DNA from: a virus
Length of the DNA stretch: 42,453 bases
IMG/VR virus record: IMGVR_UViG_3300009551_000075
Span: 1-42,453 of that record
Reading direction: 5' to 3' (one strand)
How positions within the stretch are numbered: the stretch's first letter is position 1; every line of letters starts with the position of its first letter. Below the pieces are notes generated by a model, which saw nothing but the letters and a program-made list of their open reading frames with translations, made no database searches and had not been told where the DNA came from. This document shows positions 1-42,453 of the stretch, in pieces. Both the position numbers and the translations under genes were made by a program.

Positions 1-473
1 CATGAACCACTGGTATTACCAGAGAACAAACCATTAGCTTCATTGTATAGAGCTTCTGGAGTGTTAGCAGTAATTGCGGAAGTTGTACCATTAGAATAAA
101 CGGAACGCATTGCAAAAATCAATCCAGTTGGACCAGTCATTGGTTGAACACCGCAAACATCATAGCCCATTAGGACTGGCATGTTACGGCGAACCAAACT
201 GATTAGAATTGGATCAAAACCTGCTACCGGACCAGCTGCTGCAGCTGCAGTACCATATCCACCTGTACCTGCAAAGTTTGCTGGAAGAGTTTCATTGATC
301 ATTTGACCATTCATTTGTGCAAATTGTGCACGCTCTTCACGCAATGCTTTTTCTGTGTTTTCCAACACAACTGCAGTGTGTACACGGCGCATTGTGTCCT
401 TGATTGCTGGAAGTTCTGAGACATCCAATACTGGTGCCCACTTCTTCAACAGCTGTTCATTGATAGTATTCAT
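1..473 (-). CDS. 23: Major capsid protein gp23, N-terminal part (3' end off the left edge)
   Basis: The 157 visible residues match the N-terminus of T4-like gp23, the protein that forms the hexamers of the head. Diagnostic stretches are LLKKWAPVLD near the start and a segment around residues 95-125 containing VRRNMPVLMGYDVCGVQPM and then GPTGLIFAMRSVY. T4 gp23 is cleaved by the gp21 protease; here I-N-E|T followed by a Gly-rich GTGGYG stretch (about residue 60) is a plausible but unproven site. The start is ATG at 473 with an AGGAG ribosome binding site (RBS) in the 37-base gap after gene 22. Only about a third of the usual length is in the window. Confidence 0.95.
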   Translation of the reverse strand, partial: MNTINEQLLKKWAPVLDVSELPAIKDTMRRVHTAVVLENTEKALREERAQFAQMNGQMINETLPANFAGTGGYGTAAAAAGPVAGFDPILISLVRRNMPVLMGYDVCGVQPMTGPTGLIFAMRSVYSNGTTSAITANTPEALYNEANGLFSGNTSGS

Positions 474-510
474 CTAATTTGTCTCCTAAATCTCTCTTGT
501 AAGAGTGTTG

Positions 511-1689
511 TTATCTAGCTACAGTTCTCTTGATTGCACTTACATATGCTGACATTGGTCCAGTCACTTCTTCCACAATTGCTTCTGGAGCAGTGCTGTT
601 ATCAACAACTGTTGATGCAGTCTTGTTCACCTTATTTGAAAAGTATTGTTCACGGATAATGGACAACTTTCCACGGTATTCACTGTCTGTAGTGAATTCA
701 ACACCCTCTGCGAGCGTCTTTAGTTTTTCTGTTTGTGTGGCGGTGAGACCTTCACAAACAGAAGCAATAACTTCTACTTTCTTTGCTTCGTTGATCTTTT
801 TAGTCAACTCTACATTCTTATTTAGTTCTTCGTTAACTTTGCCCTTCAATTCTTCAACTTGAGTAGTTAAAGTTTCAACAACATCAACTTTCTCAGCAGG
901 AATATCAAGATTATGTTCAACGAACAATTCACGTAGACCACCCATGAATTCTTCTACGATTTCAGTACGTAGACCAGATTCAATTGCAACTTCATTGGTC
1001 TTCATCCAAGACTCAACCATGTGGTCTAGATATGCGTCTACTTGACTTTCAATCTCTTCTTTGACTTCATTTACAGATTGTTCTGCTGCTTCTAGAATTT
1101 CTTTTTCTAGTTGTTCTACAACTAAAACAGCGCGTGCAATAACAGCAGATTCAAAAATGGTCTTTGCTTTATTGCGGAATTCTTCTGAAAGTTCAGATCC
1201 AGCAAACATTGCATTTACATCTTCTTCGCAAGAAATTGTCTTCATCTTGTTACGAATCAAATCAAGACGAGCAGTGCGTGCTGCTTCAATTTCTTCTGCG
1301 GTTAATTCAACTTCTTCTGTAGCGACATGTTCTGCGCCACCAGTATTATGATCAGCTTCTTCGGCACCATCCTTCAAAGGAGCTTTACCAGATGGAGTTG
1401 CCATAGTAGGTTGAACTTCTGCAGAAACTTGAGTTTGTGGCTGTGCTGCCTTATCAATTTCTTTTCTTTCTTCTGGACCAACAGCTGGTCCCTTTGGAGG
1501 AGTAGCATGAGATGCATTATCACTTGCATGCTGACCAATTGGATCACCAGCTGGGTTCTCTGTTGTAGAACCACCAAGATTGCGAACTTCACCCTTTTCG
1601 ATAGAGTGCATTGGTTCCTGGCCAGTCTTGCCAGATGCATTCAATACATCAATGGCTGCTTCTGCTAGTGTCTTTCTCTTCGCGGTCAT
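511..1689 (-). CDS. 22: Prohead core scaffolding protein gp22
   Basis: This acidic 392-residue protein lies between protease 21 and capsid 23, the T4 position of the major scaffold protein. The N-terminal 110 residues are Pro/Gly/Gln-rich and probably disordered. The rest (about 125-345) is Glu/Lys/Ala-rich and looks like a long coiled coil, as expected for the scaffold digested by the prohead protease. It is longer than T4 gp22 (269 residues). The first residues contain TLAE|A, a gp21-like cleavage motif. A CTAAATA late box lies about 30 bases upstream, and the RBS is AGGAG. Confidence 0.88.
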   Translation of the reverse strand: MTAKRKTLAEAAIDVLNASGKTGQEPMHSIEKGEVRNLGGSTTENPAGDPIGQHASDNASHATPPKGPAVGPEERKEIDKAAQPQTQVSAEVQPTMATPSGKAPLKDGAEEADHNTGGAEHVATEEVELTAEEIEAARTARLDLIRNKMKTISCEEDVNAMFAGSELSEEFRNKAKTIFESAVIARAVLVVEQLEKEILEAAEQSVNEVKEEIESQVDAYLDHMVESWMKTNEVAIESGLRTEIVEEFMGGLRELFVEHNLDIPAEKVDVVETLTTQVEELKGKVNEELNKNVELTKKINEAKKVEVIASVCEGLTATQTEKLKTLAEGVEFTTDSEYRGKLSIIREQYFSNKVNKTASTVVDNSTAPEAIVEEVTGPMSAYVSAIKRTVAR

Positions 1690-1716
1690 GTTTAAAATGC
1701 TCCTATGATCTTGTAT

Positions 1717-1723
1717 TATTTAG
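1717..1723 (-). promoter_or_regulatory. Late promoter box CTAAATA
   Basis: The box lies 28 bases before the ATG of scaffold gene 22 and just after the stop of gene 21. Confidence 0.6.
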
Positions 1724-1741
1724 TTTTTCAAAATTTTGGTG

Positions 1742-2386
1742 TTAGAGCTTCTTCATATAATCTGAAAAAGACTTCAATATAGCTTCTTCTAGATTCTTTT
1801 TCTTAGTCTTTTTTATTTCTTGATAAATTTCATTTACAGAAGCTTCTTGAATAGCACCATTATTCCAAACCCATTCTCTTCCTTCCATCAAACCATTTAC
1901 AAAAGCATCTGGTGCAGATGGATCTGCAACAATATCAGCAGCTGTAGCCAAATGATAATCGTCCTGAACAATATTAGTTCCTTCTACCATTCTCATGGTT
2001 CCAACTCCACGAGAAGATACTCCTAAATTACCACCATCTTCTATTAGAGCTTTAACGATTCTACCATGTGGAGTATCTTGAATTCTAGCCTTTCCAATAT
2101 AATTGTTACCATCTTCCCTAAGACTGATAATACGATGAGAAGCTCTATCTAAGTTAACAGTTGGAGAATCTGGATGACCCAATTCTCCCCATGCACGATT
2201 TTGATTGACATATTCGCGAATGTAACGATTGACTTCTCTTTCTAGAATATTTTTTGGATACTTACGACCATTACGGTTCTTCTTTTCAGATTGTAAGAAG
2301 ATACCTTCAATATACATGTGCTTCTTACCTTCAACCTCTTCAGTAAGATATTGCACATTCTCAATTTGTTCTACGATCAATTTCAT
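1742..2386 (-). CDS. 21: Prohead maturation protease gp21
   Basis: This 214-residue serine protease of the T4 gp21 / herpesvirus-assemblin-like class degrades scaffold and trims head proteins. The visible catalytic candidates are His71 in GELGHPDSP and Ser124/125 in LGVSSRGVG, with the usual spacing, and the family N-terminal stretch KKNRNGRKYPKNILEREV is present. It sits directly upstream of gene 22, as in T4. The C-terminus is Lys-rich and may be trimmed by self-cleavage, which is inference. A terminator hairpin at 2409-2432 lies just upstream of the ATG, so it may be read from a read-through transcript or its own start. Confidence 0.93.
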   Translation of the reverse strand: MKLIVEQIENVQYLTEEVEGKKHMYIEGIFLQSEKKNRNGRKYPKNILEREVNRYIREYVNQNRAWGELGHPDSPTVNLDRASHRIISLREDGNNYIGKARIQDTPHGRIVKALIEDGGNLGVSSRGVGTMRMVEGTNIVQDDYHLATAADIVADPSAPDAFVNGLMEGREWVWNNGAIQEASVNEIYQEIKKTKKKNLEEAILKSFSDYMKKL

Positions 2387-2408
2387 TTATTTCTTTCTCT
2401 TCAAAAGA

Positions 2409-2432
2409 GGGAGCAATATTTCTATTGCTCCC
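2409..2432 (-). terminator. Rho-independent terminator with GAAA loop
   Basis: A perfect 10-bp stem (GGGAGCAATA with TATTGCTCCC) encloses a GAAA tetraloop on the minus strand and is followed by TCTTTTG. It lies between the 50-residue membrane gene and gene 21. Confidence 0.8.
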
Positions 2433-2441
2433 TATTCTTAT

Positions 2442-2594
2442 TTACAGCTTCTTAGTAGCATCCTCTGCTTTAGCAACAACTTCATTTACAATAGGTGTTG
2501 CTCTAGCTGCTTTCTTCTTATACCATGCAGTTACAGATGGAACCAAAGCTCCTACTGCACCACCAACAAACAAACCTAGTACAAAACTAAACAT
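2442..2594 (-). CDS. Small single-pass membrane protein in head cluster (50 aa)
   Basis: A 50-residue reading frame starts with MFSFVLGLFVGGAVGALVP, a Gly-rich transmembrane helix, and continues into a short Lys/Ala-rich amphipathic tail. It has a good RBS (AGGAG, 8 bases before ATG), its own late box (ATAAATA at 2638-2644) and a strong terminator directly after it, so it looks like an independent late cistron. I do not recognise the family. Its place between head genes suggests a virion or prohead-membrane role, but that is inference. Confidence 0.7.
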   Translation of the reverse strand: MFSFVLGLFVGGAVGALVPSVTAWYKKKAARATPIVNEVVAKAEDATKKL

Positions 2595-2637
2595 CTTTGT
2601 TGTCTCCTGGTCTATAGAAATCTCTCTATCTGTTCAG

Positions 2638-2644
2638 TATTTAT
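2638..2644 (-). promoter_or_regulatory. Late promoter box ATAAATA
   Basis: On the minus strand CATAAATA lies about 45 bases before the ATG of the 50-residue membrane gene, matching the T4 late consensus TATAAATA at 7 of 8 positions. Confidence 0.65.
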
Positions 2645-2649
2645 GGTTC

Positions 2650-2925
2650 TTAGAATCCCATAGAATGACGTCTGCGCATCGTTCTAGATCTTTTCATAAG
2701 AGTTCTAGCCATTTTTGCACGACGTTTAATCTTACCTTTGCGTGCGCCACGTTTCCTATGCATCCTTTCTGTAGTGCTCATGCGCACCAATCTACCACCA
2801 GTCATTTTGTAACCTTTAACGTTACTGACTTTTACATTACGCTGAATCTTACCATTACGAAATCTAACACGAACACGCTTAATGCGAGGACCAGCTTCGG
2901 CAATAAATTCTTTAAAAGATTCCAT
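2650..2925 (-). CDS. Very basic putative internal head protein with capsid-targeting-like N-terminus
   Basis: This 91-residue protein starts MESFKEFIAEA and then becomes extremely Arg/Lys-rich (for example RRAKMARTLMKRSRTMRRRH near the end). The N-terminus resembles the capsid-targeting peptides of T4 internal proteins, which end in a gp21 cleavage motif; here I-A-E|A. Cleavage would leave a polycation suited to binding packaged DNA. Its start overlaps the stop of the upstream gene (TAATG). The gene position corresponds roughly to T4 genes 67/68. The role is inferred from composition and context. Confidence 0.7.
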   Translation of the reverse strand: MESFKEFIAEAGPRIKRVRVRFRNGKIQRNVKVSNVKGYKMTGGRLVRMSTTERMHRKRGARKGKIKRRAKMARTLMKRSRTMRRRHSMGF

Positions 2926-3371
2926 TAATTGTAAGGTGAATATAGAGCATCAAAACTCTTATTCTGATTAATCTTTCTAACTGTAACGATCAACGTATAA
3001 GAATCATTTGCATCTAGTGCACTTGTAAATAGATTCAAATCTCCAGTTGGAGATGAAGCGTTATTTGGAATATGTCCATCTATAAAACCGGCTTCTTGCT
3101 TACCAAATGAAGCGATCTTAGTATTTGAATTTCCTCCAGCTCCGCCTACATATTCCAATGAAATATATCCATTAGAAGTCCCTACTGCATATTGAATCTT
3201 TTCTACATTCACAAGACATGTTTTGGTATTGTTAGCTCCAAACAATGTATTAGATGTAAGAATTTTAGTATTTGCAGCTGCAGCTCCTGCAGTGTAATAC
3301 CCTGTGATCTTGATTTTTGCTGTAGTATCAGCATCAGCAATGATCTGTACTTCTGGTGCGTTCGCTGACAT
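2925..3371 (-). CDS. Predicted virion structural protein (148 aa)
   Basis: The protein is rich in Ala, Asn, Ser, Thr and Gly with alternating hydrophobics, the look of a beta-sandwich virion protein. There is no signal peptide or membrane segment. It lies in the late head cluster, has a GAGGA RBS, and is translationally coupled to the basic protein downstream through TAATG. I recognise only the general type, found beside head genes in T4-like environmental phages; decoration or head assembly are possible roles. Confidence 0.6.
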   Translation of the reverse strand: MSANAPEVQIIADADTTAKIKITGYYTAGAAAANTKILTSNTLFGANNTKTCLVNVEKIQYAVGTSNGYISLEYVGGAGGNSNTKIASFGKQEAGFIDGHIPNNASSPTGDLNLFTSALDANDSYTLIVTVRKINQNKSFDALYSPYN

Positions 3372-3381
3372 TGTTTATCCT

Positions 3382-4155
3382 CTATTTCTTCTTTGCAACA
3401 TGTTGCATTGCGAATTTAGCAACTTTCTCCAAACCTCTTGGAGATGAATTAATCAATGCAGACAATTTAGATTGATTTGAAGAATTAACCTTCTTGTGAA
3501 GATCTAAAATTGCTTTAGCAGTTACAGGATGTACTCTTACTGAACCACCATTGCGGAAAATAACACGATCTTCTTTGCCAGCATTCATAATTCTATTTAT
3601 GTGATGCATAGCCGACTCATTAACACCACCAGAAGCAGTGTCAGTGATTCGGCCATCTGGTTGTAGATATTTGCCGCAATCACATTTTGCTTCGCCACCA
3701 AGATAAGTAAATTTGTGTTTATGCGATTCAGTAACATATTCAATATCCTCCGTCAATGCCTTATAATCATCATAGACATCGTCAAGGACTTCATCATCCA
3801 TATCTTCAAAATCACCATATTCTTCCATTTCAGAATTCAACCAGTTGTATAAGGCATTTTCTAATTCAGATTTATTAGGCTTATCACAAAGATCCTGATA
3901 AACTGTGTTTAAACAATCAACAATTTCATCTCTACTAAAATCATCACTATCTACGTCTTCTTTGATTGATGTAGAAGTAGCTGGATGTAATGTACCTTGA
4001 GCATCATATGGAATAGAGAATTCAATGTTTAATTGTGTGTTTTTATAAAGAGCAACTCTTTTTCCACCAGCAAAATTTCTAATACCTTCTCGTTTAAGAA
4101 CAATTAACATTGGTGGATCATTAGACTCATTCATCAATTCTTTCAATTTTTTCAT
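3382..4155 (-). CDS. Head-cluster protein with possible protease-cleaved leader (257 aa)
   Basis: The N-terminus MKKLKELMNE|S resembles a short targeting peptide followed by a gp21-type site. The middle (about 65-145) is very acidic. A region around 148-172 has HKHKF...CDCGKY, a possible metal-binding knuckle. The C-terminal 60 residues contain GGSVRVHPVTAKAILDLHKK followed by a Ser/Asn/Gln segment and SPRGLEKVAKFAMQ, a domain I have seen in conserved hypothetical proteins beside phage head genes. Function is not known. It is spaced two bases from the upstream gene. Confidence 0.6.
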   Translation of the reverse strand: MKKLKELMNESNDPPMLIVLKREGIRNFAGGKRVALYKNTQLNIEFSIPYDAQGTLHPATSTSIKEDVDSDDFSRDEIVDCLNTVYQDLCDKPNKSELENALYNWLNSEMEEYGDFEDMDDEVLDDVYDDYKALTEDIEYVTESHKHKFTYLGGEAKCDCGKYLQPDGRITDTASGGVNESAMHHINRIMNAGKEDRVIFRNGGSVRVHPVTAKAILDLHKKVNSSNQSKLSALINSSPRGLEKVAKFAMQHVAKKK

Positions 4156-4157
4156 GA

Positions 4158-4598
4158 TTATTTTCTCTTGTTTGAGTAAAACGCAGCAAGTGCCATTTGC
4201 ATTCTTTTCTTTTTGGACTTACCATCAAATTTAGAATTCTTAGAATGAACAAAATCATGAATATATTCAGAGGCTGATGCATTTGGAGAAAGAGTCTCAG
4301 TCATAGGCTTAGTGGCTCTTTCATAACCGATTCTATTCCAATAACGAAACTTATGGATTTCTCCAGTTTTTTGATCTTTTATTTCGTAATGCCTTGCATT
4401 AACTTTGTGCAAAATGCCATGCAATTTTTCTTGAGTAGATGGATGATAGTAATCAATAGGAATACCAGTACCAAAGGATGCGCGAGCCTTTATCTCATTT
4501 CTAGGTAATCCCATACCCACCTTTGCAGCAGTAGCATAGTGTTCATCTAAAAAGGCCATCCTAGCCAATCCTTCCCTCAACACTTTGAATAATTTCAT
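4158..4598 (-). CDS. Head-cluster protein, tandem paralogue A (146 aa)
   Basis: The protein starts MKLFKVLRE|G, again a possible gp21 site. The central part (about 48-92) contains IDYYHPSTQEKLHG, then HYEIKDQKTGEIHKFRYWN, and is clearly paralogous to the gene immediately upstream. The C-terminal 40 residues (SEYIHDFVHSKNSKFDGKSK and then KKRMQMALAAFY) form a helical basic motif seen at the ends of several phage head-associated proteins. The start overlaps the upstream stop by 4 bases (ATGA). Function unknown. Confidence 0.62.
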   Translation of the reverse strand: MKLFKVLREGLARMAFLDEHYATAAKVGMGLPRNEIKARASFGTGIPIDYYHPSTQEKLHGILHKVNARHYEIKDQKTGEIHKFRYWNRIGYERATKPMTETLSPNASASEYIHDFVHSKNSKFDGKSKKKRMQMALAAFYSNKRK

Positions 4599-4897
4599 TT
4601 TGGTGAAGAATATTTCACTTTAGCTTTATATCTATCTTCATTCCAATATTCAAATTTATGAACTTCCTTGGTCTTATGATCCTTAACACTATAACCATGT
4701 GGTGTTACGCTGGTGATCTTTCCATAATGCTTATCACCAGTTTTTGGATGGTAATAATCAACATCCGCACCTTTCTTAACAGTTTTTGGTGTTTCAGCAC
4801 CAATGCCATGTTGAGCAGCAATTCTATAGTTTTCAGAAATAGTTTGCTTATTTACAAGAACTGCTTCTTTAATAATTTGAAGTTTCTTAGATGCCAT
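4595..4897 (-). CDS. Head-cluster protein, tandem paralogue B (100 aa)
   Basis: It shares the core VDYYHPKTGDKHYG and then YSVKDHKTKEVHKFEYWN with the next gene, so the two arose by tandem duplication. It lacks the C-terminal helical tail of its partner. The N-terminus MASKKLQIIKE|A carries an (I)-x-E|A site. Its ATG directly abuts the stop of the gene upstream. Function unknown; the late head context is the only clue. Confidence 0.6.
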   Translation of the reverse strand: MASKKLQIIKEAVLVNKQTISENYRIAAQHGIGAETPKTVKKGADVDYYHPKTGDKHYGKITSVTPHGYSVKDHKTKEVHKFEYWNEDRYKAKVKYSSPK

Positions 4898-5251
4898 TTA
4901 CTTATTTCCATGATGGAAGTGGCGAGCATTCTTAGCAAAATTGGCCATCTTAGCAGCATGTCCACCAGCTTTTAAACCCTTTTCAATATCTGCATCAGTA
5001 ATAGGTTCATCTGTTGATTTACCCAACCATGCATGAAAAGCACCTTTCTTAATATCATGAATATACTTCTTTTCATCAAGTTGTTCTGTTTCTTCAGTTG
5101 CTACTTGTGGAGTAACTTGATTGAAAAATGTTTGCGCAACTTCTACTTTCTTTGCATCTAGAGCAGCTGCTACTTTCTCAGACAAAGCAGCTTCAACAGT
5201 TGCTTGAAAACCTGTTGCATTCTTTTCTTTTGCTAGATCAGCATAATTCAT
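4898..5251 (-). CDS. Probable prohead core protein, gp67/68-like position (117 aa)
   Basis: It is the first gene after portal gene 20, where T4 has core genes 67 and 68. The N-terminal half is Ala/Glu/Lys-rich and helical (YADLAKEKNATGFQATVEA, then ALSE), and the C-terminal half contains KKYIHDIKKGAFHAWLGKST, then a Lys/Gly/His-rich tail, a pattern I associate with small core or internal proteins of T4-like phages. A late box (ATAAATA, 5278-5284) and a GAGAGGA RBS precede it. The exact T4 equivalence is uncertain. Confidence 0.6.
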   Translation of the reverse strand: MNYADLAKEKNATGFQATVEAALSEKVAAALDAKKVEVAQTFFNQVTPQVATEETEQLDEKKYIHDIKKGAFHAWLGKSTDEPITDADIEKGLKAGGHAAKMANFAKNARHFHHGNK

Positions 5252-5277
5252 GAATTTATCCTCTCAATAATTTCAAA

Positions 5278-5284
5278 TATTTAT
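5278..5284 (-). promoter_or_regulatory. Late promoter box ATAAATA
   Basis: TCATAAATATT on the minus strand lies 27 bases before the ATG of the prohead core-like gene. Confidence 0.6.
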
Positions 5285-5297
5285 GATATTTGTAATC

Positions 5298-6947
5298 TTA
5301 CTTTTGGCCGCCAGATAGGAAAGATTGAGTTTTTATATTCAAATCTTCTGAACTTTGGGATTGTGTATTAGCTTGTCCTGATTGATTATTCGCACCTTGT
5401 TGCGCTTCAGGAGGTGTTATTGGATTTGGTGGAAGACCAGCTAAAGGTGGATGATTTTCATCTACAGCATCTTTCATTTCCTGATCCATTTCCTTTTGCA
5501 TATCTTTGATTTCTTCATCATCAAGTCTCAATATATTCTTCCATGTCCATTTCTTGGAGAAGAAAACACCAATATATGGTTGAACCAAATTCAAAGTATT
5601 AACGCGATTTGTTAGAAGTTCAACTTCTTTCAATTCAGCAAAATTATTGTCTTTCTTGTAACTATAAAAGACGTCCTGTTTAAAATCATTCCATTCTTCT
5701 AATGTACAAATTCCTTTTAATGTTAATTGTCTTGCTAACAATTCATCAAACAAAATAGAGAATCTTGAACGCATTCTAGCAATGAATTTGTCAAACTTGA
5801 TTTCATCTCTAGTGATTTCATTACTACGTCCTAGGGAAAATACACCTTGTGGGTTTTCAATTCTAGATGATGGAATTCCTAAAGCTCTGTATAACTTTTT
5901 CTCAAAGTACAAAACATCATCCATTTGACCCAAATTTTGACCAGCTGGAAGTGTAGTAATTTCTGTACTCTTGCCATCTGAACGTCTTGGCATCCAGAAG
6001 TCTTCTAACATTGCTAGATGTTTTCTATCATCACGGATTTCTCCAGTGCTTGCATCGTAAGTTAATTTGTTACGATAATTAGTCATCATGTTCTTCAGAT
6101 ATTGTTCAGCTTTGGTCTTACCCATGTTACCAACGTCTACATAAAATACACGACGTTCTGGAGCACGAGATACACGATAAATGACAGTTGCATCTTCAAC
6201 AAATCTCAGCTGATTCATTGGACGAATAGCTTTGTGAAGATATGAAAGAATAGTTGCTTTGATAGGATCATAGATTCCAGAAGTTACTTGAACCACGGAA
6301 TCTTTTGATAATCTAATTCCTGTAGCTACAGAAGTCTGAAATAGAGGATTACCAGAAGTAGGACTGGTTTGTAATAGTTTATCATTATAAACATAAAATT
6401 CTTCTACACCAGTGATAACTTCTTGACCTTGAGTATTCTTTTCTTTGGTAACTTGACGAACTTTCTTGATCTTACGAGAGTCAATATAGATTAATGTTTG
6501 AATTCCATCTCTAGGATTCTCGTTGTCTATAACAACATTGTAGAACAATCTACCATCAATATACCATTTACGGAAAATCTCATCACCAAAGTTATTAAAA
6601 TCTAGAAGTTTAAGAATAGTTTTAAATTCTTCTAAAATCATTTCCTTGATTTTATCTGGTTGGTCAAGATTATCTAAAACAATCTTAACAATATCTCCAT
6701 CCTCATCATTATGAACAATAGCTTCATCAATGACATCATTGATAGCATTTTCCATTTCTGGTTGTAATGCCATTTGACGATATTTGTGAATTAGATCTAA
6801 TTCACTTCGATAACTTGAATCTAAATCAACGTAAATGCCTTGTGCAGGAGCATCAACAACAATAGCACCATCATCATTTATAGGACTGACAACAGTTTCT
6901 TCAACATCTTCTTCGTGTTTTGTGATCTCGAAGCCAAATAATCTCAC
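5298..6947 (-). CDS. 20: Portal vertex protein gp20
   Basis: The protein forms the dodecameric DNA entry ring of the head. It matches T4-like gp20 throughout: DSSYRSELDLIHKYRQMALQ near the N-terminus, the DVIDEAIVHNDEDGD stretch, RFVEDATVIYRVSRAPERRV and FYVDVGNMGKTKAEQYLKNM, and FWMPRRSDGKSTEITTLPAG. I place the start at GTG 6947, giving (M)RLFGFEI, because GGAG lies six bases before it; a longer frame from GTG 6971 would lie inside the terminator hairpin. Length 549 residues, against 524 in T4. The tail is Gln/Asn/Ser-rich. Confidence 0.93.
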   Translation of the reverse strand: MRLFGFEITKHEEDVEETVVSPINDDGAIVVDAPAQGIYVDLDSSYRSELDLIHKYRQMALQPEMENAINDVIDEAIVHNDEDGDIVKIVLDNLDQPDKIKEMILEEFKTILKLLDFNNFGDEIFRKWYIDGRLFYNVVIDNENPRDGIQTLIYIDSRKIKKVRQVTKEKNTQGQEVITGVEEFYVYNDKLLQTSPTSGNPLFQTSVATGIRLSKDSVVQVTSGIYDPIKATILSYLHKAIRPMNQLRFVEDATVIYRVSRAPERRVFYVDVGNMGKTKAEQYLKNMMTNYRNKLTYDASTGEIRDDRKHLAMLEDFWMPRRSDGKSTEITTLPAGQNLGQMDDVLYFEKKLYRALGIPSSRIENPQGVFSLGRSNEITRDEIKFDKFIARMRSRFSILFDELLARQLTLKGICTLEEWNDFKQDVFYSYKKDNNFAELKEVELLTNRVNTLNLVQPYIGVFFSKKWTWKNILRLDDEEIKDMQKEMDQEMKDAVDENHPPLAGLPPNPITPPEAQQGANNQSGQANTQSQSSEDLNIKTQSFLSGGQK

Positions 6948-6960
6948 ATTGTTCTCCAAA

Positions 6961-6995
6961 AATAAAGGCACCCAATTTACTTAGGTGCCTTATTT
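6961..6995 (-). terminator. Terminator hairpin between genes 19 and 20
   Basis: AATAAGGCACC pairs with GGTGCCTTTATT (one bulged base) around a roughly 11-base loop and is followed by TTTATTTTTGG on the minus strand. It would end the gene 18-19 transcript just before the portal gene. Confidence 0.7.
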
Positions 6996-7014
6996 TCATC
7001 ACTTCAGATTTAGA

Positions 7015-7566
7015 TTAACCTGGTGTAACTGTAGGATCAATGAAATATTGTACCGCGAATGTAGCAGTAAATTCCTCCACTTGATCATTAGCACCCCAAT
7101 CCACTTCAATAGGGCTAACATCAATTGGCCAGATTCCAATGAACTTGTAAGTCTTTAAAATGTCTCCTGTTTTACCATATTGGATAACAGTAGCATCAAC
7201 ACCATATCCACCATCAATAACATCCGCATTAGAATCACGGATGTTTGCAACAGGATCATTTAATCCATTGAACCATGCTTCTAGAGCGTTGCAGATCAAG
7301 AAATCTTCATCATTGATGATTTGGACTGTCCAATCTTGGAAAGTACGATTTCCTGCTAACTTAACTTCACGACCAAAGTAGAACAATGGTGCTACACCAA
7401 CAGTTGAACCAGGAAGTTGTGCAGCCTTTACCATGAAGGTAGATTTCAAACCAGCCACACCTGCACCACCAATCCAAGGCGGAAATTGAAGACTAACTTC
7501 AAAGAGATTGGCTCTTGCACCATCTCCTGTTAGGTTAGTACGAAAGCTGTTTACATCAAAAGCCAT
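7015..7566 (-). CDS. 19: Tail tube protein gp19
   Basis: This 183-residue protein lies directly after the sheath gene, as in T4, where gp19 (163 residues) forms the inner tube. Family features include the N-terminal FRTNLTGDGARANLFEVSLQ, KAAQLPGSTVGVAPLFYFGR and WTVQIINDEDF, and a C-terminal FTATFAVQYF beta strand. The RBS is GGGAGAA, and there are 16 bases between the sheath stop and this start. Confidence 0.92.
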   Translation of the reverse strand: MAFDVNSFRTNLTGDGARANLFEVSLQFPPWIGGAGVAGLKSTFMVKAAQLPGSTVGVAPLFYFGREVKLAGNRTFQDWTVQIINDEDFLICNALEAWFNGLNDPVANIRDSNADVIDGGYGVDATVIQYGKTGDILKTYKFIGIWPIDVSPIEVDWGANDQVEEFTATFAVQYFIDPTVTPG

Positions 7567-7582
7567 GTATTATTCTCCCAAA

Positions 7583-9295
7583 TTAGAAGTTTCCAACAAC
7601 TTCATTAAAATCAACACCAGTTCTAACAGCAACAAAATTCAATTGAATGAAGTTAATAGAACGTGCTGGTTTGATGTAAATATCACCAACGAATTGATTA
7701 CCATCAATTACAGCAGGTGTGTTGTTAGTTGTATCACACACAACTCTATAGTCATAGACACCACGACGACCCTTAACAGTTCTTAAGAATGGTTCAACCA
7801 TGTTCACAAACTGTGCGCGGGTAAATGGATCATTGAATTCAAACAAGCTTGTTCTTGCAGCCTTAGAGATTGCCTTTTCTAGAACAATGAACAATCTACG
7901 AACATTGATACGATCAAATGCAGATGCATAGTTCAAGAATGTCTTATCACCATATAACATGGTTCCTTCTCCTGGGAAAGAAACCACAGGATTGACACCA
8001 TTCTTGTACAAACTATCGCGATCAGCCTTCTTAGGATTATAAGCAAGTTTCACAACATTCTTGATTTGACCACGTTGTAAACCAGCTGGAGACCACCAAG
8101 GATCGCGAATATTATCAGTTCTTGCTGCCAGACCAGCAATATCTCCATTCAAAGGAACCCAACGGTACATATCATTGTACTTGTCATATTGATACTTCCA
8201 ACCACTATCAATGAAGACATAAGAGCTTCTTGTCAATGTGTTAACATAAGTGTTAATTGCACTTGCTGGGGAAGTAGGATCTTGTGTTGCAGACAATGTT
8301 GGAGATGCAAATACAACAATATCCTTACGGGAATCTGCAATACCTGCTGCATAATTAGTTTCTACATTAGCACCTGCACCAACCATGAATAGAGAAATAT
8401 CTACGTTGTCAGGATCATTGAATAAATCCATTCCAACTAATGTGTTTGCACTTGCAACAGTACCATCTGCACCACCAGATAGGAATGCTACATTAGCTGA
8501 TGCATCAGAAATGATAGAAATACCATTTGCTGCAGCAATTGTAATACCCCAACCTTGAGTATTGCTGGTTGCATGTCCTGTCCAATAAATGTACTTAGAT
8601 TTTCTGTAGACAACTTCTTTGTAATAGTTGCTTGATCCATCTGGACCAACAGAATCAGTCAAACGAGACAAACTTTGAAACTTTTCAAGAACCGTATTTG
8701 CTTGACCAGTGAATAGACCCTTAGAATCAATTACTAGAACATGCAATTCATCTCCAGTTACAGCTCCATTAGTTACTTTGGTTACATATGGAGAAGTATT
8801 TGGTGCAAAATCAAATTGATTTGCAAAAGAATATAGAGGATCTGTAGTATTAGCTGCTGTAGTATTGAAAGCAGAAGTGTTCGCGAACACAACAACTTCC
8901 AAAGAATTACCCAAAGCACCAGCATATCTTGCAGCCCAAGAATTTGTAGATGTTACTGTGTATGCATTGCTGAAATAATCATCTGAATTTTTAATTAGAG
9001 TACCAGAACCATTTGCAGTTGCATTCTTAGTGTTTGCACCTTGTGCTCTTGCTACTCTCAAATCATTGGAATATTGTAGGAAGTTTGCTGCTGTAAAGAA
9101 ACTATTTGCAGAATTTGCATCTGGTTCGCCATGTAATGCAACTAGATCTACTTCACTTGTTATAGTATTGATTTGTAGAATTGGACCCCAACGAAAGGTT
9201 CCTACCAAAGCACCTGTAGACACAGATACAGCAGGAATGCCTGTAGTTAGGTCAATTTCTGATACATTTACACCAGGTGACACTTGGAAACTCAT
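7583..9295 (-). CDS. 18: Tail sheath protein gp18
   Basis: This is the contractile sheath subunit, 570 residues (T4: 659). The N-terminus VSPGVNVSEIDLTTGIPAVS is the conserved sheath start, and the C-terminal third holds the most conserved part: MYRWVPLNGDIAGLAARTD, then PWWSPAGLQRGQIKNVVKLA, GEGTMLYGDKTFL and NVRRLFIVLEKAISKAARTS. The gene is preceded by a CTAAATA late box (9335-9341) and an AGGAG RBS and is followed closely by gene 19. Confidence 0.95.
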   Translation of the reverse strand: MSFQVSPGVNVSEIDLTTGIPAVSVSTGALVGTFRWGPILQINTITSEVDLVALHGEPDANSANSFFTAANFLQYSNDLRVARAQGANTKNATANGSGTLIKNSDDYFSNAYTVTSTNSWAARYAGALGNSLEVVVFANTSAFNTTAANTTDPLYSFANQFDFAPNTSPYVTKVTNGAVTGDELHVLVIDSKGLFTGQANTVLEKFQSLSRLTDSVGPDGSSNYYKEVVYRKSKYIYWTGHATSNTQGWGITIAAANGISIISDASANVAFLSGGADGTVASANTLVGMDLFNDPDNVDISLFMVGAGANVETNYAAGIADSRKDIVVFASPTLSATQDPTSPASAINTYVNTLTRSSYVFIDSGWKYQYDKYNDMYRWVPLNGDIAGLAARTDNIRDPWWSPAGLQRGQIKNVVKLAYNPKKADRDSLYKNGVNPVVSFPGEGTMLYGDKTFLNYASAFDRINVRRLFIVLEKAISKAARTSLFEFNDPFTRAQFVNMVEPFLRTVKGRRGVYDYRVVCDTTNNTPAVIDGNQFVGDIYIKPARSINFIQLNFVAVRTGVDFNEVVGNF

Positions 9296-9334
9296 TATGG
9301 TATGCTCCTAGCCAGGAATTCATTGATTCTTACA

Positions 9335-9341
9335 TATTTAG
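9335..9341 (-). promoter_or_regulatory. Late promoter box CTAAATA
   Basis: The box lies 40 bases before the sheath gene ATG. It overlaps the 3' arm of the hairpin at 9338-9362. Confidence 0.6.
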
Positions 9342-9362
9342 GGTTTCAGAAATTAACCCTAA
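9338..9362 (-). terminator. Stem-loop overlapping the sheath promoter
   Basis: TTAGGGTT pairs with AACCCTAA around a 9-base loop, directly after the stop at 9372. No strong U-run follows on the minus strand, so terminator function is uncertain. Confidence 0.4.
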
Positions 9363-9371
9363 GTAGCTGAT

Positions 9372-9635
9372 TTAGTGATGGGATCCTCCTGTAACCCACA
9401 TCTCAATCACTCTCCAAAGTGTAGCAATTACTCCACCAGCTCCCATAGCTATCCATTTGACTTTCTTGTGAGCATCTTCTAATTCTTTAATTCTTTCATC
9501 TTGTTTTTTATGAATCTCATCATCATCTTCTAGATGTTTTTTTAAAGATTCTGTAAGACTGTCTAATTTAGAATCCATTGAACCAATGGTTTTAGAAATT
9601 CCTATTAAATGATCTAGAATTTGGCTGTCGTCCAT
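9372..9635 (-). CDS. Coiled-coil membrane-anchored protein, possible holin or virion-associated (87 aa)
   Basis: The protein begins MDDSQILDHLIGISKTIGSM and has a heptad-like coiled coil (about 18-62, with KHLEDDDEIHKKQDERIKEL), a C-terminal transmembrane helix (about 63-82) and a short GGSHH tail. A longer frame reaches 9704, but the late box at 9682-9688 lies inside it, so ATG 9635 is the better start. Proteins of this shape in tailed phages are often called holin-like, but there is no direct evidence for that here. It sits just upstream of the sheath gene. Confidence 0.65.
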   Translation of the reverse strand: MDDSQILDHLIGISKTIGSMDSKLDSLTESLKKHLEDDDEIHKKQDERIKELEDAHKKVKWIAMGAGGVIATLWRVIEMWVTGGSHH

Positions 9636-9681
9636 TTTTGATCTTCTTATTATCCTGGAAGAGATTTGAGGGAGGCAGAAA

Positions 9682-9688
9682 TATTTAG
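9682..9688 (-). promoter_or_regulatory. Late promoter box CTAAATA
   Basis: CTAAATA lies 47 bases before the chosen ATG at 9635 and just after the terminator at 9706-9737, marking the start of the late sheath-tube unit. Confidence 0.6.
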
Positions 9689-9705
9689 GTTTCCTAGAAA
9701 ACAAA

Positions 9706-9737
9706 AATCCCTCAGAACATTTCTGCTCTGAGGGATT
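9706..9737 (-). terminator. Strong rho-independent terminator
   Basis: An 11-bp perfect stem (AATCCCTCAGA with TCTGAGGGATT) is followed on the minus strand by TTTTGTTTTC. It ends the accessory operon that finishes with the gene at 9758. Confidence 0.85.
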
Positions 9738-9757
9738 CTATAGAAGGAATTTTGAAT

Positions 9758-10051
9758 TTAGATTTCTTCTATTTCCCAATCAGATTGAAAAGTAGGAGTT
9801 ACATAAGTTCTTAATCTGTAAGTTGCATCTAAATTGTTTTGTAACTTCTTAGTTGTTTCTAAATGATTGTAGAAATTCTCTCCTATCCTTGTTATAGATG
9901 GTTTGGTACTATAGATCTTACCTTTCTTACTCAAATTACTTTTTACATGACATCTTCTCTTTTTGTCTTTGTCTGGTATATGAACAATAACTTCTCTAGC
10001 AGGACAGTAATATAAACCTGTTGGTTTATGTTTAAGTCTATAACACTTCAT
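9758..10051 (-). CDS. Conserved phage hypothetical, basic (97 aa)
   Basis: The protein starts MKCYRLKHKPTGLYYCPARE and is basic throughout (KDKKRRCHVKSNLSKKGKIY), ending in an acidic IEEI. No motif allows a function. Its start overlaps the upstream stop by 4 bases (ATGA), and it is followed by a strong terminator, so it is the last gene of a three-gene unit with 10048 and 10301. Confidence 0.7.
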   Translation of the reverse strand: MKCYRLKHKPTGLYYCPAREVIVHIPDKDKKRRCHVKSNLSKKGKIYSTKPSITRIGENFYNHLETTKKLQNNLDATYRLRTYVTPTFQSDWEIEEI

Positions 10052-10299
10052 TTCTTTCCACTATCCCAATATGTACGTCCATAATCTGTGAGATGACGAA
10101 CTTGTGTTTTTGCCATATGTAGAAGGGAATATAAATCAGCACGTTTAAAATCATCCCAATTCTTGTATTGATCGATATCTTTATTGATATGAGATATCAA
10201 GAATACATGAATTTCCATTCCATCTACCATAGAATCAAATGTTTCTGATAGCTCTGGAAATACATTTTTTGCCAATGATTTATACTGAAGAAAATTCAT
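10048..10299 (-). CDS. Hypothetical protein (83 aa)
   Basis: A helical soluble protein of mixed charge with no recognised motif. It starts one base after the stop of the cREC gene, with GGGG just upstream, and is coupled by ATGA to the next gene. Function not recognised. Confidence 0.6.
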   Translation of the reverse strand: MNFLQYKSLAKNVFPELSETFDSMVDGMEIHVFLISHINKDIDQYKNWDDFKRADLYSLLHMAKTQVRHLTDYGRTYWDSGKK

Positions 10300-10300
10300 G

Positions 10301-10600
10301 TTATCCCCAATAACGTTTAATGTCTTCCTTCATAATACGTGCTCCTTCCGGATTGGCAGAATGTACCAATATAACAGGAGGGACATATTCTTGAGTGATT
10401 ATTTTTCGTTCAATTAGCCATAACAATATCTTGCGACCATTCAATTCTACTCCATTCTCATCAAAACATCCCAAATCATGATCTAAAGAAAGCTCATCAT
10501 ATCTGTGGATAGAAAGCAACTCAATGGCTTCTTGGTAAGTCCTGGCAACTTCCCATCCTATGGGAACTAAACGTTCATCATCTACAAAAAGTTTCCTCAT
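10301..10600 (-). CDS. cREC-type receiver-like protein
   Basis: The 99-residue protein has the hallmarks of the cyclic-phosphate-processing receiver (cREC) domain: an N-terminal LFVDDER, a central acidic DELSLDHDLG (about 34-43) and a late VILVHSANPEGA strand. Such small receiver-like proteins are frequent in phages; their biochemical role is not established. The ATG has no Shine-Dalgarno sequence. Instead a TTTACT-17-TAAAAT promoter ends six bases before it, so the transcript may be leaderless. Confidence 0.75.
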   Translation of the reverse strand: MRKLFVDDERLVPIGWEVARTYQEAIELLSIHRYDELSLDHDLGCFDENGVELNGRKILLWLIERKIITQEYVPPVILVHSANPEGARIMKEDIKRYWG

Positions 10601-10606
10601 CTGTTT

Positions 10607-10635
10607 ATTTTATTTGTAGTTTTTTAAACAGTAAA
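10607..10635 (-). promoter_or_regulatory. Sigma70-like promoter placing transcription start at the cREC ATG
   Basis: TTTACT (10635-10630), 17-base spacer, TAAAAT (10612-10607), then six bases AAACAG to the ATG at 10600. The arrangement is identical in geometry to the promoter at 17832-17860. Confidence 0.55.
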
Positions 10636-10855
10636 TGATGAATCATACCAAATTCACCTACAATTTACCGTAATAGATAATCTAGATTAAGGTATTTTAC
10701 CCTAATGTTTTATGATGATTTACAAACTAAAATTTCAACAAAATCAACCATTTAAAATTGAAAATAGAAGCCATTGATTCTTATTGTTTTTTGAACTTTA
10801 CTCTTTTAAATTTGTAGTTAATAATAGTTCTACTTGGTAAGGTTCTGGTAACAAG

Positions 10856-10877
10856 ACACACACACACACACACACAC
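10856..10877. repeat. (AC)11 dinucleotide tract
   Basis: Eleven uninterrupted AC units are preceded by AAG and followed by GAA. No other tract of this kind occurs in the window. Confidence 0.95.
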
Positions 10878-10891
10878 GAAAGAAATCAAAT

Positions 10892-10926
10892 TGGTTAACT
10901 CATCACTGCGTTAGATGAATTAACCA
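10892..10926. other. Imperfect 13-bp hairpin in the intergenic region
   Basis: GGTTAACTCATC and GATGAATTAACC can pair with one mismatch across a 9-base loop, extended by one T-A pair. It is not followed by a U-run on either strand. Confidence 0.55.
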
Positions 10927-10972
10927 TCAATTCCCTATAATAATTTAAGATTCTTCATTCTCCTCAAAAATT

Positions 10973-10999
10973 AGAGGGATGGTGCAATGCCATCCCTCT
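10973..10999 (-). terminator. Terminator after the 11006 gene, possibly bidirectional
   Basis: A perfect 10-bp stem (AGAGGGATGG with CCATCCCTCT) and a 7-base loop are followed by AATTTTTG on the minus strand and by TTGTTTTT on the plus strand. Confidence 0.8.
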
Positions 11000-11005
11000 T
11001 TGTTT

Positions 11006-11257
11006 TTAATGACCTTTTTTTCCGTTTTCTTCACTCATAAGATCACGCATAGTGTGTTGCATCCCAGCAAAGAATCCTCTTATATATGCGTTCATCAAAA
11101 GTTCCCTCAATAAGAGTGAGCGTTCTATATTTCCATCATTGGTGATGACCTTCACAATGTCAGGTTTATCTTTGAGGACATCGTCTATAGTCATCGCGAT
11201 GTCATCTGTCTGTTCCAAAGTAAGAGTCATAGTAGTAGAAGTGTCATCTTTCGTCAT
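11006..11257 (-). CDS. Hypothetical protein (83 aa)
   Basis: The N-terminal part is Thr/Asp-rich (MTKDDTSTTMTLTLEQTDDI), and the rest is helical with GFFAGMQHTMRDLM near the end. The RBS is GGAG, and it is the last gene before a terminator. Composition and length resemble its two upstream neighbours, which are also about 80 residues, but I see no sequence identity among them. Function not recognised. Confidence 0.6.
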   Translation of the reverse strand: MTKDDTSTTMTLTLEQTDDIAMTIDDVLKDKPDIVKVITNDGNIERSLLLRELLMNAYIRGFFAGMQHTMRDLMSEENGKKGH

Positions 11258-11270
11258 CTTGTCGTCTCCA

Positions 11271-11516
11271 TCAATTTTTTGATCTAAGTTCTCTTATGGC
11301 TAAGGCATGCTCTAAGAGTAACTGTGCTGTTCTTAACGTAACGTTAAGGGCTAGTGCTATCACAGCCATGGAAAGTCCGTAGGATGCTCTAGCGAGATCT
11401 TTATCTGAAATAGTCAAATCGTAAAATTTCATTACCTCCTCAACAGTTTTTTCAACATTTAAAGCTTCATCCGGATCCAGAATCACCAGACCCACTCGCG
11501 TCATTAAGTTCCTCAT
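11271..11516 (-). CDS. Hypothetical helical protein (81 aa)
   Basis: An all-helical small protein (EALNVEKTVEEVMKFYDLTI, then ASYGLSMAVIALALNV). Two ATGs are available, at 11522 and 11516; the second has GGGGAG at a six-base spacing and is preferred. The start region lies inside the end of the upstream gene. Function not recognised. Confidence 0.55.
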   Translation of the reverse strand: MRNLMTRVGLVILDPDEALNVEKTVEEVMKFYDLTISDKDLARASYGLSMAVIALALNVTLRTAQLLLEHALAIRELRSKN

Positions 11517-11718
11517 GACCATCTCCCCATACTTCTTTGATAGCTAACTTCAAAATTTCTACCTCACGTTCAACAACAGAAAGCAATCCCGATACATCTG
11601 TACGATTTACGTTCTCCAATGATTTCAAACGACACATTTCATCAGTTAATCTATCTAAGCTAGTTCGCAAAATTCTGAGGATTACCGTTCTAGAAGTGTC
11701 ACTTAATTTTACTTGCAT
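11467..11718 (-). CDS. Hypothetical helical protein with Gly/Ser tail (83 aa)
   Basis: A helical, possibly coiled-coil protein (LRTSLDRLTDEMCRLKSLEN, later VVEREVEILKLAIKEV) ending in a flexible Ser/Gly/Asp tail. About 50 bases of its 3' end overlap the next gene, so the tail is constrained by a second reading frame. It is the first gene after the terminator at 11739-11764. Function not recognised. Confidence 0.55.
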   Translation of the reverse strand: MQVKLSDTSRTVILRILRTSLDRLTDEMCRLKSLENVNRTDVSGLLSVVEREVEILKLAIKEVWGDGHEELNDASGSGDSGSG

Positions 11719-11738
11719 ATCTGACCCCGAAAAGCAAA

Positions 11739-11764
11739 AAGAGGATGCATTTCTGCATCCTCTT
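11739..11764 (-). terminator. Rho-independent terminator with GAAA loop
   Basis: An 11-bp stem (AAGAGGATGCA with TGCATCCTCTT) has a GAAA tetraloop on the minus strand followed by TTTGCTTTTC. It follows the HTH-like gene at 11789. Confidence 0.85.
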
Positions 11765-11788
11765 ACTTTCTGAAGAAAACTCCAGCTT

Positions 11789-12145
11789 CTATTGCGTAGT
11801 CTGAGCAGGAGATTCTTGAGAAGTCCTTTCTCTCCTTACTCTTGCCGCCCTGCCACGACTCTTTGGGGAAGGAAGTGGCTTTCTACCCGCCAACCCATCT
11901 GGTGGCACGAATGGTTTGTTCTTCAGAACATAACGCTCCTTATTGGAATCGTACTCCACCTTGGCACCATATACTCTCTTGAATTCCGCCAAATAACTTC
12001 CAACATAGTTGGGTTTCAGCTTCAATGCATTGGCGATTTGTTCACGTGTTGCACTGCGATTCTTTTTACTGAAAAGCTTGTACAAACGGTAAGATTGTGT
12101 AACACGACCACTTGCGGTGCGCGCACGTACTTTTGCAGTATTCAT
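11789..12145 (-). CDS. Winged-helix-like DNA-binding protein (118 aa)
   Basis: Residues about 28-75 read SKKNRSATREQIANALKLKP, then NYVGSYLAEFKRVYG, then VEYDSNKERYVL, the pattern of a helix-turn-helix with a beta wing. The flanking N-terminus is basic, and the C-terminal 40 residues are Arg/Pro-rich and disordered. It probably binds DNA and could regulate phage or host promoters. It forms a single-gene unit with its own promoter (12244-12272), an AGAGGAG RBS and a terminator. No specific family can be named from sight. Confidence 0.65.
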   Translation of the reverse strand: MNTAKVRARTASGRVTQSYRLYKLFSKKNRSATREQIANALKLKPNYVGSYLAEFKRVYGAKVEYDSNKERYVLKNKPFVPPDGLAGRKPLPSPKSRGRAARVRRERTSQESPAQTTQ

Positions 12146-12243
12146 GATAATTCTCCTCTAAAAATTTCAAACATCCTGATGTATACTTCAAGGCTGCGTT
12201 TCCTTGTTTGGTCTAAATTTTAGACCTCTCATCAGTGACGCTA

Positions 12244-12272
12244 TTATTAAACACTTCTTTTACAAAAGTAAA
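12244..12272 (-). promoter_or_regulatory. Early-type promoter for the HTH-like gene
   Basis: TTTACT (12272-12267) continues as TTTTGTAA, the shared early-promoter sequence. The -10 at 17-base spacing is TAATAA (12249-12244), about 100 bases before the ATG. Confidence 0.5.
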
Positions 12273-12341
12273 GTGATAAATTTTAAAGAGAATCAATAAC
12301 TTATCTAAAATACGTAGTTTCCATAGAAAAATATTAACAAT

Positions 12342-12515
12342 TCACATATCAACTTTCACAGAAAATTGTATAATCTTTTGTTTGTTACAACGTAACTTTA
12401 AATGTTCAGGATCTTCTATCCTACGACAAATAAGATACACTTCCATGTTTTTGGTTGGATGAAGAGTACAAGCACTTAATGAAATCAAAATCAACAATGC
12501 TGCGAGCAATCTCAT
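12342..12515 (-). CDS. Small lipoprotein (57 aa)
   Basis: The N-terminus MRLLAALLILISLSAC is a lipoprotein signal with lipobox LSA|C; the mature part is about 42 residues. A frame starting at TTG 12530 is longer, but ATG 12515 gives a proper signal peptide and has AGAAGG before it. A late box lies at 12543-12549. Small phage lipoproteins act as outer spanins or as superinfection exclusion proteins; this one lacks the Pro-rich look of Rz1, so the role is open. Confidence 0.65.
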   Translation of the reverse strand: MRLLAALLILISLSACTLHPTKNMEVYLICRRIEDPEHLKLRCNKQKIIQFSVKVDM

Positions 12516-12542
12516 AACCTTCTGCCGCAACTGAGATGAAAG

Positions 12543-12549
12543 TATTTAG
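12543..12549 (-). promoter_or_regulatory. Late promoter box CTAAATA
   Basis: The box lies 28 bases before the ATG of the lipoprotein gene and overlaps the end of the upstream gene. It is the only late box I place in the left part of the accessory region apart from 9682. Confidence 0.5.
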
Positions 12550-12803
12550 AACGTTATGAATCCTAATTTTTCATTCAAGATTTTACTATCCTTTTCACCA
12601 TTAGATTTTATCTTCAAAGAAACACTTTCACCATAACAAGTCAATTCACCTTTTTCATTCTGTTGAACAAATCCAGCTCCCGTAGGTTTGCAATCAAATC
12701 CACAAGTATCTTTTAAAGCAACAGCTACATCCCAGTGAGTCATTGCGTCAGAAAAGATAACTGGAAGATATCCATCTAGAATAATGTATTTTGCTTGTTT
12801 CAT
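12546..12803 (-). CDS. Hypothetical protein (85 aa)
   Basis: The start ATG at 12803 overlaps the upstream stop as ATGA, which favours it over the in-frame ATG at 12833. The protein begins MKQAKYIILDGYLPVIFSDA and has three cysteines in the middle (CGFDC...C), possibly structural. It belongs to a tight run of small genes (13197-12546). Function not recognised. Confidence 0.6.
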   Translation of the reverse strand: MKQAKYIILDGYLPVIFSDAMTHWDVAVALKDTCGFDCKPTGAGFVQQNEKGELTCYGESVSLKIKSNGEKDSKILNEKLGFITF

Positions 12804-13066
12804 GATACTACCCTGTGTTCCACACAAAACCATTTATCACCATTCAGATGATAAATGTAAATAGACTTAAAATGATCTTTTTCTCCACCCCAAGTTATTT
12901 CACAATCCTTTGCTTCATAGTGGTGATTATCATCTGTAAGAAAATCATGAGTTTTCCTTACAGCCAAATAAGCAGCTTCTTCGATAGTATTAACAGGGAA
13001 ATCGAAGACATTACGTTCTTCCCATTTAAATGGGAAGATTGTTCCATTAGCAATCTGAACCCTCAT
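12800..13066 (-). CDS. Hypothetical protein (88 aa)
   Basis: A soluble mixed alpha/beta protein with aromatic-rich strands (SIYIYHLNGDKWFCVEHRVV at the C-terminus). Both ends overlap neighbours by ATGA, so translation is coupled with 13063 and 12546. Function not recognised. Confidence 0.6.
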   Translation of the reverse strand: MRVQIANGTIFPFKWEERNVFDFPVNTIEEAAYLAVRKTHDFLTDDNHHYEAKDCEITWGGEKDHFKSIYIYHLNGDKWFCVEHRVVS

Positions 13067-13197
13067 ATATCCTTCTTTGATAGTAAGGCCATCACGTAAA
13101 AAAATACAACAATAGCAAGTATGATATTATCTAGAAAATGAAAAGTCAACCAAGACAAAGTACAACCTAAAGTAAAAGCAAAAATTTTCTGAAGCAT
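13063..13197 (-). CDS. Tiny membrane protein (44 aa)
   Basis: The frame reads MLQKIFAFTLGCTLSWLTFH and continues with a second hydrophobic stretch (IILAIVVFFYVMALL) before SKKDI, so one or two membrane helices. It has GGAG ten bases upstream and ends in ATGA overlap with the next gene, which supports it as a real cistron despite its size. Function not recognised. Confidence 0.6.
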   Translation of the reverse strand: MLQKIFAFTLGCTLSWLTFHFLDNIILAIVVFFYVMALLSKKDI

Positions 13198-13203
13198 CCA
13201 ATC

Positions 13204-13404
13204 TCATCTCCGATGGTTTTCCAACCATTCTTTCAAATTGAGGCGGATTCCGCCATTGCAATCCTGACAAATCCAATCATCCCAAAATTGTTTTGCTTCT
13301 TTATATTCTTCTTCTAATATATCCCAACACAAGGATATTCCACAATCATTACAAATGGGAGTTACAGCTTCAGGCATCGTGCTTGATAATACCGTAACTC
13401 CCAT
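13204..13404 (-). CDS. Small zinc-ribbon protein (66 aa)
   Basis: Two cysteine pairs, CNDC (18-21) and CQDC near residue 48, with a further Cys26, make a treble-clef or zinc-ribbon fold likely. The remainder is acidic and aromatic (EEEYKEAKQFWDDWIC). The start at 13404 has a weak RBS; an internal ATG (residue 10) is an alternative. The partner of the ribbon is not apparent. Confidence 0.6.
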   Translation of the reverse strand: MGVTVLSSTMPEAVTPICNDCGISLCWDILEEEYKEAKQFWDDWICQDCNGGIRLNLKEWLENHRR

Positions 13405-13410
13405 GATATC

Positions 13411-13824
13411 TTAGAACTTACAACGCAAACCAAGTGAGAAGTTGTTATGAACAACACCAGCTTGGACACCAATCGTAACAGCTTCCCATCCATGAACCAT
13501 CCACTTTGGAGCATCGCTGCGGATGAGATAATCTGTCACTACGAAATGTACCATGGCTTCCGTGATCATCCAACCAACAACCTTAGCATCATTAGGATGA
13601 TGGCCGATAACGTCAGAACTGCCACCATTACTCATATTCGTCTCCTGTATATCAGGATGATGTTTGATGTCCAAAGTCTGACCAAGATCAACCACATGAA
13701 GAGCTTGGAAGAGAACCTCTTCAGCAGCAAATTGCTTATTCCACTTCTCAGAAGGGAAAGAATCTGCATTAGCAACATTCGTCACAGCAGCCAAAACCAA
13801 GGCAATCAGGGTGTAAGCTTTCAT
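13411..13824 (-). CDS. Exported conserved phage protein (137 aa)
   Basis: A Sec signal peptide (MKAYTLIALVLAAVTNVANA, cut before DS) precedes a mature domain with LHVVDLGQTLDIKHH, ETN, GHHPND and a C-terminal VTIGVQAGVVHNNFSLGLR ending in Phe. This arrangement is familiar from hypothetical proteins of phages and proteobacteria with membrane-associated helices and a beta-like end. The final Phe and amphipathic strand suggest association with the outer envelope. It has its own early promoter and an AGAGGAG RBS. Confidence 0.7.
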   Translation of the reverse strand: MKAYTLIALVLAAVTNVANADSFPSEKWNKQFAAEEVLFQALHVVDLGQTLDIKHHPDIQETNMSNGGSSDVIGHHPNDAKVVGWMITEAMVHFVVTDYLIRSDAPKWMVHGWEAVTIGVQAGVVHNNFSLGLRCKF

Positions 13825-13861
13825 TTTGGTAGTCTCCTCTAAGTTCTGAACCAGTGGAGCT

Positions 13862-13890
13862 ACTATATTTGTAATTGTTAGTGGAGTAAA
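13862..13890 (-). promoter_or_regulatory. Early promoter TTTACT-17-TATAGT
   Basis: TTTACT (13890-13885), 17-base spacer, TATAGT (13867-13862), 38 bases before the exported-protein ATG. It directly follows the terminator at 13898-13919. Confidence 0.7.
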
Positions 13891-13897
13891 TACAAAA

Positions 13898-13919
13898 AAG
13901 CGTTAACGAGTTAACGCTT
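13898..13919 (-). terminator. Terminator after the HD hydrolase gene
   Basis: A near-perfect palindrome with 10-base arms (AAGCGTTAAC and GTTAACGCTT) is followed by TTTTTG on the minus strand. Confidence 0.8.
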
Positions 13920-13930
13920 CTATAACAATA

Positions 13931-14641
13931 TCATTTATTTACGAATTTAAATCCTGCTCTTTTTTCTATAATCTTTATGATATCTTTTTCTTCTTCAAAA
14001 GTCATAGCAACAGGACATAAAGAATTGTAACTCAAACCAGCAGCATTAGCAATTGATACTAATTTTGAACAACAATCTGAGCAATGATCAGAAAGAATAC
14101 CATCTGATTCATCAAATTCACATTTTCCACAACCATCTCTATAGATAGATAACCATGTGTTCTTTAATTCATTTTCTGAATATCTAACGGTTGGTGGATT
14201 TTTCAATCTTCCCTTAATCTCCATGAACATCTTGTGATATTTGGCAATTCTTTTAGTGTCCTTTTCAGTAATGCCTTTAAGTCTGCGGATATCACTGTTA
14301 TGACGTAAATCACAAAGTTTCACAAGCATAGCATCCTTGTTTGAACAGATCCTGATCATAACTTCATCTTGAGTTTCACCAGGAACTTTCGTCATGTGCT
14401 TAATACCGGCAATGACACGATCACTGAAACCCAAATCTTTCAGTTCCTGATAGGTAGTATCTGTGTCCTCTATAAGGTCATGACCCAAAGCAATGCATTG
14501 AAGTTCTTCATCATCTGTCCTTAAATAATGCATCACCTTCAAAGGATGGAGGATGTATGGAACACCACCACGATCATATTGACCATGATGCTTGTTAGTA
14601 GCTAAAACCAACATCTTAGAAAGCATTTCTCCCCTTTCCAT
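13931..14641 (-). CDS. SpoT/MESH1-like HD-domain hydrolase
   Basis: The N-terminal 130 residues carry the (p)ppGpp hydrolase signature: KHHGQYDRGGVPYILHPLKV (about 17-36), then the catalytic ALGHDLIEDTDTTY (about 51-64) and a downstream KLCDLRHN (about 108-115). Enzymes with this domain remove the 3' pyrophosphate from (p)ppGpp, and a phage copy would dampen the stringent response. The synthetase and regulatory domains of SpoT are absent. A C-terminal region (about 165-195) has six cysteines (CGKCEF, HCSDCC) that may bind metal, unusual for small hydrolases. Tight RBS AGGAGG. Confidence 0.8.
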   Translation of the reverse strand: MERGEMLSKMLVLATNKHHGQYDRGGVPYILHPLKVMHYLRTDDEELQCIALGHDLIEDTDTTYQELKDLGFSDRVIAGIKHMTKVPGETQDEVMIRICSNKDAMLVKLCDLRHNSDIRRLKGITEKDTKRIAKYHKMFMEIKGRLKNPPTVRYSENELKNTWLSIYRDGCGKCEFDESDGILSDHCSDCCSKLVSIANAAGLSYNSLCPVAMTFEEEKDIIKIIEKRAGFKFVNK

Positions 14642-14658
14642 ACATCCTCCTTATTAGA

Positions 14659-14892
14659 TTAGGTTCCAACCCAACCTAAAATCATTCCAATAAATGGAAT
14701 GAAGATCCCCACAACTTTAAAAACAAACATGGTTGTGAATCCAGAAACCTTGGCTAAGGTATATACCTGGATAATATTTTTAATCCAACCAATCAAACCC
14801 AAGATAATTAAACCACACAAAACAAGGCAAAGTAAAGAACCAAAAAGGGTTTCAAATCCTAATCTAGTTCGATGAGAAGATAACCTTAACAC
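14659..14892 (-). CDS. Two-helix membrane protein, GTG start (77 aa)
   Basis: Two hydrophobic helices (about 17-38 and 55-75, the latter VFKVVGIFIPFIGMILGW) are joined by a short loop. The only start with an RBS is GTG 14892 (AAGGAGG four bases before). The RBS lies just beyond the stop of the upstream 31-residue peptide. It could be a holin-like or host-membrane protein; no family recognised. Confidence 0.65.
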   Translation of the reverse strand: MLRLSSHRTRLGFETLFGSLLCLVLCGLIILGLIGWIKNIIQVYTLAKVSGFTTMFVFKVVGIFIPFIGMILGWVGT

Positions 14893-14901
14893 AAATCCTC
14901 C

Positions 14902-14997
14902 TTAACGAAAAAGAGTGATTCCCAATTCTATTGCTACAATCAACAATAGAAATAGAATCAATTCATTGAAAAACTTAGAGACAAATTTACTCAACAT
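14902..14997 (-). CDS. Membrane peptide (31 aa), first gene of the HD-hydrolase unit
   Basis: The frame MLSKFVSKFFNELILFLLLI continues as VAIELGITLFR, a basic N-tail followed by one membrane helix. It lies about 35 bases behind the promoter at 15035-15062, and its stop sits just before the RBS of the next gene. Size makes it uncertain, but composition and spacing are those of a genuine cistron. Confidence 0.5.
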   Translation of the reverse strand: MLSKFVSKFFNELILFLLLIVAIELGITLFR

Positions 14998-15034
14998 GAA
15001 AATTCCAACCTACTTTAAATAAAACGGCCAATCA

Positions 15035-15062
15035 AGTATAGCTGTAACTTTTGTAATAGCTA
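15035..15062 (-). promoter_or_regulatory. Early-type promoter TAGCTA-16-TATACT
   Basis: TATACT (15040-15035) is a good -10. The -35 candidate TAGCTA resembles the TAGCTT of the promoters at 24884 and 25928. It overlaps the stop region of the ADP-ribosyltransferase-like gene. Confidence 0.5.
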
Positions 15063-15749
15063 CAAAATTGAAATTTTCACACCTTTTGGAACTTTTGTTA
15101 ATATGACTTCTGATTCCCCTCTACCAAAAAACATACTAGAAATATGTGCACGATCTACCTTAACTTCAGCAAGCCAACGACAATGTCCAAGCTTGCTGAA
15201 TCTTTTAGCAAACCAGATTGCTCTATCTTTATCTAAGGTCCAACTCAATCCATTCTTGGCATGGTATCTAGAAGTAGCTCCTCTATAAACGGTGACTGGA
15301 GTTTCTAAGGAATGATAATGAAGAAGATCCCGTTCCGTCATAGTCAATAAAGAGTCTGGTAACGTGAAAACTTCAGTGCGCCACACTTCAGCATTCTTAC
15401 CTGGACCTTCACAATCTATCCAAACACTGCCAGCACATGCAAACCAATCATCTTTAAGTGCCCATTCCTTAGCATCTAGAAGAGCAGAGAATCTAAATGG
15501 CCGATCATGAATAAACACATAGGCATCAACATCATGTCTATCATAAGACTCTCGAAGTCTCCTTAATTTCATCATCACCATAGTATCTGGATCAGGAATA
15601 CCCAATTTATCATAGATGTCTTTCTTCGATGGAAGAACCTCTACACACAAAGGATGTTCAGAAATAGGGATACACTTTTCTCCAACATACTGAATAGTTT
15701 CCCAAACAGATTTTTTATAAAGTTCAGGTGAGATGAAGCGTGTTTTCAT
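15060..15749 (-). CDS. Predicted mono-ADP-ribosyltransferase (R-S-E class)
   Basis: The C-terminal 80 residues fit an arginine-class ADP-ribosyltransferase fold. VTVYRG places the NAD-binding Arg near 156, GLSWTLDKDRAIWFAKRF gives the STS-like strand near 167-184, and GRGESEVIL near 209-217 gives an E-x-E catalytic pair. The N-terminal 150 residues have no clear homology and may bind target or nucleic acid. Such enzymes transfer ADP-ribose from NAD to proteins or nucleic acids; T4 uses Alt and ModA this way. Start ATG 15749 overlaps the upstream stop (TGATG). Its co-operonic neighbour is a NADAR protein. Confidence 0.72.
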   Translation of the reverse strand: MKTRFISPELYKKSVWETIQYVGEKCIPISEHPLCVEVLPSKKDIYDKLGIPDPDTMVMMKLRRLRESYDRHDVDAYVFIHDRPFRFSALLDAKEWALKDDWFACAGSVWIDCEGPGKNAEVWRTEVFTLPDSLLTMTERDLLHYHSLETPVTVYRGATSRYHAKNGLSWTLDKDRAIWFAKRFSKLGHCRWLAEVKVDRAHISSMFFGRGESEVILTKVPKGVKISIL

Positions 15750-15961
15750 CACAATGTCCTCTCTGTCCAAGTTCTCAAATGATCATTACGTTCCACTATC
15801 ATTCTAAGACAAGGACGTCTTTGGTATTCCGTAAAATGAACATTCCAACGAATCAATCTTAATCCTTTCTCCTTACAGTATGTTGCTGCCAAGATTTTTA
15901 ATTCATTTTCGGTGTAAATTTTCTGTTCACCAGTTTTAGGATTTCTCACCACAAGATCCAT
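15749..15961 (-). CDS. Hypothetical protein between ART and NADAR genes (70 aa)
   Basis: A basic soluble protein (MDLVVRNPKTGEQKIYTENE at the N-terminus, RRPCLRMIVERNDHLRTW later) with predicted alpha/beta structure. It is translationally coupled to the ADP-ribosyltransferase-like gene (TGATG) and starts two bases after the NADAR stop, so the three proteins are probably made together. Function not recognised. Confidence 0.6.
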   Translation of the reverse strand: MDLVVRNPKTGEQKIYTENELKILAATYCKEKGLRLIRWNVHFTEYQRRPCLRMIVERNDHLRTWTERTL

Positions 15962-15963
15962 GA

Positions 15964-16392
15964 TTATCTCCCATGAAGTGTAGAACGAATTTCCATAATC
16001 AGACGACCAAGATGATTTTGACCCTCGCCTTTACAGACACCCCAAAAGGTATCTCCCCACCAATTACCTTCTATAATCTCCATATCACCTGTAGAAATCA
16101 ATAAGTCTGTTAAATGAGTGTTTGTAAATTTTTGAATCAACAAACTCCTCATAACTTCCATCTTAAGACCTTCCCAATCTTCACGTATGACTAAACCTCT
16201 ACCTAGCCTCTTAGCGACAGCAGCGGAAACGGATTGTCTCTGAAACATTTTCCTAGTTTCTAAATCTAGAGTTTTTGCCGCTTGATATGCATGTTCAACA
16301 GTTGAATAAACCTCATCAGATAACCAAACTGGTGAAGGCCAGAAGTTACTGAGCCAACGATACTCACCTACAAAAGCAGTTATCTTATCCAT
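15964..16392 (-). CDS. NADAR (YbiA-like) protein
   Basis: The 142 residues form a complete NADAR domain: EYRWLSNFWPSPVWL (about 10-24), the signature YSTVEHAYQAAKT (29-41), AKRLGRGLVIREDWEGLK (60-77), LLISTGDMEIIEGNWWGDTF and WGVCKGEGQNHLG. The family includes the YbiA/RibX N-glycosidase and enzymes reported to remove ADP-ribose from guanosine in nucleic acids. Pairing with an ADP-ribosyltransferase-like gene two cistrons away suggests it reverses or counters ADP-ribosylation in this phage or its host. The RBS is AGGGGATAGGAA. Confidence 0.87.
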   Translation of the reverse strand: MDKITAFVGEYRWLSNFWPSPVWLSDEVYSTVEHAYQAAKTLDLETRKMFQRQSVSAAVAKRLGRGLVIREDWEGLKMEVMRSLLIQKFTNTHLTDLLISTGDMEIIEGNWWGDTFWGVCKGEGQNHLGRLIMEIRSTLHGR

Positions 16393-16460
16393 TTCCTATC
16401 CCCTTTGAAGTTTAGACCCATCATTATCATACCTCTTTAAGAGGTCTATGAATACTGCTC

Positions 16461-16676
16461 TTAATCGCGGAATCTCCAACCATTCTCACGCTCATATCGT
16501 TCAACATACGTTTCTTCAGTTCTCTTATGCACTGGCCGAGCAGGAGGATCAGGAATATGATCAAAAAGACATTCAGCAGCAGATTCGATAGTTTCAAAAC
16601 GAATCACACCATTGACTTGATAGAAGAAAATATTTCTATCACCAGGTCGAGTGCCTTTGACTTTAATGATGCGCAT
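16461..16676 (-). CDS. Hypothetical protein (71 aa)
   Basis: A basic-then-acidic soluble protein starting MRIIKVKGTRPGDRNIFFYQ with a Pro/Arg-rich middle (HIPDPPARPVHKRTEETYVE). It has a GCGGAG RBS and its own strong promoter (16705-16734). Function not recognised. Confidence 0.6.
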   Translation of the reverse strand: MRIIKVKGTRPGDRNIFFYQVNGVIRFETIESAAECLFDHIPDPPARPVHKRTEETYVERYERENGWRFRD

Positions 16677-16704
16677 AAGAACTCCGCTTTAACAATGTAT
16701 GATC

Positions 16705-16734
16705 ATTATAGCGGCTTTGTCTTACAATTGTAAA
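16705..16734 (-). promoter_or_regulatory. Early promoter TTTACA-18-TATAAT
   Basis: TTTACA (16734-16729) continues as ATTGTAA; the -10 is a consensus TATAAT (16710-16705), about 30 bases before the ATG at 16676. Confidence 0.75.
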
Positions 16735-16746
16735 TCAAGAAAAGCG

Positions 16747-16923
16747 TTAACTGCGTTCCGATTTTAATTGTTTTGTTGTTCTACTGAATGTTCTAGCAAT
16801 ATCAATATTGATTTTAACTAATATTCCCCAAATAGGATCTGCTGTTTGTTTTTCTTTTTCTCTACAATAACGAGCTTCCTGCATATAATACTTTCTAAGC
16901 TGTATAGCTTCTTCACGCGTCAC
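16747..16923 (-). CDS. Hypothetical basic helical protein, GTG start (58 aa)
   Basis: I place the start at GTG 16923, giving (M)TREEAIQLRKYYMQEARYCR, because AAGGA lies eight bases upstream and the GTG overlaps the stop of the preceding small gene (GTGA). The longer frame from TTG 16986 has no RBS. The protein is Arg/Lys-rich and helical. Function not recognised. Confidence 0.55.
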   Translation of the reverse strand: MTREEAIQLRKYYMQEARYCREKEKQTADPIWGILVKINIDIARTFSRTTKQLKSERS

Positions 16924-17030
16924 AGCTGTGGTCCTTGATCTTTTATAGTGTTCTGAACAATAACACAAGCATCTACAAAAGAACAATTTATTTCATGCAT
17001 TACAAACCGAACAAGCTCTCGTCTATTCAT
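16920..17030 (-). CDS. Small protein with start codon in a hairpin loop (36 aa)
   Basis: The frame MNRRELVRFVMHEINCSFVD continues as ACVIVQNTIKDQGPQL. AAGG lies eight bases before the ATG, and the stop overlaps the GTG of the next gene. The ATG falls in the loop of the hairpin at 17015-17039, which could hide the RBS or terminate transcription. Support comes from the overlap and RBS only. Confidence 0.4.
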   Translation of the reverse strand: MNRRELVRFVMHEINCSFVDACVIVQNTIKDQGPQL

Positions 17031-17039
17031 AACGAGAGC
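17015..17039 (-). terminator. Hairpin, terminator or translational control element
   Basis: GCTCTCGT pairs with ACGAGAGC around a 9-base loop. On the minus strand it is followed by TTGTTCGG, only a weak U-run; on the plus strand by CTTTTCTT. Confidence 0.5.
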
Positions 17040-17064
17040 CTTTTCTTCTATCTTCTTCTTTAAT

Positions 17065-17262
17065 TCACTTGACAAATTCACATTCATGACATTGAACCAT
17101 ATAGCCTACTTTTTGATTTTTGATCTTATAAGCAGGACGTCCTGATGAAGGATTAAAAGTCAATTCAATAACTTCTCCAACTTTCTTTCCATTAGGAAAT
17201 GGTTTCCCATTTTCCTTTTTGACTTTCTTACCTACATCTTTATCTGAAGGTTTCTCTATCAT
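17065..17262 (-). CDS. Hypothetical basic protein (65 aa)
   Basis: A Lys-rich protein (MIEKPSDKDVGKKVKKENGK) with a C-terminal KNQKVGYMVQCHECEFVK containing a C-x-x-C pair. The spacing of conserved Gly and Lys resembles a small SH3-like barrel, which is a guess. The start overlaps the upstream stop by 4 bases. Function not recognised. Confidence 0.6.
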   Translation of the reverse strand: MIEKPSDKDVGKKVKKENGKPFPNGKKVGEVIELTFNPSSGRPAYKIKNQKVGYMVQCHECEFVK

Positions 17263-17498
17263 ACTTCCACCAATTTCTCAAAAACCATCAAAGGAGAATG
17301 ACATTCCTGCATATGATCAGTCCATTTATCCATGATTAATATATCATTCTCATCATCAAGAACCATGCTATAGAGCACAGAACTATCTTTTGTTTCTAAC
17401 AATGTAGCATCTTCTTCAGTAAGAGGAGCAATTTGCCCTCTCTTATAACTCTTTTGAGCTTTGGAAAGAATGGTTTGTACACGTTCAGTATTCATCAT
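17259..17498 (-). CDS. Hypothetical acidic protein (79 aa)
   Basis: A soluble acidic protein with a helical N-terminus (MMNTERVQTILSKAQKSYKR) and an Asp/Glu-rich middle (LDDENDILIMDKWTDHMQEC). The RBS is AGGAGG, eight bases before the first of two ATGs. It is followed by 17065 with an ATGA overlap. Function not recognised. Confidence 0.6.
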   Translation of the reverse strand: MMNTERVQTILSKAQKSYKRGQIAPLTEEDATLLETKDSSVLYSMVLDDENDILIMDKWTDHMQECHSPLMVFEKLVEV

Positions 17499-17515
17499 GA
17501 TGATAGCCTCCTAGA

Positions 17516-17731
17516 TTAATCTAAGTCAGGACCAGGATCTTCATTTTCAGAATTGTTGATAACGTATAATGTAATGACAAATATCAAAAGAAAGATTATG
17601 GCAGGAGAACAAAAAACAAGTATCTTTAACCACAAAGAATCAACAGATACTATCAATAAAAGCCAAAGACAAATAAACAAGAATCCCGATAAGATTTTCA
17701 CTTCAAAAGGAATTCTAGTTTTAGGCATCAT
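17516..17731 (-). CDS. Two-helix membrane protein with acidic tail (71 aa)
   Basis: Two hydrophobic helices (about 12-31 and 36-57) are followed by an acidic NNSENEDPGPDLD tail predicted to face the cytoplasm. The RBS is GGAG. It is the first gene behind the promoter at 17792-17821, transcribed away from the plus-strand paralogue trio. Function not recognised. Confidence 0.65.
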   Translation of the reverse strand: MMPKTRIPFEVKILSGFLFICLWLLLIVSVDSLWLKILVFCSPAIIFLLIFVITLYVINNSENEDPGPDLD

Positions 17732-17791
17732 GCTACTGTCTCCAACTTTTCATTTCGCCACTAATCGTATTATACGCTTCAGACACAAAGA

Positions 17792-17821
17792 AGTATACTT
17801 GATAACAATTACAAAAGTAAA
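17792..17821 (-). promoter_or_regulatory. Early promoter TTTACT-18-TATACT
   Basis: TTTACT (17821-17816) continues as TTTGTAATTGTT; the -10 is TATACT (17797-17792), about 60 bases before the ATG at 17731. This is the clearest example of the shared early-promoter sequence. Confidence 0.75.
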
Positions 17822-17831
17822 CCAATGAACC

Positions 17832-17860
17832 TTTACTCTATATGATATTTGAAATAAAAT
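17832..17860 (+). promoter_or_regulatory. Divergent promoter, probably giving a leaderless transcript
   Basis: TTTACT (17832-17837), 17-base spacer, TAAAAT (17855-17860), then six bases GGTTGC to ATG 17867. There is no Shine-Dalgarno sequence. The -35 lies 10 bases beyond that of the opposite promoter, so the two are back to back. Confidence 0.55.
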
Positions 17861-17866
17861 GGTTGC

Positions 17867-18127
17867 ATGGCATATTCTACAAATCTTTTCCAGCATGATC
17901 CAGATAAACAACTCTTTATTGGATATGCTAAAGATCTATCTTTTAAGATAGACAATATTCCTACAATACTAAAAATCAGATCAGAAAAAACAGGAAATGT
18001 TGCAAGATTTATATTTTGTAGTGTACTAGATAATGTAGGTTGTTGGACATACAGAATAAGTTCTGCAGATTTTAAACATTATCCTGGTTTGCTCTCATAT
18101 CAAATCTATATCAAAAATGATTTATAG
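17867..18127 (+). CDS. SxKTG-family paralogue 1 (86 aa, plus strand)
   Basis: A member of the tandem family found in this region. Shared landmarks are KQLFI (14-18) before a short variable segment, SEKTGNVARF (39-48), Trp60 in a WTYR stretch, and the end YPGLLSYQIYIKND. The pattern of alternating hydrophobics suggests an all-beta fold, with no signal peptide or membrane segment. Function unknown. It is the first of three plus-strand genes and has no RBS. Its stop overlaps the next gene by 11 bases. Confidence 0.78.
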   Translation: MAYSTNLFQHDPDKQLFIGYAKDLSFKIDNIPTILKIRSEKTGNVARFIFCSVLDNVGCWTYRISSADFKHYPGLLSYQIYIKNDL

Positions 18128-18440
18128 AGTTTCACAATTTGAACATAGCAAAGAAAAGAAGAGATTCTATATAGAAGCTTCTAAATTGAATTGGACCAAG
18201 GATACAATCATTCCATTGAAAATTATAATTCAATCAGATAGATCCAAAAACACGGTTATATTTGATTTTTCTTATATTATTCACAATCCTGCTTATATGA
18301 AACGAGCACCAATTGCATTTTGGTTCTATATTCCAAGTAAACAATCCATTCAATCATTTCCTGGTCTCAAAGAATATGCATTAAATGTTCACAATAATAT
18401 TGGTTATATAAGATTGAATACCAATGATCAAACATCTTAA
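18117..18440 (+). CDS. SxKTG-family paralogue 2 (107 aa, plus strand)
   Basis: The family core appears as SDRSKNTVIF (40-49), with KKRFYIEASKL upstream, FWFYIPS (68-74) and FPGLKEYALNVHN (81-93). It is the longest plus-strand member because of a tail beyond the usual end. Its ATG lies within the Asn-Asp codons (AATGAT) that end paralogue 1. Function unknown. Confidence 0.78.
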   Translation: MIYRVSQFEHSKEKKRFYIEASKLNWTKDTIIPLKIIIQSDRSKNTVIFDFSYIIHNPAYMKRAPIAFWFYIPSKQSIQSFPGLKEYALNVHNNIGYIRLNTNDQTS

Positions 18441-18699
18441 AGCATCGCAATTCATTCATAACAAACATGATAAATTGTTTATCTGTGAAAATGTAGATGA
18501 AGTATTTTTGAATGAAGAGACGTGTTCTGTAGAATATCCAACATACATCAATATAATTTCTGACAAAACCAAAAGAACAGCAATTTTCAGATTTATAGAT
18601 GTTCTGACAACATATAGTGTCTATGAAATAGAGAAGATTTCTTCTGAAAGAGTTCCTGAATTGTTAGGATATAGAATTTATATTAGAAATTTAACTTAA
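18424..18699 (+). CDS. SxKTG-family paralogue 3 (91 aa, plus strand)
   Basis: The core reads SDKTKRTAIF (46-55), preceded by KHDKLFICENVDEVFL and ended by VPELLGYRIYIRN. Its start lies 17 bases inside paralogue 2, again in an AATGAT codon pair. It is the last plus-strand gene; a weak stem-loop (18728-18757) follows. Function unknown. Confidence 0.78.
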   Translation: MIKHLKASQFIHNKHDKLFICENVDEVFLNEETCSVEYPTYINIISDKTKRTAIFRFIDVLTTYSVYEIEKISSERVPELLGYRIYIRNLT

Positions 18700-18727
18700 A
18701 CTTCTCTTTTGAGCATTCTTGAGGGAG

Positions 18728-18757
18728 AAGGAATTTCCGGATTGAGATGAATTCCTT
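18728..18757 (+). terminator. Weak stem-loop after the plus-strand trio
   Basis: AAGGAATT pairs with AATTCCTT around a 14-base loop. There is no U-run, so it is only a candidate end for the plus-strand transcript. Confidence 0.3.
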
Positions 18758-18807
18758 AAGTCCTTGAAACTTTGGTGTATTATCTGATTTCCATATGCAA
18801 AAAGAAA

Positions 18808-18833
18808 GGGGAGAACTAACTAAAGTTCTCCCC
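18808..18833 (-). terminator. Rho-independent terminator after the exported N/Q/G-rich gene
   Basis: A 10-bp perfect stem (GGGGAGAACT with AGTTCTCCCC) and 6-base loop are followed on the minus strand by TTTCTTTTTG. Confidence 0.85.
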
Positions 18834-18855
18834 AATCTCTTACCTTTGTGGTGAT

Positions 18856-19755
18856 TTACTTAGAAAGAGCTGCCTTCATCAAACGCTCATCACGTTCACT
18901 TAGAATCTTGCGCAGTTCATCACGAGTAACATTATTGTCTGCTTTAGACTCTTCCTTAACCACTGGAGCACAAGTCACACCAGCAGCCTTGAAAGCATCT
19001 GCAGCACCCTTAACATTAGCTAGCACATATTGACAACCAGCCTGTTGATTGAACTCAGCAATCAAGTGTGCATTCTTGATGACTTCGCAATTCTTGTCTC
19101 TCTTAGTTCCACCCAGTGATACTCCCAAGAAAGAAGTCTGTGCACCACCAGAAACTGAACCCAAGCAGGTATCAATGCCTGAAGTCAACCCAGGAGCATA
19201 TGCTGTATTCACAGGAATCTTGGCTGCCTTATAAACAACACTATCACCCTGAACAGTCACAGCTGTGGTATTACCAGAAGCTGTATTAGTTGAACTGTTG
19301 TCAGAATTATTAGAATTGTTACCATTGTTGGAAGCTTCAGAAACAGACTCAGATTGAGTCTTGGTTGTGATAGTATTCTTCAAAACAGAAGAACCACCCA
19401 AAGCAACAGCTTGTTGTTCCTGTCCTTGACCTTGTGTTTGACCCTGGCCTTGAGAATTGCTGTTGAAATTAGCATTTAAATTGTCATTGGTGTTTTTGTT
19501 CTGATTAGTATTTCTAACATTGGCTTCACTAGAAGCCAATCCCAAACCAATTCCTACACCAACGCCAGTTGCATTGGAAGAAGAATCAGAATTGGACTGT
19601 CCACCACCAGAATTGTTATCACATGGAGAATTGTGATTTCCTACTCCATTACATTGTGTATTGTTATGCTCACCACCTGCTCCTGTTGCCATGGCTGCAC
19701 TGGATAGTGCCAGCATAATAGCAGTAAGGAACCCACGACAAATTGAACTATTCAT
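18856..19755 (-). CDS. Exported Asn/Gln/Gly-rich conserved phage protein (299 aa)
   Basis: A signal peptide (MNSSICRGFLTAIMLALSSA, about to residue 24) precedes a low-complexity Asn/Ser/Gln/Gly region (about 25-155, with the QGQGQTQGQGQEQQ stretch). A conserved C-terminal domain follows with NTAYAPGLTSGIDTCLGSVS, GVSLGGTKRDKNC and four to six cysteines likely in disulphides. The same C-terminal block occurs in hypothetical proteins of other phages; its job is unknown. Start ATG 19755 has AAGGAG four bases upstream, and the promoter at 19798-19826 rules out the longer frame. Confidence 0.78.
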   Translation of the reverse strand: MNSSICRGFLTAIMLALSSAAMATGAGGEHNNTQCNGVGNHNSPCDNNSGGGQSNSDSSSNATGVGVGIGLGLASSEANVRNTNQNKNTNDNLNANFNSNSQGQGQTQGQGQEQQAVALGGSSVLKNTITTKTQSESVSEASNNGNNSNNSDNSSTNTASGNTTAVTVQGDSVVYKAAKIPVNTAYAPGLTSGIDTCLGSVSGGAQTSFLGVSLGGTKRDKNCEVIKNAHLIAEFNQQAGCQYVLANVKGAADAFKAAGVTCAPVVKEESKADNNVTRDELRKILSERDERLMKAALSK

Positions 19756-19797
19756 ATAACTCCTTAAGAAATTGTTTAAAAAAATCGAACACATGAA

Positions 19798-19826
19798 ATG
19801 CTAATGAAAAATTACATAATAGTAAA
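19798..19826 (-). promoter_or_regulatory. Early-type promoter TTTACT-17-TAGCAT
   Basis: TTTACT (19826-19821) with a modest -10 TAGCAT (19803-19798), about 45 bases before ATG 19755. Confidence 0.5.
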
Positions 19827-19838
19827 GTGTTGTTTAAA

Positions 19839-20129
19839 TCATTTTTGATAAACTAACAATTTGTAATTGATTAACTGAGGATGTTTAAGATGATAGGGAG
19901 CCTCCAATTTATAAATCATGATTTGAAGTTCTGTATCTACACGATCTCTTTCAAACAAAACTTTATTTCCTGTGATATGAGACACTAGAAAGATACCATT
20001 AGGAAATTGTAAACATCCCATCTCTCTTAAAGAAGTCTTAAAACAATATCCTGGAATATGAAAAAGATCTTCTGTACTGAGTGTCTCTATGTAAAATTCA
20101 TCCAAGTAAGAAGTTAATTCTTTATCCAT
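19839..20129 (-). CDS. SxKTG-family paralogue 4 (96 aa)
   Basis: The core is SHITGNKVLF (50-59), with EDLFHIPGYCF before it and HPQLINYKLLVYQK at the end. I use ATG 20129 (MDKELTSYLDEFY) because it overlaps the upstream stop by 8 bases (ATGGATAA); a frame from 20174 would run deep into the neighbour. Function unknown. Confidence 0.75.
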   Translation of the reverse strand: MDKELTSYLDEFYIETLSTEDLFHIPGYCFKTSLREMGCLQFPNGIFLVSHITGNKVLFERDRVDTELQIMIYKLEAPYHLKHPQLINYKLLVYQK

Positions 20130-20475
20130 TAGATTTTGATCTTTTAGCATATTCCTTGATCTGTGTAGCTTCATCTATATCAAGATTGATATACTTCCAA
20201 TCTAGAGACTGAAGCAGAACAAATATCTCATGCAATCTTTTGGTGTTTATGTTTCTATCCCATAAACAAGGATAGAAGTGCTCTAGTCTTACTCTATTAG
20301 GATTAGGGAGTTGTAATTCTCCCAACCAAAATCTTTCCCATCTAGATTTAGAATAGTATTTCTTAGTATAATCTTCTAAACAATCCATGAATTCTTTTTC
20401 CATGGCTTTCAAGGCCAGAATAATATCTTTGCACCAATCATTTGCGTTATCTTTTGAAATGTATACAGATGCCAT
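20122..20475 (-). CDS. Hypothetical helical protein (117 aa)
   Basis: A soluble helical protein rich in Lys and aromatic residues (MEKEFMDCLEDYTKKYYSKS, SRWERFWLGELQLPNPNRVR). It does not show the SxKTG core and is not part of that family. AAGG lies eight bases before the ATG. Function not recognised. Confidence 0.65.
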   Translation of the reverse strand: MASVYISKDNANDWCKDIILALKAMEKEFMDCLEDYTKKYYSKSRWERFWLGELQLPNPNRVRLEHFYPCLWDRNINTKRLHEIFVLLQSLDWKYINLDIDEATQIKEYAKRSKSNG

Positions 20476-20478
20476 AAT

Positions 20479-20826
20479 TTATACCTTGTTAAAGAATGAG
20501 TCTACAATATCCTGCGAAAGCAAAGCTAATGGCCTAGAACCAATGATCTTCTTGTACATCATGGATACCAGGACCATATCATCCTTTCTTTTGAAAAGAT
20601 GCAGAAAATGATTTTGATCTAAATGAATATCTGATCCATAGAAACTGTTCTGACGAATGATATCTTCTGTAGTAGATGTTAATCTTACAGTAGGATGTAA
20701 CAGATAAGATGAACACAACCAGAGCTCTGAATTAGTTCTGGAATATTTTGAACTAGATTCTTCTTTAATTATACTAAAGATATCACCCAATTCTTTAACA
20801 TCTGGCATCAATAATTTAGATTTCAT
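20479..20826 (-). CDS. Hypothetical protein within the paralogue array (115 aa)
   Basis: The start ATG 20826 (MKSKLLMPDVKELGDIF) has GAGAGAAG just before it. The sequence contains EESSSKYSRTNSELWLCSSY and ends LSQDIVDSFFNKV. Neither the SxKTG core nor the P-G-L/W end of the array family is present. Function not recognised. Confidence 0.6.
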   Translation of the reverse strand: MKSKLLMPDVKELGDIFSIIKEESSSKYSRTNSELWLCSSYLLHPTVRLTSTTEDIIRQNSFYGSDIHLDQNHFLHLFKRKDDMVLVSMMYKKIIGSRPLALLSQDIVDSFFNKV

Positions 20827-20837
20827 TCTTCTCTCTT

Positions 20838-21175
20838 TCAATCAATTTTCTTGTGTAAGTTTTTGATGGGTGGTAATCCATCCCAAACATCATTAATCAG
20901 TCTAAGTTCCCAATCAGCCAATTCTGGGAATATAGTTTGATTTGAATGAAAAATCCATTGTTCAAAAACATGTTCATTCTGATAGAGAGAATCTTTCTTG
21001 TAAAAGATCGTTTTCCTATAAACACTACCACAGCACCAGTCTTGTGAGAAACTAATTCTATCTTTTCTAAATCTTTGCAAAAATCATAAGTTCCTAATTC
21101 TGATGCATTGATAGAAAATATCTTGTTCTCCTTGTCTATAGAACAAAGTCTTGTACTAAGAGCAAGAGATTTCAA
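20838..21175 (-). pseudogene. SxKTG-family paralogue 5, interrupted by a frameshift
   Basis: The 5' part reads LALSTRLCSIDKENKIFSIN and then IELVSHKTGAVVVFI (about 39-53) in one frame. The 3' part, with EHVFEQWIFHSNQTIFPELA followed by DWELRLIND, lies in another frame. Joining them at about 21010-21022, near TATAGGAAAACG, restores a complete family member of about 111 residues. This is a -1 type shift equivalent to one missing or extra A. Start TTG 21175 lies one base after the upstream stop. It may be a decayed gene, programmed slippage or a sequencing error. Confidence 0.7.
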
Positions 21176-21176
21176 T

Positions 21177-21434
21177 TTAATACTCTAAGAAACTTAAAGG
21201 CAAGGTCATGAGCCATTGTTTTCTCTCACCCTTGGGCTCATACACATGCACATCAGTCACTCCTTGTAACTTGTACAAGAGTCTTAGAATAGATAATTCA
21301 TTCCCTAACACATGCAATACATTGGGATAAATCTCTACCCCAACAGGAGATGCTGCAACAGCAGATAGAAATCTAGTCATTTGCTGTTCAGTATATTTTC
21401 TCTTCTGCGTTTGAAAGATCTTTAAGATGTTCAT
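21177..21434 (-). CDS. Hypothetical protein (85 aa)
   Basis: A soluble mixed-structure protein, MNILKIFQTQKRKYTEQQMT at the start and YKLQGVTDVHVYEPKGERKQ later. It is coupled to the gene upstream by an ATGA overlap. It has no SxKTG core. Function not recognised. Confidence 0.65.
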   Translation of the reverse strand: MNILKIFQTQKRKYTEQQMTRFLSAVAASPVGVEIYPNVLHVLGNELSILRLLYKLQGVTDVHVYEPKGERKQWLMTLPLSFLEY

Positions 21435-21655
21435 GATGTTTTATGTGGCTTAGAAATCCAAGCTCTAAAAGCCAACACTCCTGGTTGTATACAATAGGTG
21501 CCTTTGATGTTACGATTTGTATCTTGAGCAAACCACGCATTGCAAGATTCCACATAGTTGATCTTGTAGCAATAAATCTCACTGATCTCTTTCCACTTCT
21601 CTAGGGTCAAGAGATTGCTATAGATTTCACCATTTTGATCAAACTGAATTTTCAT
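21431..21655 (-). CDS. Hypothetical protein (74 aa)
   Basis: A soluble protein with several Tyr/Trp/Cys residues (EISEIYCYKINYVESCNAWF). Both ends overlap neighbours by ATGA. A frame inside it on the same strand (21388-21582) is a shadow. Function not recognised. Confidence 0.65.
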   Translation of the reverse strand: MKIQFDQNGEIYSNLLTLEKWKEISEIYCYKINYVESCNAWFAQDTNRNIKGTYCIQPGVLAFRAWISKPHKTS

Positions 21656-21933
21656 TTGTGCAACAACTCATGTAAACGGACCAATGTGCGATCTTGATTC
21701 TTGAATGTCAAAGCTTTAGCCACTGCTACCATTCCATTTGAAATGTCAGTGAAACGAACCAACTCACTCTTAGGAGTGGATTTCCTCATCTCACTTCCCT
21801 GTTGAGTGGCCATGGCGCACTCTGTGTAGTAATTGAACTTTTTGCTCAACCATTGCAACTCAGTGCGCACTCGATCTAATTCACTCTCCAGAGCAGCAAT
21901 CTTGGCAGTTTGTTCACTCATTCCAGTTACCAT
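21652..21933 (-). CDS. Coiled-coil protein (93 aa)
   Basis: Residues 8-32 (QTAKIAALESELDRVRTELQ) form a clear coiled coil; the remainder is helical. The start ATG 21933 has GGAG eight bases upstream and lies behind the promoter at 21964-21991; the longer frame to 21978 would begin upstream of the expected transcript start. It heads the unit 21933-19839. Function not recognised. Confidence 0.65.
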   Translation of the reverse strand: MVTGMSEQTAKIAALESELDRVRTELQWLSKKFNYYTECAMATQQGSEMRKSTPKSELVRFTDISNGMVAVAKALTFKNQDRTLVRLHELLHK

Positions 21934-21963
21934 GATATCTCTCCACAGAATTAGATTGAATGT

Positions 21964-21991
21964 ATAATATAGCAACAATTACAAAAGTAAA
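21964..21991 (-). promoter_or_regulatory. Early promoter TTTACT-16-TATTAT
   Basis: TTTACT (21991-21986) continues as TTTGTAATTGTT; the -10 is TATTAT (21969-21964). Confidence 0.65.
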
Positions 21992-22010
21992 GGGACAGAA
22001 CGTGAACTCG

Positions 22011-22301
22011 TTAACTGTTTAGAATGATAAGTTGCCAAGGTCGTAATGATGGATATAATGTGATGGTCTCTGTTAGAGGATGATAGATCCAAAGTTGTGT
22101 GGTGTAATTTGTGAAATTCTCTAAATGAGTGTGATACTTAAACAGCGCAATAGCGCCTGTTCTGTGTGATATAAGTTTGATAAATTCCGGAACATCCCAT
22201 TCTGCTGAGAATGCACTTTTAGTGCAAACAAACTCTTTAGATTGGTGAGAAACATGTCCCAAAAATCTACTATTCAAAGTAAACATAAGATGTCTATTCA
22301 T
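22011..22301 (-). CDS. SxKTG-family paralogue 6 (96 aa)
   Basis: The core is SHRTGAIALF (45-54), with KEFVCTKSAF upstream, LWIYHP (about 69-74) and YPSLRPWQLIILN at the end. The start overlaps the upstream stop by 8 bases in AATGAATAG. It is the last gene of its array block and precedes the promoter at 21964-21991. Function unknown. Confidence 0.78.
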   Translation of the reverse strand: MNRHLMFTLNSRFLGHVSHQSKEFVCTKSAFSAEWDVPEFIKLISHRTGAIALFKYHTHLENFTNYTTQLWIYHPLTETITLYPSLRPWQLIILNS

Positions 22302-22638
22302 TTAAGACCAATAGTTTCCAGTTTACCATGTCTAGATCTACTCTAGGATCTATCATATCATCAGAAGGAACAAACATCCAAAAGCAGATTACTCCATCTC
22401 TATCCAATTCAGGAAACTTGTAAACAAATTCTACCACAAAGCCAGTTTTGTGAGAAACTAATCTGATAGTCTTTGGAAAATCCCATGATGCAGAACCAGA
22501 ATGTTGTTTCAACTTACTCATCAACAAATAGAAATATTTGTTTCCTTTTTCAATTCTAAACAAATCAGTAGAACTGATGTAAACTAAATCTTTGAGTAAC
22601 ATTGAATGTATTGAAGATGGTATTGTCATATCATTCAT
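22294..22638 (-). CDS. SxKTG-family paralogue 7 (114 aa)
   Basis: It shows the family features most clearly: SSTDLFRIEKGNKYFYLLMS, then FPKTIRLVSHKTGFVVEFVY (54-73), FWMFVPS and VNWKLLVLNE. The N-terminal extension of about 20 residues is longer than in other members. Both ends overlap neighbours by 8 bases in AATGAA codon pairs. Function unknown. Confidence 0.8.
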   Translation of the reverse strand: MNDMTIPSSIHSMLLKDLVYISSTDLFRIEKGNKYFYLLMSKLKQHSGSASWDFPKTIRLVSHKTGFVVEFVYKFPELDRDGVICFWMFVPSDDMIDPRVDLDMVNWKLLVLNE

Positions 22639-22909
22639 TCAACAATTGCAATGTCCAGCCTGGTAGAATCTTGTTGGTGTAATTCCAGCAAAGTATCTCA
22701 TTGTATTGATTATCTACTTCACAATCATAGTAGAACTCTATCATTCTAGAGGTTCTTTTAGAAATCAAATGAATCTCTTCAGGAATCTGTGTGGGGAATG
22801 TTTTCTCTGAACCACCAGGAAAGACGCTCACTCTTGCAATGAACACCTTGTTATGATGATCAATCTGTTTAAGATACTCAGATGAAATGATGGCTAATTT
22901 GTTCTTCAT
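22631..22909 (-). CDS. SxKTG-family paralogue 8 (92 aa)
   Basis: The core is diverged to SKRTSRMIEFYY (50-61), preceded by KVFIARVSVF and IPEEIHLI, and it ends LPGWTLQLLNE. The ATG abuts the stop of the gene upstream. Function unknown. Confidence 0.78.
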   Translation of the reverse strand: MKNKLAIISSEYLKQIDHHNKVFIARVSVFPGGSEKTFPTQIPEEIHLISKRTSRMIEFYYDCEVDNQYNEILCWNYTNKILPGWTLQLLNE

Positions 22910-23200
22910 CTATCTATTCCAAATCTTTAGTTCCCATCCAGGAAGAATAGAGTATGGTCTAGATCTATAGAGAATATAATCTATTTCTTCTTTTTGAGTT
23001 TTCTTTGATATTTTCAATATTATTGACTCAAAATAGAATTCTAGAATTTGTTCCGTCTTGTTAGACACCAAATTTATTACTATAGATGGATCTACAAACC
23101 AATGCATGTTAGCTGCTAGTTTGCTTCTGTCTGTGATGAATAATTTCTCATCATGATAGATAGCAATCAGTTCAGATGTTAGAATGTTCATCTCAAACAT
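22910..23200 (-). CDS. SxKTG-family paralogue 9 (96 aa)
   Basis: KLFITDRSKL (19-28) leads to INLVSNKTEQILEFYF (42-57) and ends LPGWELKIWNR. An insertion rich in Lys and Ile lies between the core and the end. The start is one base after the upstream stop. Function unknown. Confidence 0.78.
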   Translation of the reverse strand: MFEMNILTSELIAIYHDEKLFITDRSKLAANMHWFVDPSIVINLVSNKTEQILEFYFESIILKISKKTQKEEIDYILYRSRPYSILPGWELKIWNR

Positions 23201-23201
23201 C

Positions 23202-23540
23202 TCAAGATTTCAAGATCTTCAAACAATATTTCTTAAGTTCAGGATATTTCTCTTCATGTCTAGGAATGGGTCTATAGACAGACCAATTAGCAACACTGTG
23301 AGATTCCATTTTAGAGAAAATAGCCCGCATGCCTGTCTTGGCACTCTCTAGTTCTACAAAATGAGGGAACACGTCATCATCCACAAAATCATTTAGATGA
23401 CCTGTGAACAGTTTGATCTTTGCATCATGTATCAATTTAGATGTCAGAACAACCATAGATGCAGCTGATTTTAGAGATTCTGCAAAATCATCTTCTTCCT
23501 CAGAACCTATATCTATGTTGGCTGAATCTATAGTTTTCAT
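23202..23540 (-). CDS. SxKTG-family paralogue 10 (112 aa)
   Basis: An acidic N-terminal extension (IDIGSEEEDDFAESL) precedes KIKLFTGHL, then FVELESAKTGMRAIF (61-75), WSVYRPIPR and YPELKKYCLKILKS. Its start overlaps the upstream gene by 4 bases (ATGA). Function unknown. Confidence 0.78.
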   Translation of the reverse strand: MKTIDSANIDIGSEEEDDFAESLKSAASMVVLTSKLIHDAKIKLFTGHLNDFVDDDVFPHFVELESAKTGMRAIFSKMESHSVANWSVYRPIPRHEEKYPELKKYCLKILKS

Positions 23541-23869
23541 GATTTCTCAATCTCCAATCTCCAATCACTCATGTGAGGAGCTGTACATATTACAAGATCT
23601 TTATCAAATGGCACAAAGACCCATTTCCTCGTATTTTGTAAATCATAAGGATGTCTCGCAAACAAAGTCTCATGATAGTAGAATGTGATAATTTGAAGAG
23701 TCCTCATAGATTGTAATTGAATCATCAAGACTTCATCTAATTGAGAAGGAAGAATCTTGAGTCTAGATAAACTAGACAAAAACAATTTCTCCTCATGGGA
23801 TATGGTAAATTGGATGGTCGATAATGCCCATGTAGATTGTTTCTCAAAATTATCCTTTGCCTTGATCAT
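23537..23869 (-). CDS. SxKTG-family paralogue 11, divergent (110 aa)
   Basis: The overall layout is kept (HEEKLFLSSLSRL at 25-37, KWVFVPF and SDWRLEIEKS near the end), but the core has become QSMRTLQIITFYY (53-65). It is the first gene of the minus-strand array, next to 23872. Function unknown. Confidence 0.72.
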   Translation of the reverse strand: MIKAKDNFEKQSTWALSTIQFTISHEEKLFLSSLSRLKILPSQLDEVLMIQLQSMRTLQIITFYYHETLFARHPYDLQNTRKWVFVPFDKDLVICTAPHMSDWRLEIEKS

Positions 23870-23871
23870 GA

Positions 23872-24045
23872 TTACAAAATGTCTAACTTTCTCTTCACAG
23901 ATTGAGCCAATCTCTCAATCGCATCTAGATAATCCTTGGCTGCTTGTATTTGGGATTGTTGTAAATGACTAACCACCAACTTAACATCTCTTTCAATGTC
24001 TGCTAGTTCATAGGTGATCAAATCATGCAAGTCTTCTGGCGTCAT
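23872..24045 (-). CDS. Small helical protein (57 aa)
   Basis: The start ATG 24045 (MTPEDLHDLITYELADIERD) has AGGAGA at good spacing and overlaps the upstream stop as ATGA; a longer frame to 24081 would include this RBS as codons. The protein is a helical, probably oligomeric peptide (VSHLQQSQIQAAKDYLDAIE). Function not recognised. Confidence 0.65.
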   Translation of the reverse strand: MTPEDLHDLITYELADIERDVKLVVSHLQQSQIQAAKDYLDAIERLAQSVKRKLDIL

Positions 24046-24287
24046 GAACAATCTCCTGTGTTGTACTTGCTCTTCAACCAATCATTCCCACGAGACCATG
24101 CGCCCATGAGATAGAATGGAAAGAACACCACAAAGAAAAATATGGCTCCCATCCAGAATCCCATCCAACCACCATTTCCTGCACCTGCTACACCACCTGT
24201 CAAAATCAAGATGCACAGGAAATCTGTTCCTGGATGAGGACCATAGCCTGGGAGATCTTTAAGACCAAGATGTATTTTCTTGAACAC
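24042..24287 (-). CDS. Membrane protein with Gly-rich hairpin (81 aa)
   Basis: Two hydrophobic segments are visible, around 22-35 (DFLCILILTGGVAGAG) and 40-62 (WMGFWMGAIFFFVVFFPFYL), then a short polar tail. Holin-like in shape, but nothing specific supports that. Its stop overlaps the next start (ATGA). Function not recognised. Confidence 0.65.
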   Translation of the reverse strand: MFKKIHLGLKDLPGYGPHPGTDFLCILILTGGVAGAGNGGWMGFWMGAIFFFVVFFPFYLMGAWSRGNDWLKSKYNTGDCS

Positions 24288-24307
24288 AATTGTTTCCTCT
24301 AAATGTC

Positions 24308-24853
24308 TTACAATGGTTTCTTCATCTTTCTAGTGGGAAATTGATTGAACACTTTCCCAAGCTTGCTGACATTCACTATCATCTGAGTCTTCCATGTTTC
24401 CTGAATTCCATCTTCTTTGGTGACATGCAGGAAAGAGTAATCCCAAACATGAGAACCTTCTAATGTGGCCGAAGTCACTGGACCAATCTTTACATTGAGT
24501 TTCTGTACAAATGCCAAATATTGTGCTGCAGCATTCTCTTTGGTTTCCTTAATGAAATGTTGACATTTCACAGGATTTATTGTGCAACGATGAATAACCC
24601 CAGGAATGTTAGATCGAGTTGATTCACACCAACTAACTAATGATTGCACTAAGTGATATCTAGCTAAAGCTAAGTTATAGGCAATGCCAGAAAGACCTGA
24701 GCTATAGGAAGGATAAGGTGCAATCTTTCTATCCTGCCAATCATTAGCCTCTAATTCCTTACGTATATTTTCAATAGTAGCTAAAGCATACTCTTCAGCA
24801 TGTTTGATAGCCTGTTCTTTGAGAGGTAAAACTGCTTGTTCAATAAGATTCAT
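24308..24853 (-). CDS. Conserved phage hypothetical (181 aa)
   Basis: A soluble protein with a helical N-terminal half (KEQAIKHAEEYALATIENIR; SGIAYNLALARYHLVQSLVS) and a C-terminal block, GSHVWDYSFLHVTKEDGIQE then TWKTQMIVNVSKLGKVFNQF, that I recognise as conserved among phage and bacterial hypotheticals of unknown role. A GGGAGAG RBS and the early promoter at 24884-24912 lie upstream. Confidence 0.7.
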   Translation of the reverse strand: MNLIEQAVLPLKEQAIKHAEEYALATIENIRKELEANDWQDRKIAPYPSYSSGLSGIAYNLALARYHLVQSLVSWCESTRSNIPGVIHRCTINPVKCQHFIKETKENAAAQYLAFVQKLNVKIGPVTSATLEGSHVWDYSFLHVTKEDGIQETWKTQMIVNVSKLGKVFNQFPTRKMKKPL

Positions 24854-24883
24854 GTGAAGAACTCTCCCAATATTGATAAGAAG

Positions 24884-24912
24884 AGTATACCTTCTAACAA
24901 TTACAAAAGCTA
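24884..24912 (-). promoter_or_regulatory. Early promoter TAGCTT-17-TATACT
   Basis: TAGCTT (24912-24907) continues as TTGTAATTGTT; the -10 is TATACT (24889-24884), about 30 bases before ATG 24853. Confidence 0.7.
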
Positions 24913-24917
24913 GTCTC

Positions 24918-25115
24918 TCACATCTTAAAAAGAATATCTTTCTTCTTTACAAGAGTTTTCCAACCAAAGAAATTCGTGAAGAGGATAGTTGTCTTGGTTT
25001 CTTCTACAATATCCTTCTGTTCATAGATCTTCTGTCTTTTCAATTGTACAACATCCCTTGATCCATCTTTGAAGATGTTGGTGACAGTCTTACCTTCTTT
25101 GATGAGATAAATCAT
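24918..25115 (-). CDS. Hypothetical protein (65 aa)
   Basis: A basic beta-rich protein (MIYLIKEGKTVTNIFKDGSR, later ILFTNFFGWKTLVKKKDI). The ATG abuts the stop of the membrane gene upstream. Its stop lies five bases before the TAGCTT promoter box of the next unit. Function not recognised. Confidence 0.6.
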   Translation of the reverse strand: MIYLIKEGKTVTNIFKDGSRDVVQLKRQKIYEQKDIVEETKTTILFTNFFGWKTLVKKKDILFKM

Positions 25116-25307
25116 TTAGATCTTGGTTCTATGAAACTTGAACCATCTCACATACCCAATCTGTGTGCCACCTTTCTTGATGGTGACCTTGGCTTCTACA
25201 AGCCAAAACAATCCTCCCATCAACATTGTTGATAGCATTGCGAACAAACTAAACCAAATGGGCCAGGTAAGTGCCAAAAGAACCGCAAGAAGTGTCCAGA
25301 GAATCAT
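25116..25307 (-). CDS. Two-helix membrane protein (63 aa)
   Basis: Hydrophobic from residue 2 to about 36 (MILWTLLAVLLALTWPIWFS, then MLMGGLFWLV), followed by a basic tail (KKGGTQIGYVRWFKFHRTK) that should stay cytoplasmic. Neighbours abut on both sides. Function not recognised. Confidence 0.65.
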   Translation of the reverse strand: MILWTLLAVLLALTWPIWFSLFAMLSTMLMGGLFWLVEAKVTIKKGGTQIGYVRWFKFHRTKI

Positions 25308-25310
25308 GAT

Positions 25311-25655
25311 CTAATTTCCTCTTAAGTGATTGACAATATCACATGCAGCCATGTTGAAACCAGTTGACCAAGAACCTTCTTTAGAAGATTCTACTAGTTT
25401 GTAAAGTAGATGGTTGATGTTCTCATCATCTCTTACAAATTTGGCAAGATGTCTATAACATTCAAATGCCAGATCTTTCATGAAGATGGTCACCAGATGT
25501 TCTGGCATCTTGTTTTCTTTCATGATCCATTCAGTGTGTTGACGAATAGGTTCATCACCTATTGAACCTTCTTTCTCAAATTTCTCATAGCTAGAAATGA
25601 TTGAGAGAATGACATCAATCTTTAATTTCTGAATATAATCTTGATAGATATTCAT
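25311..25655 (-). CDS. Hypothetical helical protein (114 aa)
   Basis: A soluble helical protein (MNIYQDYIQKLKIDVILSII; MKDLAFECYRHLAKFVRDDE) ending in WSTGFNMAACDIVNHLRGN. The RBS is weak (AAAGAAA). Similar helical hypotheticals occur in T4-like phages. Function not recognised. Confidence 0.65.
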   Translation of the reverse strand: MNIYQDYIQKLKIDVILSIISSYEKFEKEGSIGDEPIRQHTEWIMKENKMPEHLVTIFMKDLAFECYRHLAKFVRDDENINHLLYKLVESSKEGSWSTGFNMAACDIVNHLRGN

Positions 25656-25663
25656 TTGTTTCT

Positions 25664-25888
25664 TTAAATGAAAGTGGTTGCAACATCTTTTGAATGAGTC
25701 AACAATCTCTGTTGTCTCTTCAGTTCCTCATTCTCTTTCACCAATTCAGCTGCGCGATCTAACAGTTCCTGCCAAAGATGTGGCATTGAAGTGGTGAATC
25801 CCAGAGCATCTTTCATCTCTAGATAACGCATCTTCATCTGATCTTTCTGAGACTGCAACTCTGCTTTCAACATCTCTAATTCACTCAT
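25664..25888 (-). CDS. Coiled-coil protein (74 aa)
   Basis: The protein is two helices with heptads (MSELEMLKAELQSQKDQMKM and LLDRAAELVKENEELKRQQR). ATG 25888 has AAAGGAG at seven bases and lies behind a clear promoter; the longer frame to 25972 would start upstream of that promoter. Function not recognised. Confidence 0.65.
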   Translation of the reverse strand: MSELEMLKAELQSQKDQMKMRYLEMKDALGFTTSMPHLWQELLDRAAELVKENEELKRQQRLLTHSKDVATTFI

Positions 25889-25927
25889 AATAATTCTCCT
25901 TTGTAAATGTTCCATTGACTCAATAGT

Positions 25928-25956
25928 ATTATAATGGTTTACAATTACAAAAGCTA
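25928..25956 (-). promoter_or_regulatory. Early promoter TAGCTT-17-TATAAT
   Basis: TAGCTT (25956-25951) continues as TTGTAATTGT; the -10 is a consensus TATAAT (25933-25928). The T of the TAG stop of the upstream gene begins the -35 box. Confidence 0.75.
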
Positions 25957-26136
25957 GTTGATCAAACTCCATGCATTAGACCATCCTCTCCATGCATGTT
26001 CTGTAGCATCAGATGAATATGTCCTTCCAGGAATAGTGCTCAGCTCAAAATGATAACCTTGTTTCTCTCCCCAGAATCGGAAAGCATTTTGCATCTGTTC
26101 TAATTGATGCATTCTTTCAGAAAGTGTCATGCCCAT
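25954..26136 (-). CDS. Hypothetical protein (60 aa)
   Basis: A small soluble protein with a helical N-terminus (MTLSERMHQLEQMQNAFRFW) and an aromatic C-terminus (HAWRGWSNAWSLIN). Two starts are possible: ATG 26136 (3 bases after AGGAG) and ATG 26130 (9 bases). A TAGCTTTTGTAAT element lies upstream at 26156-26168 but lacks a matching -10. Function not recognised. Confidence 0.55.
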   Translation of the reverse strand: MGMTLSERMHQLEQMQNAFRFWGEKQGYHFELSTIPGRTYSSDATEHAWRGWSNAWSLIN

Positions 26137-26176
26137 TATCTCCTACAATATATCTATTACAAAAGCTAGTGGTAGT

Positions 26177-26602
26177 TCAAATCTTGTCAGAAAAACTAGG
26201 ATGCCAGAAATGATCTAGTTCACCATCAAAGATCTGATTGAGAGTGTTTCTCACAATCTCACTCATAAGATTTCCATGGATCTTTTGTAGAACCACTTTG
26301 TCTGAGTCATTTATAGGTGTGACCACTACATCAAATAGATTGTCGATCTTAGGATCAAAATACTCAAAATTCTTCATGTCCTTGTCTGATAGATCTTTTT
26401 GATATGTCTGCAAGAACTCTGAAAGTTTCCAATTGATCATGGGTTCCAAGAGATCATTGGTTGTCTTGCAATGTTCCAACCACAATTCAGGAATTTCAAT
26501 TTTGGGCCTAACAGACTTGATGTGTCCTATATTATCAGTTGCAATCTCCTGAGTGGCTCTGAGGAGAACAGGAAGATCTTTCAAGAATTTGATGCGACGC
26601 AT
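26177..26602 (-). CDS. Hypothetical protein (141 aa)
   Basis: The start ATG 26602 (MRRIKFLKDLPVLLRATQEI) has AAGGAG seven bases upstream. The protein is helical with an acidic middle (YQKDLSDKDMKNFEYFDPKI) and ends FDGELDHFWHPSFSDKI. It begins four bases after the stop of the upstream gene. Function not recognised. Confidence 0.65.
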   Translation of the reverse strand: MRRIKFLKDLPVLLRATQEIATDNIGHIKSVRPKIEIPELWLEHCKTTNDLLEPMINWKLSEFLQTYQKDLSDKDMKNFEYFDPKIDNLFDVVVTPINDSDKVVLQKIHGNLMSEIVRNTLNQIFDGELDHFWHPSFSDKI

Positions 26603-26606
26603 ATAA

Positions 26607-26954
26607 TTACTCCTTCCAAATTCTTCTTTCGTAATGTAGATTAGCTTCTCTAAGAGAGCATCCAAATATAGAACGAATTAGTTGCATCCCAGTAAACTTT
26701 AATCCAAGATTATATAATCTTTCAAGTTCAGTCTTTTGTTCAGGTGTCAACAATGCACTCTTCTCACTACCAGTAGCTGATTGCGGAGTATTCAATTTAA
26801 CAATAAGCATTTCAATCGCTTTCTGGATCATGATACCAGTGTCTTTTGCAGTTTGAATTGTAGCAGGTGTGCAATCATGGGTATCAAGCAATCTAAATGC
26901 TGATGCCATGCCATAAATCGAAGCTAGTTCACTCTTAAGCTCTTTTGTGTTCAT
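26607..26954 (-). CDS. Hypothetical helical protein (115 aa)
   Basis: Helical throughout, with MNTKELKSELASIYGMASAF at the start and a C-terminal GLKFTGMQLIRSIFGCSLRE that looks like a helix-turn-helix pair, which could bind DNA (weak). Its promoter lies at 26982-27010. Function not recognised. Confidence 0.6.
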   Translation of the reverse strand: MNTKELKSELASIYGMASAFRLLDTHDCTPATIQTAKDTGIMIQKAIEMLIVKLNTPQSATGSEKSALLTPEQKTELERLYNLGLKFTGMQLIRSIFGCSLREANLHYERRIWKE

Positions 26955-26981
26955 ATCATGAACTTCTCATAGAACGAAAAT

Positions 26982-27010
26982 AGTATAGCACCAGACAAAC
27001 CAATTCAAAA
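26982..27010 (-). promoter_or_regulatory. Early-type promoter, -10 TATACT
   Basis: TATACT (26987-26982) about 28 bases before ATG 26954, with TTTTGA at a 17-base spacing. The upstream sequence TAGCTTTTGAATTG is a variant of the shared early-promoter element. Confidence 0.5.
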
Positions 27011-27052
27011 GCTAATGTCAATGCTAGAATCAAAGCAGTTAATTAAGACATG

Positions 27053-27232
27053 TTAGATCTTGAGCTCCGGGTTCAATTTGGTGTTGACATAGCGAACTTC
27101 ATAGAAACGAAATTCATTGGTAGCTAGTTCTCTAGAGAACTTTTTCATGTCTTTGGTGATTCTTGTGGACTCACCATAGATATTCCAAGGTTTCTGTTCT
27201 ATTGAACTCTCACGATATTGCATCTGAATCAT
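27053..27232 (-). CDS. Hypothetical protein (59 aa)
   Basis: The frame MIQMQYRESSIEQKPWNIYG continues through ESTRITKDMKKFSREL to a C-terminal FYEVRYVNTKLNPELKI. GGAG lies eight to nine bases upstream of the ATG, and it starts four bases after the stop of the gene at 27237, so it is very likely real. Function not recognised. Confidence 0.65.
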   Translation of the reverse strand: MIQMQYRESSIEQKPWNIYGESTRITKDMKKFSRELATNEFRFYEVRYVNTKLNPELKI

Positions 27233-27236
27233 GATC

Positions 27237-27467
27237 TTATCTCCAAAATGAGAATCTAATGTAAGTCTTCACCTGAGTGAAAGCTTCTATTTGGGACATG
27301 TCAATCCATTTCAAATGTTCTGCATTTGAAGTACCAGACCAATCTAAGGAAGTAACTTTGTTGTGTTGATAGTTTACTTCAAATTTCTTAAGTTTGTCTA
27401 AGACAATCACATTTCCAGATTTCAAGAAGATTTTGATCTTGAACAATCGAACAAATGGCCACAACAT
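27237..27467 (-). CDS. Hypothetical basic beta-rich protein (76 aa)
   Basis: The start ATG 27467 (MLWPFVRLFKIKIFLKSGNV) has TTGGAG upstream and lies behind the promoter at 27500-27527; a longer frame to 27497 would begin before the transcript. The pattern of alternating hydrophobic residues suggests a small beta protein. Function not recognised. Confidence 0.6.
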   Translation of the reverse strand: MLWPFVRLFKIKIFLKSGNVIVLDKLKKFEVNYQHNKVTSLDWSGTSNAEHLKWIDMSQIEAFTQVKTYIRFSFWR

Positions 27468-27499
27468 GATCTCATCTCCAAGCTTGTTAAGTGTCAACC

Positions 27500-27527
27500 A
27501 TTATAATGAGATTTTTGTAAAAGTAAA
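27500..27527 (-). promoter_or_regulatory. Early promoter TTTACT-16-TATAAT
   Basis: TTTACT (27527-27522), continuing as TTTACAAAAA, with consensus -10 TATAAT (27505-27500), 33 bases before ATG 27467. Confidence 0.75.
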
Positions 27528-27786
27528 TGATAGAATTACATTGAGAAACAATCAATTAAGAAATCAAATCAGAATTTGAAGATTGAATTGGAGAAGAAAT
27601 TCAATAGATTTATGTTTGTTCAAACAAGAATCTCAATATCAAGATTATAATTTAACTTATTGAAAATTAAGTAAAATTAACAACTTGTTAGACTAACATC
27701 AATCCCGGATGAATTACATTTCAGGATTCAATAGTGAATAACATTTATAATACTTACCTTATTTTTCGTTAAGGTAAATAACATCC
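27528..27786. other. AT-rich gap without a gene
   Basis: About 320 bases separate the ATG at 27467 from the stop at 27787. Apart from the promoter at 27500-27527 and the stem-loop at 27754-27777 I see nothing coding on either strand. TATAAT occurs again on the minus strand near 27650 without a convincing -35. Confidence 0.5.
27754..27777 (-). terminator. Stem-loop after the DUF1328 gene
   Basis: TTACCTTA pairs with TAAGGTAA around an 8-base loop, 10 bases after the stop. No U-run follows on the minus strand, so it is a weak terminator candidate. Confidence 0.4.
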
Positions 27787-27945
27787 CTAATCTTTCTTCT
27801 CAACCAAGAATGCAATGATGGTCAAGAAGAAATAGATCACAAATAAAATTTGAAAGATCCCTGCAGCTGCACCAACAAGATTACTGAATCCCAGAACTCC
27901 TGAGATTAATGTAATTACAAGAAATGTTAATGTCCAACTCATCAT
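27787..27945 (-). CDS. DUF1328-family small membrane protein (52 aa)
   Basis: The sequence MMSWTLTFLVITLISGVLGF, then SNLVGAAAGIFQILFVIYFF and LTIIAFLVEKKD, fits the bacterial DUF1328 (UPF0391, YtjA-like) family in length, Trp4, the GVLGF turn, the G-A-A-A-G-I motif and the two-helix layout. The family's function is not established; bacterial genes are often stress-linked. GGAGG lies five bases before the ATG. It appears as a single gene between a homing endonuclease and the 27467 unit and was probably acquired from a host. Confidence 0.8.
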   Translation of the reverse strand: MMSWTLTFLVITLISGVLGFSNLVGAAAGIFQILFVIYFFLTIIAFLVEKKD

Positions 27946-28059
27946 AAATTCCTCCAAATAACGAATAGTTATAACAATATCAGAATCACTCTATGAACCA
28001 GACAGATTTCCTATGGGAACATCAACTCATTTCGCTGAAATATGGCTCATTTGAAAAAG

Positions 28060-28725
28060 TTATATGGTATCTTCTTCCTTGTCATTACATCCATTGTCAC
28101 AATCTGCTCCTTGATATCTCAAATGATCTCCACATACAACACACTCTGGTTTGTCCAGTTCATTCTCAGATTCTTCAATATCATTCTTCATCTTTGCAAT
28201 AACATTCTTCTTTTTCTTAGGATTCTTTCTGTCTCTCTTGCGGAAGACTCTTCCTTGCTTCCACCCATCTGGAATAGGTTCTCCAGGAATATGTACTTTA
28301 TCAGTGATTCCATTGTTTATCCATGTGGTACCAGACTTTACTGTACTAATCTTTTGTTTTGTTTCTTCTGGTAACACTTTCCCTGTCTGCGCTTCACTCA
28401 TCTTTCTTTTGGTCTCATCGGACAAAGTATAACCAGGCACTACTTCCCATTTAATGTTGTAATAGATCTCAGACTCATACACTTCAGGAGTTAACAATTT
28501 CTCAAGAAAATGTTCAGCTTGTACTTCATCAGGGAATGCATGAATTGCTTGCAGATAAAATGCATCTCTGGAATATTTCTGCAAATCTGACATCAATTCA
28601 TCATTTGTACCAATAAAAGGATCAGAATAATGCTCTGTTCCATAAAATAAGTCATTTGTTTTATGTTTTCCATAAAACATTCTTCTATTCACCACACAAA
28701 ACACTCTAAACACTACATGAAACAT
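28060..28725 (-). CDS. Homing-endonuclease-like protein with NUMOD3 and cysteine tail
   Basis: The N-terminal 90 residues (FRVFCVVNRRMFYGKHKTND ... ESEIYYNIK) resemble the degenerate GIY-YIG type found in phage mobile genes, in which Y-x-G-K-H-K-T-N-D follows the first strand. Then come two NUMOD3-like DNA-binding motifs (LSDETKRKMSEAQTGK and LPEETKQKISTVKSG), a WINNGITDKVHIPGEPIPDG stretch and a basic segment. The C-terminus has CVVCGDHLRYQGADCDNGC, a likely zinc knuckle. It would nick or cut DNA and spread itself into phages lacking it. Activity is uncertain because key residues are altered. Confidence 0.68.
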   Translation of the reverse strand: MFHVVFRVFCVVNRRMFYGKHKTNDLFYGTEHYSDPFIGTNDELMSDLQKYSRDAFYLQAIHAFPDEVQAEHFLEKLLTPEVYESEIYYNIKWEVVPGYTLSDETKRKMSEAQTGKVLPEETKQKISTVKSGTTWINNGITDKVHIPGEPIPDGWKQGRVFRKRDRKNPKKKKNVIAKMKNDIEESENELDKPECVVCGDHLRYQGADCDNGCNDKEEDTI

Positions 28726-28727
28726 AT

Positions 28728-28892
28728 TCAGATTACTTTCTGGTTATTATTCTTACAAATCTTAACTAAAACAATGCATTTCTCTTTCACATTACTGGGC
28801 CTTTGTGATTTAGGAGGAGATGGGCGTGGACTGCTAGGTCCTAAATTTTGATTGCTTTTAATGATACCCTTTCTATGAAAGTATTTCACCAT
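28728..28892 (-). CDS. Pro/Ser-rich small basic protein (54 aa)
   Basis: The frame MVKYFHRKGIIKSNQNLGPS runs into SPRPSPPKSQRPSN and ends in a Lys/Asn-rich tail. It starts five bases after the stop of 28898 and ends two bases before the endonuclease ATG, filling the gap exactly. RBS is weak (AAGAGA). Function not recognised. Confidence 0.45.
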   Translation of the reverse strand: MVKYFHRKGIIKSNQNLGPSSPRPSPPKSQRPSNVKEKCIVLVKICKNNNQKVI

Positions 28893-28897
28893 GATAA

Positions 28898-29122
28898 TTA
28901 ATCTCTTACAAATATCTGTGCATTGATACCTTCTATTACTTGAACATTAGATAACTCTTGTGCCAGTAGAGTTGGATACTTTCTTCTTACCATTCTCATC
29001 ATCAATCTTTGATTCCTTAAAACATAGAGCTTCTTGTGTCTGAGACTTTGATAGTGCTTGGAGTTTAAATCTACTTTTACTTTTTGTAATAGTAGATGTA
29101 TCTTTTCTGTAATAGTTAACAT
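28898..29122 (-). CDS. Hypothetical basic protein (74 aa)
   Basis: A basic helical protein (LRHKKLYVLRNQRLMMRMVR) ending VIEGINAQIFVRD. The ATG overlaps the upstream stop by 7 bases (ATGTTAA), which favours this frame over the alternative frame 28947-29153 across the same DNA. Function not recognised. Confidence 0.6.
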   Translation of the reverse strand: MLTITEKIHLLLQKVKVDLNSKHYQSLRHKKLYVLRNQRLMMRMVRRKYPTLLAQELSNVQVIEGINAQIFVRD

Positions 29123-29355
29123 GATTTTGGGGTAACATGACGCACATAGCCACAGGGAATTCTTATAAGTGTTTCCTTGTGGGACTCTAACAGATTCTCT
29201 AATTGATAGAGAATCTGAAAGTTAGCTTTCAGATGTTTGCTGTTGACTATAGAGAGGACGTAGAAGACTTCAGAGTCAACTTTATCACCTTCTAGCATAG
29301 ATTGTAGTGTAGGAGGTTGGGGCTTCTTAAACAGGGAGAGAATTCTAGAGAGCAT
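29116..29355 (-). CDS. Hypothetical protein (79 aa)
   Basis: An amphipathic basic N-terminus (MLSRILSLFKKPQPPTLQSM) is followed by a helical region and RIPCGYVRHVTPKSC. There is no clear RBS. It starts five bases after the stop of 29361. Function not recognised. Confidence 0.55.
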   Translation of the reverse strand: MLSRILSLFKKPQPPTLQSMLEGDKVDSEVFYVLSIVNSKHLKANFQILYQLENLLESHKETLIRIPCGYVRHVTPKSC

Positions 29356-29360
29356 ATGTT

Positions 29361-29594
29361 TTAGAACACTTTCACTGCACGGAAGATGGGATCATTTGAT
29401 TCAACTCCCATTAGAGAACTGATGGTCTTGCCATAGGTTCTAGCAGGAGTAACAATCACAGCATATTGTTCTAGAATGTCTTTGGCCTGGATTTCTGTGA
29501 TAATTTTATCTCTTTTTAAGACTTCTACTAAACATTGAATGCCGAGATTGACATTTTGAGACAAATCTTCATTAGTTAAAGTATACACTTTCAT
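29361..29594 (-). CDS. Hypothetical protein (77 aa)
   Basis: A soluble alpha/beta protein (LGIQCLVEVLKRDKIITEIQ; AVIVTPARTYGKTISSLMGV). AAGGAGAAG lies just upstream, and the ATG overlaps the stop of the 2H phosphoesterase frame (ATGA). Function not recognised. Confidence 0.65.
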   Translation of the reverse strand: MKVYTLTNEDLSQNVNLGIQCLVEVLKRDKIITEIQAKDILEQYAVIVTPARTYGKTISSLMGVESNDPIFRAVKVF

Positions 29595-30097
29595 AGTTCT
29601 TCTCCTTCTAGAATCACATATCCTGCATAGTAAAACTCTAGTGTTAGAGTCTCTCTGGAGAGTTGTTTGTTCAACAGATTAACCATAGAGAGATACGATT
29701 CCCTATCGGGAACGGGATGCACCAGAGTCACATGAGGTTTATACTCAGGAAAAGTCGGAACAATGCCTGCTGTTTGAAATCTTTGATTTAGTTTCTGTAG
29801 ATCTTCTGAAATCAGTTTCAATACAATATAACCTTACTGATCATGTCCTGGCCAGAATTCTAGATTGATCCCTTGGGCCAGGAATCTTTGATCTTTGGGC
29901 ACAAAAGGTAGATCTACATTATTAGCAGGAGTCTTAGAATAGATCAAAGTACAATGTGGGTCAGACTGTAGTGTTCCTAGATCCTTAAAGAACTCATTTA
30001 ATACTAGAGTAGACTCTAAGGTAGGAGTCATCCTGGCAAATAGACCATGAGGAGCATCAATCTTGGCTTCTGAAAGAAATTGTTTAAAGGTTTTCAT
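29591..30097 (-). pseudogene. 2H phosphoesterase-like gene split by an in-frame TAA, with capsid-targeting-like leader
   Basis: The first half (MKTFKQFLSEAKIDAPHGLF to LEFWPGHDQ) has the motif DPHCTLIYSK; the second half has PEYKPHVTLVHPV. Together they give the two H-x-T motifs and length of a LigT/2H phosphoesterase. A single TAA (29836-29834) separates them, and the reading frame continues without shift as GYIVLKLISEDLQKLNQRF. The second half has no ATG, only a TTG at 29821. MKTFKQFLSE|A resembles capsid-targeting peptides of T4 internal proteins. The 2H fold includes T4 Acb1, which degrades CBASS cyclic nucleotides, but a substrate cannot be read from the sequence. Confidence 0.72.
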
Positions 30098-30105
30098 TTT
30101 CTCTT

Positions 30106-30225
30106 CTATAGGGGTGGAAGTTTGATTAGACACAACACATAAGCATTCCAATGAGGTTTCTTAGGACCTGTGATCCATGTCTTCCAGAATCTAACTCCTA
30201 AAGAATTAATCTCTAGTGGATGCAT
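30106..30225 (-). CDS. Possible small protein (39 aa)
   Basis: The frame MHPLEINSLGVRFWKTWITG ends in GPKKPHWNAYVLCLIKLPPL. It starts four bases after the upstream stop and ends near the RBS of the 2H gene, filling a gap in the operon, but it has no clear RBS. Confidence 0.4.
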   Translation of the reverse strand: MHPLEINSLGVRFWKTWITGPKKPHWNAYVLCLIKLPPL

Positions 30226-30228
30226 GTG

Positions 30229-30594
30229 TTATCTATTACGTCCTTCTAGATATTGGTTATAAGATCTCTTATTAGGAAATCTGGTGCCTGGCCACTTGAA
30301 CCATTCTCTGGGTTGATAAGGATAGCGCATCCATGTGTACAAAATACATGTTCCTTTGCACTTTTTGCATCTTATAGCCTGTTGACGTGTTCCTGATAGA
30401 AAGGATGCATGTGCTTTCCAATTAGATTGTGTAATAGTCTTGAAGTCTAGAATTCTAGATTTCAGTTCTTCACCTGTGATCGTTTCTTTCCAGGGACCAC
30501 AACAGGCCATGATATGAGAGACACCAGGAAACCGATGACAATCACATGTACAATCTCCAAATTTAGGAGGTAGATCACTTATTTGATAGTTCAT
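30229..30594 (-). CDS. Cys-rich, probable zinc-binding protein (121 aa)
   Basis: An N-terminal CTCDCHRFPGVSHIMACC (15-32) and a later CKKCKGTC (about 76-83) suggest two metal sites. The C-terminus is basic and aromatic (WMRYPYQPREWFKWPGTRFP). The first cysteine motif is one I have seen in small conserved phage proteins of unknown role. The ATG lies 20 bases inside the end of the gene upstream. Confidence 0.65.
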   Translation of the reverse strand: MNYQISDLPPKFGDCTCDCHRFPGVSHIMACCGPWKETITGEELKSRILDFKTITQSNWKAHASFLSGTRQQAIRCKKCKGTCILYTWMRYPYQPREWFKWPGTRFPNKRSYNQYLEGRNR

Positions 30595-30958
30595 GTTGTC
30601 TAAACATCCTAAATTCTTGCATTCGTTGACGGAACTTAGCTAGCTTTTCTGGATCTATGGGCTTCATCTCTATAGGTTGATTAGATGAAGCATCAGTTTG
30701 ATCACAGCCATCGTCATCAATCCCAGGTTCGATAAGAACAAGGCCACTATCCCGATAAGGATTAGGATTAATCTCAGCTTCATCTTGTTCCTCCGGGAGA
30801 ATGTTTTTGAGGATAAGAAGTAAACGAGCTTCTAGATTGATGCCTATTGCTGCATAAGCCTCTTCTATATTACACAGAGTATGTGTAGGAATAGTGGAAA
30901 AGCCTTTCTGATAGGCTTTCTCTAGAAGTAATAGCATCTCTATGCTCAATTGTTTCAT
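30575..30958 (-). CDS. Hypothetical protein (127 aa)
   Basis: The N-terminal 50 residues are helical (MKQLSIEMLLLLEKAYQKGF), the middle is acidic and Pro/Asn-rich (ILPEEQDEAEINPNPYRDSG), and the end is basic helical (EKLAKFRQRMQEFRMFRQHE). Function not recognised. It is the first accessory gene after the glycosyltransferase remnant. Confidence 0.6.
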   Translation of the reverse strand: MKQLSIEMLLLLEKAYQKGFSTIPTHTLCNIEEAYAAIGINLEARLLLILKNILPEEQDEAEINPNPYRDSGLVLIEPGIDDDGCDQTDASSNQPIEMKPIDPEKLAKFRQRMQEFRMFRQHELSNK

Positions 30959-30988
30959 GCTAAGAATCTCTTTAAGATGCTTTGTATT

Positions 30989-31123
30989 CTAGTATATAGT
31001 TTTGTAATTCTTCACCCTTTCTCTAATGCTCTTTTCTTTCGCGAGCAAATGATCTAAGATTAGAGGAAGCATAATACTTGCCTCTAATCCCATCCACATA
31101 GTTGGCATTATCACTGTAAACAT
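30989..31123 (-). pseudogene. Truncated second glycosyltransferase copy (44 aa)
   Basis: The frame MFTVIMPTMWMGLEASIMLP continues as LILDHLLAKEKSIRERVK and stops. Its first 24 residues align with the start of the complete glycosyltransferase directly upstream (MYSVIVPTMWRGVEFKRMLP), so it is the remnant of a tandem copy. Its ATG overlaps the upstream stop (TGATG), so it may still be translated. The 3' part lies in the hairpin region at 31058-31089. Confidence 0.6.
31058..31089. other. Hairpin in the glycosyltransferase remnant
   Basis: GATTAGAGG pairs with CCTCTAATC around a 14-base loop that contains a further AAG/CTT pairing. No U-run follows on the minus strand. Confidence 0.4.
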
Positions 31124-31884
31124 CAGAGTTTTAATGATTGTTCTTTTTCCATGAATTCTTGCATTCTCATTTCATTTCCCATTTCTATTTCATGAGACTC
31201 AAACATATTAGGATGCAATTCCCCCTTTAGTAGAGGATAAATTTCTTTTTGCCAAATAGAAAATTCATGATTGTTAACATGACCAAATTTTCCAGATGTT
31301 GTCATATCTCTTGTTGTAAATGCAAATCCCTCAATGTAATGCGGCTTATATCCTCTCAAATCATAATTTCTCCATATCCAATAATCACCAAAATAAATCT
31401 TTAATTGTGGTGGGATTGGGATCCAAAATCTCTTATCAACAAACATCAAACAACCAAATCTATAAGGAACAACATAACTTTGTTTTATGTTTGGGTTGGT
31501 TATGGGAGGGACAATGTCATTATCGTATCTATCTGGTGGATTAAAATTTCTTAGAGCATACGCAGGACTGGTTGGTCCATCTAATTTATTATTAACCAAC
31601 CAATCAAAAATAGAGACATCAAATAATACGTCATCTGAGAGAATACAAACATTATCATCCTTAGCCTTTTCTACACCAAAATTCCAAGCTGGATTTACAA
31701 AAATATTTTTACCAAATGAGTGGATTGAAGTCTTTTTCCATTTTCTAGACATCCATTCTGGTTTTCTTTTCTCATCATTATCAATTACAATAATTTCTGA
31801 AATAGATTCATTATCATCAAGAAGAGGGAGCATTCTCTTAAACTCAACTCCTCTCCACATTGTTGGTACTATCACACTATACAT
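31123..31884 (-). CDS. Glycosyltransferase, GT-A-like (253 aa)
   Basis: The N-terminus MYSVIVPTMWRGVEFKRMLP and then EIIVIDND form the nucleotide-sugar-binding Rossmann strands. ILSDDVLFD (about 91-99) gives a D-D metal motif, and conserved aromatic stretches follow (KIYFGDYWIWRNYDLRGYKP). Phage enzymes of this kind may glycosylate virion proteins, DNA or host surface sugars; the late position between a structural gene and terminase suggests virion modification. The start ATG 31884 has TTGGAGA upstream; a longer frame to 31932 would overlap the neighbour. Confidence 0.75.
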   Translation of the reverse strand: MYSVIVPTMWRGVEFKRMLPLLDDNESISEIIVIDNDEKRKPEWMSRKWKKTSIHSFGKNIFVNPAWNFGVEKAKDDNVCILSDDVLFDVSIFDWLVNNKLDGPTSPAYALRNFNPPDRYDNDIVPPITNPNIKQSYVVPYRFGCLMFVDKRFWIPIPPQLKIYFGDYWIWRNYDLRGYKPHYIEGFAFTTRDMTTSGKFGHVNNHEFSIWQKEIYPLLKGELHPNMFESHEIEMGNEMRMQEFMEKEQSLKL

Positions 31885-31898
31885 AATAATTTCTCCAA

Positions 31899-32504
31899 TT
31901 ACGCAGTTTGAATTACATTCGCTGTATCCCAAACAGTAGGAATACTTGACCCATTGTTGGTATATAAAGAAGCTCCCAAATATAAATCACCATTTGTATT
32001 AGCTGTAGCAAATTGTGCTGCCGCTGTGGTGAAATAATTTGTTCCGGCAAACAATTGGGATGCAGGTCTTACTACAATACTCCCATTATTTCCTAAAGAT
32101 CTTACTATTACAATAAATTCAGCTGTTTGTTCTGCGCAAGCACCAATTCCATTGTTACCAGAATTTGACCAAATTTGAGCATCTGATGTATTTCCGTTAG
32201 GTCCCAATCTAACGGAAAATTCTCCAGCTCCAGATGGAAATGGTATGATATCATTTGTACCAACAGTTATGCGAAAAGTTGCTCCAACATAAAGAGTGTT
32301 TGCTGGAATTTTAAACGATGGTGTAAGATAAGTATCTACTCCAGCACCAGAACTAGAAAGATTTGATGTTAATATTGAAGAAGTTACAAATTTAGAAGGA
32401 ACATCATTAGCAGTTAGAGCTCTGAATGTTGGTTCAGCATTCGCTCCAGATACTGGTCCCGCAAGTACATAATTGGCTGGCTGTGTATTGAATACGTCTG
32501 ACAT
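31899..32504 (-). CDS. Predicted virion or appendage protein (201 aa)
   Basis: The N-terminus MSDVFNTQPANYVLAGPVSG, then AEPTFRALTANDVPSKFV, is a motif seen at the starts of phage tail appendage proteins. The rest is Asn/Gly/Ser/Thr-rich beta sandwich, with DIIPFPSGAGEFSVRLGP and DLYLGASLYTNNG. The start ATG 32504 has TTGGAG upstream and a late box at 32531-32537. It may be a head fibre or short tail fibre; the precise role is unclear. Confidence 0.62.
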   Translation of the reverse strand: MSDVFNTQPANYVLAGPVSGANAEPTFRALTANDVPSKFVTSSILTSNLSSSGAGVDTYLTPSFKIPANTLYVGATFRITVGTNDIIPFPSGAGEFSVRLGPNGNTSDAQIWSNSGNNGIGACAEQTAEFIVIVRSLGNNGSIVVRPASQLFAGTNYFTTAAAQFATANTNGDLYLGASLYTNNGSSIPTVWDTANVIQTA

Positions 32505-32530
32505 TAAGTTCTCCAAGATTAATGATTAGC

Positions 32531-32537
32531 TATTTAG
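32531..32537 (-). promoter_or_regulatory. Late promoter box CTAAATA
   Basis: CTAAATA lies 27 bases before ATG 32504. Confidence 0.6.
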
Positions 32538-32548
32538 ATAGACTTTCA

Positions 32549-32746
32549 TTAGTCATCTACATTGTTAAGCATGCGCAGTGCTTCATCATATCCATATTCA
32601 GAATCAATCCAGACAACCCCATGCGCCACTTCAAAAGGAGGTTTTTTGGTTTTTTGATCTAAGATTACAGGAGGTGGGGGAAGATTGTCCTCCATAGCCT
32701 TGATTCTTTCAGCATATACACGTTCACGCAGATTTATATCACATAT
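32549..32746 (-). CDS. Open C-terminal extension of terminase large subunit beyond TAA (65 codons)
   Basis: Directly after the terminase TAA the same frame stays open for 65 codons, beginning ICDINLRERVYAERIKAMED and ending with VVWIDSEYGY and ALRMLNNVDD. It resembles the C-terminal tail that usually continues a T4-like gp17 after FK. It may be a separate product from ATG 32695 (48 residues, GAAAG upstream), a readthrough extension, or a decayed tail. Confidence 0.6.
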   Translation of the reverse strand: MCDINLRERVYAERIKAMEDNLPPPPVILDQKTKKPPFEVAHGVVWIDSEYGYDEALRMLNNVDD

Positions 32747-32750
32747 TTAT
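32744..32750 (-). promoter_or_regulatory. Late box ATAAATA overlapping the terminase stop
   Basis: The sequence TTTAAATAAATATG combines the terminase TAA with a late-like ATAAATA. It could drive the gp17 tail frame or gene 32504, in parallel with the overlaps at genes 15 and 16. Confidence 0.5.
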
Positions 32751-34273
32751 TTAAAGACTGGTTGAGCAGATAACCAAGCAAACAACCACAGTGTAGAGGT
32801 AGTATCATCATGATATCCTTCTTCAGCTTGATATTGTTTAGTTTTACTTAAAACAAAGGTAGAAAGCTCTGATACAATATCAAAATCATTTAAAATGATT
32901 TGATCATTTTCTATTAGAGTCTTGAGCTTAACACATCCTTGTGTTTTGACCTTTTTAGTAGTTTTCACGCCAGGAATTTTTGCCTTAGAAGCTTGAGTTA
33001 CTGTAACTTCTTGCAATTCACCTGTCATAGAGAAAAAGCAATTCTCATATTCTAAATCACTAATCAATTGATGTAGAACTGTTCCGCCAATGTCATTGTT
33101 TTCTATAATTACATATGCATTGTTATAATGTTGTGCTGCCAGATAGATATAATTAGCAAAAATAGTATCATCTACAGTATTGTCTCTAAATTTAGCCGCT
33201 ACTCTCCAAGGTGCTGTAGTAACATCAAAAATTGTGAATGATGAATAGTCTAATCCTTTACCTTGAGATGGATCACCAGATAGGACATAAGAATGATCTT
33301 TAAGAGGTTCTTCGTAGATAGACATTCTATCATCAAAGAGCATCTTTGAAGGTGAAATGAATGCCAATTCTCTAAGTTTCTTACCACTGATCAATGTATT
33401 GCTAGATCCTAGGAATTCGCATAAGACTTCTTGGTTGAACTTACGTTCCCCTAAGATCTTCAATTGTTGATCTGCCCAGGCCTGATCACGACCAGGAACA
33501 TCTTGCCATCTTGCTTCAATAGCCTTAAAACTATTCCAATTCTTAGGATCTTTTTTCTCCTTCATCGCATCTTCCCAGAATTTGTAAAATAGATTTAGTC
33601 CATTAGGGGTAGATGTCATAATGATCTTAGAAGATTTACCAGAAGAGATAGTTGGGAACACGGATGTGAAGAAATCTTCTGCAATATTACCGGGTACGTG
33701 AGCAAATTCATCCAGATATAAGAAGTTCAATGTGAATCCACGGATTGCTCCTGAAGAGGTAGCTTCACAAAGAATTCTGCAACCATTTTCAAGAGTAATG
33801 GATGATTTATTCCATTCTTCAACACCTTGTTGCATGAATAAAGGTAGGTGTTGATAAGCAATCTGAATACGATTTAGAATTTCATTAGCAGTCTTTTCTT
33901 TTTGAGCCAAGATACCTACATTTTTATGTTCTTGGAATAAAACATAGTGTAGAATATATCCTACAGTGATGGTAGTTTTTCCCGCTTGTCTGGGGCATCG
34001 AAAGATAACGAAACGATTATTATGATAAGTTTCAATAACTTCCTTTTGAAAATCCCAAAGTTTAATATCTGTTAGACCAGCATCTAGTGTAATGACTTTG
34101 ACATAGTGTTCAATAAAATATGTGGGATCTGCTTGACATAACATATATTCCTTGACTTGCTCATTAGTCCAAGGAACCTTTACTCCGACTTTCTTAAGTC
34201 TAGGATTATTCATGAAGGCATATGGATTTTCCTTTTCTTTCTGCCTTACTTGTTTTGCTTTCTTATGTGACAT
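32747..34273 (-). CDS. 17: Terminase large subunit gp17 (508 aa before the in-frame TAA)
   Basis: The ATPase-nuclease motor that packages DNA. ATPase motifs are Walker A RCPRQAGKTT (92-101), Walker B LYLDE (185-189) and coupling motif MTSTPNG (219-225). The nuclease domain has LSGDPSQGKGLDYSSF (331-346), VIIENNDIGG (388-397) and GYHDD near 488. T4 gp17 has 610 residues; here the frame ends at FK followed by TAA, with a further 65 codons in the same frame. A homing endonuclease gene ends on its ATG (TAATG). Confidence 0.95.
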   Translation of the reverse strand: MSHKKAKQVRQKEKENPYAFMNNPRLKKVGVKVPWTNEQVKEYMLCQADPTYFIEHYVKVITLDAGLTDIKLWDFQKEVIETYHNNRFVIFRCPRQAGKTTITVGYILHYVLFQEHKNVGILAQKEKTANEILNRIQIAYQHLPLFMQQGVEEWNKSSITLENGCRILCEATSSGAIRGFTLNFLYLDEFAHVPGNIAEDFFTSVFPTISSGKSSKIIMTSTPNGLNLFYKFWEDAMKEKKDPKNWNSFKAIEARWQDVPGRDQAWADQQLKILGERKFNQEVLCEFLGSSNTLISGKKLRELAFISPSKMLFDDRMSIYEEPLKDHSYVLSGDPSQGKGLDYSSFTIFDVTTAPWRVAAKFRDNTVDDTIFANYIYLAAQHYNNAYVIIENNDIGGTVLHQLISDLEYENCFFSMTGELQEVTVTQASKAKIPGVKTTKKVKTQGCVKLKTLIENDQIILNDFDIVSELSTFVLSKTKQYQAEEGYHDDTTSTLWLFAWLSAQPVFK

Positions 34274-34839
34274 TAATTCTTTTTCTTTTGATTAATCAAT
34301 AACATTTGATTTCTTCTTCTAATTCTATCTTCTTCTGTTATTGTAACTTTCAATCCTTTCAAACCTTTATTCCAGGTTTGCATTCCCTTTAATCCTATGT
34401 TCCAAGGTTTACTACCCTTCTTAAATTTTGTCTTTTTACTTCCTTCTGGAAAAAGTCTACCCAATTTGAATCCTTGAGATGGAATTCCTTTAAACATTTT
34501 CTCTTCTGTACCGTTATTATACCATTTTGATTTTTCGTTTGGATTGTGATGTTCTCCACCATATGTAATATTGTAACCATTATTAACAGAATCAAAATGT
34601 TTAATGAAATATTCTTCCATAATATTTAGACAATGATCCTTATCTTTAGAAGTGTAAATTTCCTCTATTCTAAATGATTCTTTACCATGTTTTCTAATAG
34701 CATTATGAATCTTCAGGTTAGAACCATTATTGGTATCAGAGATATGACCATACCATCTATCTTTAATATTTTGTATAGTAAAACCTATGTAAATCTTGTT
34801 ATTTTTTATATTCGTAATTTTATAGATTCTAGATAACAT
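34273..34839 (-). CDS. GIY-YIG homing endonuclease
   Basis: The N-terminal 90 residues are a GIY-YIG nuclease: SRIYKITNIKNNKIYIGFT (3-21), RWYGH (28-32), IRKHGKESFRIEEIY, the catalytic-type Glu in MEEYFIKHF and NNGYNITYGGE. The remainder has the WYNNGTEEKMFKGIPSQGFK motif and two NUMOD3-like repeats (GSKPWNIGLKG and QTWNKGLKG). Free-standing enzymes of this kind insert beside conserved phage genes. It lies between genes 16 and 17, and its stop overlaps the terminase start. ATG 34839 is preferred to the TTG at 34842. Confidence 0.88.
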   Translation of the reverse strand: MLSRIYKITNIKNNKIYIGFTIQNIKDRWYGHISDTNNGSNLKIHNAIRKHGKESFRIEEIYTSKDKDHCLNIMEEYFIKHFDSVNNGYNITYGGEHHNPNEKSKWYNNGTEEKMFKGIPSQGFKLGRLFPEGSKKTKFKKGSKPWNIGLKGMQTWNKGLKGLKVTITEEDRIRRRNQMLLINQKKKN

Positions 34840-34866
34840 CAATTACATCCTGCTGCTTATGGGATG

Positions 34867-34873
34867 TATTTAG
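34867..34873 (-). promoter_or_regulatory. Late promoter box CTAAATA, overlapping the gene 16 stop
   Basis: The TAA stop of gene 16 (AACTAAATA) is part of the box. It lies 28 bases before the endonuclease ATG and probably serves the endonuclease-terminase unit. Confidence 0.65.
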
Positions 34874-35295
34874 TTTTTCTTCTTGGTGAGTTGTAATAAT
34901 TCAGTCGTTGTTCCGACAAATATTGCATTTGATACAGTAATTGGAGAAGTTGATCCCTCATCCGAAGGATGATCTTCTAAAGATTTAACGTTTTTATGTA
35001 TAATCAAAATCTTATCATTGACTTCTGATAAATTTTTAATAAGTGTTGCTAATACTTCGTAAGAACGAGGATGTTGACTTTGACGAGCTATTTCTGATAA
35101 TTCATCTAAAGCAGCAGCACCTTTAGTTAATAAATCATAAAGATTTTGTCTAGCAAATTCATAATCATTTTGTAATTGATTATTTGAAGAATTAGCAGCG
35201 GTTATGGCTCTAGTTTGAGCAGAAGTAATTTCTGTATTTGTTTGTTTTTCTTCGGAAACAATTCCTAACGCAGTTCCAATTGGGTCTTCAGACAT
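34870..35295 (-). CDS. 16: Terminase small subunit gp16
   Basis: The 141-residue protein matches T4 gp16 (164 residues) in layout: YEFARQNLYDLLTKGAAALD and then HPRSYEVLATLIKNLSEVND and KILIIHKNVKSLED form the central helical hairpin that makes the ring. A C-terminal SNAIFVGTTTELLQL matches the T4 gp16 tail. It recognises DNA and regulates gp17. The order 15-16-17 is that of T4, apart from the inserted endonuclease. Confidence 0.85.
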   Translation of the reverse strand: MSEDPIGTALGIVSEEKQTNTEITSAQTRAITAANSSNNQLQNDYEFARQNLYDLLTKGAAALDELSEIARQSQHPRSYEVLATLIKNLSEVNDKILIIHKNVKSLEDHPSDEGSTSPITVSNAIFVGTTTELLQLTKKKN

Positions 35296-35325
35296 AATGT
35301 TCTCAAAAATTCAATTATAATCATG

Positions 35326-35332
35326 TATTTAG
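35326..35332 (-). promoter_or_regulatory. Late promoter box CTAAATA, overlapping the gene 15 stop
   Basis: AACTAAATA contains the TAA of gene 15. It lies about 31 bases before the gene 16 ATG. Confidence 0.65.
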
Positions 35333-36099
35333 TTTGGACCTGTTTCCGTTATGGTAGTTGTATAACGTAGATTTGCATCTGTACTATTGGCTGACAACGG
35401 ATTTGGAACAACTTCAATGGTAGCATTCACATGAGATGTATCAAAATTACGTAAGTTAACAATAACATCCTTGATAATAGGAGCAGCGAAATCTGTAGGA
35501 CCATATAGAAGAATTTGAGCAGTAAATGTCAAAGTCCAAGTGATGAAACGAACATCTCCACCAGCTCCTTCATATTTGTTAGAGAATTGAATATCTTTCA
35601 TTGTAAAAGGAAGATCATTTACCACTGCATACCCATTGATGGTTAGATATTTAATAGAAACTGTATAATCGGGAGTAAAGAATGGTAGGATTTGTTCTAT
35701 AATTTGTAGACCATCTTCCATGTTTCTTACATAGATACTCAATGCGATATCTACTTCTGCTGGAACACCAAACTTGAACTGACTTGCTGTATTTCCAGAT
35801 TGGCTTACGGAATTATTAATGAATCCCGTTTGTTGTCTTTCTAGATCTTGTCTTATTCCTACCATTTCATAAGACATTGTAGGAAGAGAAATTTGGATCC
35901 CTTTAGTCAAATCAGGATCTGCTTCTAGACGAGCCAACCAAGTCTCTTTTCCACCATACTCCAGTGGACATGTTATCCTACCCAATTCAGCACGAGTATC
36001 TTTGTGGTATTTGATTACTTCTATGTCTTTGAATATTGCACCAAAGGCAAGAAGAACATTTCTGACAGTAGAATAGTAAAAGGGTTTATAACCAAGCAT
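35329..36099 (-). CDS. 15: Tail sheath stabiliser and completion protein gp15
   Basis: The protein caps the tail and joins it to the head. It matches T4 gp15 in length (256 against 272 residues), in the N-terminal FYYSTVRNVLLAFGAIFKDI, in RITCPLEYGGKETWLARLEA, in the marker YVRNMEDGLQIIEQILPFFT and in the ITWTLTFTAQILLYGP strand. It ends two bases beyond the late box serving gene 16. Confidence 0.9.
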   Translation of the reverse strand: MLGYKPFYYSTVRNVLLAFGAIFKDIEVIKYHKDTRAELGRITCPLEYGGKETWLARLEADPDLTKGIQISLPTMSYEMVGIRQDLERQQTGFINNSVSQSGNTASQFKFGVPAEVDIALSIYVRNMEDGLQIIEQILPFFTPDYTVSIKYLTINGYAVVNDLPFTMKDIQFSNKYEGAGGDVRFITWTLTFTAQILLYGPTDFAAPIIKDVIVNLRNFDTSHVNATIEVVPNPLSANSTDANLRYTTTITETGPN

Positions 36100-36101
36100 A
36101 A

Positions 36102-36968
36102 TTATACCATAGGATTTCCGCTAGCATTAGATTCTGTAAAATCCAGAACTGTATTGGCTTCAATTCTAATCTCTAAGTTGTTTTCCAACGCATTGTTAAT
36201 ATTGTTCTGAATTTCTAGATTATTTAACGTGAAAGAAGCATTAGAGTTTACGCCAATTATTGATGTATTGACAGCAAACACACCAATGATGTTCTTTAAG
36301 ACTAATACATTCGTCACAGCATTCCAAGAAACAACATCTGCTTTAGCTGTAGCAGAAGATACATTTGCTCCTTGATAGACAGGTTCATCAATATTGTAAC
36401 TTCCTGTACCAGATCCCATTGAAGCAGCATAGGCAATCTTGATGGTATTTACTTTCTCATCTATTTCAGGGATTCCTGAATCAATATCTTCGTTGTTGTA
36501 GCGGAACTCTTCACACACCAAACTGTAGCCATAGAATGTATTATTACCGAAGGCATAGAAAAATTTATCTTGATTGACGTATTTAATTTCATAAAGAGCC
36601 TTGAAATTCTTCATCCATAACAAATCTCCTTCCCTTGGTCTAGATCCTATTGCTCCTTGTGTTTGTTTATTGAAAGATTCTGCAGACATTAGTAGTCTAA
36701 CTTGCTTACTGATAGTTAGACCAAATTTCGTAAAGAGATCTCCACCATCAAAGGTTTCTGTATTTTCAATGTATACTTCAATAGAATAAGCTGCAGTAAA
36801 TTTTTTGGTAGGATCATCACCAAAGATTAAATCTATAGAAGAATCAGTATCTCTAGGAATATATTGTGTATCTATGCCAAATTGTTGAACAACTTCATTG
36901 ATAAGATCTTGATAAAGACGTTGTTCTCCTGTCTCACTATAAACATCAAAGAATTTATTAGTAGGCAT
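36102..36968 (-). CDS. 14: Neck protein gp14
   Basis: The N-terminal segment GEQRLYQDLINEVVQQFGID, followed by QYIPRDTDSSIDLIFGDDP, is typical of gp14 of T4-like phages, as is SIEVYIENTETFDGG. It is 288 residues (256 in T4), with an Asn-rich C-terminus. It forms the neck with gp13. It lies between genes 13 and 15 as in T4, with one extra small gene. Confidence 0.85.
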   Translation of the reverse strand: MPTNKFFDVYSETGEQRLYQDLINEVVQQFGIDTQYIPRDTDSSIDLIFGDDPTKKFTAAYSIEVYIENTETFDGGDLFTKFGLTISKQVRLLMSAESFNKQTQGAIGSRPREGDLLWMKNFKALYEIKYVNQDKFFYAFGNNTFYGYSLVCEEFRYNNEDIDSGIPEIDEKVNTIKIAYAASMGSGTGSYNIDEPVYQGANVSSATAKADVVSWNAVTNVLVLKNIIGVFAVNTSIIGVNSNASFTLNNLEIQNNINNALENNLEIRIEANTVLDFTESNASGNPMV

Positions 36969-37298
36969 TTAACGTGTAACTCCAGGAGACAAAGAAATGA
37001 TCCCTTCTAGAATCCTTGTTACATTATTAGATGAATCTGTCATCTTAACATCATAGACATACTTTTGTGCTGATAGATTAGAAGTTGCAGCAGCATTCAA
37101 AGAAAGAACAACATTACCTCGTGCTGAATTAGCAATAGTGATGGTAAGGTTAGCATCTACATTAGCAGAGGCATAGGATTTGGAGAGAGATCCGGAGAAA
37201 GAATATCCTGCTACATTTATGGGAGCAGAATTGGCATACTTCAAATCTAGATTATAAGACCAATCAGCTCTTTGATTTACAAATAATTCTCTGTACAT
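36969..37298 (-). CDS. Small virion protein between genes 13 and 14 (109 aa)
   Basis: A beta-rich protein with the pattern NLDLKYANSAPINVAGYSFS near the start and YVYDVKMTDSSNNVTRILEG then IISLSPGVTR at the end. Proteins with this end (VTR-x-x-EG-x-x-x-x-P-x-VT) are common beside neck genes in T4-like marine phages and resemble an Ig-like module. Its exact place in the virion is unknown. It abuts the starts and stops of its neighbours. Confidence 0.65.
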   Translation of the reverse strand: MYRELFVNQRADWSYNLDLKYANSAPINVAGYSFSGSLSKSYASANVDANLTITIANSARGNVVLSLNAAATSNLSAQKYVYDVKMTDSSNNVTRILEGIISLSPGVTR

Positions 37299-37301
37299 GG
37301 T

Positions 37302-38054
37302 TTAACCTACAATGAATTCAGGAGGAGCTTCAAATTCATCACGTAGTTGTTTTTCTAATCTTAACTTATCTTCATATGCTTCATTATAGATTTGTTGACC
37401 ATTTAATATCATTCCACCAGGAAGAGTTACAGAATTGAACTTTTTCAAATTTTGACCCCATTGTTCTTTAAACAATGCAGTCGTATACTCAGTTAACCAT
37501 CTATCTCCCCAAAACTTAGAGGTATTGTCTAGAGCTCTATACAATTCCACAATGAGATATTGTCCTGGAGTAAAACGTGTATTCCAAGCGGCATCAATAT
37601 AAAGAATGTTAGTGTATCTGTTGTAGCGAATAGGAATTTCACCAGTAAACAACATTTCAAGCATGCGCAGATGTTCATTAGCTAATTCAAAGTAGACATA
37701 ATCACCAGCAGTATAATCATATAATTCATTTAGACGGATCTGGTAATTAATATCAAACATGTTGAAACCACCAGATCCTGCTGAATTGGTTTGTGAAGAA
37801 GCAAGAGTAAAGATACGAGTAACACCAATTACGTCATTAGCCATTTGAATATAATTATTAGCCATATCACCAGCAGTAATTTGATGAGATGTATACCACT
37901 TTTCTGATCCATCATAATGGAAAATCTGAAATCTTTGAATGGCTTCATCTATTCTATCTTCCAATTGTTCATCATCTACATTGATATTGATGACAGGAGC
38001 ACCCAATTTACGTAGACAATATGTTTTTAGAGTTGCTCTATCTGATGGAATCAT
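37302..38054 (-). CDS. 13: Neck protein gp13
   Basis: The N-terminus LKTYCLRKLGAPVININVDD, followed by QLEDRIDEAIQRFQIFHYDG, is characteristic of gp13 of T4-like phages. It is 250 residues (309 in T4). With gp14 it completes the head so that tails can attach. It is preceded by a late box at 38081-38087 and a GAGAA RBS. Confidence 0.9.
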   Translation of the reverse strand: MIPSDRATLKTYCLRKLGAPVININVDDEQLEDRIDEAIQRFQIFHYDGSEKWYTSHQITAGDMANNYIQMANDVIGVTRIFTLASSQTNSAGSGGFNMFDINYQIRLNELYDYTAGDYVYFELANEHLRMLEMLFTGEIPIRYNRYTNILYIDAAWNTRFTPGQYLIVELYRALDNTSKFWGDRWLTEYTTALFKEQWGQNLKKFNSVTLPGGMILNGQQIYNEAYEDKLRLEKQLRDEFEAPPEFIVG

Positions 38055-38080
38055 GGAATTCTCTATTGAAGTTATTGTAA

Positions 38081-38087
38081 TATTTAG
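38081..38087 (-). promoter_or_regulatory. Late promoter box CTAAATA
   Basis: The box lies 27 bases before ATG 38054 and just after the stop of the fibre gene upstream. Confidence 0.65.
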
Positions 38088-38090
38088 GGA

Positions 38091-39284
38091 TTATGTGAAT
38101 GTTGGGAATGTTATTCCACTCAAAGAAAACCAACCAGTTGGATTGCCATCTGTTGCAATGACCTTTCTTGGAATGACTTGTCCATTTGATTGAACATCTA
38201 CTCTATATGCCGTAGATGTAGTTCCTGATCCAATATATCCCAATGTTAAGAATAGATGATTCAGTTTTGGTCTGTAACCAGCAGGAAGTGTGAATAAAAC
38301 AGCACCTTCTGTGATGCCAGAACCAGTAATCAATCCTCTCAGATGTACAAATCCATCACTATCTAATAAGTATCCAGCAATGTCCCAGTTAACTGTATCA
38401 TAATTAGTAATGTTGCTTCCTAATGATGGAGCAACCCATGCATGAGGAGCCATCGCATAAGAAGTGTTAGAAGAATCAAATACTAATGTTCCTGATGGTG
38501 AAGTTGTATTTGCTACTGGATTTTGAATGATAGTGGCTTGAGAAACAGCAGTTACATCAAAAGTAGCATAACAGAAAGTTCCTGCAACAACTGCTACATA
38601 GACTGAAGTGGTTCCATCTCCTTCTTGATATGCTAGAAATTTAGTATTCGTTAAATATTGAGCCAAATGCGGCATAGTCCATCTATATGCGAATGCATTT
38701 CTATTGCCCATTCTAATCTTATAAGAAGATGTTCCGTCACCACCCCAACCTTGATTCAAAACACCTTCAATAGTTAAACTATCAAAAGTTCCAGCATTAG
38801 AAGCTGGAAGGGAAGCAAATTTGTAATATGTCGTACTAGCTGGTGCTCCCCAAAGATATTGATATCCTACTGTTTTTACTCCATTATTTAACATCAAAAC
38901 ACCATTATTTGCTAATTTGAAATGTGGTGTATTTCCATCATCTGCAGAGATCAATACATTTCCAGAAATGGCTGATCTAAGTGTCAAATCTCCAGGTTGA
39001 GAACCAGTAACAAATCCTCCAGCTGTTTGAGATACCGCTATGTATGCTTTAACAGTATTTCCTTGATAGAAATATAATGCTGGAGAAGAAGAATTATTAG
39101 CAGAACGTAGAGAAATGACACAAAAACCACTTCCATTTGGATTACTGTAGATGTCTAATGCTGTATTGGGTGTAGTTGTGTTAATTCCTACATTAGCATT
39201 GGTCGTTGTAACATTGCCTGTTAAAGACAAGTTTCCATTTGCATATTCTTGTAATTGTGTAGATAAACGAATTTTCTGAGGCAT
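38091..39284 (-). CDS. Tail fibre-like protein with C-terminal beta domain (397 aa)
   Basis: The N-terminus (MPQKIRLSTQLQEYANGNLS) and a glycine/asparagine-rich shaft with VGINTTTPNTALDIYSNPNG are typical of phage fibres. The last 120 residues (YDTVNWDIAGYLLDSDGFVH, then LRGLITGSGITEGAVLFTLP and AGYRPKLNHLFLTLGY) form a globular domain common at the tips of fibres. It probably contributes to host recognition. It is the last of a run of fibre genes separated by 3-10 bases. Confidence 0.75.
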   Translation of the reverse strand: MPQKIRLSTQLQEYANGNLSLTGNVTTTNANVGINTTTPNTALDIYSNPNGSGFCVISLRSANNSSSPALYFYQGNTVKAYIAVSQTAGGFVTGSQPGDLTLRSAISGNVLISADDGNTPHFKLANNGVLMLNNGVKTVGYQYLWGAPASTTYYKFASLPASNAGTFDSLTIEGVLNQGWGGDGTSSYKIRMGNRNAFAYRWTMPHLAQYLTNTKFLAYQEGDGTTSVYVAVVAGTFCYATFDVTAVSQATIIQNPVANTTSPSGTLVFDSSNTSYAMAPHAWVAPSLGSNITNYDTVNWDIAGYLLDSDGFVHLRGLITGSGITEGAVLFTLPAGYRPKLNHLFLTLGYIGSGTTSTAYRVDVQSNGQVIPRKVIATDGNPTGWFSLSGITFPTFT

Positions 39285-39287
39285 ATA

Positions 39288-40301
39288 TTAGATTAACTTC
39301 TTTTCTAGTTCATTTATTCTTTGTGTTGCTTCTTCAAGTTTATTTTCTAAATCACTGATACGTCCTAATAGAAGAACAGCAATACGATCATATTGAACAC
39401 TATCTGGTGTTAAATTCCCTTCTTCATCTTTAGTGTAATGAACCAAACGAGGTTCTATCTCAGCAACTTCTTCAGAGATCAACCCAAAGTAAGACCATTC
39501 TTTCTTATCAGCATCTGCTTTGCTGCGATACCACACAGGTCTTAATTGTTTAGTCTTTTCAAAATATTCTGGTAGAATAGATTCTACATTCTGTTTATAT
39601 CTAATAGAAGATGTTGAACGTAGAAGATTGTTATTAGCTGCTGAATCTAGGAAAGCATTACCAGCAGATGCTGTTGTAGAAACAGCATTAAATGATACAG
39701 CACCTGTACTGGATATTTGGACTCTAGCGGTGTTGTTAGTCAATAGATTCATAGCAACACTAACACTTGGACCTATTGACGTAAATTTGGAAGCAACTCC
39801 TCCTGGAGTGTTCCAAATATTGAAATCACAATCTACCAAATTAGTAAAATTCCCATAAAGCGCAGCAGTATTGGCTACAACTCTAAGCGCATACTGACCA
39901 ACAGTATTGTTTCCAGCAATATTTAGAGATGGAACAGCTCCTGATGGTGCATTGATAGACATACCTCCACTAGAATCTATTTTCCAGATTTGATTCCAAG
40001 AAGTATTAAATTGCCATAGTTCTGTTTGTCCACCATAATGTCCAATTTGGCTGTATGTTCCTCCAGTTAAATCCCCAAATGTAACACTTGGTCCTTTACC
40101 TACAACACTTGCTGTTGAACCAAATCTATAAACAGAGACATCATTTGTTTGAACTGAACCATTAGAACCACTTGTAAATTTAGCTACATCTATACCACTT
40201 GCTCCATTGGTAGATATAGAGATATTACCAGTAGAACTAGCATTAATGATTAGATTACCATTTGCGTTGATTTGATTTAGAGCAATTAAATTAGTAGACA
40301 T
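39288..40301 (-). CDS. Tail fibre with S74 intramolecular chaperone domain (337 aa)
   Basis: The first 225 residues are a repetitive beta shaft (Asn/Gly/Ser/Thr-rich). Residues about 229-312 form a Peptidase_S74 domain: SSIRYKQNV provides the Ser-Lys dyad for self-cleavage (Ser231/232 with Lys235), then YFGLISEEVAEIEPRLVHY and SVQYDRIAVLLL. A coiled coil (312-337) ends the protein. Such domains fold the trimeric fibre and are cut off. The first 15 residues share a sequence style with its neighbours. Confidence 0.85.
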   Translation of the reverse strand: MSTNLIALNQINANGNLIINASSTGNISISTNGASGIDVAKFTSGSNGSVQTNDVSVYRFGSTASVVGKGPSVTFGDLTGGTYSQIGHYGGQTELWQFNTSWNQIWKIDSSGGMSINAPSGAVPSLNIAGNNTVGQYALRVVANTAALYGNFTNLVDCDFNIWNTPGGVASKFTSIGPSVSVAMNLLTNNTARVQISSTGAVSFNAVSTTASAGNAFLDSAANNNLLRSTSSIRYKQNVESILPEYFEKTKQLRPVWYRSKADADKKEWSYFGLISEEVAEIEPRLVHYTKDEEGNLTPDSVQYDRIAVLLLGRISDLENKLEEATQRINELEKKLI

Positions 40302-40304
40302 AAA

Positions 40305-41456
40305 TTACGTTAATAGATATGATGGATTGTGAGCACCAGCCAGTTTTGTTCCAGATGCTGTCCAATCATTGCCTGCTGATGTTAGGGATTTATAGAATGT
40401 CACCGTTCCATTTGCACAAACTACGGATACTCCTGATACCACCGCTCCACCATTATCTATAACAGGAATTACAATATTTCCCTGACCTCTGATGGGTGTT
40501 AGCGATGCTGGTAATCCGGTAATTTGAAAATTGGTTGCATTAGATGTTCCACTAAATCCAGGAATAAACAAAGTAACTTGATCTCTTACTCTTGTATAAT
40601 AGACAGTAATTTGTACAAGAGGATTCATTCCTACAGAATTTGCTACAAATGTTCCTGTATCATATAGAAGGGAACCATTCAGTATGATATTCCCTGTTAC
40701 TGCTAAAGCATTATTTGCTTTATTGAATGTTAGATTAGCACTACCATTTGCTAATCCATTTCCATCATTGAAAAGAATTTGTGTGTTAGAACCACCAGGA
40801 GTGATAGAACTAACTGCAACAAATTCTCTAACTTCTACAACATCACCATTATTACAATTGCTAGTAAATGTTACAGTATTGCCAGCAAGTGTATAGTGAA
40901 CTCCAGGAGCTTGTGTGATACCATTTCTATTTACTAACAAATAGTTAGGATCTGTTGGTAAATTGTTGGTAGTTAAACTGAAAGAACTTTGATTGGTTGT
41001 GGCAGTAAATCTTTCTGAAACAATACTAGTGCATGCCACTAAGTTCATAGAAATAAACTCTCTAACCTCAATCAAATCTCCTGTTGTACAGTTGGATGTG
41101 AATGTTAGATTATTTCCAGAAAGAGTATAATGTGTACCAGGAATTTGTACCAATCCATTTAGATTTACAATCAAATAAGCAGAATTAGCTGGTATGGAAT
41201 TATTGTTTAAACTGAAAGATGTTTGATTGGCTGTAGCGGTGAAATTTTCAGTCTTTATCGCAGATCCATATTGATATTGCAAATCAATCCAGACGTTTAC
41301 AGAACTGTTTTGTGAATCATCTGTGGTGATAAGAGATAAATTAGCAGTATTGGTTGTAAAATTCAACTTATGTGTTGAATTTACTAGACTCCCAGAATTT
41401 TGAATGGCTATCTTAGAGAGAGTCGTTATCCTTTGATTTAAATCACCAGTTAACAT
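40305..41456 (-). CDS. Tail fibre or appendage protein with duplicated domain (383 aa)
   Basis: Two tandem domains of about 75 residues share FTATANQTSFSLNNNSIPAN / FTATTNQSSFSLTTNNLPTD, then a VN-x-NG repeat, THYTLSGNNLTFTSNCTTGD and EVREFI. Each looks like an immunoglobulin or carbohydrate-binding beta sandwich. A C-terminal region (about 260-383) contains SVGMNPLVQITVYYTRVRDQ and then VTLFIPGFSG, a beta domain of the fibre-tip type. Function in adsorption is inferred. Confidence 0.7.
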   Translation of the reverse strand: MLTGDLNQRITTLSKIAIQNSGSLVNSTHKLNFTTNTANLSLITTDDSQNSSVNVWIDLQYQYGSAIKTENFTATANQTSFSLNNNSIPANSAYLIVNLNGLVQIPGTHYTLSGNNLTFTSNCTTGDLIEVREFISMNLVACTSIVSERFTATTNQSSFSLTTNNLPTDPNYLLVNRNGITQAPGVHYTLAGNTVTFTSNCNNGDVVEVREFVAVSSITPGGSNTQILFNDGNGLANGSANLTFNKANNALAVTGNIILNGSLLYDTGTFVANSVGMNPLVQITVYYTRVRDQVTLFIPGFSGTSNATNFQITGLPASLTPIRGQGNIVIPVIDNGGAVVSGVSVVCANGTVTFYKSLTSAGNDWTASGTKLAGAHNPSYLLT

Positions 41457-41465
41457 CTATAACTC

Positions 41466-41885
41466 TTAGAAATCCGCAGCTTGTATGATAACATTGACGA
41501 CTTTATTAGAAGAAATTGCAGAATTACTAGAAACTGTAATAGATCCATTATTGGCAACATAGATATATCTGTTTCCAGCAGGATCTGAGGGCAAACCAGA
41601 AAATGCTACGTTTCCTAGAACATTCACAGGAGGAGTTCCTACAATGCTTCCTGAATTTGCAGGAATATTTACATTAGCCATCAGATAATTCACGCCACCA
41701 ATGTTCATACTGATTGTTAATGCATGATCAATAGTGTCATTAGAAGTCGCAATGATTGATTCTATTTTTGTACCATTGGTTGAAGAAACAATCACATTTA
41801 CAGTATTAGTAGTGTTTGCTGCAACCAATTGCAATACACCAGAATGTAAAGCTTGAGGGAAAAATGGAGAATAAGAAAATGCCAT
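41466..41885 (-). CDS. Small beta-rich appendage protein (139 aa)
   Basis: The protein MAFSYSPFFPQALHSGVLQL is followed by strands with NTTNTVNVIVSSTNGTKIES and ends NKVVNVIIQAADF. It resembles short structural proteins seen beside fibre genes of marine T4-like phages. A perfect TATAAATA late promoter lies 53 bases upstream inside the end of the previous gene. Exact role unknown. Confidence 0.65.
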   Translation of the reverse strand: MAFSYSPFFPQALHSGVLQLVAANTTNTVNVIVSSTNGTKIESIIATSNDTIDHALTISMNIGGVNYLMANVNIPANSGSIVGTPPVNVLGNVAFSGLPSDPAGNRYIYVANNGSITVSSNSAISSNKVVNVIIQAADF

Positions 41886-41887
41886 TG

Positions 41888-42453
41888 TTATACACCACCA
41901 AAATAACTATACCAATATGGACTCACTATGGGTGCAGTATTTATAGCAGCCTGCAAAACATTGATAGAGAAAGAAATATTGGCTTGTGTTGATCCGTTAG
42001 CTGTGACAGATGTATTAATCGTCTGTGTGTTATTGAAATTGATGTTTGCATTCGCAATTACAATAGAACCATTTGCAAACACTGCTACAAGATTTGCCGA
42101 AGAATTCGCTTGTACATAAGAAGAGTTGGCTTGTGTATAAGCTGCATTCGCTTGACTATAAGCCGCATTGGCTTGAGCATATCCTGTATTGGCTTGGTTA
42201 TATGCACCATTTGCTATATTGTTAGCAGTTGTCGCAAGAGATAGAGCAGATTGTGCTACAGAATTGGCTGTATTAGCTTGACTATATGCAGGCCCCAAAT
42301 TTGGAACAGTAAAAGAAATGTTTGCCCTTTGATTTGCTACATTGGCAATTGCGGAAACTGTTACATCTCCAGTGTTTATAAAATTCACATTTGCATTAGC
42401 AATCACTAGAGAATCATTTGCAAATACCGCAACCAAATTCGCTGAATTATTCG
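41888..42453 (-). CDS. Fibre protein with repeated YxQANxA units, 5' end off the right edge
   Basis: The reading frame is open to the window edge, so the true start lies outside; the TTG at 42436 is internal. It contains two copies of NLVAVFAN-x-S-(L/I)-VIANAN(V/I)NF, separated by a helical region of seven-residue units (AYSQANT, AYNQANT, GYAQANA, AYSQANA, AYTQANS, SYVQANS). Such Ala/Asn/Gln heptads form a triple-helical coiled-coil shaft in phage fibres. It ends YWYSYFGGV. Confidence 0.7.
   Translation of the reverse strand, partial: NNSANLVAVFANDSLVIANANVNFINTGDVTVSAIANVANQRANISFTVPNLGPAYSQANTANSVAQSALSLATTANNIANGAYNQANTGYAQANAAYSQANAAYTQANSSYVQANSSANLVAVFANGSIVIANANINFNNTQTINTSVTANGSTQANISFSINVLQAAINTAPIVSPYWYSYFGGV
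41938..41945 (-). promoter_or_regulatory. Late promoter TATAAATA (perfect match)
   Basis: An exact T4 late consensus octamer on the minus strand, 53 bases before ATG 41885, inside the upstream gene. Confidence 0.75.

Follow-up and report, generated by a model that had tools for sequence, protein, structure and literature searches.

A new, rare phage protein family present as at least eleven diverged copies in a T4-like phage genome fragment

An array of small paralogous genes

The window analysed here (42,453 nucleotides, IMG/VR virus record IMGVR_UViG_3300009551_000075) carries eleven small frames between positions 17867 and 23869, which an initial annotation made from the sequence had described as paralogues of a common layout. 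All eleven are present where that annotation placed them (W1 to W11, Table 1), and eleven copies is a minimum because the 42,453-base record is a fragment. Alignment confirmed the layout: a KLF-like strand followed by S-x-L, a variable stretch, a core of the form hxhxS-x-K-T-G and xxxxF, a W-x-Y/F motif and an end of the type L-x-x-W/Y-x-L-x-I-x-N. The SxKTG core, also named in the annotation, stands in part, since across 18 homologues the S (18/18), T (17/18) and F (17/18) are near-invariant, whereas K and G are merely common. Likewise, the member reported as frameshifted exists, but its start had to be corrected to 21175 and it spans ORFs 20897-21175 and 20838-21080. For W4, the ATG at 20126, with a ATGGATAA overlap with the gene upstream, is the likely start rather than 20174.

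Table 1. Family members, promoter-like elements and an adjoining gene in the window
Feature	Position	Strand	Description	Leave-one-out E or homology
W1	17867..18127	+	86 aa, core SEKTG, modelled (pLDDT 93)	2.3e-15
W2	18117..18440	+	107 aa, core SDRSK, 11-base overlap with W1	2.5e-16
W3	18424..18699	+	91 aa, core SDKTK, 17-base overlap with W2	6.8e-12
W4	19839..20174	-	core SHITG, probable start ATG 20126	1.9e-5 (weakest member)
W5	20838..21175	-	split by frameshift: ORF 20897-21175 holds the N-terminal half (SHKTG), ORF 20838-21080 the C-terminal half (WELRLIND)	3.2e-9 (first half); E 0.0015 (second half)
W6	22011..22301	-	96 aa, core SHRTG	8.4e-17
W7	22294..22638	-	114 aa, core SHKTG, modelled (pLDDT 81)	2e-13
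W8	22631..22909	-	92 aa, core SKRTS	2.1e-12
W9	22910..23200	-	96 aa, core SNKTE	4.3e-10
W10	23202..23540	-	112 aa, core SAKTG, serine codon AGT	1.3e-8
W11	23537..23869	-	110 aa, core SMRTL	2.2e-11
Promoter-like element CTAGCTTTTGTAATTGTT...TATACT	24884..24913	-	heads the run 24853 to 22011, including W11-W6; 14-nt exact repeat	
Promoter-like element TTTACTTTTGTAATTGTT...TATATTATAC	21960..21991	-	heads the run 21978 to 19839, including W5 and W4; 18-nt exact repeat with 17821-17804	
Small protein adjoining the array	21652..21978	-		orthologue G002:68997-69275, 33% identity, E 6e-6

A profile of all eleven members, searched against the 366 ORFs of the window, retrieved each member at E <= 3.4e-20. 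Its only other match below 0.01, the ORF at 20841-21083 (E 0.0015), corresponds to the C-terminal half of W5. Because this profile contains its own targets, leave-one-out profiles were built, and these recovered every held-out member (11/11) at E values from 1.9e-5 (W4) to 8.4e-17 (W6); the best score among 200 shuffles per member was 8.7 bits or less. The frames therefore align with one another well beyond random level. Pairwise identity among the eleven members runs from 14% to 38% (median 23%), and DNA-level repeats between copies are nearly gone. Recovery of all members despite such low identity supports the earlier description of the set as homologous and either old or fast-diverging: the eleven frames are one family by common descent.

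Conservation is unevenly spread along the protein. In the 18 homologues the six-residue SxKTGx segment has a constant length (18/18) and the lowest entropy of all segments (1.52 bits, compared with 1.78 bits for the C-terminal N-D and 2.2-2.8 bits for the others). The other three connecting loops vary in length, the measured stretches spanning 11-36 residues before strand 3, 7-18 residues in the hairpin between strands 4 and 5, and 8-16 residues before the last strand. Judging from the topology and strand order of the W1 model rather than from its coordinates, the first two variable loops should be found at one end of the hairpins and the SxKTG turn at the other. Any rapidly evolving family normally shows such variation in its loops, and the pattern is no proof of binding.

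Relatives in other phages and the predicted fold

The initial annotation had recognised no known function for the family, and sequence searches agree with it, having turned up no homologue of characterised function. No described family in Pfam, PHROGs, NCBIfam, PADLOC or the PDB gave a convincing match, that is, one above a curated cut-off or shared by several members; the best matches came from one or two members at E 0.003-0.02. PADLOC, a library of defence rather than anti-defence proteins, matched single members only (best E 0.0032). The occluded RRM model was rejected, as it matched one member only, the frameshifted W5 (E 0.0084; 16.4 bits versus the Pfam cut-off of 30). An OB-fold stress protein, DPS and a PADLOC candidate were rejected as well, their matches being partial or restricted to one or two members.

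Relatives were nevertheless found in cultured phages. In a search with a profile of the window members only, Sinorhizobium phage Phosso gave two matches (E 1.1e-7 and 3.5e-5) and Rhizobium phage RHph_Y68 gave one (E 1.5e-6). From these homologues tblastn reaches RL2RES, AF3, P10VF, RL38J1, RHph_N34, OLIVR5/6, IC12 and other rhizobial phages, and a search with an extended profile added the Agrobacterium jumbo phage Atu_ph07 (402107-402367). The rhizobial homologues (RHph_Y68 QIG68051, Agrobacterium phage OLIVR5 gp90c, RL2RES_022, Phosso XYS97756 and Atu_ph07) belong to the same family, at E 4e-17 to 6e-29 with a profile, A6, that contains them. Unlike the window, these phages have one copy per genome (two in Phosso) and no array, and all copies are annotated as hypothetical. 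They lie among small unannotated genes, near tRNA or nucleotide/sugar-enzyme genes and outside the structural modules. With one or two copies per phage in Rhizobium, Agrobacterium and Sinorhizobium phages, this is a real but rare, unnamed phage family.

Other searches were negative. Profile search found no family member in T4, phiM12 or Cr30. Viral contigs were also scanned by pattern, using single members or one of three alignments as query; these scans either returned no relatives or had an alignment without a sufficiently conserved stretch. A DNA pattern for SHKTGxxxxF located 119 stretches in viral contigs, none of which holds a family member by profile, so this motif alone is not diagnostic. 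A scan of genome contigs with the rhizobial homologues found none. In phage records, tblastn with W1, W2 and the copy from contig G002 (see below) gave nothing credible, and the single record obtained with W6 (E 0.08) was not supported by the profile.

W1 was modelled from the eleven-member alignment and W7 from a different alignment, of window and IMG/VR sequences only. The two separately made models match the same eight BFVD models at probability 1.00, with a clear drop after them. The RHph_Y68 and Atu_ph07 homologues are among the eight and thus share the predicted fold of the window members; five others, the BFVD entries A0A6J5MCT5, MAY0, MC06, MEH0 and M8I3 from uncultured phages, have near-by accessions and may come from one multi-copy phage. 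A Foldseek search of the PDB with the W1 model gave no match at a cut-off of E < 0.001 (best E 0.58; query-normalised TM at most about 0.37 in the listed matches). The levivirus coat protein fold was considered and rejected, with partial beta-hairpin matches only (TMq about 0.35, E above 0.3). As predicted for two members, the fold is common to the family and, in the comparison of W1 with the PDB, has no detectable solved relative.

Gene runs, genome setting and copy number

The genes W6-W11 and W1-W3 overlap or abut, and are therefore likely co-transcribed and perhaps translationally coupled. The eight minus-strand copies are divided between two gene runs, and the same 14-nt promoter-like element heads both. 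This element, CTTTTGTAATTGTT, occurs three times in the window, on the minus strand only, ahead of gene starts at 24853, 21978 and 17731 within the small-gene region, and each copy is followed by a TATA-type -10; in a Markov control, none of 50 simulations contained any 14-mer three times. Two weaker copies lie at 25953 and 26165, and W1-W3 have no copy of their own. The elements are candidate early promoters. The T4-type late promoter TATAAATA was also sought and has one site in the window, so promoter classes are not separable by the late-promoter motif.

The window carries T4-type scaffold, protease, portal, sheath, terminase and head-closure genes, and its terminase relatives, at under 50% identity, are found in T4-like phages of cyanobacteria, Pelagibacter, Methylophilales and others. 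The array occupies a small-gene region between the tail-sheath and large-terminase modules. A NADAR-family gene (E 7e-23) lies in the same region, 1.5 kb from the array, and two homing endonucleases are found further away, at 28060-28725 and 34273-34842.

Related viral contigs were found by portal, terminase and sheath scans, the nearest long ones being G002 (176,865 bases, portal 71% identical) and G001 (125,827 bases, portal 74% identical). The single copy in G002 (68438-68704) is in the syntenic position, some 300 bases away from the orthologue of the small protein that adjoins the array (Table 1). A full-sensitivity profile search of all ORFs of G001 found no copy. A shorter relative (G019, terminase 60%) has one, and none was found in the remaining, more distantly related T4-like contigs that were searched, of which many are short fragments. 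Copy number, which the initial annotation had proposed to compare among related phages, does vary, from eleven in the window to one and none in G002 and G001, and a lineage-specific expansion is therefore likely and the simplest reading; loss of copies in the relatives is a possible alternative. In a tree of 19 sequences, which has long branches and low to modest support, 75% of bootstraps contain a branch that sets the window copies apart on one side, and the plus-strand trio W1-W3 groups at 87/88.

Candidate functions and comparison with known systems

So many diversified copies had suggested, in the initial annotation, proteins that bind many partners, for example antagonists of host defence. 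The shared promoter-like element, of putative early type, the fixed turn with variable loops, the expansion and the NADAR gene fit such a role. Net charge has no common sign among the members (-8 to +7), so they do not share a DNA-mimic signature. Our best explanation, held tentatively and at somewhat less than an even chance, is that the copies are early stoichiometric binders of host, perhaps defence, proteins that diversified after duplication. One ancestral accessory gene would have given rise to at least eleven copies by local duplication in a T4-like phage, each encoding a small (about 80-115 aa), soluble phage protein of mostly beta strand. The copies would be made together, early in infection, and each would present the same scaffold, with the SxKTG hairpin turn fixed at one end and the other end carrying loops that differ in length. 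The target of each copy would be a distinct host protein, or a distinct variant of a single one, which it would bind stoichiometrically and block. Defence proteins of the host are the likeliest targets, since such selection would best account for copies that duplicate and then diverge rapidly. Counter-defence leads among the readings for four reasons: the copies share a promoter-like element, several phages carry the gene in accessory regions, the sequences diverge fast while the core stays intact, and a NADAR gene lies in the region. In viruses, such arrays of diverged copies are often a sign of conflict with the host. A stronger version, which we consider doubtful, is that the new scaffold serves as a repertoire, with a constant SxKTG end and a loop end varied per target, so that one phage would carry at least ten inhibitors of host proteins, each with its own target, on a single fold. 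As for the origin of the expansion, in T6 the homing endonuclease SegB promotes amplification of segments with anti-defence loci (PMC13096335), and by this precedent the homing endonucleases of the window are a possible source.

The setting, a region of small genes with a shared promoter-like element ahead of them, would suit a role in host takeover or regulation through binding to nucleic acid or to the transcription or translation machinery rather than to defence proteins, the divergence of the copies reflecting sub-functions in one process. The weak RRM match of W5 points the same way, but it is far below the Pfam cut-off and comes from one frameshifted member only. The range of net charges among the members (-8 to +7) lacks a common nucleic-acid signature; a PDB fold match is also absent for W1. 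We regard this role as possible but rather unlikely. Rapid divergence and co-transcription would fit copies that act between phages and, as antidotes or exclusion proteins, counter the variable effectors that competing phages or mobile elements deploy, much like strings of immunity genes. Indeed, one S. aureus strain has twelve esaG copies, non-identical paralogous immunity genes for polymorphic toxins (PMC9484751). However, no cognate effector family was found beside the single-copy homologues, and such a function seems quite unlikely.

The copies could also be drifting, decaying relics of a local amplification, the product of mostly non-adaptive duplication. T4-like phages readily amplify segments (PMC9391042, PMC13096335) and W5 is frameshifted, yet ten of the eleven frames are intact despite 14-38% identity, and the core S, T and F are kept, with the serine retained across two codon classes (TCN in ten members; AGY, as AGT, in W10). 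We consider this reading very unlikely. We find it highly improbable that the proteins are minor virion or assembly components that decorate the particle or chaperone different structural parts. The position between the tail-sheath and large-terminase modules would suit such components, but homologues in other phages occupy non-structural accessory regions and the fold has no convincing structural-protein match. Most T4-like relatives searched lack the gene, which is thus dispensable for the shared particle.

The array represents a new, rare phage protein family with an unusual, likely lineage-specific expansion, for which early binding of host, perhaps defence, proteins is a plausible interpretation. 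Function is testable now because single-copy homologues exist in cultured rhizobial phages (RHph_Y68, RL2RES, OLIVR5, Phosso). If the copies aim at different partners, they would show how a phage builds an inhibitor repertoire from one scaffold, and would offer many natural baits for unknown host targets.

Three known systems resemble the array in part. In T4, segmental amplification of tifA, a counter-defence gene, likewise gives a T4-like phage additional copies of a small gene (PMC9391042). The tifA copies are recent tandem repeats for dosage, whereas those of the window have diverged to 14-38% identity. The esaG strings of S. aureus are also non-identical tandem paralogues, thought to match variable partners (PMC9484751); they provide bacterial T7SS immunity and recombine through conserved DNA blocks, in contrast to the near absence of DNA-level repeats in the window. 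AcrID1, whose function is known, belongs to archaeal viruses, and no sequence or fold relation to the window family was found in the profile and structure searches described above. Its homologues, duplicated at the termini of Sulfolobus rudiviruses (SIRV2 and relatives), are nevertheless, like the window copies, small and strongly diverged paralogues in one virus, and the early genes there share one regulatory sequence (PMC11065993), which the promoter-like element ahead of both minus-strand runs of the window, though not of W1-W3, may parallel.

Array region and promoter-like element

Table. Features in and around the paralogue array
Feature	Coordinates	Strand	Match or remark
AC dinucleotide run, ~22 bases	10856-10877		outside array
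HD-type metal-dependent phosphohydrolase	13931-14641	-	phrog_990, E 8e-57
NADAR-domain protein	15964-16392	-	Pfam PF08719, E 7.1e-23
312-aa protein	18856-19794	-	phrog_20531, function unknown
W5, frameshift-split array member	20838-21175	-	
CTAGCTTTTGTAAT, three exact copies	24913-24900, 25957-25944, 26169-26156	-	
Homing endonuclease gene 1	28060-28725	-	phrog_314
Homing endonuclease gene 2	34273-34842	-	phrog_314; large terminase gene directly downstream

The gene separating the plus-strand from the minus-strand array members encodes the 312-aa protein, which contains a long stretch rich in N/Q/G/S and likely carries a signal sequence. The W5 frameshift may be an assembly error, a pseudogene or a real frameshift, candidates that we leave unranked. 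Each exact CTAGCTTTTGTAAT copy has a small gene downstream. The three copies and the sites at 21991 and 17821 together make up one class of phage-specific, promoter-like elements within the small-gene region.

Second record of the virus

Two short contigs from sample 3300025924 (L030 and L076), neither of which reaches the array, are 100% identical to the window in those parts of portal and terminase that align and are therefore, judged by sequence, a second record of its virus.

Phosphohydrolase and NADAR genes

The phosphohydrolase, whose Pfam HD_4 match falls below cut-off, shares 67% identity over 148 residues with a protein of G002, a near long relative. The NADAR-domain protein has a G002 orthologue at 50% identity. 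Since NADARs reverse guanine ADP-ribosylation, it may counter a DarT-type defence.

Follow-up and report, generated by a model that had tools for sequence, protein, structure and literature searches.

A predicted 2H phosphoesterase of the Acb1 family, encoded by a T4-like phage, was found to begin with a leader that resembles the capsid-targeting sequences of T4 internal proteins, and its gene was found to be interrupted by a single in-frame TAA. The gene lies in an IMG/VR virus record of 42,453 bases, the whole of which was analysed and is referred to here as the window. On balance, it is probable that an Acb1-type 2H phosphoesterase has gained a T4-type capsid-targeting sequence, that the intact form of the enzyme would be packaged in the head, injected, and directed against CBASS, and that the copy in the window is an interrupted one.

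By gene content, the window is a fragment of a T4-like myovirus. One end carries the genes for the portal, a gp21-type protease, the scaffold, the start of the major capsid protein, the tail tube and the sheath, and the other end carries terminase, neck and tail genes. A megablast search with the part of the window from 20000 to 42453 revealed no close DNA relatives among deposited phages, and Rfam and tRNA scans found nothing. A separate IMG/VR contig (L006) matches 4,590 bases of the window (32804-37393) without a difference, which indicates that this phage is represented by assemblies in more than one record. Two homing-endonuclease-like open reading frames are present on the minus strand, at 34273-34842 and 28060-28725; one of these is wedged between terS and terL, and its end overlaps the start of terL. 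Between 36102 and 41456, also on the minus strand, a run of six genes lies in a single reading frame with TAA stops alone between them, and in most cases the start codon lies 0-3 bases past the preceding TAA.

The 2H gene sits outside the head cluster and runs on the minus strand from 30097 down to 29591, encoding 168 residues with a normal stop at codon 169; the protein begins MKTFKQFLSEAKIDAPHGLF. The leader, MKTFKQFLSE/A, corresponds to residues 1-11 (30065-30097), and is followed by a first HxT motif, HCT (residues 48-50; 29948-29956), and a second, HVT (residues 122-124; 29726-29734), all on the same strand. In a 49-row alignment, H48, T50 and H122 are invariant and T124 is nearly so. The in-frame TAA (29834-29836) occupies codon 88, where the alignment column is variable and non-catalytic. 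Translation confirmed the coordinates and motifs given for this gene in the original prediction, which had left the strand unstated, and translation and a six-frame search agreed that both HxT motifs are intact, with one TAA between them in a frame that is otherwise open.

When X was substituted for the stop, the protein matched the Pfam Acb1 model (PF23474) at 51.8 bits (E 9.7e-14), against a cut-off of 27, and a six-frame search recovered the match at 51.5 bits with one TAA inside it, whereas the generic 2H Pfam models, LigT models included, stayed below their own cut-offs. PHROG 755 ("RNA ligase") also matched (4e-18), and the sequence matches in the PDB were the Acb1 entries 9q2g and 9q2y. 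The read-through product was modelled in AlphaFold with the TAA taken as Q and the 49-row alignment as input (mean pLDDT 78.7). The best structural matches to this model were the Acb1 structures 9q2y, 9q2g, 7t27 and 7t26 (E 6e-8 to 3e-7), with Usb1 and LigT structures ranking well behind. The 2H fold that had been proposed for this protein is thus upheld, and the family narrowed to Acb1, by the Pfam score above cut-off, the PDB sequence matches, and the predicted structure. The catalytic tetrad (H48, T50, H122, and T124) is kept, and the positions reported to contact the ligand by nucleobase stacking in Acb1 (PMC9117128) appear to hold the aromatic residues F20, W82, and F116. The window gene is best described as an interrupted member of the Acb1 family, encoding a predicted enzyme. 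It shares with T4 gp57B, FBB1 Acb1 (7t26/7t27), and the BCSR5 phosphodiesterase (9q2g/9q2y) the 2H fold, the HxT/HxT tetrad, the PF23474 match, and the aromatic ligand-contact positions, but is about 20-30% identical to them, adds the capsid-targeting-like leader with its predicted cut site, contains an internal stop, and appears to have Phe at the equivalent of Tyr12. PADLOC returned no match.

The first ten residues of T4 IPIII suffice for head entry; in the T4 leader, positions 4 and 7 mediate targeting, positions 8 and 10 are involved in gp21 processing, and the cut falls after L/I-x-E (PMC9026906). The window leader has F4, F7, L8 and E10, followed by A, so that it fits the T4 pattern at each of these positions, and a gp21 cut is predicted after E10. 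With T4 IPI, IPII, IPIII and Alt it shares the 10-residue MKT-aromatic-xx-F-[LI]-x-E pattern, the small residue that follows, and a gp21-type protease in the genome; it differs from them in that the cargo is an Acb1-type enzyme rather than a known internal protein, and in that its packaging is a prediction. A leader profile (PSSM) was built from 37 distinct internal-protein leaders, taken from genes beside acb1 in T4-like phages; in Tequatrovirus DalCa, two of the leader-bearing genes carry an internal head or virion protein annotation. With this profile, which is sharp by design because its training leaders were picked by motif pattern, none of them from the window, MKTFKQFLSEA at 30097(-) scored 22.1 and ranked second among 2,768 possible starts in the window (mean -22.3, s.d. 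6.0). The first and third ranks fell in the head cluster (MESFKEFIAEA at 2925(-), score 22.8, and MKKLKELMNES at 4155(-), score 14.0), and the start ranked fourth, the next outside the head genes, scored only 2.3. No start scoring at least 20 was found in any of 300 random sequences with the dinucleotide frequencies of the window. The leader resemblance is far from chance, and the claim that this N-terminus is a T4-type capsid-targeting sequence holds at the level of sequence.

A matching protease is encoded in the same window: the gp21-type head maturation protease (Peptidase S77; 1742-2386, minus strand) matched PF03420 with an E-value of 1.5e-41. The neighbouring gp22-type head scaffolding protein (511-1689, minus strand) has an N-terminal LAE/A site, and two further head-cluster proteins on this strand begin with the leaders ranked first and third, MESFKEFIAE/A (2650-2925) and MKKLKELMNE/S (3382-4155). 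The former, a very basic protein of 91 residues without a named family, has a near-perfect capsid-targeting leader and is a candidate internal or core protein. It serves as an internal positive control for the tag, and the leader of the 2H protein agrees with it at the specificity positions. Of 8 small head-cluster genes, 5 have an N-terminal [LIM]xE/[AGS] site, against 2 of the 73 open frames elsewhere (p 4e-5), a comparison in which the list of frames includes spurious ones and the motif had been noticed in the cluster before counting.

Among Acb1 genes gathered from phage records and IMG/VR, most, those of the T4 clade included, encode a short N-terminus without the full leader. An unbroken gene with such a leader was found in a minority, environmental contigs among them: in phage phiAS5 (MIRSFSEFITEAA), in phage Mm5 (RFNQFINES; score 10.4), and at loci L113 (MKTVKEFLTEE), L168 (MTPFKTFIEEAN), L191 and L112. 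The original prediction had counted the absence of the leader from all unbroken homologues as evidence against it; several unbroken relatives proved to have one. In Morganella phage Mm5 and Aeromonas phage phiAS5, as in the window, an F-xx-F-[LI]-x-E/[AS] leader precedes the Acb1 fold and gp21 is encoded in the genome, but their genes are unbroken, and their leaders are of other lengths and fall on different branches. A tree built from the fold alone has many weakly supported forks and puts the window on a long branch together with PaBG; on it, seven rows scored above 4 and seven changes were needed to account for them. A family-wide leader was ruled out on this count, and the trait looks sporadic, with a scattered distribution over the branches. 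In sequence, the closest relatives are proteins of phages PaBG and Motura (about 25-31% identity). They are without a T4-type leader; their genomes gave no match to Peptidase S77, and the 2H protein is not mentioned in the part of the PaBG virion list consulted. Several of the homologue scans yielded few loci or none. No relatives of the 2H protein were found in the bacterial genomes scanned, and PF23474 matched, in 41 virus records (39 of them obtained via terminase relatives), only the two included as Acb1 relatives. In T4-like isolates (L110 and L142-L189), acb1 adjoins a cluster of leader-bearing internal-protein genes. Such a position could provide a setting in which recombination captures a leader.

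The in-frame TAA had been left in the original prediction as a lesion, a readthrough site or an error. TAA is the main terminator of this phage, ending 42 of the 66 closed minus-strand open frames of at least 90 codons, and its recoding as a sense codon was ruled out. Across the 2H stop, 71 related stretches align without a break, and no DNA relatives spanning it were found in viral contigs. A recent lesion, or a sequence or assembly error, is most likely, since TAA is an ordinary stop here and the half downstream of it keeps its motifs and conserved residues. Readthrough, or bypass by internal re-initiation at the TTG at 29821, would yield a full-length or two-piece enzyme. It fits the location of the stop between the two HxT halves, the open and conserved downstream half, and a weak AAGG about 10 bases 5' of the TTG, and it recalls the second in-frame TAA, in terL (32747-32749, minus strand). 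That second stop is real: it is spanned by the alignments of 56 loci, and about 60 codons beyond it are conserved in relatives. The terL column is acidic in all relatives tabulated, whereas the 2H column is variable, so that the two stops are unlike in kind; moreover, no stable RNA structure was found 3' of either TAA, and no split relative was seen among the Acb1 genes, which makes such a bypass very improbable. The overlap with contig L006 reaches neither stop. As sequenced, the product would be an 87-residue fragment with one HxT motif rather than a single uninterrupted chain with both, and the window copy is therefore probably inactive.

From the family, the fold, the catalytic motifs, the leader statistics, the protease, and the second head-cluster protein with the same leader, all of them based on the data presented here, we infer how an intact form would be packaged, cleaved and injected, and what its substrate and activity would be. 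Residues 1-10 would guide the protein to the prohead core, and the phage gp21-type protease would cut after Glu10; the mature enzyme would then start at Ala11, seven residues before the fold, and be injected together with the DNA, degrading CBASS-type cyclic di- and trinucleotides from the first moments of infection. Against this explanation stands the lack of the full leader in most Acb1 relatives, which means that packaging is not needed for the function of the family. The location of the gene outside the head cluster and the predicted RNA-repair role of the PaBG/Motura group also count against it. Part of the resemblance could also reflect a native N-terminal helix, since many relatives begin M-K-hydrophobic-x-x-hydrophobic.

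If the whole N-terminus were such a helix, convergent with a capsid-targeting sequence, the enzyme would be made after infection and would not be packaged, as is assumed for T4 Acb1. Many relatives do start M-K-[FLV]-x-x-[FL], T4-clade copies start M-x-F-x-[DE]-F, and the leader is predicted to be helical in the AlphaFold model. A looser half-motif is more frequent in Acb1 proteins (18/61) than in their neighbours (111/647; p 0.02), whereas the strict motif is not enriched (3/61 against 47/647, many of these neighbours being true internal-protein genes). However, a cleavable L/I-x-E site is present in only a few relatives, most of them score about 0 or lower where the window leader reaches 22.1, and at the specificity positions it fits the head-cluster leader of the same phage; a purely native helix seems rather unlikely, though it is a serious rival. 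A further alternative is that the protein repairs RNA or tRNA ends as a 2H phosphodiesterase, acting on 2',3'-cyclic phosphates rather than against CBASS. The PaBG and Motura proteins are annotated "RNA ligase", and a review that gives the Motura protein QDH83605.1 a predicted role in RNA healing places the PaBG/Motura group in predicted RNA end repair (PMC7824862). Nevertheless, the Acb1-specific Pfam model passes where the LigT models fail, the Acb1 enzymes are the best structural matches, well ahead of LigT and Usb1, and the aromatic ligand contacts appear to be kept, all of which renders a repair function improbable.

Characterised Acb1 members destroy bacterial alarm molecules, and CBASS counter-measures have so far been studied as proteins expressed after infection. 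That the window gene specifies an anti-CBASS enzyme packaged beforehand is a well-motivated hypothesis. In the literature searched, no account of an Acb1 packaged in virions was found. T4 internal proteins such as IPI are first-response anti-defence factors that are injected with the DNA (PMC9391042). More tentatively, several T4-like phages may independently have tagged Acb1, such that the enzyme would enter with the DNA and clear CBASS signals before phage expression, with the window gene as one such case, recently broken. A tagged Acb1, if true, would join the injected internal-protein mode of anti-defence with CBASS counter-measures. Intact leader-bearing relatives in the isolated phages phiAS5 and Mm5 make the packaging idea directly testable, and the leader profile could readily be used to search for further packaged cargoes with anti-defence roles.
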